From an uncultured Opitutia bacterium (GTDB taxonomy: Bacteria; Verrucomicrobiota; Verrucomicrobiia; Opitutales; Opitutaceae): a stretch of DNA of 35,823 nucleotides. Below are positions 1-35,823 of the stretch, piece by piece. Under the pieces are notes generated by a model. It was not told the origin of the DNA and searched no databases. It was given only the letters and a program-made list of their open reading frames with translations. The stretch's first letter is position 1; the number at the start of each line of letters is the position of its first letter. The stretch is taken from the NCBI GenBank assembly GCA_903820035.1, contig CAIJFT010000055.1:1-35823 (forward strand). The letters are read 5' to 3'. The position numbers were made by a program, and so were the translations under genes.

Positions 1-2
1 CG

Positions 3-119
3 CCCAAGGACATCTTCAACGATATCCCCTCGGGGCACACGAATTCCCCCGCGGCGCGGGATGCGATGCGGGCCGCGGTGCTCGGGCACTTTGCCGGGCA
101 GCGTCGGGCGGCGAAGTGA
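3..119 (+). CDS. C-terminal end of an unidentified protein (5' end outside window)
   Basis: An open frame enters from the left edge and ends in TGA at 117-119, giving 38 residues that begin PKDIFNDIPSGH and end GQRRAAK. The segment reads as a short helix-forming tail (ARDAMRAAVLGHF) after a loop rich in Gly, His and Ser. Nothing in this fragment is diagnostic of a family, so no function is assigned. It is co-directional with the PF04734 gene starting 83 bases downstream and may be in the same transcript. That it is coding is supported by the typical high-GC codon choice and the clean stop, but the fragment is too short for certainty. Confidence 0.5.
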   Translation, partial: PKDIFNDIPSGHTNSPAARDAMRAAVLGHFAGQRRAAK

Positions 120-202
120 GGCCGCCTGCCGGGCGCGCCACTTTCGTGCGGGCAGTCGAACCTCGACAGGCGTGATCGCGGTGATGAGGGTGCGCGTTCG
201 CC

Positions 203-1804
203 ATGACCTTTGCCCCCTTGGTTGCGCGTTTCGCCCTGACCCCGTTGGCCCCGCTGTTGCTCCGCCTGGGATTTTCCTTCCCGGGTGAGGCGAACGTTCG
301 TCGGTCTCTTCGCGCTCCCGAGCGCCTTCGGAGGTGGGCGGGCTTGGTCGGGTTGCTTGTCCGGTTGGGCCAGCTGGCCGAGGCTGCCGATCCCGGAGTG
401 TTTCGCGCCGGAGCGGCGACCGGGGACATCACGCCGGAACTGGGCGCGATGATTATCGGCGGTTTCAGTCCGGTGCCGGCCAACTATGTGCACGACCCGT
501 TGCAGGTTCGTGCGCTGGTGCTCGACGATGGACGGCGTCGGCTCGCGCTGGTGGTGGTGGACAACATCGGGCTGCCGCGGGAAGTCTGCGACGAGGCGAG
601 ACGTCTGACCACCGAGCGGACCGGCCTGGCGGGGGACGGTATCCTGATTGCGGCGACCCATACCCACTCGGGGACCACGGCGGGCACGGAAACGTCGATT
701 GGACCCAGCACGGGGCGCGGCCCCGAGGATCTCGCGGCGTACCGGAAGTTCATTGCCTCACGCCTCGCGGACACCATCCGGCGGGCGATCTCGCAGCTGG
801 AACCAGCCCGAATCGGATGGGGCAGTGCGCTGGAGCCGGCTCAGGTCTTCAACCGGCGCTGGTATGTTTCCGACGAGGCGCTGCGGCGTAATCCGTTCGG
901 CGGGGTCGACACCGTGCGCATGAATCCTCCCGCGGGTTCGCCCGCGCTGATCAAACCGGCCGGGCCGACGGATCCGGAGATCTCCTTCCTGTCGGTGCAG
1001 GCCGTCTCAGGCCGGCCGATCGCCTTGTTCGCGAGCTACTCGTTGCATTATGTCGGCGGGGTGCCAGCCGGCGTGGTTTCGGCCGACTACTTTGCGGTCT
1101 TCTGCGCGAGGATCGGCGAGTTGCTTCAGGCCGGCCGGCCGCGTGAACCGCATGCGCCGCCGTTCGTCGGGTTGCTGGCCAACGGCACCAGCGGCGACGT
1201 CAACAACGTGGACTTTCGCGCCAAGCGCCCGGTCCAGCCGGCTTTTGAACAGATGCAGCGGGTGGCGGACTTGCTCGCGACCGCCGTCTATCGGGCGCAG
1301 CAGACCACGGTGCATCGCGAGGCCGTGACCCTGGACGCCCGCTATGAGGAACTCCCGTTGCAGTCGCGCCGGCCGTCGCCGGAGATGGTGGCGCGGGCGC
1401 GCGACGTGTTGGCCCGTCCGGCCGGTGGCCCTAGCTGGCATCCGCTGGAGAAGGTCTACGCCAACCGGGTGCTGCAACGCGACGCGGCTCCCGTGGCCGT
1501 CGTCGCGCCGCTGCAGGTGCTGCGCATTGGTGAGGTTGCAATCATGACGGTGCCGGCGGAGCCGTTCGCCGAGATGGGGTTGGAGTTGAAGGCGCGGTCG
1601 CCCTGGTCGCGGACCCTCACGATCGGTTTGGCCAACGGCTACTACGGTTACCTGCCGACTCCGCCCCAGATCAGGCTCGGTGGCTACGAGACGTGGGTGG
1701 GCACCAACCGCCTTGAACCCGAGGCGGCGCCGAAAATTACCGCGGCCTTGTTGCGCCTGGCCGGCGAAATGAAGGCGTTGGCCCCGGTTTTTCCGGGCAA
1801 GTGA
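203..1804 (+). CDS. Neutral/alkaline ceramidase-like exported hydrolase (PF04734), paralogue 1
   Basis: Predicted exported zinc amidase-like enzyme of the neutral/alkaline non-lysosomal ceramidase family, which in eukaryotes and Pseudomonas cleaves the N-acyl bond of ceramide; the substrate of the verrucomicrobial homologues is unknown. Visible family features are the N-terminal RAGAATGDITPELG strand, the zinc-site motif THTHS (residues 152-156), a conserved His in SLHYVGG (H282) and NGTSGDVNN (about 327-335), with a C-terminal GYYGYLPT segment. At 533 residues it holds the catalytic domain but lacks the long C-terminal domain of Pseudomonas ceramidase. The ATG at 203 gives an awkward, arginine-rich leader; the hydrophobic segment WAGLVGLLVRLGQLAEA just before the mature start suggests that the true start is an internal non-ATG codon near 300-345. 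It precedes the TonB receptor by 136 bases, so shared substrate is plausible. Two further paralogues lie in the window. Confidence 0.85.
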   Translation: MTFAPLVARFALTPLAPLLLRLGFSFPGEANVRRSLRAPERLRRWAGLVGLLVRLGQLAEAADPGVFRAGAATGDITPELGAMIIGGFSPVPANYVHDPLQVRALVLDDGRRRLALVVVDNIGLPREVCDEARRLTTERTGLAGDGILIAATHTHSGTTAGTETSIGPSTGRGPEDLAAYRKFIASRLADTIRRAISQLEPARIGWGSALEPAQVFNRRWYVSDEALRRNPFGGVDTVRMNPPAGSPALIKPAGPTDPEISFLSVQAVSGRPIALFASYSLHYVGGVPAGVVSADYFAVFCARIGELLQAGRPREPHAPPFVGLLANGTSGDVNNVDFRAKRPVQPAFEQMQRVADLLATAVYRAQQTTVHREAVTLDARYEELPLQSRRPSPEMVARARDVLARPAGGPSWHPLEKVYANRVLQRDAAPVAVVAPLQVLRIGEVAIMTVPAEPFAEMGLELKARSPWSRTLTIGLANGYYGYLPTPPQIRLGGYETWVGTNRLEPEAAPKITAALLRLAGEMKALAPVFPGK

Positions 1805-1856
1805 TGCTTGGGGCAGGGCGGCGGTTGGTCGGCGAGATGATCATATATGGTCACTT

Positions 1857-1874
1857 ATGTTCACACTTGAACAT
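1857..1874. promoter_or_regulatory. Perfect-arm palindrome, candidate operator A1
   Basis: ATGTTCACACTTGAACAT: seven-base arms ATGTTCA and TGAACAT are exact reverse complements around the spacer CACT. It lies 66 bases upstream of the TonB receptor start. A 14-base core (TTCACACTTGAACA) recurs in opposite orientation at 8752-8765 in front of the dehydrogenase. Size and symmetry fit a dimeric repressor; which protein binds is not known. Confidence 0.7.
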
Positions 1875-1940
1875 TAGGTTCTTCTGGCTACACCCGACGG
1901 ACGTCCCGCTTCAACCCATGGCCGGTCGTACCCCAAAACT

Positions 1941-4900
1941 ATGAATTCGCGCGTTATCCTGTGGTTGCTTGTGCTCGTCACCGGCCTCGTCCCGGCTGCT
2001 TCCTCCTCTGCTCAGACTGCGTCCGCGGCATCCAGCGGCGGTTCCGTCACCGGCCGCGTGCAGAACGCCGCCACCGGTAACTACCTCAACCGCGCGCGCG
2101 TCGCCCTCAAGGGCACCGACCAGGTGGTCTACACCGATGAGTCCGGCACCTTCCGCCTCGCCGACGTCCCGGCGGGCCAGGCCCGGCTGGAGGTGTTCTA
2201 CACCGACCTCGATGTGCAGGAGGTGACCGTCACCGTCGCCGCCGGCGGCATCGCCGAGCAGAATGTCGCCCTGACGAGCAAGGAGCGCTTCGGCCAGACG
2301 GGCGGGGTGGTGAAGCTCGACCGCTTCCTGGTCGCCGCGGAAAAAGAGGAGAGCGCCCGCGCCCTCGCCGTCAACGAGCAGCGGTTCGCGCCGAACCTCA
2401 AGAACGTCATGGCCACCGACGAGCTCGGCGCCGTGCTCGGCAGCAACGTCGGCGAGTTCCTGAAGTTCATCCCCGGCATGACGGCGGAGTATTCCGAGGT
2501 GGAGATCGTCGGCGTCTCCGTCCGCGGCATCGGCGGTTCGATGACGTCCTTCACGTCCGACGGAGCGACGATGGTCAGCGCGAACGCCTCCCCGGGCCGC
2601 ACGTTCAACATGAACACCCTCGCGCTGAACAACATCTCGCGCATCGAGGTCACCAAGATCCCCACGCCGTCGACGCCGGCCGACTCGCTGGGGGGCTCCG
2701 TGAACATGGTCACCAAGAGCGCCTTCGAGCGCAGCGAGGCCCGCCTCAACTACGGGGTCACGCTCATGGCCAACCACGAGAACCTCACCTTGAACAAGAC
2801 CCCGCACACCCTCGGCGATCACCTGACCCGGAAGATGTTCCTCGGTTTCGAGTTCGATTACACGCTGCCGGTGACCAAGAACTTCGGCGTCGTCGTGACC
2901 GGCATGCAGAGCGACAAGTACAACGAGCAGCACCTCTCGACGACCCTGTTCACCGCCCTCGGCACCGGCACCAACTCCTCCTACAGCAAGCCGTTCCTCC
3001 AGCAATACACCGTCCAGGACGGCCCGCGCAGCCAGTCGCGCACCAACTTCGGCATCAAGGCCGACTGGCGCGTCACGCCGAGCGGCGTCCTGTCGTTCAA
3101 CGTCCAGCACAACGCCTACCGCACCTACATCGGCACCCAGACCTGGGCGTTCAACGCGGGTACCGTCGCCGCCCCGAGCGTAGCCACCGGCGTGCCGTTC
3201 AGCTTCTCGGAAAAGGAGACGATCGGCGCGACGGGCCGCGGGTCGCTGACCCTTTCCGGCGGCGGCCAGACCTTCCTCGGGGCCACGGACCAGTACGGCC
3301 TCAAGTACCGCCACGACGACGGCCAGTGGCGCATCGACGGCGGCCTGAGCGCCTCGCTCTCAGATCGCTCCCGCCCGAATCCCGGTCACTTCGGCGGGAT
3401 CTCGGCGAGCCTCGTCGTGCCGGTCCGCGTGTCGTTGCGGAACATCGTGCTGGACCGGCCGTGGACCATCGAGGCCTTCGACAACGCGAACAACCCAATC
3501 GACTACTCCAACCTCGCGAACTACTCGCTGGCATCGGGTACCGAGCAGCCCTACAACAACCGGTCCGACGTGCGCTCCGGCCACCTCAATGTGCGCCGCC
3601 GCTTCAACGTCCTCCCGTTCCCGACCGCCCTGCAGGTGGGCGGCTACCAGAGCGTCATGAAGGTCGACGCCCGGGTGCAGACCACGACGTATTCCTACGC
3701 CGGACCGGACGGCAACGTCGCCACCCCCGACTCGCCGGCGCCCTATGCCATGCAGGTCTACAAGAACCAGGACTCGCTCTACGGCTTCCGCAACATCCCC
3801 TGGATCTCGGTGGACCGCGCCCATGCGGCGCTCAACCTGTTCACGCTCACGCCCGCCAACCTGGTCGCGTCGGAGCAGTCCCGCATCACGGGTTCGGAGT
3901 ACATCAAGGAGACCGTCTCCGCCGCCTACCTGCAGGCCGAGGCCCGGCTCTTCCGCAACCGGCTCAATGTCGTCACCGGCGTCCGCTTCGAGAAGACGGA
4001 CGACGCGGGACAGGGGCCGCTCGTCGACCTCGGCGCGATCTACCTGCGCAACGCCGGCGGCACCTTCCTGCGGAACGAAGCCGGCCAGCGCATCCGCAAG
4101 CCGGAGGCCGGTGCCGCCGGCTCGATAGAGGAGCTCCGGCTCACCCGCTTTGACCGCGGCTACAAGGCGGCGCGGTCCTACCAGGGGGCGTATCCGAGCC
4201 TGCACCTCACCTACGACGTCACGGAGAACTTCCTCGTGCGCGCCGCCTACGCCAAGACCTATGGCCGCCCGGACCTGACCGACGTCATCCCGAACGCGCA
4301 GTTCTCGCAGAACGACCTGAACGAGCAGGACCAGAACAACCCCGCGATCGTCAAGGGCACCATCACCGTGCGCAACACAGCGCTGCGGCCGTGGACGGCG
4401 GACAACTTCGACCTCTCCGCCGAGTATTACACCGCCGACGGCGGCGTGTTCAGCGCGGGCGCCTTCCGGAAGGACATCAGCAACTTCTTCGGCACCCAGG
4501 TGAAGCTGGCGACCACCGACATGCTCGAGGACCTCGGGCTGGATCCCGCCTACGTGGGCTGGAACGTGAGCTCCAAGTTCAATTCCGGTGATGCCCGGAT
4601 CAGCGGTGCCGAGTTCAACGTCCGCCAGTCGCTCCGGCGCCTCGGCAAGTGGGGCACGCCCTTCACGGTGTTCGCCAACGCCACCTACATCCACCTCGAG
4701 GGCAGCCGGCAGGCCGACTTCACCAGCTTCATCCCGAAGACCGCCAACTGGGGCGCCACGTTCAACTGGCGGCAGCTCAACCTGGTCGCCCGCTGGAACT
4801 ACCGCGGGCTCGACAAGCGCACCCCGCTGCCCGCGGTCGGGACGAACGGCTACCAGTACTTCGCCGCCCGCACCACGCTGGACCTCAACGCGTCGTACCA

Positions 4901-5060
4901 AGTCTCTCGCCGCCTCACGCTGATTGCCAGCGCTAACAACGTGCTCAACGTGCCCCAGACCCTCCTGCGCATCGCGGACGAGACGCCCTGGTACGCGCGG
5001 CAGAACCGGACGTCGGAATTTGGCATCGCCTTGGCCCTCGGCCTCAAGGGTACTTTCTAG
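1941..5060 (+). CDS. TonB-dependent receptor with N-terminal carboxypeptidase-regulatory-like domain (1)
   Basis: Outer-membrane active transporter of the large verrucomicrobial TonB receptor type, driven by TonB-ExbBD and probably importing an oligosaccharide or related ligand. The 1039-residue product has a Sec signal (MNSRVILWLLVLVTGLVPAA, cleavage after about residue 25), a carboxypeptidase-regulatory-like beta-sandwich (about 33-115; GGSVTGRVQNAATG..L..ARVALKGTD), the linker KLDRFLVAAEKE that precedes plug domains in this group, a plug (about 145-260; VSVRGIGG, RIEVTKIPTPSTPADSLGGSV) and a long beta-barrel ending in phenylalanine (GLKGTF), the usual C-terminal barrel signal. No porin-associated SusD partner is adjacent. 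A palindrome at 1857-1874 probably controls it. The gene is followed after 69 bases by a Gfo/Idh oxidoreductase, with a hairpin between them. The start lacks a Shine-Dalgarno sequence, like most genes here. Confidence 0.93.
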   Translation: MNSRVILWLLVLVTGLVPAASSSAQTASAASSGGSVTGRVQNAATGNYLNRARVALKGTDQVVYTDESGTFRLADVPAGQARLEVFYTDLDVQEVTVTVAAGGIAEQNVALTSKERFGQTGGVVKLDRFLVAAEKEESARALAVNEQRFAPNLKNVMATDELGAVLGSNVGEFLKFIPGMTAEYSEVEIVGVSVRGIGGSMTSFTSDGATMVSANASPGRTFNMNTLALNNISRIEVTKIPTPSTPADSLGGSVNMVTKSAFERSEARLNYGVTLMANHENLTLNKTPHTLGDHLTRKMFLGFEFDYTLPVTKNFGVVVTGMQSDKYNEQHLSTTLFTALGTGTNSSYSKPFLQQYTVQDGPRSQSRTNFGIKADWRVTPSGVLSFNVQHNAYRTYIGTQTWAFNAGTVAAPSVATGVPFSFSEKETIGATGRGSLTLSGGGQTFLGATDQYGLKYRHDDGQWRIDGGLSASLSDRSRPNPGHFGGISASLVVPVRVSLRNIVLDRPWTIEAFDNANNPIDYSNLANYSLASGTEQPYNNRSDVRSGHLNVRRRFNVLPFPTALQVGGYQSVMKVDARVQTTTYSYAGPDGNVATPDSPAPYAMQVYKNQDSLYGFRNIPWISVDRAHAALNLFTLTPANLVASEQSRITGSEYIKETVSAAYLQAEARLFRNRLNVVTGVRFEKTDDAGQGPLVDLGAIYLRNAGGTFLRNEAGQRIRKPEAGAAGSIEELRLTRFDRGYKAARSYQGAYPSLHLTYDVTENFLVRAAYAKTYGRPDLTDVIPNAQFSQNDLNEQDQNNPAIVKGTITVRNTALRPWTADNFDLSAEYYTADGGVFSAGAFRKDISNFFGTQVKLATTDMLEDLGLDPAYVGWNVSSKFNSGDARISGAEFNVRQSLRRLGKWGTPFTVFANATYIHLEGSRQADFTSFIPKTANWGATFNWRQLNLVARWNYRGLDKRTPLPAVGTNGYQYFAARTTLDLNASYQVSRRLTLIASANNVLNVPQTLLRIADETPWYARQNRTSEFGIALALGLKGTF

Positions 5061-5078
5061 TATCGGCGCCCCTCCTCG

Positions 5079-5097
5079 GCCTCCCCTCGCGGGAGGC
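5079..5097 (+). terminator. Intergenic stem-loop after TonB receptor 1
   Basis: GCCTCCC-CTCGC-GGGAGGC forms a seven-base perfect stem with a five-base loop, 18 bases past the receptor stop and 32 bases before the next start. No T-run follows, so it may be a weak terminator, an attenuator or an mRNA-stabilising 3' hairpin that sets different expression of the two genes. Confidence 0.5.
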
Positions 5098-5129
5098 TCG
5101 TTAGGACGCCTCCCTCCTCAACTCCCCTC

Positions 5130-6167
5130 ATGAAGAAGTACAACGTCGCAGTCATCGGTTACGGCTGGGTCGCCACCGCGCACATCCAGGCAATCAACGC
5201 CTCGGCCAACGCGCAGGTCACCGCCGTCTATTCCTCCCGCCCGCAGGACAACGCCGTCCTTAGCACCCGCCACGGCAGCCCGATCCAGACCTTCACGGAT
5301 CTCGCGGCGATGCTGAAGCAGCCGGATATCCACGCGGTCTCCATCTGCAGCTATCCTTCGCAGCACAAGGATCACGTGATCGCTGCGGCGAAAGCGGGCA
5401 AGCACATCATCCTCGAAAAACCGATCACGCTTTCCTACGCCGACGCCAAGGCCGCGGCGGCCGCCGTCGCCAAAGCCGGCGTCAAGACCTGCGTGTGTTT
5501 CGAGTGCCGGTTCTCGAGCCAGTTCCAGGTCACGAAGTCGGTCATCGACGCCGGCCTCCTCGGCACCATCCATTACGGGGAGGTGGACTACTATCACGGC
5601 ATCGGCCCGTGGTACGGCCAGTTCCGCTGGAACACCGGCAAGAAGAACGGCGGCAGCAGCCTGCTCTCCGCCGGGTGCCACGCGATGGATGCGCTGCTCC
5701 TCTGCATGGGTGGCGAGGTTGAGGCGGTCACAAGTTACGCCACCCGTTCGCAGAATAAGGTCTTCGCCCAGTACGAATACGCGACGACGTCGGTCACGAT
5801 CCTGCGGTTCAAGGACGGGCGCATCGGCAAGGTCGCTTCGGTCATCGACTGCATCCAGCCGTATTACTTCCACACCCACCTGGTCGGCAGCGAAGGCTCA
5901 CTGCTCGATAACAAGTTTCACTCGAACAAACTCGGCGGCCTGAACAAGCACGCCTGGAGCAACCTCTCGATGAAGATGCTCGATTCCGGCGATGTGTCGG
6001 ATCACCCGTACCAGACGCAGTTCGAGTCGTTTTTCGCCTCGCTCGAGCGCGGCGAGGACATGGCGTTGACGAGCCTCGGCGAGAGCTTGAAGTCGCACCG
6101 CGTGGTGCTCGCCGCAGATCTCTCCGCCGAACTTGGCCGCGAAGTGAAGCTGAAAGAGTTGAAGTAG
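5130..6167 (+). CDS. Gfo/Idh/MocA family oxidoreductase, cytoplasmic (1)
   Basis: NAD(P)-dependent oxidoreductase acting on a sugar or cyclitol, predicted cytoplasmic because it lacks a signal peptide. The 345-residue protein has an N-terminal Rossmann fold (VAVIGYGWVATAH, residues 6-18), the family EKP motif (96-98, catalytic lysine of the group), and a C-terminal alpha/beta domain with GGSSLLSAGCHAMDALL in which H184 matches the usual catalytic histidine. It lies directly behind the TonB receptor on the same strand and probably acts on the imported product or a derivative; oxidation of a sugar hydroxyl is the common reaction of this family, the exact substrate is not readable. Convergent with the PF04734 gene at 6279; a strong hairpin separates them. 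The ATG at 5130 follows a pyrimidine-rich leader without a Shine-Dalgarno sequence. Confidence 0.9.
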   Translation: MKKYNVAVIGYGWVATAHIQAINASANAQVTAVYSSRPQDNAVLSTRHGSPIQTFTDLAAMLKQPDIHAVSICSYPSQHKDHVIAAAKAGKHIILEKPITLSYADAKAAAAAVAKAGVKTCVCFECRFSSQFQVTKSVIDAGLLGTIHYGEVDYYHGIGPWYGQFRWNTGKKNGGSSLLSAGCHAMDALLLCMGGEVEAVTSYATRSQNKVFAQYEYATTSVTILRFKDGRIGKVASVIDCIQPYYFHTHLVGSEGSLLDNKFHSNKLGGLNKHAWSNLSMKMLDSGDVSDHPYQTQFESFFASLERGEDMALTSLGESLKSHRVVLAADLSAELGREVKLKELK

Positions 6168-6194
6168 ACGGTAGCCCGTGCTGCGGTCGGCGTT

Positions 6195-6224
6195 GTAGCC
6201 CGCGGCGTGAGCCGCGGGATTTGG
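6195..6224 (+). repeat. REP-like palindromic element, copy 1
   Basis: GTAGCCC followed by an eight-base perfect stem CCCGCGGC-GTGA-GCCGCGGG (6199-6218) and ATTTGGC. The same layout (GTAGCCC, stem, GTGA loop, stem, GGG, TTT, GGC) is found on the minus strand at 33423-33449. A further GTAGCCCG start at 6172 lacks the second arm. Confidence 0.6.
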
Positions 6225-6242
6225 CTGCTAAAACGTCAAGGG

Positions 6243-6264
6243 GCCCGGCGCACACGCGCCGGGC
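6243..6264. terminator. Strong bidirectional hairpin between convergent genes
   Basis: GCCCGGCGC-ACAC-GCGCCGGGC has a nine-base perfect GC stem and a four-base loop. It sits between the ends of the Gfo/Idh gene (stop 6167) and the minus-strand PF04734 gene (stop 6279), where a shared terminator is expected. A T-run is lacking, so efficiency is uncertain. Confidence 0.6.
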
Positions 6265-6278
6265 TTCGCCGCCATCCT

Positions 6279-7808
6279 TCAATCCAGCCCCGGCCCGACG
6301 TTGCCGTAACGCCAGGGCGCGCCGGGCGCCTTGATCTTGGCGAAGTCCGGCACGGGGCCGGGCTTCATCTCGTTGGCGAGTGCGATGCCCGTGTTGGCCA
6401 TTTGCCGGCCGGCGGAAATCTCCAGGTTGCTGTACGAGGTGAGTCTCGTCTCGTAGCCGCCGCCCGCGGCGCTGAACGCCTCTTCGGTCGGCACGTAGCC
6501 GACGCAGCCGTTGGCCAGCTCGACGGGAAACGTGAAGGGGAACTTGCTGCCCTGTTTGATATCAAGGCCGTACTGCACGAAATACTCGGCAGGGTTGGAA
6601 ACGCACACCACCGGCCCGATCTGGAGCGCCTGCACCTCGACCTCCGGCTTCGGTTCGACCGCGATCAGGTGCTGCAGCATCAGCGTTTCCTTCGCAAAGG
6701 TCCAATCCGTGAAGTCCGGCGGGCGTTTGCCCAGCGCGAGTGTGGCGCGAGCCTTGGCGATCGTTTCCGCCGATGGCTGGCGTCGCGGGATCGGCCACGT
6801 CTTTTGGCGCACGTCGACCGGGATGTCGCTGCTGCGTGGCACGCTGAGCAAGACCTTCACCGCCTCCGCCCCGACGCGGCCGCCGACGAGTTGCGACCAG
6901 GCCTCGGCCGTCGGCCGCTGGTTCGGCGTGCGATTGTCGACTTGGGTCACGTCACCGCAGGCCCCCTGCAGAAACACGACCGGGGCGCGGGTATCGAGGG
7001 CGCCCTGAATGGTGCGCTCGAGGTAGTAAATCCAGTTGGCCGAAATGCCGCCGGGATTTGCCGTGGCGTGGCAGGAGAAATTGACGACGGTGCCGAGCAA
7101 TTTTCCGTTGAGGTCCCACGCGCCGATGACGCCGACCTGCGGATCGATCGGGCCCGCGTAGTCGATGATGTCGGGGTTCATCGCCCCAGGGTGACTCCAA
7201 CTCTGGCCGTTCTTCATTCGCAGCCGGCGGTTGAACGCCACCTTGTCCTCGTGGCCGTAGCCGAAGCCGAGCTGCGCGGGCACGCGCGCCGCATCCGCCG
7301 CGCGCACCCCCTCGACGATTTCCCGCGTGACCAGGAGGAGGTAGCCGTTGCTGGCCTCCGACGAGTCCGCATAGGCGAGTTTACGGATGTCCTCGGGGGC
7401 GGCGTCGAATTGGCCCGGCAATACCATGCCGACCGGCCCTGACGAATGGGAATGCGAGGCGCCGATCATGACGGCGCGGCCGGGAATCTTGGTGAGCCGT
7501 TCGATTTCCGCGCGCGCCTGCAGGACGAGCTGACGCGGCACCACGAGCGCGTCGAGTCCGATGAGTACGACCTTCTGTTTGCCGTCGTCGAAGACGGCGA
7601 CGCGCACTTTGCATGGATCGTGGAATGAGCGGTGGAACGCCTTCCCGTAGCCTCCCGGTTGTTCGGAGCCGAGGGCGGGCGTAATGTCGCGCTCGGCAAA
7701 ACCAGCCTTGATGCCGGTGGCGGCGGGGGGGACCGGCGCCGCCGCCGTGAGCGCGGGACCGCAGAGCAGGGTCGCGGCCAAAAGGCGGACGAGGGTGCGC
7801 GGGTTCAT
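6279..7808 (-). CDS. Neutral/alkaline ceramidase-like exported hydrolase (PF04734), paralogue 2
   Basis: Second PF04734 enzyme, 509 residues, with a clear Sec signal (MNPRTLVRLLAATLLCGPALTAAA) so it acts in the periplasm or outside. Motifs of the metal amidase fold are well kept: AGFAERDITPALG (35-47), GASHSHSSGP (116-125), VNFSCHATANPGG with H247, and GACGDVTQVDN (282-292). The start codon overlaps the stop of the upstream DUF1080 gene by four bases (ATGA at 7805-7808), so both are translated from one message and are probably functionally linked. Substrate is unknown; N-acyl amide hydrolysis is the family reaction in characterised members. It differs from paralogue 1 by having a classical signal peptide and the better conserved histidine motif (SHSHS rather than THTHS). 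Confidence 0.88.
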   Translation of the reverse strand: MNPRTLVRLLAATLLCGPALTAAAPVPPAATGIKAGFAERDITPALGSEQPGGYGKAFHRSFHDPCKVRVAVFDDGKQKVVLIGLDALVVPRQLVLQARAEIERLTKIPGRAVMIGASHSHSSGPVGMVLPGQFDAAPEDIRKLAYADSSEASNGYLLLVTREIVEGVRAADAARVPAQLGFGYGHEDKVAFNRRLRMKNGQSWSHPGAMNPDIIDYAGPIDPQVGVIGAWDLNGKLLGTVVNFSCHATANPGGISANWIYYLERTIQGALDTRAPVVFLQGACGDVTQVDNRTPNQRPTAEAWSQLVGGRVGAEAVKVLLSVPRSSDIPVDVRQKTWPIPRRQPSAETIAKARATLALGKRPPDFTDWTFAKETLMLQHLIAVEPKPEVEVQALQIGPVVCVSNPAEYFVQYGLDIKQGSKFPFTFPVELANGCVGYVPTEEAFSAAGGGYETRLTSYSNLEISAGRQMANTGIALANEMKPGPVPDFAKIKAPGAPWRYGNVGPGLD

Positions 7809-8674
7809 TTCTTCAGCGGGTGCAGTTCGATCCGGCGGAAATAAATTTCTGCGCCCTCGGATTGGAAGAGCAGTCGGCCCGAGGTAACGGAGGCGCCGGT
7901 GGCCGCGAGGATCTTTACGCCGTTAAGAAAATACGTGAGGTTGCCGCCGTCGCAGATTGCCTCGACGTAGTTCCACTCGCCGATCGGCTTTTCGACGTCC
8001 TTGCTGCCCCGGAAGCCGAGGACATCCTTCCAGCCGAGGTCGCGGTACTGCCAGTCGATGCGGCCCCGGTTGAACTCGGTGGCCTTGCCGTTCGGATCCC
8101 AGTTCTTCCCGTTGGCGGCAACTTGGGCGGTGATCTTCGGGATGATCGTGGGCTTGTCCTGGCCGCGCTCATAACCGTTGAGGACCAACAGATCGCCGGT
8201 GCCGCCCTCGATGATCTGATATTCGTACGAGCTGAGCCACGGCGCGTTGAACGCCTTTGCGTAATTTCCATCCTCGCCCTGGCAATGGAGCAGAATCCCG
8301 GAGTCGCGGCTCTTGGTGGTGCGGGGCTCCCACGTGAGGATGCCCCAGCGATATTCGAGGATCAGCCGATAATTGGTGAACTCCGACTTTGTGACGATGC
8401 CGCCGTAGTGCTGTCCGCTGGAGCGGATCGCCGGTGCGCCGTCGATGTGGTCGACCACGGTGAAGACCTTGTCGGGATCCTGCCGGCCGAATTTGGCGAG
8501 CCAGGTGTAGAAAGGGGCGAGGTCCTTCTTCGTCTTGCCGTCGAAGAGCACGACGACGTCCTTCGGTTCAATCGGTGCTGGTGCGGCGGGCGCGGCCGCG
8601 CGGACGGACGAGAGCGGGAGGAGCGCGAGCAGCGTGAGCGCGCAACGCAGGGAGGAGAGCGGGGGGATCTTCAT
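7805..8674 (-). CDS. Exported DUF1080 protein (3-keto-disaccharide hydrolase-like)
   Basis: Secreted jelly-roll protein of the DUF1080 / 3-keto-disaccharide hydrolase family (PF06439), a concanavalin-like fold used on keto-glycosides in characterised members. From the ATG at 8674 the 289-residue product begins with a Sec signal (MKIPPLSSLRCALTLLALLPLSSVRA) followed by the typical opening VVLFDGKTKKDLAPFYTW, GGIVTKSEFTNYRLILEYRWG, RDSGILLHCQGEDG, YEYQIIEGGTGDLLVLNG and a final GRLLFQSEGAEIYFRRIELHPL. A GTG six codons upstream (8692) also keeps the frame open, but the ATG begins the signal peptide directly. It is first in a two-gene operon with the PF04734 enzyme (ATGA overlap) and is divergent from the heme dehydrogenase. 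Oxidation by a neighbouring dehydrogenase followed by DUF1080 cleavage is a plausible pathway (inference). Confidence 0.88.
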   Translation of the reverse strand: MKIPPLSSLRCALTLLALLPLSSVRAAAPAAPAPIEPKDVVVLFDGKTKKDLAPFYTWLAKFGRQDPDKVFTVVDHIDGAPAIRSSGQHYGGIVTKSEFTNYRLILEYRWGILTWEPRTTKSRDSGILLHCQGEDGNYAKAFNAPWLSSYEYQIIEGGTGDLLVLNGYERGQDKPTIIPKITAQVAANGKNWDPNGKATEFNRGRIDWQYRDLGWKDVLGFRGSKDVEKPIGEWNYVEAICDGGNLTYFLNGVKILAATGASVTSGRLLFQSEGAEIYFRRIELHPLKK

Positions 8675-8692
8675 GGAAGGGGAAGGCGGCAC

Positions 8693-8707
8693 CCGGAATT
8701 ATTCCGG
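8693..8707. promoter_or_regulatory. Palindrome in the 5' leader of the DUF1080 operon
   Basis: CCGGAATTATTCCGG: two seven-base arms, perfectly complementary around a single central base, 18 bases upstream of the DUF1080 ATG. It could be a second operator in the divergent promoter or a leader hairpin. No second copy was found in the window. Confidence 0.4.
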
Positions 8708-8751
8708 CGCGACCGCGGGAGGCGGAAAAGAAATTGCCCCGCTCGAACCGG

Positions 8752-8768
8752 TGTTCAAGTGTGAATGT
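8752..8768. promoter_or_regulatory. Candidate operator A2 in the divergent DUF1080/dehydrogenase promoter
   Basis: TGTTCAAGTGTGAATGT: read on the minus strand it contains TTCACACTTGAACA, identical over 14 bases to operator A1 at 1860-1873. A further half-site-like stretch, GTTAATGAACG, follows at 8767-8777. The element reaches over the ATG at 8765, so bound repressor could also block the start region of the dehydrogenase gene. Confidence 0.65.
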
Positions 8769-11743
8769 TAATGAACGTTTGTGATCATCTGCGCCTTGGG
8801 CGTGGTTTGGCGCGGTGGGGATTCTGCGGGATCCTCGCCTGTTCGGCCGGTTTGGGTCTCGGCGCGGCGGAGAAGATTCCGGCGCGCAGTCCGGAAGAGG
8901 CGCTAAGGTCGTTTCAAGTCGAGCCCGGCCTCCGCGTCGAGCTCGTTGCCGCCGAGCCGCTCGTGGTCGGGCCCGTGGCATTCGCCTTCGACGAGCGCCG
9001 CCGGCTCTACGTGGTGGAGGGGCGCGGCTATCCGGATCCGGTCGACGGTTCCACGGCTCCGGCCGAGGGTCGGATCGCGCTGCTTGAGGACCGCGACGGC
9101 GACGGCCGCTATGAGACCCGGACGGAGTTCGCCACCGGTCTGAGTTATCCCAATGGCATTTTGCCCTGGCAGGGCGGGGTGTTTGTGACGTGCGCGCCGG
9201 ATGTGTACTATTTGAAGGACACCAACGGCGACGGTATCGCTGACGAGAAGCGCGTTGTGCTCACCGGTTTCAATAAAAGCCGCACCGCGCAGATCCGTGT
9301 CAGCCATCCCACGCTCGGTCTCGACGGCAAGATTTACCTCACGAGCGGATTGAACGGCGGCACGGTCACGATCCCGAGCCGGCCGGATGTACCCGCAGTG
9401 TCGTTCGCGACGTCGGACAGCCGCTTTGACCCCCGCACGCTGGACTTTGAACTGACGGGCGGCCGAGCCCAGTTCGGCCTGTCTTTCGACGGCTTTGGCC
9501 GGAAGTTCATTGTGGCGAACCGCCACCCGGTGATGCAGGTCGTGCTCGAGCCCTGGTACCTGAAGCGCAACCCGCATCTCGCATTTGCGGACATGGTGCA
9601 GAATGTGTCCAAGGTCGAGTCCGAGGGCAAAGTATGGCCGATCAGCCGGGCTAGCGTTTCGGCGGACTTCATCCCTTCGCTCATGAGTAAGCCGCACGCC
9701 GGGACATTTACGTCTGCCTGCGCCACGGTTGTCTACGGTGGCACCGCTCTAGGGGCCGACCACACGGGCAACGTGTTCATTTGCGAGCCGGCGCAGAATC
9801 TCGTGCAACGGCAGGCCCTGCTGGCCGAAGGCGCTTCGTTCCGTTCGGACGTCGTGAACGGCGGACGTGAATTCCTCGCGTCGACGGATGTCTGGTTTCG
9901 TCCGGTGTTTCTCGGCGAGGGTCCGGACGGCGCTTTGTATGTCGCCGACATGTATCGCCGCGAGATCGACCACCCGAGCTACGTGCCCGAAGAGTCCCGC
10001 GGCAAACTCGACTTTGTCAGCGGCAAAGACCGCGGTCGGATTTATCGCATCGTCAGGGAGAATGCTCCGGTCCGCGCCAAGCCGCCCGGTACGACCACGC
10101 CCGAGCTCGTGCGTAGCCTCGACGCCCCCGAGGGTTGGTGGCGGGAGCTGGCGCAGCGTCTCCTGGTGGAACGCGCCGAGGTTTCGGCTGTGCCGGCGAT
10201 CGAAAAGATCGCCGCGACCGGTTCATCACCCGAAGGGCGGACCCGCGCGCTTTGGACGCTGCAGGGGCTCGGCCAACTGCAGCCGAAGTACGTGCTGGGC
10301 GCGCTCAAGGATCCGTCGCCCGGTGTACGCGAACAGGGGGTACGGCTCGGGGCTGAGTTGATGACCGGCAACCCGGAAATCGCCGCGGCCTTGCTCGCCG
10401 TGGCGGCAGATGAAAATGCGCGCGTGCGGTTTTGTGCGGCGCTGGCGCTTGGTTCGTGGAGCGATCCGCGGGCCGTCGCGCCTCTGGCGGCGATCGCGGC
10501 GCGCGACGGTGCGGACCGGTGGACACGCGCGGCGGTCTTGAGCGGCATTGGTTCACGGCTCGATGCCTTTCGCGCCGCGTTTGTCCGTTGGCAGGACGAG
10601 CCGACGCCGGCGGTGGCGGCGGTGATGGAGGACCTTGGTCGGATGCTCGGCACCGGGGCCTCGCTCGCGGCGAACGGCGAGTTTCTGAAACTGGCGCTGC
10701 AAAGCAGTCCGCAAACCCCGTGGCGACTTCCCGCGGTGCTCGGGTTGGCCGAGGGCCTGCGGACGCGGGCTGAGTTTCGCGGCAAGGCCGCGGATGTGCC
10801 GTTGGTCGCGGCTTTGGGCAAGGAGCCGGGAGCGTCGCGGCAGGTGCTGGCCGATTACTTCCAATGGGCGGCCGGGCTTGCGCTCGACGAACGCACGCCG
10901 GTGACCGTGCGCAGCCCGGCCGTCGCGCTGCTCGGCTACGCGGAGTTTGCGCGCGGCGTCGCCCGACTCGGTCCGTTGCTCGATGCGCGGCAACCCGCGG
11001 AGTTGCAGTTGCAGGTCGTGCGGGCGCTGGAGCGGGTGGGTGATCCGCGCGGCGGCGATCTGCTCGTGCAGGCGCAGTACTGGAACCGATACACGCCGCA
11101 GATTCGCGAGGCGGTAATCGCCGCGCTCACCTCGAAGCCGGCGCTGATCAAGGTGCTGTTCGCGGCGATCAAGCGGGGTGACATCAAGGCCCCGGAAATC
11201 TCTTCGATCCGGCGCGGCCAGTTGCAGAAGCACGCCAACTCCGATCTGGCCAAGGAGGCGAAGGAGCTTTTCCAGACGCTCGAGGCCGGCGACCGCATGG
11301 CCGTCTACCGTTCGTTGCGCGACCTCGTTCAGGGCCCGGCGGATGCCGTGGCTGGAGCGCCGGTCTTTGTCCGCGCTTGCTCCGCCTGCCACACCCATAA
11401 GGGGGCCGGCGGCAAGGTCGGTCCCGACCTCACCGGGGTGCGTAACCAACCCGCGGATGCGCTGCTGCTGCATATTCTCGTGCCGAACTATGAGGTCGCT
11501 CCCGCGTACCAAACGTTGACGGTGGTCACGCAGGACGGCCGGACGATTTCCGGTTGGCTGGCGGCGGAGTCAGACAGCAGTTTGCAACTCCGCACCGCGG
11601 CCGGCACGGAGGAGACGGTGCTGCGCAAAAATGTCGCATCGCTGGCGGCGTCGGGGCTATCGCTCATGCCCGACGGCTTGGAGCAGACGATGACGAAGGC
11701 CGAACTCGCGAATCTCGTGGCGTTTTTGAAGAGTGAAAACTGA
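8765..11743 (+). CDS. PVC-type membrane-bound dehydrogenase with HEAT repeats and C-terminal cytochrome c
   Basis: Large exported redox enzyme typical of Planctomycetes and Verrucomicrobia. The 992-residue product has a signal-like segment (RWGFCGILACSAGLGLGAA, about 18-36), an N-terminal beta-propeller of the PVC-type dehydrogenase family (about 45-440; VVEGRGYP, LEDRDGDGRYE, LKDTNGDGIADEK, DGALYVADMYRREIDHP), a central HEAT-like helical region (about 460-830; repeats such as RVRFCAALALGSWSDPRAVAPLAAIA), and a C-terminal cytochrome c domain with one heme site CSACH (872-876) followed by GKVGPDLTG and a candidate axial Met in SLMPDGLEQTM. It probably passes electrons from a sugar or alcohol to the respiratory chain; the substrate is unknown. 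ATG codons at 8765 and 8771 are both possible, and a shared operator overlaps them. The downstream DeoR regulator begins at or just after its stop. Confidence 0.88.
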   Translation: MLMNVCDHLRLGRGLARWGFCGILACSAGLGLGAAEKIPARSPEEALRSFQVEPGLRVELVAAEPLVVGPVAFAFDERRRLYVVEGRGYPDPVDGSTAPAEGRIALLEDRDGDGRYETRTEFATGLSYPNGILPWQGGVFVTCAPDVYYLKDTNGDGIADEKRVVLTGFNKSRTAQIRVSHPTLGLDGKIYLTSGLNGGTVTIPSRPDVPAVSFATSDSRFDPRTLDFELTGGRAQFGLSFDGFGRKFIVANRHPVMQVVLEPWYLKRNPHLAFADMVQNVSKVESEGKVWPISRASVSADFIPSLMSKPHAGTFTSACATVVYGGTALGADHTGNVFICEPAQNLVQRQALLAEGASFRSDVVNGGREFLASTDVWFRPVFLGEGPDGALYVADMYRREIDHPSYVPEESRGKLDFVSGKDRGRIYRIVRENAPVRAKPPGTTTPELVRSLDAPEGWWRELAQRLLVERAEVSAVPAIEKIAATGSSPEGRTRALWTLQGLGQLQPKYVLGALKDPSPGVREQGVRLGAELMTGNPEIAAALLAVAADENARVRFCAALALGSWSDPRAVAPLAAIAARDGADRWTRAAVLSGIGSRLDAFRAAFVRWQDEPTPAVAAVMEDLGRMLGTGASLAANGEFLKLALQSSPQTPWRLPAVLGLAEGLRTRAEFRGKAADVPLVAALGKEPGASRQVLADYFQWAAGLALDERTPVTVRSPAVALLGYAEFARGVARLGPLLDARQPAELQLQVVRALERVGDPRGGDLLVQAQYWNRYTPQIREAVIAALTSKPALIKVLFAAIKRGDIKAPEISSIRRGQLQKHANSDLAKEAKELFQTLEAGDRMAVYRSLRDLVQGPADAVAGAPVFVRACSACHTHKGAGGKVGPDLTGVRNQPADALLLHILVPNYEVAPAYQTLTVVTQDGRTISGWLAAESDSSLQLRTAAGTEETVLRKNVASLAASGLSLMPDGLEQTMTKAELANLVAFLKSEN

Positions 11744-11768
11744 CGCCATCCGGGGAAAAGTCCCGGCG

Positions 11769-12536
11769 ATGTTTGCCGAAGAACGGCAGCGTGCGATCGA
11801 ATCGCTTCTCCGCCAGGAGGGTCGCCTAATGGTCGGCGAGTTGGCGCGTCGGCTTGGGGCGTCGGGCATTACGGTGCGCCGCGACCTGCGTGCGCTCGAG
11901 GCGGCCGGCAAGGTGGTGCGCGCCCATGGCGGTGCGCTCCACCCGGAGTTTCTTGATCACGAGCACGGTTTCGCCCGTAAGTCGGTCGAGGCCGCGGACG
12001 CCAAGCTCGCAATCGCGCGGGCCGTCGCGAAGGAATTGCCCGATCGCGGGCAGGTGTTCATCGATGCCGGCACGACCTGTCTGGAGGTCGGGCGACACAT
12101 CCTCGACCGCCGCCGGCTCACGATCGTAACCAATTCAATCCCGCTCCTGCAACTCGCCGGCGCAGCCAAGGCCCGGGTGGTTTCAGTCGGCGGTGATGTC
12201 CGCGGGGTCAGCCTCGCCCTCGTCGGCGGGTTGGCGCTTAATTGGATGAACGGACTCCGCTTCGATGTCGCTGTGCTCTCGGCTTCCGGGCTCGACGCTG
12301 CGGACGGTCCGTCGACCACCGAACTGTCCGAGGCCGGCGTCAAGCAGGCCGCGTGCGGTCGCTCGCGCCGGAAGATACTCGTGTCGCATGCGGCGAAGTG
12401 GAACCAGCCGGCGGCCGTGGCCTTCGCGGGTTGGGGAGACTTCGATCTGTTTGTGACCGACGCCAAGCTCAGTGCGAACGATCAAGCTCGACTCCGCCGC
12501 CTCGGCGTGACGCTGAAGTTGGTGTCAGCGAATTGA
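11769..12536 (+). CDS. DeoR-family transcriptional regulator
   Basis: Sugar-phosphate-responsive repressor of the DeoR/GlpR family. The 255-residue form from ATG 11769 starts in the family style (MFAEERQRAIESLLRQEGRLMV), has a winged helix-turn-helix at about 20-55 (VGELARRLGASGITVRRDLRALEAAGKVVRAHGGA) and a DeoRC sensor domain with DAGTT (99-103), the phosphate-binding loop, then VTNSIP and VGGDVRG. A GTG at 11733 overlaps the end of the dehydrogenase gene and would add 12 residues; the ATG matches family length better. Location right behind the dehydrogenase makes it a candidate regulator of the A1/A2 palindromes (inference; DeoR sites vary widely). The next gene, a PfkB kinase, is co-directional, which is a common DeoR partnership. 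Confidence 0.9.
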   Translation: MFAEERQRAIESLLRQEGRLMVGELARRLGASGITVRRDLRALEAAGKVVRAHGGALHPEFLDHEHGFARKSVEAADAKLAIARAVAKELPDRGQVFIDAGTTCLEVGRHILDRRRLTIVTNSIPLLQLAGAAKARVVSVGGDVRGVSLALVGGLALNWMNGLRFDVAVLSASGLDAADGPSTTELSEAGVKQAACGRSRRKILVSHAAKWNQPAAVAFAGWGDFDLFVTDAKLSANDQARLRRLGVTLKLVSAN

Positions 12537-12599
12537 AGCGGCACCGCCAGATTCGACTCCAAGGTGCGGACTTTTCGCTCTCAGGTATATGGGTCATCA

Positions 12600-12618
12600 C
12601 GGCCCGGAATTTGGGCCG
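12600..12618. other. Inverted repeat between DeoR gene and sugar kinase gene
   Basis: CGGCCCGGAATTTGGGCCG forms a six-base stem around GAATTT-type loop sequence. It lies 64 bases past the DeoR stop and 96 bases before the kinase start. It may be a weak terminator or an operator for the kinase; there is no T-run and no second copy. Confidence 0.35.
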
Positions 12619-12713
12619 GCGGTAATACCCCGGAGTAGCCGGCCGAGTGGTTTTGGATCCAGCCCGTTCCGTTTTTCCTCCCAACCCTTGCCGCTCTCAT
12701 TTCCCATCGACGT

Positions 12714-13748
12714 ATGCCCGAACCGTTGAACACCCGCGCCGGCATCATCGCCGCCGGCAACTGGATCGTAGACCACGTCAAGGTCATCGACCGCTGGCCG
12801 TCGCAAGACTCGCTCGCGAATATCCTGCGCCAGCATGCCAGCAACGGCGGCTCGGCCTACAACGTACTCAAGGACCTCGCTCGCATGGGAGCGCCGTTTC
12901 CACTCGAGGCGGTCGGTTTGGTGGGCGACGACGAGGGCGGTCGGTTTATCCGCGAGGACTGTACGCGGCACCGGATCGATGTGACGCGGTTGCGCCGGAC
13001 GCCCGCGGCGCCGACGTCGTATACCGACGTAATGACGGAGCAGGCCAGCGGACGGCGGACTTTTTTCCACTGCCGCGGGGCAAACGCCGAGCTGGCACCG
13101 GAGCACTTCGATTTCGACGGCAGCCGCGCGCGGATTTTCCATTTGGGTTATTTGCTCCTGCTCGACGGTTTGGATGCGCCGGGTGCGAGCGGGACCGCGG
13201 CGGCGGACGTCCTTCGCACCGCGCAGGCGGCCGGGCTTAAGACTTCGGCTGACCTGGTGAGCGAGATCAGTGCGCGGGTGGCGGGGATCGTGCGGCCCGC
13301 GTTGCCGCACCTCGACTATCTTTTTCTCAATGAGCTCGAGCTTACGCAGGTGACCGGAATCGAGACCGTTTGTGAGGGGGCGGTTGTTCCGGAGTTGGTG
13401 GCCCGGGCGGCGGTGCAGGTGGCGGGCGGCGGCGTGCGCGAGTGGGTGTTCGTGCATTTTCCGGCGGCGGTGTTGGCTTGCAACGCCCACGGCGAAACCC
13501 ACTGGCAGCCCGCCTTGCAGTTGCCGGCGGGCTACGTGCAGGGTGCAGTGGGTGCGGGTGATGCGCTCGCGAGCGGCGTGCTTTATGCTTTGCACGAGGG
13601 TCTTCCGGTGGCGGAGGCGCTGACTCTGGGCGTATGTACCGCGGCGGCGTCGCTGGCCCATCCGACCTGCTCGGAGGGTGTGCGACCCGCGCTGGAGTGC
13701 CTCGCTTTGGCGGATCAGTTTGGCTACCAGCCTTTCGTCTCGCCCTGA
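12714..13748 (+). CDS. PfkB-family carbohydrate kinase
   Basis: ATP-dependent cytoplasmic sugar (or nucleoside) kinase of the ribokinase/PfkB fold, 344 residues. The N-terminal signature is seen in NGGSAYNVLKDLARMG and VGLVGDDEGGRFI, and the C-terminal signature in GAVGAGDALASGVLYALHEG, where D283 is the expected catalytic base and the preceding glycines the anion hole. The lid strand TSYTDVMTEQASGRRTFFHCRGAN is typical of the family. Sugar specificity cannot be read. It lies between a DeoR regulator and a DegT-type aminotransferase on the same strand and probably forms a transcript with the latter (34-base gap). Start ATG at 12714 has no Shine-Dalgarno sequence, as elsewhere here. Confidence 0.9.
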   Translation: MPEPLNTRAGIIAAGNWIVDHVKVIDRWPSQDSLANILRQHASNGGSAYNVLKDLARMGAPFPLEAVGLVGDDEGGRFIREDCTRHRIDVTRLRRTPAAPTSYTDVMTEQASGRRTFFHCRGANAELAPEHFDFDGSRARIFHLGYLLLLDGLDAPGASGTAAADVLRTAQAAGLKTSADLVSEISARVAGIVRPALPHLDYLFLNELELTQVTGIETVCEGAVVPELVARAAVQVAGGGVREWVFVHFPAAVLACNAHGETHWQPALQLPAGYVQGAVGAGDALASGVLYALHEGLPVAEALTLGVCTAAASLAHPTCSEGVRPALECLALADQFGYQPFVSP

Positions 13749-13782
13749 ACCTTGGTCCGAATCCGCCGTCATCTTCCCGCCT

Positions 13783-15129
13783 ATGCCCTCAAAACTTACT
13801 CGGAGAAAATTTCTGCAGGCCAATTCGGTGGCGCTCCTCGTGGCGCAGTTGCCTATCACGGCACGTGGCGCCGACGACGCGACGAAGGCTCCGGTGGCTA
13901 AGACCGCGACGGCAAAGACGGTGCAAAGCAAACCCGGTAAATGGGTGCGTTGGGACGAGCGTGAAAAACAGCAGGTTACCGCGGCGGTGGAGCAGCCGTC
14001 CTTGTTTTACTGGCAGGGCAAGGGCCCCAATCATCAGACGGCTTTGTTCATCGAGCGCTTCAAGGAGTTTAATCCCTGCAAGCATGTGGTAACGTGTTCT
14101 TCGGGTACGGCGGCGGTGCACATCGCGGTGGCGGCGGCGGGGATCGGTCCTGGAGACGAGGTGATTACGACACCGATCTCCGACATCGGTTCTATTTCAG
14201 GAATCCTGTTTCAACAGGGCGTGCCGGTGTTCGCGGATCTCGGCGCGTCGACCTACAACCTCGATCCGAAGGCGGTGGAGCGGGCGATAACGTCGAAAAC
14301 GAAGGCGATCGTGGCGGTTCATCTGGCCGGGACCCCGTGTGATCTCGGCGCGCTCAAGGCCATTGCGGACCGGCACCAGCTGGTGTTGATCGAGGATTGT
14401 GCGCAGGCGTGGGGCGCGCGTTACCAGGGCAAGCCGGTCGGTTCGCTCGGTCACATCGCGTGCTACTCGCTGATGAACTCGAAACACATCGGCACCGGTG
14501 ATGGCGGGGTGGTGGCGTCAAGTGATCCGAGGTTCGGCCCGGCGTTGCTGAAATTTGCCGACAAGGGCAACGATCGCACCGATCCTGCGTATACGTGGGA
14601 CAAGACCGCAGTCCTGGCGACGAACTACCGGATGAGCGAGCTGCAGGCCGCGTTCGGCGCAGTGCAGCTGCAGCGGCTCGAGGGCATCGCGGCCAAGCGG
14701 GCGGCGCTCGGGCGGATTTTTATCGAGGGGATTTCCGGTGTGTCCGGTGTACTGCCGCCGGCGCTACCCGCGACGGATCGCGGCACCTTTTGGTTTTTCT
14801 ACCTCCGGCTGCAGTTGGACCGGTTGCGCTGCTCTCGCCTGCAATTTGTCGAGGCCCTGCGCGCGGAAGGTGCGGCGTGCAGTGCGGGGTACATTCCTGT
14901 GCCGCTTTACCGGCTCCCGTATTTCCAGCAGCACGCGTTTTTCGGAGGGCGGTGGCCGGTCAAGGAGCTCGGGCTAACCACCATGGACTACACCGGGGTA
15001 AGGTGTGCGGAGGCCGAGGCTATCCTCTCGACCGGCGTCAATTGTCCGCTCAACGAGTCGATGGACGAGACGTTGATTCGTGAGACCGCGGCGGCGGTGC
15101 GCAAGGTGGCGGCGCGGTTTGCCGTTTAG
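13783..15129 (+). CDS. DegT/DnrJ/EryC1-family PLP aminotransferase with Tat signal
   Basis: PLP-dependent sugar aminotransferase fold, 448 residues. The catalytic core is intact: CSSGTAAVHIAVAAAGIGPGDEVITTP (cofactor site), EDCAQAWGARYQGKPVGSLG (PLP ring aspartate), and YSLMNSKHIGTGDGGVV with the Schiff-base lysine K234. The unusual part is the N-terminus: MPSKLTRRKFLQANSVALLVAQLPITARGADD matches a twin-arginine signal (R7 R8, TRRKFLQ, hydrophobic stretch, A-x-G-A cleavage), implying folded, cofactor-loaded export to the periplasm. An open frame continues upstream to 13678, but ATG 13783 places the Tat motif at the very start. Family members usually act on nucleotide-keto-sugars in the cytoplasm; a periplasmic version might act on oxidised sugars made by exported dehydrogenases (inference). 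Confidence 0.88.
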   Translation: MPSKLTRRKFLQANSVALLVAQLPITARGADDATKAPVAKTATAKTVQSKPGKWVRWDEREKQQVTAAVEQPSLFYWQGKGPNHQTALFIERFKEFNPCKHVVTCSSGTAAVHIAVAAAGIGPGDEVITTPISDIGSISGILFQQGVPVFADLGASTYNLDPKAVERAITSKTKAIVAVHLAGTPCDLGALKAIADRHQLVLIEDCAQAWGARYQGKPVGSLGHIACYSLMNSKHIGTGDGGVVASSDPRFGPALLKFADKGNDRTDPAYTWDKTAVLATNYRMSELQAAFGAVQLQRLEGIAAKRAALGRIFIEGISGVSGVLPPALPATDRGTFWFFYLRLQLDRLRCSRLQFVEALRAEGAACSAGYIPVPLYRLPYFQQHAFFGGRWPVKELGLTTMDYTGVRCAEAEAILSTGVNCPLNESMDETLIRETAAAVRKVAARFAV

Positions 15130-15210
15130 CTTCGCCCTTGGTTTGGTCGCAAACGATCTGCGGCCGGTATGGCCGTACGCCAACCTGACCGCCGTCAGCG
15201 GTGGACGGCA

Positions 15211-16653
15211 CTAGAAATTCAGTTGGGCCGTGTAAGTCGAGCGTTCCGCGGCGCTCTGCAGTTCCTTCCACTTGGTGACTTTGTAGCCGCCGCCACCGAT
15301 CTGGCCGAGTGATTCGTCGTAGTGGAAATTAACGCCGCCAAGGAGGGTCATGTCCTTACAGCAAAAGGCTCCCATAATGTTCGTGCCGGAGTCGAAATTG
15401 ATGGTGGCGTTCTCCGCGATGATGGACCCGTAAAATGTGCCGCCGCCCCGGGTGACGAAGGTTTGGCTCGTGGGATTTGTACCGTAGATGGCCGTGTTGA
15501 CCGGGGCCTTGTTTTGGAACCAGTTCGCACCGGAGTCGAAGTTGATGTTGCCGTTGGTGTAGACGGTAAAGGCACCGTTGTCGCCGGCGCTAGTGCCGTA
15601 CGTGAAAGTGGCCGCGGAGCTGGTGTAGATTGCATTCACGCCGTTGTGCGCTGTCATAATAAATACGACCGGCTGCTTGATGGTCATGGTCCCGGAGGAG
15701 TAGACGATGCCTATTCCAGAGGCGAATTTGTAGTAGTACTTTCCGTCCGAGGCGGCGACGTCGCCGAACCGCGGAAAACTGGCCGAGGCCGTAATGTTCG
15801 CACTGATGGTGTTTTCGGCACTGTGCGCCGGGATGATAATCGCCGGAAACGTGTAGGTGAACGCCTTGTTTTCGAGGCCTGTGTTCCAGCCGCTTCCGCC
15901 CACGACATTCGTCAAGTTCGATGTCCCGGCCTTCGTGATGGTGCCGCCACCGGTGCTGATCGTACCGTAGATCGTCGCGTCGTTGCCGACGTTCAGGGCG
16001 CCGTTGCCGGTGGACACCACTCCGATGGGGCCGGTGGCTTTGGCCAGGCCGGAGGCATAGGGGCTGTACGCGCCTGTGCTGGGATTGGTGGATGCCCAAC
16101 TGTCGACCTTCAGGTTGCTGTCGCCGCGCAGGGAATTCTTGGCGACGAGCCCGGCAAACATGTTGCGTCGAGCGAGGGTGACTTCGATGAATTTGCGAAT
16201 TGGCGCTACACCGTTGGGCAGACTGACGGAGGAGCTCGCGACGATAACCACCGTGCCGGTGAGATCAAAGTTGCGGACGTAGACCTTGACGTCGCCGGTG
16301 GTGTTCGGTCCGAGCGTGAAGCCCGAATAGGTGCACGTTGCAATGTGCGTCGTCGTATTGGTAGTCCAACCCTCGGCGGCCGGCCAGGAGCTGGTCAAGT
16401 TCAGGCCGTTTACCTGGTTCTGGTTCAGGCAGTAGAGCGCGCGCTCCAATCCGGTTTCCGCGAGATTCATCGCGGAGTTGGAGTAGAAGCTGCGCAGCGA
16501 GAGATTGAGCGACGTCGTGCTCAGCTTCAGGTAGCTCACGAGCGAGATGCCAATGATCGCGGAAAGTAGGAGGCAGACGATGAGGACGCTGCCGCGCTGA
16601 GCGCGATCACGTTGCGAACGCGGCTGGGGATGTGGGCCCTTGGCGAGGTTCAT
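15211..16653 (-). CDS. PilX-like pilus assembly protein (long pseudopilin-associated protein)
   Basis: Third gene of a minus-strand pseudopilin operon. The 480-residue product has a positively charged leader and one N-terminal membrane helix in PilX style (RAQRGSVLIVCLLLSAIIGISLVSYLKL, about 18-45), then NSAMNLAETGLERALYCLN, a recognised PilX-type segment. The remainder is a long Thr/Ser/Gly/Asn-rich beta region with repeated motifs (FDSGANW, FDSGTNIMG, GTISTGGGTI), suggestive of a beta-solenoid or adhesin-like exposed domain; polactin-like bacterial beta-helices look similar, but no family is claimed. The open frame extends to a TTG at 16719, overlapping the upstream gene; ATG 16653 starts 13 bases after that gene ends and is preferred. 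Probably cell-surface or secretion-pilus component. Confidence 0.78.
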   Translation of the reverse strand: MNLAKGPHPQPRSQRDRAQRGSVLIVCLLLSAIIGISLVSYLKLSTTSLNLSLRSFYSNSAMNLAETGLERALYCLNQNQVNGLNLTSSWPAAEGWTTNTTTHIATCTYSGFTLGPNTTGDVKVYVRNFDLTGTVVIVASSSVSLPNGVAPIRKFIEVTLARRNMFAGLVAKNSLRGDSNLKVDSWASTNPSTGAYSPYASGLAKATGPIGVVSTGNGALNVGNDATIYGTISTGGGTITKAGTSNLTNVVGGSGWNTGLENKAFTYTFPAIIIPAHSAENTISANITASASFPRFGDVAASDGKYYYKFASGIGIVYSSGTMTIKQPVVFIMTAHNGVNAIYTSSAATFTYGTSAGDNGAFTVYTNGNINFDSGANWFQNKAPVNTAIYGTNPTSQTFVTRGGGTFYGSIIAENATINFDSGTNIMGAFCCKDMTLLGGVNFHYDESLGQIGGGGYKVTKWKELQSAAERSTYTAQLNF

Positions 16654-16666
16654 GGTTGATTTCAGC

Positions 16667-17242
16667 CTACTTGTTTCGAAGCAGGTAGGTGGCGGAGACA
16701 ATATTATCGGTCGAGGCAACGAGGGTGTTGCGCGTGTTGCTGACGCGCAGCGTTAGCTCCAAGCGCTTGGTCGCCGTGTCACTTGTGGTGCTGTTGCCGA
16801 GGACGTCGAAGCGGGAAAAGGTGCACTGCGTGACGTTCTTGATGAGTATCACCGGATCGACCGTTGAGCTGGTGGTACCGGGCCGACGGTAAAAACAGTC
16901 ATCGTAGGTGGTGCCGTTCAATGTCGCCGATCCGTACGCATAGGTGACCATGTTGGCTGTCGCGGTGTAGTTGTCCGGCACCGTCAGGGTCACCGAGGTC
17001 GAGCTGTTGTAGACGGAGTCACTCGCCATCCGCACGTCCTGAGCGAATTCCTCCAATGTACGGCGGGACTCGGCTTCCATGCCGTTGTAGTAGAACAGGC
17101 GTTGGCTGTTGCGACCTAGGGCCAGAAAAGTGGAAAGCACACCGGCGATGACTATGGCGCCGAAGGTTCCTGCGATCATCACTTCCGAGAGCGTGAAGCC
17201 GCGAGACGTGCGGCGGGAGCAGCGCAGAGTGATGGCGTTCAT
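16667..17242 (-). CDS. PilW-like prepilin-type protein
   Basis: Minor pseudopilin of the type IV pilus/type II secretion class, 191 residues. The prepilin peptidase site is clear: RRTSRG followed by FTLSEVMIAGTFGAIVIAGVL, with glycine at -1, phenylalanine at +1 and glutamate at +5, then the hydrophobic assembly helix. The segment RTLEEFAQDVRMASD after the helix is usual in PilW-like proteins; the C-terminal part is a beta-rich head ending in DNIVSATYLLRNK. It is the middle gene of a three-gene operon (12-base gap upstream, 13-base gap downstream) and would be processed by a PilD-type peptidase encoded elsewhere. Confidence 0.82.
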   Translation of the reverse strand: MNAITLRCSRRTSRGFTLSEVMIAGTFGAIVIAGVLSTFLALGRNSQRLFYYNGMEAESRRTLEEFAQDVRMASDSVYNSSTSVTLTVPDNYTATANMVTYAYGSATLNGTTYDDCFYRRPGTTSSTVDPVILIKNVTQCTFSRFDVLGNSTTSDTATKRLELTLRVSNTRNTLVASTDNIVSATYLLRNK

Positions 17243-17254
17243 GGCGGAGGCGGC

Positions 17255-17764
17255 TTACGAGGCGAAGAAGTCGTACAGCCCGTACCGGGCGTAGTAGGTC
17301 GTGTAGCTGAGGGAGAGCGTGCGCCCGTCGTAGTTCTGCCAAGTCACCGTCAGGGTGATCTGGCGTAAATCAGCCTTTGGGTCCGCCATTGTGCGGATCA
17401 TGGAGAACCGGTTTGCGATGTTGGCTTGGGACGTAAAGACGGGGTCGATCGTGATGGCCGGGTTGCTGCCCGTATAGTCGACGATTCCGATGACGGTGAC
17501 GGTTGAGCTCCACGGGCTCACCCGCATTTTCTCAATTTCACTCTGCATGATCTGTCCCGCGATCACGTAGTTTCGGGCGGAGTCGATGGAGGCGAAGCCA
17601 CGTTGGAGAGTCGTGATGGCGGTGGTGAGGGCGAAGGCCATAACGCACGCCCCAAGCATGACTTCGAGAATCGTGAACGCCTTTCGGGCGCCCGGTTTTC
17701 GGGTGCGCTGGCTGCGGTGGGAAGCCGAGGCGGCAGGCTGGGGGACTGGAGTGTTTTTTTTCAC
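17255..17764 (-). CDS. PilV-like prepilin-type protein, first gene of the operon
   Basis: Minor pseudopilin, 169 residues, starting at a GTG codon. A long basic leader (MKKNTPVPQPAASASHRSQR...) is followed by RKA-FTILEVMLGACVMAFALTTAI, with glutamate at +5 and the conserved hydrophobic helix. The residue at -1 of the cleavage site is alanine rather than the usual glycine; alanine is tolerated in some prepilins. The region AGQIMQSEIEKMRVSPW fits PilV-type proteins. It leads the operon PilV-PilW-PilX like; no motor, secretin or peptidase genes accompany it, so the proteins must join a system encoded elsewhere. The upstream 258 bases contain a strong palindrome. Confidence 0.8.
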   Translation of the reverse strand: MKKNTPVPQPAASASHRSQRTRKPGARKAFTILEVMLGACVMAFALTTAITTLQRGFASIDSARNYVIAGQIMQSEIEKMRVSPWSSTVTVIGIVDYTGSNPAITIDPVFTSQANIANRFSMIRTMADPKADLRQITLTVTWQNYDGRTLSLSYTTYYARYGLYDFFAS

Positions 17765-17907
17765 CAGTTTCGGGAGTTGAGTGGGACGCTGATGGAGAGG
17801 GTTTGTTTCAGATTGCGCCCAATTGATCCGGTCTGGTCTTGCGGTGGGCGACGTATTAGTCCCGGCGAGGGAGATTTTACATTTCGCTTATTGCTGGCGG
17901 TGAGCCT

Positions 17908-17926
17908 CTGAACCAGGGTGGTTCAG
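17908..17926. promoter_or_regulatory. Perfect palindrome upstream of the pseudopilin operon
   Basis: CTGAACCAGGGTGGTTCAG: eight-base arms CTGAACCA and TGGTTCAG are exact reverse complements around GGG. It is 144 bases upstream of the GTG start of the first pilin gene and 97 bases beyond the stop of the Pls-like gene, so it may be an operator for the pilins or a transcript-end hairpin. The rest of 17765-18022 shows no gene. Confidence 0.5.
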
Positions 17927-18022
17927 TTGGCCCTGCTTAAGCGAAGGACTGTGCGTCCCTGAGCCAGTGGTTGCGATGTAGCCCGGTCGCCGGTCCCGTT
18001 TTTCCGACGGGTGAGCCTAGCC

Positions 18023-21000
18023 TTACACGCTGCTCACGACCCGGGTGGGAAAGCCGGCGTAGGTCTTTCCCGGCAGCAGGCGCTCGTATTTCATCACCAC
18101 ACTATGCGCCGCAACTTGGGTTCTCACGCCGATCTCGGCCCCGTAAAGCAATACCGCCGCGCGCCCGACCGTCGCCTCCCGGCGCACAGTCACACGATCC
18201 ATCTTTAATACGCGGTCCTCGAAGGTGTGAGCCTGAAAGTTGCACTCCACCGTCGCACCGTCCTCGAAGGTCAGCATGTCCGGATCGGGCAGATCCTGGG
18301 CGAACGTGCCGCCGAGTACCACGCCCCGGCCGACGCGCGAGCCCGCGGCGCGGAGCAGAGCGTTTAACCACAGGGTGCCGGCCAGCGACGACGCCACCGG
18401 CGGCACGTAGAAACTCCAGGCCATACAATGGAAATCCCAGCGGCTGGCCCAGCACGACCAAAGTGCGTGCACGTCCGGCCGTACGCGGCCCAACAGGATC
18501 CACTTCACCGCTAGGCCCAAGCCGGTCAGGGTCGCGAAGAAGGTGACCGTGGTTGCGGGGCCGGCCACCAGCAGCAGCGTGACGGTGGAGACGCGGTCCG
18601 CGAGCGAGTCGACCAAACCATAACAAAGCGGTACGAGCACCGCCGGGGCGGCGGGTAGGGTGAAGCGCAACCCTTCCCAGAATACACGGTTCACGTAGCG
18701 CAATGCCGACGGTGCGTGGGTCAGGCGGGCGTCGATTTGGATGACCTGTCGCTGGGGGAGTTGGAACGGTGGGTGGCCGAACCAGGCGGTGCCGGGGCGG
18801 ATTTTATCCGGATCGGCAGTGGTGCAGACGCCGATCAGGATATTGTCGGGTAGGTGTTGACCACCGCGGATGATCACGCCGTTGCCCAGAAACGTATTGG
18901 CCCCGAGCCGCACGGTCGCGAGTTCCACCGTGCCGCGGTGAACGCGCGGACCGCCAAGGTAGATCCCGTCGGCGCAAAAGGTTTTTTCCCCGATCTCGAT
19001 CAGCTCGGGCACCGTGTCGATGAGGCCGCTGATTTCGCAGCCGCGGCCGATTTTCATCCCGGCTAACCGGAGCCAGTGCGGCCAAAATAGCGTGCCGTAC
19101 AGCCACTGTCCGGCGGAATCTACCAATGTCGTCTTCAGCCACACCCGCACATAACCCGGGCTCCAACGGCTGATCACACCCGGCTGCACCCGTCCGAGGG
19201 CGCGGCAAACCAGAGCCTCCAAGGCGAGCGTGAGCGGTGTGGCGAGGGTCGCGACGGCGGCCAAGCCGAGCAGCATTCCTATCGCAAAGGACGGCTTGTG
19301 TGACCACGTGATCACCTGCGTGGCGTCGATGCCGAAGCCGCGCGTGAGCGCGAGGGTGAGCGCTTCCGCCGGCAGCGCCAGCACCGCCAGTACGCCAAGG
19401 CGGGCCGCGATCAACTGCAGGCCGGCGTGCGCAGGCGCAAGCTCCCGCTGGGGTCCGGTGAACTGCGGCGGTAAGGGAGCCTTGCCGGTCGCGGCGGCCG
19501 GCACGCCGTCCCAGGATTCGCCCGCCGGAATAGTCGCGCCGTTGCCCAGCGAGGACCAAGCGGTGAGGTAGGCGTTGGGTCCGACGGTCGCGCCCGGGCC
19601 GATGCCGGAGTGGACCTCGAGTGTGCAGCCGTGGCCGAGGGTGATCCGACCGACGACGATTTCGCCGGCCTCCAGTTCGACCATCCGCAGGGTGACGTCT
19701 TGGCTGACCGTCACGTCGTCGCCGATTGCGAGTAGATCCCAACCCCCGTGCAGTAAGTCGACACCCCGGTGCAGATGGACCCGGCGGCCGATTTTGGCGC
19801 CGAGGGCGCGGAGCGCCATGCACTGAAACTCCGTGCCCTCCAGCAGCCACCATGGCACGATCCGGACGGTCTGCTGCATCATCCAGTTTCGGACGTAGAA
19901 ATTGCCCCATACCGGCGCCCGCAGCGGCTGGTAGCGGCCGATCAGTGAACGTTTCGTGGATACAGCGAGGGCGACGGAAAGCGGTACGAAAAGCGCCAGG
20001 GTCGCTAGGCCGAGCAGCGGGGCGAGCAACACCGCGGTCACCAGGCCCAGCCTTTCAATCAGCCCAGGCAGGAAGTGAAACGTACCAAGATAAAGCAGGG
20101 CCGAACCGATCAGGATGTCCTTTGCGAGCCAGAGGGTTTGGACGACGGTGGCTAGGAACGGGCGCCCGCGTTCGCGCGGGGTCGCGTCGGAGTTTTCGGC
20201 GGGTGCGATCGCGTCGGCGCGAATTCGCGGGGCGATTCCGGCGATCGTCCGGCCCTCGTAGAGATCGCGCACGGTCAACGACGCCAGCCCCGGGGTTTCG
20301 CGCAGCAACGACGTGGCGACCGCGGCGCTCAGGGAATCGCCACCGAGATCGTTGAAGAAATCGTCTTCGATCGACACCGGCTGGCTCCGATTGAAGACTT
20401 GGCAAAACACCTCGGCGAGGCGGCGTTCCGCGTCGGTCCGCGGTGCAACCCGCGCCGCGGCGCCCCCAGTCTCCGCAAGGTCGAGCGCGGGCAGCAGTCG
20501 TCGGTTGAGCTTGCCGCTGGCGCTGCGCGGCAGGGCTTGAATCAGCTGCAAGCGGGCCGGCACCATGTAGGCGGGCAGCACGCGACGCAGCGCGTCGGTC
20601 AGCGGCTCAAGTGTGGGTGGATGGTCGGGATCGGCGGGAACGACAAAGCCTACCAGCACCTGCCGCGTCGCCTCGCCCTGTACGGTGCAGGCGGCTTCCC
20701 GGACGCCGGTGCATTCCATGAGGCGCGCTTCAACCGCCTCCAATTCCACCCGATAGCCGCGGAGTTTCACCTGGGCGTCGATCCGGCCGAGATAGTAATA
20801 TTCACCACTCGGACCGCGCCGCACGAGATCACCGGTACGGTAAATCCGGCCGAGCCGTGGGTGGAAAGGGAATTTTCCTGCCGTCAGGTCCGGCTGTCCG
20901 CGGTACCCACGGGCTAGGCCGACCCCCCCGAGGCACAACTCGCCGGGGTCGCCGGCCGCGACCTCGGCGAGGCCGTCCGACAAGACATACGCCGCCAGGC

Positions 21001-22012
21001 CTGGAACCGGCCGGCCGATAGCGATCTCTCCCGGGCCTTCGATTCTGGTGCGCAGCGACGTTACGGTACACTCGGTGGGCCCATAGCCGTTTTCCAGCCG
21101 GCGGCCGCGCGACCACCGGGCGGCGACATCGGCCGGCAGCGCCTCGCCGCCAACGTAAACCAGTCGAAGTTCGGGTAGCGCCAGGTCCGGCCGCTCGCAA
21201 CCGGTGGTGCGCAGGAGCGTGGGCGGCGGACAAAGTACGGTGAGCCGTTCGCGTTGCAGCCAGGGCACGAGGTCCGGGCCGAGCCGGACCGTGTCGTCGT
21301 CCATCACGACGACCGTCGCGCCCGAGGCCAAGGCGAGCCACACCTCCTCGACCGAAGAGTCGTAGGAAACGGACGAGCCTTGCGCTACGCGGTCGCCGGG
21401 GCGGAGCCCGTATTCACTCAGATCGGACGCGACGAGGTTCGCGATGCTGCGGTGCTCGATCATCACGCCCTTCGGGCGACCGGTGGTGCCCGAGGTATAG
21501 ATCACATAAGCAAGGCTCGAGGGGGTAAGCCAAGCCATGGACCGAGGCTCGGGCCGGACACTTGGGGCGTCGCGGAGGAGGCGGGAAACCTCCAGCAGTG
21601 GTGCGCTCGTGCGACCCTCGAGCCGTTTGCGCCCGGCGGCGTCGGTCAAAATGGCAACGGCTTCCGTGTCATGGAGAATTTCGCCGACCTGGGTGTCGGG
21701 GAAAGCCGGATCGATGCACGTGTACGCGGCACCGGCTTGCAGGACGGCGAGCTGCGCGGCGTAGAGGGTCGCTGAGTTCCTTGGAAGCTGAATGACCACC
21801 AGGCTCTCACCCTGAACCAACGGTTGCAGGGCAACGGACAGGATGCCGGCTTGGTGCTGCAGCCCCGCGTAGGTGACCGTCTGTCGTTCCGAGCGGCCCG
21901 GTCCGGGTGGTACGTCGATGGCAATCTGGTCCGGCCAGCGCGCTAAGGCACGAGCGAAAAACGCGTGGAGCAGCTCCCCTGCGGTCGCGGCCGGCTCGGA
22001 CACCGAGGTCAT
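18023..22012 (-). CDS. Pls-like nonribosomal peptide synthetase (amino-acid homopolymer synthetase-like)
   Basis: Multidomain membrane enzyme of 1329 residues with the layout of epsilon-poly-L-lysine synthetase (Pls). Adenylation domain about 10-510: A3 YTSGTTGRPKG (172-182), A4 SYDSSVEEVW, A5 NGYGPTE (308-314), A7 YRTGDL (391-396), A8 GRIDAQVKLRGYRVE, A10 lysine K501. Carrier domain about 525-600 with DLGGDSL; S560 would carry phosphopantetheine. Then three blocks of membrane helices (about 633-685, 865-935, 1118-1175), each followed by a hexapeptide-repeat left-handed beta-helix (about 736-840, 986-1080, 1226-1329). In Pls these C1-C3 domains make the isopeptide chain; no condensation or thioesterase domain is present. 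Pocket residues read by eye are D, S, E, C, V, V, G, V, T; the E matches that of lysine domains. ATG 22012 overlaps the SET gene stop (ATGA). An open frame to 22153 exists but runs inside that gene. Confidence 0.88.
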   Translation of the reverse strand: MTSVSEPAATAGELLHAFFARALARWPDQIAIDVPPGPGRSERQTVTYAGLQHQAGILSVALQPLVQGESLVVIQLPRNSATLYAAQLAVLQAGAAYTCIDPAFPDTQVGEILHDTEAVAILTDAAGRKRLEGRTSAPLLEVSRLLRDAPSVRPEPRSMAWLTPSSLAYVIYTSGTTGRPKGVMIEHRSIANLVASDLSEYGLRPGDRVAQGSSVSYDSSVEEVWLALASGATVVVMDDDTVRLGPDLVPWLQRERLTVLCPPPTLLRTTGCERPDLALPELRLVYVGGEALPADVAARWSRGRRLENGYGPTECTVTSLRTRIEGPGEIAIGRPVPGLAAYVLSDGLAEVAAGDPGELCLGGVGLARGYRGQPDLTAGKFPFHPRLGRIYRTGDLVRRGPSGEYYYLGRIDAQVKLRGYRVELEAVEARLMECTGVREAACTVQGEATRQVLVGFVVPADPDHPPTLEPLTDALRRVLPAYMVPARLQLIQALPRSASGKLNRRLLPALDLAETGGAAARVAPRTDAERRLAEVFCQVFNRSQPVSIEDDFFNDLGGDSLSAAVATSLLRETPGLASLTVRDLYEGRTIAGIAPRIRADAIAPAENSDATPRERGRPFLATVVQTLWLAKDILIGSALLYLGTFHFLPGLIERLGLVTAVLLAPLLGLATLALFVPLSVALAVSTKRSLIGRYQPLRAPVWGNFYVRNWMMQQTVRIVPWWLLEGTEFQCMALRALGAKIGRRVHLHRGVDLLHGGWDLLAIGDDVTVSQDVTLRMVELEAGEIVVGRITLGHGCTLEVHSGIGPGATVGPNAYLTAWSSLGNGATIPAGESWDGVPAAATGKAPLPPQFTGPQRELAPAHAGLQLIAARLGVLAVLALPAEALTLALTRGFGIDATQVITWSHKPSFAIGMLLGLAAVATLATPLTLALEALVCRALGRVQPGVISRWSPGYVRVWLKTTLVDSAGQWLYGTLFWPHWLRLAGMKIGRGCEISGLIDTVPELIEIGEKTFCADGIYLGGPRVHRGTVELATVRLGANTFLGNGVIIRGGQHLPDNILIGVCTTADPDKIRPGTAWFGHPPFQLPQRQVIQIDARLTHAPSALRYVNRVFWEGLRFTLPAAPAVLVPLCYGLVDSLADRVSTVTLLLVAGPATTVTFFATLTGLGLAVKWILLGRVRPDVHALWSCWASRWDFHCMAWSFYVPPVASSLAGTLWLNALLRAAGSRVGRGVVLGGTFAQDLPDPDMLTFEDGATVECNFQAHTFEDRVLKMDRVTVRREATVGRAAVLLYGAEIGVRTQVAAHSVVMKYERLLPGKTYAGFPTRVVSSV

Positions 22013-22566
22013 GCCGGCGGCAGCGCCGCCTCCCGGGCTAAAAGTCGCGCCAAGTGGGGCGCTAGCCAAGGCCGCAGTCGCTCGCGTTCCACCTCCGGCA
22101 GCAGTTTGAAGCCGCCGATCCGGCCGAGGCAGCGCGGGCTGCCACAGTGGCACGAGAACGGCTCGGCCATCTGATACTCGGTCGTGAGGTAGTTGAAGGT
22201 TACTTCCTCGCCAGCGCTCAGATCGCGCAGCGCAAAAACGTCGGTCCCCTGCAGGCGCGCGCTGGGTTCACAGGCGTGATTCATGAACTGCCACGGAGCG
22301 CGCCGAGTCTGGTCATCCGCGTCGGGGGCATCGAAGGGATTCAGGTGAATGTCCTCGCCCACTTGCACCGAGTAGCGGTCCGGCTCACGCCCCGGGCGAC
22401 CTTCGATGTGAAAGAGCTGCTCGCCCTCCGCGACCGGCCGCACGGTCACCAGCCGGTGGAAGCCGCCGTTGCGGAGTATGGCCACGGTAGTGGAAAATTG
22501 GACGGGTACGGGCAGCCGGGTTTCGGCGGAACGTACGGTAGTCGGTTGGGGCATGGGAGTCATCAT
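22009..22566 (-). CDS. SET-domain lysine methyltransferase-like protein
   Basis: 185-residue protein with the C-terminal half of a SET domain and a complete post-SET zinc-binding tail. Visible motifs are NHACEPS (96-102, the NHxCxPN SAM-binding/catalytic loop), FALRDLSAGEEVTFNY (with Y126 as the catalytic tyrosine candidate) and CHCGSPRCLG with C139, C141 and C146, the post-SET cysteines. The N-terminal part (ILRNGGFHRLVTVRPVAEGEQLF) fits the opening SET strands. SET enzymes transfer methyl from SAM to lysine side chains. The stop overlaps the start of the Pls-like synthetase by ATGA, so the two are translationally coupled; methylation of a lysine-containing polymer or of the synthetase itself is a hypothesis. 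ATG codons at 22566 and 22563 both fit; neither has a Shine-Dalgarno sequence. Confidence 0.87.
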   Translation of the reverse strand: MMTPMPQPTTVRSAETRLPVPVQFSTTVAILRNGGFHRLVTVRPVAEGEQLFHIEGRPGREPDRYSVQVGEDIHLNPFDAPDADDQTRRAPWQFMNHACEPSARLQGTDVFALRDLSAGEEVTFNYLTTEYQMAEPFSCHCGSPRCLGRIGGFKLLPEVERERLRPWLAPHLARLLAREAALPPA

Positions 22567-22635
22567 GGGCGCGGAAGCGTGCGGAGTCGACTAGATGCAA
22601 CGACGCTTGGCAAGCCGTTGCCGCATGAATTGTTC

Positions 22636-22658
22636 GCGTAACCTATAGTAGGATACGC
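22636..22658. promoter_or_regulatory. 23-base near-perfect palindrome upstream of the SET-Pls operon
   Basis: GCGTA at 22636-22640 pairs with TACGC at 22654-22658, and CCTA (22642-22645) pairs with TAGG (22649-22652) around the centre TAG; only the A/A at 22641 and 22653 does not pair. It is 70 bases upstream of the SET start. Its left half GTAACCTATAG resembles GTAACCTTATAG at 24270, but the right half lacks GTTAC. Candidate operator. Confidence 0.55.
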
Positions 22659-22682
22659 AAAAATCATCCCCTCAGGGCCAAT

Positions 22683-22702
22683 GCAGCCGGATGATCGGCT
22701 GC
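22683..22702 (-). terminator. Stem-loop downstream of PF04734 paralogue 3
   Basis: GCAGCCG-GATGAT-CGGCTGC, a seven-base perfect stem with a six-base loop, between the stop of the PF04734 gene (22770) and the SET-Pls promoter. A second GC-rich imperfect palindrome (CCCGACGCCGCGGCGGG) lies next to it at about 22707-22723. Together they would isolate the SET-Pls operon from read-through. Confidence 0.5.
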
Positions 22703-22769
22703 CAACCCGACGCCGCGGCGGGTAATTAAAGCAGCGCGCCGGACGTTTTTACCGCCCGAGGGCCCCGCT

Positions 22770-24176
22770 TCAGTTGCCCGCTTCGGCGCGGGTGCGGCGG
22801 ACCAGATCGTGTACCTTGGTCACGATTTTCTCTTCCAGACCTGGGGTCCAGGGACCGGGCCGGCCGTGCGGAATCATTGACGTGTCGCCCTCATAACGGC
22901 CTTCCTTGAGTACCCGCTCGTTGGGAATGTAGGCCATCACATCGGTCGAATAGCCGAGCACCCACAAGCTGTCGCCGAGTTCCCGGCGCAGGCGCAGACT
23001 GTAGTCGACGACGACTTCACCACCGAGGGCGACCCAACCGAGATTGCCGAGGTGCCAGGCTTGAATGGGGTAGTTGTAGCGGCGGATGGCATCGCCCTTG
23101 TCGCGGAGTTGTTGCGTGATCGCGGCCGACCACGCCTGGTGCATCTCTTTGTTCGGTTGTTCCTTCGTGGCGGCTTCGTGCAGTTTTTCCGCGGTGGGAA
23201 TCTTCGCGAAGGTGAGGGTGATGTCCTCGAACGCCGAAGTGAAGCGGCCGGCGGTCGGGGTCAGCTTACCCTTGAGGGCGCGGTCCGCGGCGTCGGCGAG
23301 GTCGCGCCCGTGCTGTTCGACGTGGGCCAGTTCACGACGAGGGGACGGGTTGATGTCGGCGCCGCAGCCCATCGCGAACATCACGGTCGCGCCCGGGTGC
23401 CGCCGCTCGAGTTCCGCCTGCGCGCTGCCGGCATAGTCGCCGTGCCATTGGTAGAGCATGAGCGTGGTGTTGTGGCAGGCATACGATACGAGCAGGCCGC
23501 GCAACGCACCGTCTTCCCCGTGGATCGCCAGGATTGGGACGCGCGGGTCCGACGGGCCGCGCAGTTTACCCGCGGCGCGGAGGGCGGGCGCCTGCGCTTC
23601 GGTATTCTCCCGGCGGTTGATGCCGAAGGTCGCCGCGTCGGCGCCCCAACTGATCGTCGCGGGGGCGAGCGCATCGAGTGCCGCGCTCGCGGCGCGCACC
23701 ATTTTGATTTCCAGCTCATGCCGGAAGGCAACGGCCTTGCCCAGGCCGTCGACCGGCAGAATCCGCAGGCCCGCGATGCCGCCCTCCATCCAAGGAGAAC
23801 AGTGGGTGTGCGAGACGTTCGTCATGATCGCGCTGCGGGGCAGGGCGTAGCGGGCCATCAACTCGATGGCCACGCGGTCCGAGACGACGCGCGTGATGTC
23901 GCAGAGGTCGAGGGTGAGCAGGACCCCGCGGTTGCCGGCAGGGTCCGAGAACGCGAGTGCCTTGACCCACAGGTCTTGGGCGGTGCCGTCGGCCGGTTTG
24001 TCGCGCACCGCGTAGCCGGTCATCCAGACGCCCGCGGGGGGCGTGATTTTTTCCCGGCCGGTGCCGGCCCGCCAACCGCTTTCTGCCGCGGGCAAGATGC
24101 CGGTCGCGACCGCGAGTGCGAACAATGTGGCCAGCCGGAACAGGTGCGGGAGGACGGGGCGGATCGGTGTGGGCAT
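22770..24176 (-). CDS. Neutral/alkaline ceramidase-like exported hydrolase (PF04734), paralogue 3
   Basis: Third member of the family in this window, 468 residues, with a Sec signal (HLFRLATLFALAVATGILPAAES). Motifs: REKITPPAGVWMTGYA (41-56), SHTHCSP (122-128), SYACHNTT with H235, and FAMGCGADINP (267-277). The GDYAGSAQAELERRHPGATVMFAMGCG region follows the usual pattern of this bacterial subgroup. It is divergent from TonB receptor 2; the shared 203-base promoter carries two copies of a GTAAC-N6-GTTAC palindrome, one only 9 bases upstream of this start, so binding there would probably repress it. Function is inferred to be hydrolysis of an amide-linked acyl group from a ligand handled by the adjacent receptor; substrate unknown. 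Confidence 0.87.
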   Translation of the reverse strand: MPTPIRPVLPHLFRLATLFALAVATGILPAAESGWRAGTGREKITPPAGVWMTGYAVRDKPADGTAQDLWVKALAFSDPAGNRGVLLTLDLCDITRVVSDRVAIELMARYALPRSAIMTNVSHTHCSPWMEGGIAGLRILPVDGLGKAVAFRHELEIKMVRAASAALDALAPATISWGADAATFGINRRENTEAQAPALRAAGKLRGPSDPRVPILAIHGEDGALRGLLVSYACHNTTLMLYQWHGDYAGSAQAELERRHPGATVMFAMGCGADINPSPRRELAHVEQHGRDLADAADRALKGKLTPTAGRFTSAFEDITLTFAKIPTAEKLHEAATKEQPNKEMHQAWSAAITQQLRDKGDAIRRYNYPIQAWHLGNLGWVALGGEVVVDYSLRLRRELGDSLWVLGYSTDVMAYIPNERVLKEGRYEGDTSMIPHGRPGPWTPGLEEKIVTKVHDLVRRTRAEAGN

Positions 24177-24184
24177 GGTGGCGT

Positions 24185-24200
24185 GTAACTGTTGGGTTAC
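24185..24200. promoter_or_regulatory. Candidate operator B1 (GTAAC-N6-GTTAC)
   Basis: GTAACTGTTGGGTTAC, a palindrome with five-base arms, 9 bases upstream of the minus-strand PF04734 start. Its centre is exactly 85 bases from that of operator B2 at 24270-24285. A third copy is at 31295-31310. Confidence 0.65.
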
Positions 24201-24269
24201 CTCCGAGGCAAGCGATTAACCCGGAGCCGGGCTGGAGCCGGAAATCTGCTTGCCATGGCTGGAGCCGAA

Positions 24270-24285
24270 GTAACCTTATAGTTAC
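24270..24285. promoter_or_regulatory. Candidate operator B2 (GTAAC-N6-GTTAC)
   Basis: GTAACCTTATAGTTAC, same arms and spacing as B1 and B3, 95 bases upstream of the TonB receptor 2 start. It follows three direct copies of GGAGCCG at about 24223, 24234 and 24261. Confidence 0.7.
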
Positions 24286-24379
24286 ATCCGATTCGGTGCA
24301 CCCTGTGGCGGATGTCATTTCTTCCGGCCCCGGCCTGATGGGACAAGATTTGCTCCGTTTGCCCCTTTTTAAGACCACT

Positions 24380-27370
24380 ATGAAGCTGAAGCATCTCCTC
24401 TACCGGTTGATCCGCGCGCTGCCGCTTGCCGGCTTTAGTCTCTGCCTCGCCGCCTCCTCCGCATTGTACGCCCAGAAAGCTGCTGACGGCACCGTGAGCG
24501 GGGTTGTTTCTAACCTCGCCACCGGCGATCTCCTGCCCGGCGCTGTCGTCGCCTTGGAGGGGACGTCCCTTGCCACCACCACCGAGCGCGGCGGTGGCTA
24601 CAACGTCACCGCTCCCGCGGGTAACTACACGCTCGTGGTGACCTATGCCGGCCTCGATGCCATGCGGGCACCGGTCGCGGTCTCGGCCGGCCAGACCGCG
24701 GTGCGCGACGTGCAGATGACCTCGGGCGTCTACAAGATGGACACCTTCGCGGTCAAAGGCGTGCGCGAAGGCAGCGCGCTTGCCATCCAGGCGCAGCGGC
24801 AGTCGGACAATCCCAAGTGGGTCGCCGCCACCGATACCTTCGGCAATCCCGCGGCGAACCCCGGTGAGTTGATCCAGCGTCTGCCCGGCATCTCGACGGA
24901 CATCGTCGGCTCCGAGGTCCGCTCGCTCTACGTGCGCGGCATGGGTCCGGGGTTTTCTTCGCTCATGGTCGACGGCGACCGCGTGGCCACCTCGACCGGC
25001 ACCTCGGGCAGTCGCGATTACCAGATCGAGCAGATGGGGACGGGAAATCTGGAATCCGTCGAATTGATCAAGGCCCCGCAGCCCGAGCAGGACGCCAATG
25101 CCGTCGCCGGCTTCGTGAATCTCGTACCGCGGCGGGCGTTCGACTTGCCGGGCCGGCGGATCACCGTCACGGGGGGCGTGATGTGGCGCAAACGCGGCTT
25201 CAGCGGCAGTCCGTTCGAGGACAAGGCCGACAACCTCGACCTCGTGAACCTCGGCTACTCCGACGTGTACGATGCGTTCGGCGGCCGCCGCAACCTCGGC
25301 ATCGCGTTTAATGTCGGTCGCCGCGTTTCCTATACCACGCAGGACGAGATCGGGCCGGGCGGCGTATTGTATAATTTTGCGCAGACCTACCTCAACCCGA
25401 CGACCGCCAATCCGCTCACGCGGCTCTTTGGCACCGGCGACTTCGGCTACGCGGCCAAGGCGCGCAACGCCGGTCTCAGCGTCGACTACAAGCTCAGTCC
25501 CGACGCGTTTGTCTTCGCCAAACTCTCGTACAACACCAACGACCAATATCAGGTCTACTACCGCCCCGGCTTCGGCAACCCCGGCGCCACCGCGGCCAAT
25601 TTCACGCCCGACAGCACTTACGAGCACTCGGTCCTCCTCCCGAGCACTGCGTCGATCGGCATCCTTGAGACGACCCCGGCGTTCACCAAGAATTCGCGCA
25701 ACTTCAGTTTCAGCGGCGGCACCGAGTTCAAACTCTTCAACCGCTCGGCCACGGTCAGTCTTCGCGGCAACTATTCGCACGCCGACATCTCGTACCCCGG
25801 CTGGATTCGCGCGCAGGCCCGCACGCCCGCCACCGCGGCCGCGGGTATCGGTTTTGAAATCGATCGCCGCGGGCAGGACGCGTGGTACCCGATCTTCCGT
25901 CAGACGGCCGGCCCGTCGATCTACGACCCGGCCAGTTACCTGATGTCGACGATGCAGAAGCAGTCGTACAAATCGCCCAACGACCTGTACGGTGCGCGGC
26001 TCGACTTCACGAAGAAGTTTTCTGCCAGTATGCCCGTGACGCTCAAGGCCGGTGCGAAGTACGCGACCGACGAGCGCAAACCGATCACCGATTTCGCGGT
26101 CTTCACTTGGGTCGGCAAGGACGGGGTGGCGAATTCGGCCGACGATGCCCTCACGCCCTACGCCGACTTGAAGTCGTACCAGGGGGATGGGCGCTACGGC
26201 CCGTTTCCGTTTATGACTGCGCCGGCGTCGACGCCCGAGGGGTATTGGAAGCAGACCGCCGCCGACGCCTACAACAGCTACGCGACGGCAAATGCGAGCA
26301 ACGCGAAATTCCGCGAGACGATTTCCGCCGCGTACATCCAGGGTTCCACCAAACTCGGTCCGGTTCGCATGCTGACCGGCGTCCGCTTGGAGGAGACTGA
26401 AACCGAAGGCACGGCTTGGGCCCGCAACACGACCGTCTCCTGGGGTGGCAACAGCGTGGGTGGCGCGAGCCTCGACCCGGTGACCGTTGCGGCAAACGCC
26501 GCGCGCGCACAGCGCTCGTTTGCCCGCCGCAACACGGCCAAGGGCAAGTACCATGATCTCTTTCCCGGCATCCACTTCGTCTACGAGCCGTTGGCGGGCT
26601 TGTTGATGCGCGCGAGTTACAATCGCGCGATTTCACGTCCAGCGGTTGCCAGCCTGATCCCGACGGTCAGCGAAAACTCGGAAAATAACACGGTCACGAT
26701 GGGCAATCCCGACCTGAAGCCGTACCACACCGATAACTTTGAATTCAGCGTCGAGAAATATTTCGAGCCCGTGGGCCTCTTCAGTATCGGTGTGTTTCAG
26801 AAGAATATCTCCGATTACACGCGGACCTTTGCGTCCACCGTCCCCTCCGGTGGCATCGACGGCAACGGGCTCTACGCCGGCTATACCCTGACGACGACCC
26901 TGAATGTCGGCGACGCGCGGATTCGCGGCATTGAAGCGAGTTATCAGCAGCAGTTTAGTTTTCTGCCGGGTGCGTTGAAGGGATTGGGCGCGTTTGCCAA
27001 TTATACCTATCTGGAGGCCGAAGGCTCCTTCGGGGCGACGACCACCACGACGAAGCTCGGCAATCTCGCGCCGCGCAGCGGCAACGGCGGCCTCAACTTC
27101 CGTTATCGTGGCCTCGATGTGCGCTTTCTGGCCAACTGGACCGCTCAAAAATACAAGAGCACCGTCACGAACATCGACGTGTATAACGAGGAGCGCCTGA
27201 TGTTGGACATCAAGCTCCAGTACAGCATCAACCGCCGCTACGATTTGTTCCTCGATGCGACGAACATCACCGACGAGGCGCCGCGTACGGATGTGGCCCT
27301 GAACGGCCTGAAGTTCTTCAAGACGAATCAGGGCGTCGGCTTCGTCGCCGGCGTGCGGGGCCGTTTCTGA
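24380..27370 (+). CDS. TonB-dependent receptor with N-terminal carboxypeptidase-regulatory-like domain (2)
   Basis: Second large outer-membrane TonB receptor, 996 residues from ATG 24380, which opens a signal peptide (LPLAGFSLCLAASSALYAQ). It has a carboxypeptidase-regulatory-like domain (about 35-115; GTVSGVVSNLATGDLLPGAVVALEGT), a linker VYKMDTFAVKGVREGS, a plug (about 140-260; PGELIQRLPGIS, LYVRGMGPGFSSLMVDGDRVA, VELIKAPQPEQDANAVAGFVNL) and a barrel ending GVRGRF. Barrel motifs such as RASYNRAISRP and NPDLKPYHTDNFEFSVEKYF match the TonB receptor barrel region. The frame is open from 24116, but that part is promoter DNA with operators. It is divergent from PF04734 paralogue 3 and 152 bases upstream of the triple RidA gene; ligand unknown. 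Confidence 0.93.
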   Translation: MKLKHLLYRLIRALPLAGFSLCLAASSALYAQKAADGTVSGVVSNLATGDLLPGAVVALEGTSLATTTERGGGYNVTAPAGNYTLVVTYAGLDAMRAPVAVSAGQTAVRDVQMTSGVYKMDTFAVKGVREGSALAIQAQRQSDNPKWVAATDTFGNPAANPGELIQRLPGISTDIVGSEVRSLYVRGMGPGFSSLMVDGDRVATSTGTSGSRDYQIEQMGTGNLESVELIKAPQPEQDANAVAGFVNLVPRRAFDLPGRRITVTGGVMWRKRGFSGSPFEDKADNLDLVNLGYSDVYDAFGGRRNLGIAFNVGRRVSYTTQDEIGPGGVLYNFAQTYLNPTTANPLTRLFGTGDFGYAAKARNAGLSVDYKLSPDAFVFAKLSYNTNDQYQVYYRPGFGNPGATAANFTPDSTYEHSVLLPSTASIGILETTPAFTKNSRNFSFSGGTEFKLFNRSATVSLRGNYSHADISYPGWIRAQARTPATAAAGIGFEIDRRGQDAWYPIFRQTAGPSIYDPASYLMSTMQKQSYKSPNDLYGARLDFTKKFSASMPVTLKAGAKYATDERKPITDFAVFTWVGKDGVANSADDALTPYADLKSYQGDGRYGPFPFMTAPASTPEGYWKQTAADAYNSYATANASNAKFRETISAAYIQGSTKLGPVRMLTGVRLEETETEGTAWARNTTVSWGGNSVGGASLDPVTVAANAARAQRSFARRNTAKGKYHDLFPGIHFVYEPLAGLLMRASYNRAISRPAVASLIPTVSENSENNTVTMGNPDLKPYHTDNFEFSVEKYFEPVGLFSIGVFQKNISDYTRTFASTVPSGGIDGNGLYAGYTLTTTLNVGDARIRGIEASYQQQFSFLPGALKGLGAFANYTYLEAEGSFGATTTTTKLGNLAPRSGNGGLNFRYRGLDVRFLANWTAQKYKSTVTNIDVYNEERLMLDIKLQYSINRRYDLFLDATNITDEAPRTDVALNGLKFFKTNQGVGFVAGVRGRF

Positions 27371-27522
27371 GCGGAACCGGTTCAATCCGGCACGGGGCTC
27401 GGGGTTTTACGACTGGGTGGGCGTAAGTGCAGTGTCGCCGTTTCGGGCGCGCTGCTTGACGCCGGCCGGCCGCGTTCGCGAAACTCCTGCGGCCGCCGGT
27501 GCGCCCGGCGGTCTATTTTGCG

Positions 27523-28689
27523 ATGAAGTTATTATTTTCAATCCTCGCCCTGGCCGGTTTGGCCGGCGGCGCCTACGCCGCCCCTGCGGCCGTCAAATCC
27601 GAACCCGCCATGCAACGAATCTCCCGCCAAGATAAACCGGGTTGCGCCGCCTCGGTGAGCGTGCCTGATGCGCCGCTTGTTTTCACCGCGCAAGTGTTCG
27701 CCCCCGAGCCGGGCGGCGAGGTCGGCGCGGAGGCGGCGCGGGCGCTGGAGGCGCTCGAGGCCGTGTTGGGGCAGTCGGGCAGCTCGCTTGACCGCGTCGT
27801 GCGATTGAACGCCTACGTTGCCGGCAGCGTCGCGGTGCCGGCCGTGGATGCACTCGTGGCGGAGCGGTTCGCCCGCTCACCGGTGGCTTACACCCTGGTC
27901 CGCACGCCGCTCTCCAAGGCGGGTGCCCGCGTGGCGTTTGAGGCGGTCGGACAGAGCAGCGTTCGCTCAGGTAGCGTCGAAATTTCCGCGAGCGCCGCCG
28001 TCCTGCCGGCGGGCGGAAAAATCTTTATCTCCGGTCAGGCCGAGCAGGGCGCTGACGTGGCCGCCGCGGTGAAGGCCACGATGGCTGGACTGCACCGGAG
28101 CTTGTCTCACCTCGGCCTGAAGAAATCCGACGTGGTGCAAATCAAGGCGTTCGTCGCGCCCTTCGCCGAACATGCCGCGGCGTGGCGGGAAATTGCGGCC
28201 AGCTTTGACGGTGGCCCGGTGCCTCCGGTTGTGTGCCTGGAATGGGTCAGCGCGTTGCATACAGAGATCGAGTTGGTGGCCGCTGCGCCGGGCCTGGCCT
28301 TGAAGCCCGGCGAGAATATTTCCCACGCCTGGCTACCTTGGCTCGTGAAGTCGCCGCGCTATTGCAACGTCGCCCACATCGCCCCTGGCACGCCACTGAT
28401 TTTCATCGGAGCGGTGGATGGCGGTGACAACGCCGATCCCCGCACGCAGCTTAAGGTGATTTTCGAGCGAATGGGCTCGGTGCTCTTCGAGGCGGGCAGC
28501 AGTTACCGCAATCTGGCGAAGGCCACTTATTATCTCAACGACCCCACGGCCCGGGCGCTGCTCGGCGATATTCGTGCGGTTTACTTCGATCCCACGCGAC
28601 CCCCGGCCGCCTCGGCGTTGAATGTTAACGGCCTCGGCCGCGCTGGTCGGGCGGCGATGGTCGACCTGGTGGCGGTGCCGGTGAAGTAA
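27523..28689 (+). CDS. Exported protein with three tandem RidA-like domains
   Basis: 388 residues with a Sec signal ([19 protein letters not shown]), so located in the periplasm. Three RidA/YjgF-like units follow: about 32-145 ([48 protein letters not shown]), 155-257 ([47 protein letters not shown]) and 270-388 ([47 protein letters not shown]). Single RidA proteins of about 130 residues hydrolyse reactive enamine/imine intermediates using a conserved arginine near the C-terminus; here units 2 and 3 lack an arginine at PPVVCLEW and PAASALNV, so deaminase activity of those is doubtful. RidA proteins are trimers, and this chain could form a pseudo-trimer by itself. ATG 27523 begins the signal peptide; a GTG at 27499 is also open. 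It follows TonB receptor 2 and may share its transcript. Confidence 0.85.
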
Positions 28690-28696
28690 CGGGACT

Positions 28697-28742
28697 CCCA
28701 TCGGGCTCGTCGCGCTGCCTCCACCGTAGCCCGACGCATGGG
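28697..28742. repeat. Imperfect palindrome after the RidA gene (terminator or degenerate REP-like unit)
   Basis: CCCATCGGGCT at 28697-28707 pairs with AGCCCG (28728-28733) and ATGGG (28738-28742), with a four-base bulge. The right arm begins GTAGCCCG like the REP-like elements at 6195 and 33449. It lies just after the stop at 28689 and may end that transcript. Between here and 28824 nothing else was recognised. Confidence 0.4.
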
Positions 28743-28824
28743 GGTAGGTAAGGGTGGTGAGATCTAAAACGATTCCGCCCCACCTCGGTCTCTCAACTCC
28801 TCGTCTCGCCCTTTCACCCTCCCT

Positions 28825-28929
28825 TCCATCCAGCGGCGACCGCACCCCGACCCCCGGCCTTGGGATCACATGCGTGTACAGCTGCGTCGTCTCCACGCTC
28901 TCGTGTCCGATTAAATCCTGCGCTGTCCA
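28825..28929 (-). pseudogene. intI: C-terminal fragment of an IntI-type integron integrase
   Basis: The minus strand encodes [19 protein letters not shown] followed by [14 protein letters not shown]. This is the C-terminal box of tyrosine recombinases (LGH...TT..YTHV, with the second-box histidine in IGH and the nucleophilic tyrosine in LYTH) joined to the G-x-G-V-R-S-P-L-D end that is characteristic of integron integrases. About 35 codons remain; upstream of position 28929 similarity is lost after a doubtful DRWT, and the frame then runs on past the normal end without a stop, antisense to the RidA gene, so the gene is a remnant. Its direction, away from the toxin-antitoxin genes on the plus strand, is that expected of intI relative to its cassettes. 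The rest of the gene-free stretch 28690-29073 shows no other recognisable gene. Confidence 0.8.
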
Positions 28930-29044
28930 GCGGTCAGGAGCTGTGCTCTCCGGCTTTTCGAATCCGCTTCCTCAAGCAAGGCACAGCTCGCGCGGGCGCT
29001 CGGCGCCGCTCAGCTTTGATGTTCGCCGCAGGACCGCACTTGAC

Positions 29045-29068
29045 CAACGTACGGTTTAACGTACGTTG
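29045..29068. promoter_or_regulatory. Autoregulatory palindrome of the toxin-antitoxin operon
   Basis: CAACGTACG (29045-29053) and CGTACGTTG (29060-29068) are exact reverse complements around GTTTAA, ending 5 bases before the antitoxin start. TTGACC at 29040-29045 could be the -35 box. YefM-type antitoxins repress their own operon from palindromes at the promoter, so this is the probable operator. Confidence 0.7.
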
Positions 29069-29073
29069 CTGGA

Positions 29074-29316
29074 ATGACTTCGATTCCCGTCACGCAAGCT
29101 CGCGCGCAGCTCTACCAACTCGTTGATGACGCGGCTTCGAGTCATGAGCCGATTCATATCACCGGCAAGCGAAGCAGCGCCGTACTCGTGGCCGAGGAAG
29201 ACTGGCGAAGCATTCAAGAGACGCTTTACCTGCTTTCCATTCCTGGGATGCGCGATTCGATTCGGAAGGGAATGAAAGAGCCGCTCAGCAAGACTGCCAA
29301 AACCTTGGCATGGTGA
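29074..29316 (+). CDS. yefM: YefM/Phd-family antitoxin
   Basis: 80-residue antitoxin. The N-terminal half (MTSIPVTQARAQLYQLVDDAASSHEPIHITGKRSSAVLVAEEDWRSIQETLYLLS) is the YefM/Phd DNA-binding and dimer domain; the C-terminal part (PGMRDSIRKGMKEPLSKTAKTLAW) is the tail that wraps the toxin active site in this family. It overlaps the YoeB toxin gene by seven bases (29310-29316), the normal coupling of type II systems, and has a palindromic operator immediately upstream. Location between an integrase remnant and an attC-like site indicates it came as a gene cassette; toxin-antitoxin cassettes are known to stabilise chromosomal integrons. Confidence 0.92.
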   Translation: MTSIPVTQARAQLYQLVDDAASSHEPIHITGKRSSAVLVAEEDWRSIQETLYLLSIPGMRDSIRKGMKEPLSKTAKTLAW

Positions 29317-29576
29317 GCTGGGCGCTACGCTATACCAAGCAAGCGCAGAAGGATGCCAAGAAGCTGGTGTCCTCTAACCTGCGTGCTCATGCAGAGCGCC
29401 TATTGGAAATCCTGAAAAGAGATCCTTTCTCCAATCCACCACCTTTTGAGAAGTTGGTCGGGGATCTCAGCGGTTCGTATTCAAGACGAATCAATATCCA
29501 GCATCGGCTTGTTTATCAGGTCTACATCAAGGAGAAGACGGTGAAGATCATCAGGATGTGGACGCACTATGAATAA
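29310..29576 (+). CDS. yoeB: YoeB-family toxin (ribosome-dependent mRNA interferase)
   Basis: 88-residue RelE-fold toxin that in known members cleaves mRNA in the ribosomal A site. Near full-length agreement with the family: WALRYTKQAQKDAKKLV, LKRDPFSNPPPFEKLVGDLSGSYSRRINIQHRLVYQV and the closing IIRMWTHYE. The catalytic set appears intact (glutamate in FEKLVGDL, arginine in INIQHRLVY, histidine and terminal tyrosine in WTHYE), so the toxin should be active. It starts inside the antitoxin gene at ATG 29310 and ends three bases before the attC-like site, as expected for the last gene of a cassette. Confidence 0.95.
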   Translation: MVSWALRYTKQAQKDAKKLVSSNLRAHAERLLEILKRDPFSNPPPFEKLVGDLSGSYSRRINIQHRLVYQVYIKEKTVKIIRMWTHYE

Positions 29577-29578
29577 AG

Positions 29579-29721
29579 GGCGAACAAGGCGCTAGAGCCA
29601 ACGTCACCGGCTGTCACGCCCCGTGCGCCTTAACCTCTTGTCGAATGAAACTTTCGATTAGAAATCCTAAGCCCGCACGAGTCGCGCCGGCTGTGGTCGT
29701 GGCTCATCTCTGACGTTAGCC
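29579..29721 (+). other. attC-like integron recombination site
   Basis: R'' GGCGAAC (29579-29585) pairs with R' GTTAGCC (29715-29721) with one mismatch, and L'' GAGCCAAC (29595-29602) pairs with L' GTGGCTC (about 29699-29705) leaving one extrahelical base, the mark of attC sites. Inside, CGTGCG...CTTA (from about 29622) pairs with TAAG..CGCACG (to about 29680). It follows the toxin stop directly and is followed within 7 bases by the next ORF, matching cassette layout. R' departs from GTTRRRY at one position. Confidence 0.6.
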
Positions 29722-29727
29722 CAAGCC

Positions 29728-30075
29728 ATGGCCTTCGCACCTTTCATTACAATCGTCGCCTTGAGCGTAGCCCTCGGCATTTTCGGATCGCGCTCAAAAA
29801 GCAGAAGAACGGTCACCGAGACCTTGTTTGTTACTCTCGTGCTTTTCGCGAACCTCGTGCAGTGCCTACCGTATTTCATTTCCGATCCGCACGCGTGGAC
29901 GGAGACATTCGGTTCAGGCCTGATTCTCGGCTGCATTCCGCTGCTTCTCGTGACCGCCCTTCCGGCGCTGGTTGGATGCGGAATCACGCGATGCGTAGTT
30001 CGTTCGACTGACCTGCCCCTTTGGGCCGAGCGCGCAGGGTGGGATGGGCTTTATGCCCCGATCGTTGCGGCCTAA
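29728..30075 (+). CDS. Small hypothetical membrane protein, possible second cassette gene
   Basis: 115 residues, not recognised. It has three hydrophobic segments: residues 3-20 (FAPFITIVALSVALGIFG), 31-50 (TLFVTLVLFANLVQCLPYFI) and 64-88 (GLILGCIPLLLVTALPALVGCGITR), with an RSKSRR loop between the first two, so an inner-membrane protein with about three helices is predicted. The ATG lies 7 bases after the attC-like site, the distance usual for cassette genes. The last codons (LYAPIVAA) lie within a palindromic repeat at 30041-30087, so the natural C-terminus may have been replaced by insertion of that repeat. No second attC was found after it. Confidence 0.6.
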   Translation: MAFAPFITIVALSVALGIFGSRSKSRRTVTETLFVTLVLFANLVQCLPYFISDPHAWTETFGSGLILGCIPLLLVTALPALVGCGITRCVVRSTDLPLWAERAGWDGLYAPIVAA

Positions 30076-30087
30076 AGCCGCGCCCGC
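30041..30087. repeat. REP-like palindrome overlapping the end of the cassette ORF
   Basis: GGGATGGGCTTTA (30041-30053) and TAAAGCCGCGCCC (30075-30087) are inverted repeats, 10 of 13 positions pairing. The sequence has the look of an interspersed palindromic element and supplies the stop codon TAA of the preceding ORF. Confidence 0.45.
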
Positions 30088-30125
30088 CGTTCGATCTGCG
30101 GTCTGCGGCTTGGCAACGATCGGGG
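30056..30125. repeat. Long nested inverted repeat
   Basis: CCCCGATCGTTGC (30056-30068) and GCAACGATCGGGG (30113-30125) pair perfectly over 13 bases; inside, AAGCCGC (about 30077-30083) pairs with GCGGCTT (about 30105-30111). Spacers are unequal, so bases would bulge. It overlaps the preceding palindrome, allowing two alternative folds. Confidence 0.6.
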
Positions 30126-30128
30126 TTC

Positions 30129-30168
30129 GGATCGTTCCCTCAATGCTCAGCTCGCAACGGTACGATCC
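30129..30168 (-). terminator. Inverted repeat just past the Gfo/Idh stop
   Basis: GGATCGT (30129-30135) and ACGATCC (30162-30168) pair perfectly, with a 26-base loop, 4 bases beyond the stop of the minus-strand Gfo/Idh gene. Possible transcript end, though the loop is long and no T-run follows. Confidence 0.35.
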
Positions 30169-30172
30169 CGGC

Positions 30173-31252
30173 TCAGAGCTTCACGGTGCGGCCCTCGCGG
30201 AAAGATTGATCGGCGGCGAGCACGATGCGCAGGCTGTCGATTGCGCTGGCCCAGTGCTCGGTGAGGTCCGTGTCGTGCCTGATCGCCTGCAGAAAGACAT
30301 CCTGTTCGCGGCGGCACAGCTCGTCGTGATTCGGCTCGTCGGTGACGTCGATGATCTCGTCGGCCTGCGCAAACTTTCCGTCGGCCTCGCGGCGCGCATG
30401 GTGCAGGCGCAGCGACTCCGTCTTGGAGTGCGAGTCGACGTCGGCGGAATTGCCCGCGGCCGCGGCATTTTTCGCCACGATGCTGACGCAACCGTTCGGC
30501 CCGATCACGTCCTTCACGAAGAACGCCGTTTCGCTCATCATCGGACCCCAACCGGCCTCGTACCAACCGACGGAGCCGTCGGCGAAGGTGACCTGCAGGT
30601 GGCCGTAGTTGATCTGGCCCGGCGCGATTTCGTCGCTCAAGCGCGCACCGATGCCGTTGACGCTGACCGGGCGCGAGCCGGTCATGCGGCACATCACGTC
30701 GACGTAGTGGACGCCGCAGTCCACGATGGGCGACGTGCTCCGGAGGAGTTGCTTGTGCGTCTCCCAGTTTGCGCCCGAGCTTTGCTGGTTGAGGTTCATG
30801 CGCATCACGAGCGGCTTGCCCAAGGTTTGGGTGAGTTCCACGAACCTTTTCCACGACGGATGCACGTGGAGGATGTAGCCTACGACGAGCTTGCGGTTGA
30901 GCCGCTTGGCGGTGGCGAGGACGCGTTCGCAGTCGGCGAGATTGTCGGCCACGGGCTTCTCGAGGAAGACGTGCGCCCCGGCCTGGAGCGCCGCGGTGGC
31001 GTAGGCGGCGTGGGTGTCGGGGTAGGTGCTGATGCAGACGGCGTCGGGCCGCGTCGCCTTGAGCGCCTCGGTATAATCGGCGAATTCCGCATAGCGGCCG
31101 CCAAACTCGGCGTTGAGTTTCTGGCGCGAGCCGGCGCCGCGGGCGACGAGGCCGACGATTTCAAAATCGGCGGACATGGCGTGGTAGGCGCGGGCGTGCG
31201 AGGTGCCCATGTGGCCGCAGCCGACGACGAGAATGCGAATTTTGGAGGACAT
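30173..31252 (-). CDS. Gfo/Idh/MocA family oxidoreductase, cytoplasmic (2)
   Basis: NAD(P)-dependent dehydrogenase of 359 residues without signal peptide. Rossmann motif ILVVGCGHMGTSHARAY (7-23), catalytic EKP (98-100), and the substrate-domain motif STSPIVDCGVHYVDVM with D178 and H182 in the usual positions of the D-x-x-x-H catalytic pair. Compared with the enzyme at 5130 this one keeps the canonical aspartate as well as the histidine and is more like myo-inositol or glucose-fructose oxidoreductase relatives; substrate is not assigned. It is divergent from an M20 peptidase; the intervening 96 bases hold operator B3, whose near edge is 42 bases upstream of this start, so both probably belong to the regulon of the PF04734/TonB pair at 24.2 kb. 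Confidence 0.91.
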   Translation of the reverse strand: MSSKIRILVVGCGHMGTSHARAYHAMSADFEIVGLVARGAGSRQKLNAEFGGRYAEFADYTEALKATRPDAVCISTYPDTHAAYATAALQAGAHVFLEKPVADNLADCERVLATAKRLNRKLVVGYILHVHPSWKRFVELTQTLGKPLVMRMNLNQQSSGANWETHKQLLRSTSPIVDCGVHYVDVMCRMTGSRPVSVNGIGARLSDEIAPGQINYGHLQVTFADGSVGWYEAGWGPMMSETAFFVKDVIGPNGCVSIVAKNAAAAGNSADVDSHSKTESLRLHHARREADGKFAQADEIIDVTDEPNHDELCRREQDVFLQAIRHDTDLTEHWASAIDSLRIVLAADQSFREGRTVKL

Positions 31253-31294
31253 GGTATGGGAAAGAAGTGCGGGGTACTCGCGGGGCCGGGACGG

Positions 31295-31310
31295 GTAACC
31301 GGGTAGTTAC
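31295..31310. promoter_or_regulatory. Candidate operator B3 (GTAAC-N6-GTTAC)
   Basis: GTAACCGGGTAGTTAC, same arms and spacing as B1 and B2, placed almost midway between the divergent starts of the Gfo/Idh gene (31252) and the M20 peptidase gene (31349), where it could act on both promoters. Confidence 0.7.
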
Positions 31311-31348
31311 GCCTTTTCAATCCGCGGATCGCAGCCAAAGGTTTTCCC

Positions 31349-32485
31349 ATGGCTACCCCGCTTGTCGATGCCCGAAAAATCCTGCGTGACCTCGTCGCGA
31401 TTCCCAGCGTGCACCCGGAGGCCGATCCGGGCGGCACGGTGCCGGGCGAGGCGGCGGTAGCGGAGTGGCTGGCGGCCCACCTGCGGCGGTTGGGCGCGGA
31501 TGTGCGCACGACGGAGCTGGCGCCGGGCCGACCGTCCGTCGTCGGTGTGTTCGAGCCCGCGCGGCCGGCGCGGGCCACGGTGGCGTTTGCCCCGCATCTC
31601 GATACGGTCGGGGTGCGCGGGATGATTGTGCCGCCGTTTCAACTTACCGCCCGCGGTGGCCGGCTGTACGGGCGCGGCGCCTGCGACACGAAGGGCCCGA
31701 TGGCGGCGTTGCTGGCGGCGTTCGGTCGTTGGACGCGTTCTGCGGCGGCGCGCACGGGTGAGGTGCGTTGGATCTTCGCGGCGACCGCGGGTGAGGAGCA
31801 GGGTAGCCTCGGGGCGCGGGCGCTGGTGCAGGAGGGGTTTCGCGCGGACTTTGCGGTGGCGCTGGAGCCGACCAACCTCCGCGTGGTGCATGCCGCGAAG
31901 GGTTTTGTGCGGCTTTGGATCGACGTGCCTGGCAAGGCGGCGCACGGCGCGCGGCCGGAGCGCGGCGACAACGCCGTTTTCCGGGCGCTCCCGCTGATCC
32001 GCGCGTTGGAGGCGGACGTGGCGCCGGAGCTTGGCGGTCGGCGACATCCGCTGCTCGGCCGCAGCACGCTCAATCTCGGCATCGTGCAGGGCGGCGGAGA
32101 ACTCAATCTCGTGCCGGCGCAGTGCCGGCTGGGGATTGATGTGCGCGTGCATCCCGGATGCACGGCGGAAGCGGCGGTGAACCTGCTCCGGGCGGCGGTC
32201 CGCGCGCACGCGCCGAAGGCGAAGTTATCCGTGATCCGAGAAGGCCCGTCCTTCGTGACGCCGCGGACAGAGCCCTGGGCGGCGCGGCTGCGGGCCTGTG
32301 GTCGGGGCTGGGCGGCGGCGGACTGGTTCTGCGATGCGAACATCTTGGCCGGCAGCGGCACGCCGGCGGTGGCCTTCGGGCCCGGCAGCATCGTGCAGGC
32401 GCACACCCGCGATGAATACATCCTCGCGCGGGAACTCGAGGCGGGGGTCGGCGCGTTTGCGGCGTACCTGCAGGGTGGGCGGTGA
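31349..32485 (+). CDS. M20-family zinc peptidase/deacylase (ArgE/DapE-like)
   Basis: Cytoplasmic di-zinc hydrolase of 378 residues that removes acyl or amino-acyl groups from amines. The metal and catalytic residues of the family are present in order: H83 in FAPHLDTV with D85, D113 in GRGACDTKGP, E149-E150 in TAGEEQGS (general base and ligand), E173 in ALEPT, and H352 in QAHTRDEY. A lid/dimer domain (about 185-290; GFVRLWIDVPGKAAHGARPERGDNAV) is complete. ArgE, DapE and N-acyl-amino-acid deacylases share this pattern, so the exact substrate is open. Its control by the same palindrome as a ceramidase-like amidase and a TonB receptor suggests that it cleaves an amide product of the same pathway (inference). 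Confidence 0.9.
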   Translation: MATPLVDARKILRDLVAIPSVHPEADPGGTVPGEAAVAEWLAAHLRRLGADVRTTELAPGRPSVVGVFEPARPARATVAFAPHLDTVGVRGMIVPPFQLTARGGRLYGRGACDTKGPMAALLAAFGRWTRSAAARTGEVRWIFAATAGEEQGSLGARALVQEGFRADFAVALEPTNLRVVHAAKGFVRLWIDVPGKAAHGARPERGDNAVFRALPLIRALEADVAPELGGRRHPLLGRSTLNLGIVQGGGELNLVPAQCRLGIDVRVHPGCTAEAAVNLLRAAVRAHAPKAKLSVIREGPSFVTPRTEPWAARLRACGRGWAAADWFCDANILAGSGTPAVAFGPGSIVQAHTRDEYILARELEAGVGAFAAYLQGGR

Positions 32486-32510
32486 GGTCGGTTGGCCGGG
32501 TAGGTCAGCT

Positions 32511-32562
32511 CGCTCGCGAGCGCCCGGGGATGCGGGACCGGACATTGGCGCGCGCAAGCGCG
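32511..32562. other. Two short GC palindromes upstream of the TetR-type gene
   Basis: CGCTCGCGAGCG (32511-32522) is a perfect 12-base palindrome; CGCGC-GCAA-GCGCG (32549-32562) is a five-base stem with a GNRA-type loop. They lie between the M20 stop (32485) and the regulator start (32648) and may act as transcript end or as autoregulatory sites. No copy of GTAAC-N6-GTTAC is present here. Confidence 0.35.
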
Positions 32563-32647
32563 CTGGCCTATGACGGAAGACGGATGGATCCATGCTGGTT
32601 TGCGCTTCTCTCCCCAAAATCAACCTGTCACCGTCATCGCTCAACCC

Positions 32648-33298
32648 ATGGCCTCCACCCGCTCGACCGCCCGCAATCCCGACCGCACGCGGCGGCGTAT
32701 ACTTCAGGCGGCGATCAGCCTGTTCGCGAAACAAGGTTTCCATGCCGTGTCGGTGGACCAGATTGTCGGGCAGGCGAAGGTCAACAAGCGGATGGTGTAC
32801 CACTACTTTGGCAGCAAGGACGCCTTGTTCGAAGCGGCGCTCTCCGAGGTCTACACGCGGATCGAGGCGATCGAGTTTGACGCCATCGAACGGGGTCGGA
32901 ACCCGCGGGAGAAACTCTCGCGGTTGTTGGAAAGTTATTTCGAGTTCCTCGACAAGGAGCCCGAGTTTACGCGGCTGCTCCAGTGGGAGAATCTGGAGAA
33001 GGGCCGGCACCTCACGAAAGAGAATCACCTGCTGACCAAGAATCCCTTTCTCAACCGTTTTCGCGCCATCGTGCAGGCCGGCGTGGACTCGGGCGAGTTC
33101 CGGCCCGACCTTGATGTGACGCACCTGATGATTCACTTCATCGGGCTGTGCTTCATTTACCACTCAAACCGTTTTTCGCTCTCGCAGAGCCTCGCCCTCG
33201 ATTTGGGCCACGCGAAGGTCAAGGAGCGCGGTCTCAACCAGGTGCTTACGCTCGTCTTCGAAGGTATCAGCAACCGCGGCCCGACGAAGAAGGGTTGA
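32648..33298 (+). CDS. TetR-family transcriptional regulator
   Basis: 216-residue dimeric repressor. The N-terminal TetR_N domain is textbook: RTRRRILQAAISLFAKQGFHAVSVDQIVGQAKVNKRMVYHYFGSKDALFEAAL (13-65), with helix-turn-helix at about 35-58. The C-terminal helical ligand domain (about 80-205; LESYFEFLDKEPEFTRLLQWENLEKGRHLT, FIGLCFIYHSNRFSLS) resembles the TetR_C group that follows RutR-like proteins, but the ligand is not known. ATG 32648 is preferred over the upstream ATG at 32570 because the added residues are not family-like. TetR proteins bind palindromes of about 15-20 bases, so this is a candidate for the B1-B3 sites, the nearest of which is 1.3 kb away (inference). Confidence 0.9.
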   Translation: MASTRSTARNPDRTRRRILQAAISLFAKQGFHAVSVDQIVGQAKVNKRMVYHYFGSKDALFEAALSEVYTRIEAIEFDAIERGRNPREKLSRLLESYFEFLDKEPEFTRLLQWENLEKGRHLTKENHLLTKNPFLNRFRAIVQAGVDSGEFRPDLDVTHLMIHFIGLCFIYHSNRFSLSQSLALDLGHAKVKERGLNQVLTLVFEGISNRGPTKKG

Positions 33299-33422
33299 AC
33301 GGATTGAGATAGCCCCCGGACCGTTATTAGGAAGGCCGGGAAGGCAGGGGAGGTGCCGGTTTTCTCCGTCCTCCCCGTACTTCCGCCTCCAAAACTTCCC
33401 CGGTCGAGTGGGTGCAGCCGAA

Positions 33423-33449
33423 AGCCCCTGCGCTCACGCGCAGGGCTAC
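33423..33449 (-). repeat. REP-like palindromic element, copy 2
   Basis: On the minus strand: GTAGCCCTGCGC-GTGA-GCGCAGGGGCT, eight paired bases plus an outer AGC/GCT step with one bulged C, followed by TTTCGGC. Layout and loop are those of the element at 6195-6224. It sits between the convergent ends of the TetR gene and the sugar isomerase gene. Confidence 0.6.
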
Positions 33450-33458
33450 ATGGTCGGC

Positions 33459-34349
33459 TCAGAGCGCGTCGACGAGCGCCTTGAGGTTGTGGCAGCAGAT
33501 CCGGCTCGCGGCCTCGCCGCCCTGGGAGAAGGCGTAGCCGGCGGGGAGGTGGAGCAGCTTGTCGTCGATCTTCTGCAGCCGCCAGTGGGTCTCGAGGGAG
33601 AACATACCTTGGTAGTCGCAGGCTTCGACGGCGCGCAGGTGGGCGCGCCAATCGACTTCACCCACGCCGAGCGGCATGCCGACCGCCGGCAGCTCGCCGG
33701 CCTTTGGGGCCGGGCGCCGCAGCGAATCTTTGACGTGCAGGTGAAACAACCGCGGCGCCACCAGCTTGAAGTCCGCCGGATGCGGTGCCGGGGCCTCGGG
33801 CACGTAAAGCACGTTGCACGGATCCCAGATGACGCCGACTTCCGGTGCCGGGATTGTCGCCATGAATGTGCTCATCTCGTGGGCCGTCGCGATGAGGCAG
33901 GACGCCTCGTTCTCGATGCCGATACGGACGCCCGAGCCCCGGGCCAGTTCGACAAGGCCGAGCACCTCCTCGGTCACCCGTGCGAGGCGGGCGGGCTCGA
34001 GCGGGTTCGGCTGACGCAGAAACGTGAATACGCGCAACAAGTCGCACTGCAACGCCCGCGCCGTATCAAGGCTGCGTTTGAAAATCTCGCGGTGTTCCCC
34101 GATCGCCTTTTTGTCCTCGACGAGGCACTTGAAGACGGGCGTCGAGCAGCCGAAAACCTTCCAGCCTTCCTCGCGCGCCGCGCCGGCGATGGCGGCGATG
34201 TCCTCGGACGTGAGGTCCTTGAAGGCGCGGCCGGCGAAGCTGCGCAGCTCGATGCCGGGCAGCTGGAACTCACGGACGAAGGCGCGGATCACCGCGAGGT
34301 CCTGGGAGACCTCGTCGGTGATGATCGTGAAGCGTTGGGGGAATTGCAT
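33459..34349 (-). CDS. TIM-barrel sugar phosphate isomerase/epimerase
   Basis: 296-residue protein of the xylose-isomerase-like TIM-barrel family (AP endonuclease 2 fold; IolE, hydroxypyruvate isomerase, DTE and related). Metal-site features: GIENEASCL (glutamate), GVIWDPCNVLYV (aspartate), LFHLHVKDS (histidine), and GMFSLETHW (glutamate), in the expected order along the barrel. The opening TIITDEVSQDLAVIRAFVREFQLPGIELRS is typical. It isomerises or epimerises a keto-sugar; in 3-keto-glycoside pathways such proteins accompany Gfo/Idh enzymes, and here an exported Gfo/Idh gene is 22 bases upstream in the same operon. Exact substrate cannot be given. Confidence 0.88.
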   Translation of the reverse strand: MQFPQRFTIITDEVSQDLAVIRAFVREFQLPGIELRSFAGRAFKDLTSEDIAAIAGAAREEGWKVFGCSTPVFKCLVEDKKAIGEHREIFKRSLDTARALQCDLLRVFTFLRQPNPLEPARLARVTEEVLGLVELARGSGVRIGIENEASCLIATAHEMSTFMATIPAPEVGVIWDPCNVLYVPEAPAPHPADFKLVAPRLFHLHVKDSLRRPAPKAGELPAVGMPLGVGEVDWRAHLRAVEACDYQGMFSLETHWRLQKIDDKLLHLPAGYAFSQGGEAASRICCHNLKALVDAL

Positions 34350-34371
34350 GCGGAGGAAAACAGGTGCGGGT

Positions 34372-35343
34372 TTACTTGGCGCCGGCCTTCTTCAGGACCT
34401 CGGCGAGGGTGACGGGCGTGCCCCCGCGGCGTTTGCTCTCGTCGGCCGCTTCCATGAAAGCGTGCAGTTCGAGGGTGGTTTCCGGCGATACCGGGGAAAT
34501 GCCGGTCTGGAAGAACTTCATGACTTCTTCGTTCAGGCCCTTGTAGCTGTGCTTTTCTCCGGCCGTGGTTACGCCCTTGCTGCCGATGATCGTGAGACCG
34601 TAGCCCTTGTAGCCCTTGCGGTGACCCTGCACGGTGCCGACGCGGCCGTCGCTCCAGACGCCGGTGATGACGTCGGTGTTGGCCGTGGCCGTGCGCACCA
34701 CCTGGGTGCAGCCGGCGCCGAGCACGGTGTAGAGCGCTTCCACCGAGTGGATGCCGTACCAGAAGAAGTCGGGGTGATGGGGTTCAAACTCCGCCGGCCC
34801 GATCGAGTAGACGGAAGTGAGGTCGCCGATCTTGGCCAGCTTGGGCGCGAGCGGCTCGGGGCCGTAGCGGAGCGAAGACGAGCTGAAGAGCGGAATCTGG
34901 TTTGCCTTGGCGAGGCGGACGAGCTCAACCGCGTCCTTCAGCGAGCCGGCGATCGGCTTGTCGATGAAGACCGGCTTCTTCGCGGCGATCACGCGCCGGA
35001 ATTGGTCGAGGTGGGGGCGGCCGTCGACACTCTCGATCATGATCGCGTCGACGTTCTTCGCGAGTTCCTCGATCGTATCATAGATCTTAACCCCGTACTT
35101 CTCGGTGAGTTCCTTGGTGTAGCCCTCGACCCGCGAGGCGCTGGTCTCGATGTCGGCGCTGCCGCCCTTGAACGCAGCGACGATCTTGCCGCCGGCGACG
35201 TGGTCCGGCGCCTTCGGGTCGTTGTAGGTTTTGGTGAAGACGATGACGTGGGACGTATCGAGGCCGATGAGGCCGATGCGCAGATCGGCGGCGAAGGCGG
35301 CGCCGGTGAGTAGGGCGAGGAGACTGAGGAGACGTGTTTTCAT
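34372..35343 (-). CDS. Gfo/Idh/MocA-like oxidoreductase with Sec signal (exported)
   Basis: 323-residue Gfo/Idh-like protein with an N-terminal signal peptide (MKTRLLSLLALLTGAAFAA), so predicted to work outside the cytoplasm. The Rossmann start is modified, IGLIGLDTSHVIVF, instead of G-x-G-x-x-G, although the DKP motif (about 128-130) of the family is kept, followed by SSSLRYGPEPLAP. A histidine occurs in FFWYGIHSVEALYTVLG. Exported members of the family usually keep tightly bound cofactor and are often carried by Tat; a Sec signal with an altered nucleotide loop raises the question of whether this one still uses NAD. First gene of an operon with the TIM-barrel isomerase; the NagB-like gene upstream on the same strand is 153 bases away, without a clear terminator between. 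Confidence 0.85.
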   Translation of the reverse strand: MKTRLLSLLALLTGAAFAADLRIGLIGLDTSHVIVFTKTYNDPKAPDHVAGGKIVAAFKGGSADIETSASRVEGYTKELTEKYGVKIYDTIEELAKNVDAIMIESVDGRPHLDQFRRVIAAKKPVFIDKPIAGSLKDAVELVRLAKANQIPLFSSSSLRYGPEPLAPKLAKIGDLTSVYSIGPAEFEPHHPDFFWYGIHSVEALYTVLGAGCTQVVRTATANTDVITGVWSDGRVGTVQGHRKGYKGYGLTIIGSKGVTTAGEKHSYKGLNEEVMKFFQTGISPVSPETTLELHAFMEAADESKRRGGTPVTLAEVLKKAGAK

Positions 35344-35496
35344 GGGGGCTTGAGGTTGAGAACTGAGCGTTGTGATTCGGGAAGATGAAGGCCGGGCTGC
35401 GAGTGGGGGGCTGCGTCAGAGGGTCGAGGCTGTTCGGAATGTTTGGATCGAGTGCGTTTCCTTGCCCGCGCTCAACCCTCATCCCTCAACTTTCAA

Positions 35497-35823
35497 CTAT
35501 GATCTCAACCCCTTCGCCGCGGCGACGTCGACGTGGAGGGCCGCATCGGGATGCAGCCGCAGGATCGAGGCCGGGCAGGCGGTGGTGATTTCACCTTCGA
35601 CGGTCGCAAGTACGGCGTCGGCCTTGCGCGGGCCGGGGACGTGGATGCTCAGGCGGCGGGCCCGGCGGAAGACCGTCACGGTGAGGGTGAATGCGTGGCG
35701 CGGAACGTCGTTGAGCGTCGGGAAGCAGCCGTCGTTGACCTGTTGCTGGCGGCAGGTGAGGTCGAGTTCCACCACCTTGATCAGCTGCGGATCCTCGAAG
35801 TCGGCGACCGGAGGATCGTTGAA
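35497..35823 (-). CDS. nagB: Glucosamine-6-phosphate deaminase-like protein, C-terminal part (5' end outside window)
   Basis: The last 108 residues of a NagB-type enzyme enter from the right edge: FNDPPVADFEDPQLIKVVELDLTCRQQQVNDGCFPTLNDVP, then TLTVTVFRRARRLSIHVPGPRKADAVLATVEGEITTACPASILRLHPDAALHVDVAAA. FNDPP follows the GIG-x-xG-HIAFN active-site loop of the family, and PGPRKADAV and CPASILRLHP are strongly conserved. NagB converts glucosamine-6-phosphate to fructose-6-phosphate and ammonia, so an amino sugar is probably handled by this locus. The N-terminal two-thirds are missing, so integrity cannot be judged; a related 6-phosphogluconolactonase-like role is less likely given the motifs. 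Confidence 0.85.
   Translation of the reverse strand, partial: FNDPPVADFEDPQLIKVVELDLTCRQQQVNDGCFPTLNDVPRHAFTLTVTVFRRARRLSIHVPGPRKADAVLATVEGEITTACPASILRLHPDAALHVDVAAAKGLRS

Follow-up and report, generated by a model that had tools for sequence, protein, structure and literature searches.

A recurrent pairing of a SET-domain methyltransferase gene with a Pls-like, one-module nonribosomal peptide synthetase gene

In the window, by which we mean the whole 35,823-nucleotide stretch of DNA analyzed here, a gene for a small SET-domain methyltransferase overlaps a gene for a one-module nonribosomal peptide synthetase (NRPS) of Pls-like layout. That this partnership recurs outside the window is well supported by genome context. 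We tentatively propose that the two-gene operon directs the formation of a cationic polymer of arginine type, methylated either on the monomer or on the chain, a reading that we regard as a serious possibility, though somewhat short of probable.

RESULTS

The SET and synthetase genes overlap on the minus strand

The SET/post-SET methyltransferase gene (22009..22566, minus strand) encodes a protein of 185 amino acids, P0002, with a Pfam SET match over the cut-off, and the Pls-like one-module NRPS gene that follows it (18023..22012, minus strand) encodes P0001, of 1329 amino acids, with Pfam and TIGR02353 matches. The stop codon of the one and the start codon of the other share an ATGA (22009..22012, minus strand), so that the overlap claimed by an earlier sequence-only reading is borne out both by direct reading of the letters and by the domain matches of the two products. 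GGGAGG lies 16 nt 5' of this overlap, a long spacing. The synthetase start is placed at the ATG at 22012, the mechanical open reading frame extending farther to a GTG at 22153; in two of the three same-genus orthologues examined the start also lies near the ATG, and the third is a longer open frame. Because the upstream neighbor gene ends 203 nt before the SET gene and the downstream neighbor gene starts 258 nt past the synthetase gene, the pair appears to stand alone as a putative two-gene operon. A promoter and terminator scan at the locus found nothing above chance.

A simple gene caller chose an overlapping plus-strand ORF over the minus-strand SET gene, whose frame has a GC content by codon position of 0.71/0.50/0.77. 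The minus-strand SET gene is real, because its product matches the Pfam SET domain and has conserved relatives. Elsewhere in the window, a pilin-like trio (15211-17764, minus strand) lies downstream of the synthetase gene and includes a DUF7305 protein over its cut-off, with PRK10557-like and XpsI-like matches below theirs, and two large proteins (1941-5060 and 24116-27370, both plus strand) match proteins near the synthetase in genomes G018 and G024. A search with anti-phage system models gave no match.

P0001 has a Pls/PosA layout and scores below the curated cut-off

The AMP-binding, AMP-binding_C and PP-binding models of Pfam all score over their cut-offs in P0001, with the adenylation (A) domain at 20510..21958 (residues 19-501) and a carrier (PCP) domain carrying GGDSL at 20231..20422 (PP-binding, residues 531-594). 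Beyond them, an AlphaFold model of residues 600-1329 from a five-row alignment (pLDDT 80.7, pTM 0.84) predicts three successive repeats, each made up of helices and a beta-helix. The first consists of a helix pair at 19943..20161 (residues about 618-690, with a hydropathy peak at 650-687) and a beta-helix at 19481..19801 (about 738-844, with a Hexapep match at 802-831); the second of a helix group at 19199..19435 (about 860-938, with hydropathy peaks) and a beta-helix at 18776..19063 (about 984-1079); and the third of a helix group at 18491..18706 (about 1103-1174, with weak hydropathy peaks) and a beta-helix at 18032..18343 (about 1224-1327), all of these features being on the minus strand. 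Profile matches to hexapeptide enzymes in the PDB coincide with the three modeled beta-helix places, the middle one being weak (E about 0.007). A fold search with the C-terminal model gave low query TM-scores, and the 50 matches listed, out of 476, were nearly all hexapeptide acyltransferases.

The C-terminal part of P0001 (residues 650-1322) aligns with TIGR02353, the Pls/PosA terminal domain, over almost its full length and scores 371.8 bits, which is below the curated cut-off of 423.1; the eight same-genus synthetases, the window's included, score 331-385. No thioesterase is found among the Pfam matches of P0001. An A-PCP unit followed by three membrane/beta-helix repeats without a thioesterase is the layout of Pls/PosA, and on this point the sequence-only reading was correct, as Pfam, the TIGR02353 match and the model agree. 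Because the curated cut-off is not reached and the pocket code is not one for a diamino acid (Lys, Orn, DAB or DAP), we file P0001 as a variant of the Pls/PosA kind and not as a member; judged by its sequence, it belongs to a distinct DSECYGGVTK branch beside them.

The adenylation pocket suggests an arginine-like substrate

The pocket of P0001, read by script, is made up of D218, S219, E222, C261, Y286, G288, G309, V317, T318 and K501, giving the code DSECYGGVTK. As a control, the script read three other synthetases (G025, L117 and L128) as DMEHNGTVSK, the code published for PosA. Of 28 orthologue rows tried, 25 yielded an A-domain code. It is exactly DSECYGGVTK in 19 of these (two of which, L114 and G530b, are the same sequence), it matches in all 9 positions read in G862, and it differs at one or two positions in five (G024, G014, G009, L116 and L118), the SET-bearing L116 differing at position 4. 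Two of the remaining rows (G019 and G007) have no A domain on the contig, and the third (G823) is truncated, the four positions that could be read being GVVK. DSECYGGVTK is found in none of 11 other rows (G1013, G078, G025, G001, L117, L119-L123 and L128). The same script read DAESIGTVVK in L123 and DAESIGTVIK in L121, and alanine at code position 2 is lysine-type by the rule given in PMC10522769.

Two further observations concern these more distant synthetases. L121, a Pls-type synthetase with this lysine-like code, lies on a contig labeled as a Klebsiella pneumoniae MAG. Within the same order as the window, 14 genomes of family f19 (G078, G183, G227 and 11 others) have synthetases 33-37% identical to P0001, and G078, the only one of them read, has the PosA-like code DMEHNGSVTK.

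According to PMC10522769, the position equivalent to E222 binds the side-chain amine in PosA, and a Bdellovibrionales CHPA homologue, Bdello_A (OFZ39577.1), has the code DSECYGGVTK. There, the isolated A domain of Bdello_A did not favor four diamino acids and activated L-arginine modestly; its authors suspected a larger analogue and left the preferred substrate open. Because DSECYGGVTK is the code of this one assayed homologue, the substrate of P0001 is probably arginine-like and not lysine. The "lysine-type" polymer of the sequence-only reading was consequently rejected on the pocket code, which differs from the lysine-type DAESIGTVVK and DAESIGTVIK and is shared with a homologue that activated L-arginine and did not favor the diamino acids.

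P0002 is a SET-domain protein distantly related to BurB

P0002 scores 32.6 bits against Pfam SET (cut-off 22.4), and its SET core and post-SET region (22111..22377, minus strand), as aligned with BurB, comprise an RYSVQVG strand (residues 64-70), H97/C99, Y126, TTE (128-130) and CxCG...C (139-146). All nine subfamily members in the nine-row alignment A4, P0002 included, match Pfam SET, and H97, C99, Y126, E130, C139, C141 and C146 are among its invariant positions. With a score over the cut-off, the active-site tyrosine and the post-SET cysteines, P0002 belongs to the SET-domain methyltransferases. A two-row AlphaFold model of P0002 reached a pLDDT of 33.

The best PDB match of P0002 is BurB (9l4t; 5e-12), followed by an H3K4 histone methyltransferase (1.9e-8), and its PDB matches are nearly all histone enzymes. 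A profile of the nine members gives BurB at 1.5e-17 and the next match at 4.4e-12, the alignment covering BurB 46-156. The relationship to BurB is not a close one: the 5e-12 of P0002 compares with 2e-45 for the SET protein of a same-family relative (L036; G041:C63, about 1231-1755), which is probably a methionine S-methyltransferase on sequence grounds. The genome of L036 gave no synthetase match above 34.4 bits. BurB S-methylates free methionine and holds it by main-chain contacts (PMC12542666), and because of this the residues of P0002 are uninformative on its substrate.

The adjacent pair recurs in what is likely a second phylum

When named genome contigs were scanned with the synthetases of the window's genus, at least 80 loci were obtained. 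Among the loci listed were four full-length close orthologues (45-52% identity), from a Gemmatimonadota MAG, a Novosphingobium, an Anaerolineae MAG and genome G411 (L116), in the last of which the synthetase gene is immediately preceded by a SET gene (41% identity over 134 residues, E 6e-31). The phylum of G411 is likely distinct from that of the window, since 268 genomes of the window's phylum gave only the window's own close orthologue. At E 1e-150 the synthetase was found in 9 of 246 genomes of the G411 phylum, and a SET profile run on the 246 genomes found six close SETs (at least 173 bits; next 78). In G411, G788, G862 and G864 the SET gene immediately precedes the synthetase gene and has the same orientation. 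It is also directly upstream in G836, which the synthetase search missed because the contig ends within that gene; the fragment is 51% identical to the G862 synthetase. In G717 the two are on different contigs. All six SET genomes of this phylum thus have a synthetase, and six of the ten synthetase genomes have a SET, the profile search having found no close SET in G726, G759, G771 and G823. The hypergeometric value for this co-occurrence is 1e-7, which was counted before G836 was added and ignores phylogeny.

Order, strand and tight spacing are alike in six genomes, the window's included, the gaps lying between a 4-nt overlap and a distance of about 41 nt (start codons inferred), and the five pairs measured have A-domain identities of 48-57% and SET identities of 32-45%. 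With adjacent SET and Pls-like genes in five genomes of the G411 phylum, the pair is conserved beyond the genome in which it had first been noticed. The earlier suggestion that coupling implies a stoichiometric partnership is weakened by this range of gaps and by the many orthologues without such a SET. The SET query of the tblastn searches was possibly a gapped alignment row, and its matches agree with those of the profile searches for the genomes shared. Both the window and G862 have SET genes that the gene calls of our neighbor survey miss; the recurrence of these genes rests on the separate searches.

SET and synthetase co-occur without being adjacent in Gemmatimonadota and on plasmids

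In Gemmatimonadota, the synthetase is present in 7 of 240 genomes and a close SET in 18 of 249 (at least 144.8 bits; next 94). Six of the seven synthetase genomes are also among the 18 SET genomes, and the seventh, G446, gave no close SET in the profile search. The synthetase is absent from the SET surroundings fetched, so the genes are unlinked there. The hypergeometric value, 5e-7, ignores shared ancestry and comes from SET and synthetase samples that differ slightly. No synthetase match came from 12 of the 18 SET genomes (240 of the 249 having been examined), which suggests that the SET family also works alone. SET and synthetase identities correlate (r = 0.84) over 78 genome pairs that include closely related Gemmatimonadota, and outside these there is no plain trend, for which reason we do not rely on the correlation.

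Among 72,556 plasmid records, four match the synthetase (E 1e-100), and the same four match the SET (1e-12). These are Streptomyces plasmids that look like one lineage, judging from the two viewed, where SET and synthetase are about 13.6 kb (NZ_CP108254.1) and about 10.4 kb (NZ_CP109039.1) apart and a SulP sulfate permease gene comes after the SET gene. Four hypothetical proteins of about 458-464 amino acids stand in a row after the synthetase in one such region (L250, 14220-20339); none of the three scanned has a Pfam match.

The SET gene is optional among synthetase orthologues

In the window's genus, 8 of 27 genomes have a synthetase orthologue, and a SET of the P0002 subfamily was found in none of the seven others, the sister genome G024 among them; several of the seven are incomplete MAGs. 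Neither the Novosphingobium nor the Anaerolineae MAG has such a SET. The A-domain tree shows at least six changes of SET status. Presence of a SET is not reflected in the code, as DSECYGGVTK is found in most orthologues without one. The SET tree groups the window's SET with that of the Streptomyces plasmid with moderate support (92/85).

Our neighbor survey turned up no gene besides the SET that keeps its position and strand from one group to another. A BNR/sortilin-type protein is encoded just downstream of the synthetase in G409 and G530, and one of about 35% identity lies upstream on the opposite strand in G717. The synthetase regions of G409 and G530 (L114/L318) share 99-100% protein identity over many genes; one of the two G530 synthetases has an A domain identical to that of G409 and sits in this near-identical block, which is possibly a binning error or cross-contamination, and the second copy is G530's own. 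Large open frames around the SET in G006, G008 and G038 were considered as fusions of SET and synthetase; this was rejected for G006 and G008, where the stretches fetched have no synthetase match. Among the few viral loci listed, no SET-synthetase pair was noted. Two "Acinetobacter phage" records (CAKLQH020000021.1 and CAKLQF020000019.1) contain an NRPS 33% like P0001 over residues 100-790 and are probably host DNA.

DISCUSSION

Pls/PosA terminal domains polymerize without a normal condensation domain. By analogy, the A domain of P0001 would activate arginine, or a cationic amino acid of somewhat larger size, and load it onto the PCP, and the three membrane/beta-helix domains would link the residues into short cationic chains. 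The methyl group would be added by the SET protein, a small SAM-dependent methyltransferase, to the monomer or to the chain, during its growth or after. Sequence and genome context establish the architecture, the code and the recurrence of the pair. Polymer formation is drawn from Pls/PosA, the assay of a single homologue sharing the code is what points to an arginine-type substrate, and monomer or chain is the most likely methyl acceptor. We know of no SET enzyme that methylates arginine. SET enzymes may act on nucleophiles besides lysine, as SETD3 is reported to do on histidine.

The SET protein could supply the building block: it would methylate a free amino acid, and the synthetase would activate the resulting N-methyl-lysine, N-methyl-arginine or S-methylmethionine. 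The nearest solved relative, BurB, methylates free methionine, a larger analogue is suspected for Bdello_A (PMC10522769), Y286 beside E222 might hold a methylated cation, and a SulP gene follows the SET on the two Streptomyces plasmids viewed; however, the same code is shared by orthologues from genomes in which no such SET was found, and P0002 is far from BurB (5e-12 versus 2e-45 for L036), so that we consider this supply route unlikely, though not negligible. Because the SET is optional among same-pocket orthologues, product tailoring fits slightly better than an obligatory supply of monomer, which the relationship to BurB keeps as a candidate. We also think it rather doubtful that the SET is a small-molecule tailoring partner of the NRPS, making a methylated amino acid with a positive charge (S-methylmethionine, or lysine or arginine in N-methylated form) or else methylating the chain, and thereby yielding a permanently charged or N-methylated homopolymer of a type so far undescribed; where a SET is present, the methylated cation would then be the true DSECYGGVTK substrate. 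A lysine-type homopolymer (epsilon-poly-lysine) with SET-methylated amines agrees with the Pls/PosA layout and with E222 at the amine-binding position, but is very improbable given a code unlike DAESIGTVVK or DAESIGTVIK and a same-code homologue that was no more active with the four diamino acids.

The methyl acceptor may instead be the synthetase itself or another cell protein, for regulation or self-protection. Most characterized SET enzymes act on proteins, the PDB matches are mostly histone enzymes, and Gemmatimonadota SETs without a synthetase need another substrate; set against the nearest solved relative, which acts on a free amino acid, these points leave protein methylation improbable in our view. 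The two genes could also be neighbors by chance, or be transferred together as hitch-hikers with no chemistry in common, as the many orthologues without a SET, the repeated changes of SET status on the A-domain tree and the distance of SET from synthetase in Gemmatimonadota would allow. To this we give little credence, because order, strand and tight spacing are kept in six genomes despite the divergence of the five pairs measured and because the genes co-occur even when unlinked.

The product of DSECYGGVTK synthetases is an open question in print, as the case of Bdello_A indicates (PMC10522769), and a SET partner that recurs gives a direct way of approaching it, in that methylated candidates can be tested as substrates or products. 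If the proposal is true, SET chemistry, known mainly on proteins and on methionine in BurB, would extend to a nonribosomal polymer, and the pairing hints at a natural polymer, methylated and positively charged, that has yet to be described. In the open-licence literature, covered mostly at the level of title listings, no description of the SET-synthetase pair is apparent.

Among known systems, BurB (9l4t) shares with P0002 a short SET, a CxCG post-SET and an S/T-T-E after the active-site tyrosine, although P0002 is only its distant relative. The histone-lysine SET enzymes KMT2, ASH1L and SETD2 have the SET core and post-SET cysteines in common with P0002 and score below BurB against it. Bdello_A has a 10-residue code identical to that of P0001, and its isolated A domain activates L-arginine (PMC10522769). 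The Pls/PosA enzymes, which make epsilon-poly-lysine and delta-poly-ornithine, resemble P0001 in combining A-PCP with three membrane/beta-helix repeats and no thioesterase, and E222 of P0001 sits at the cation-binding code position as it does in them. P0001 is unlike them in its C-terminal score below the cut-off, its arginine-type code and, in some genomes, its SET partner, and on the A-domain tree its group forms a clade separate from Pls/PosA (100/100).
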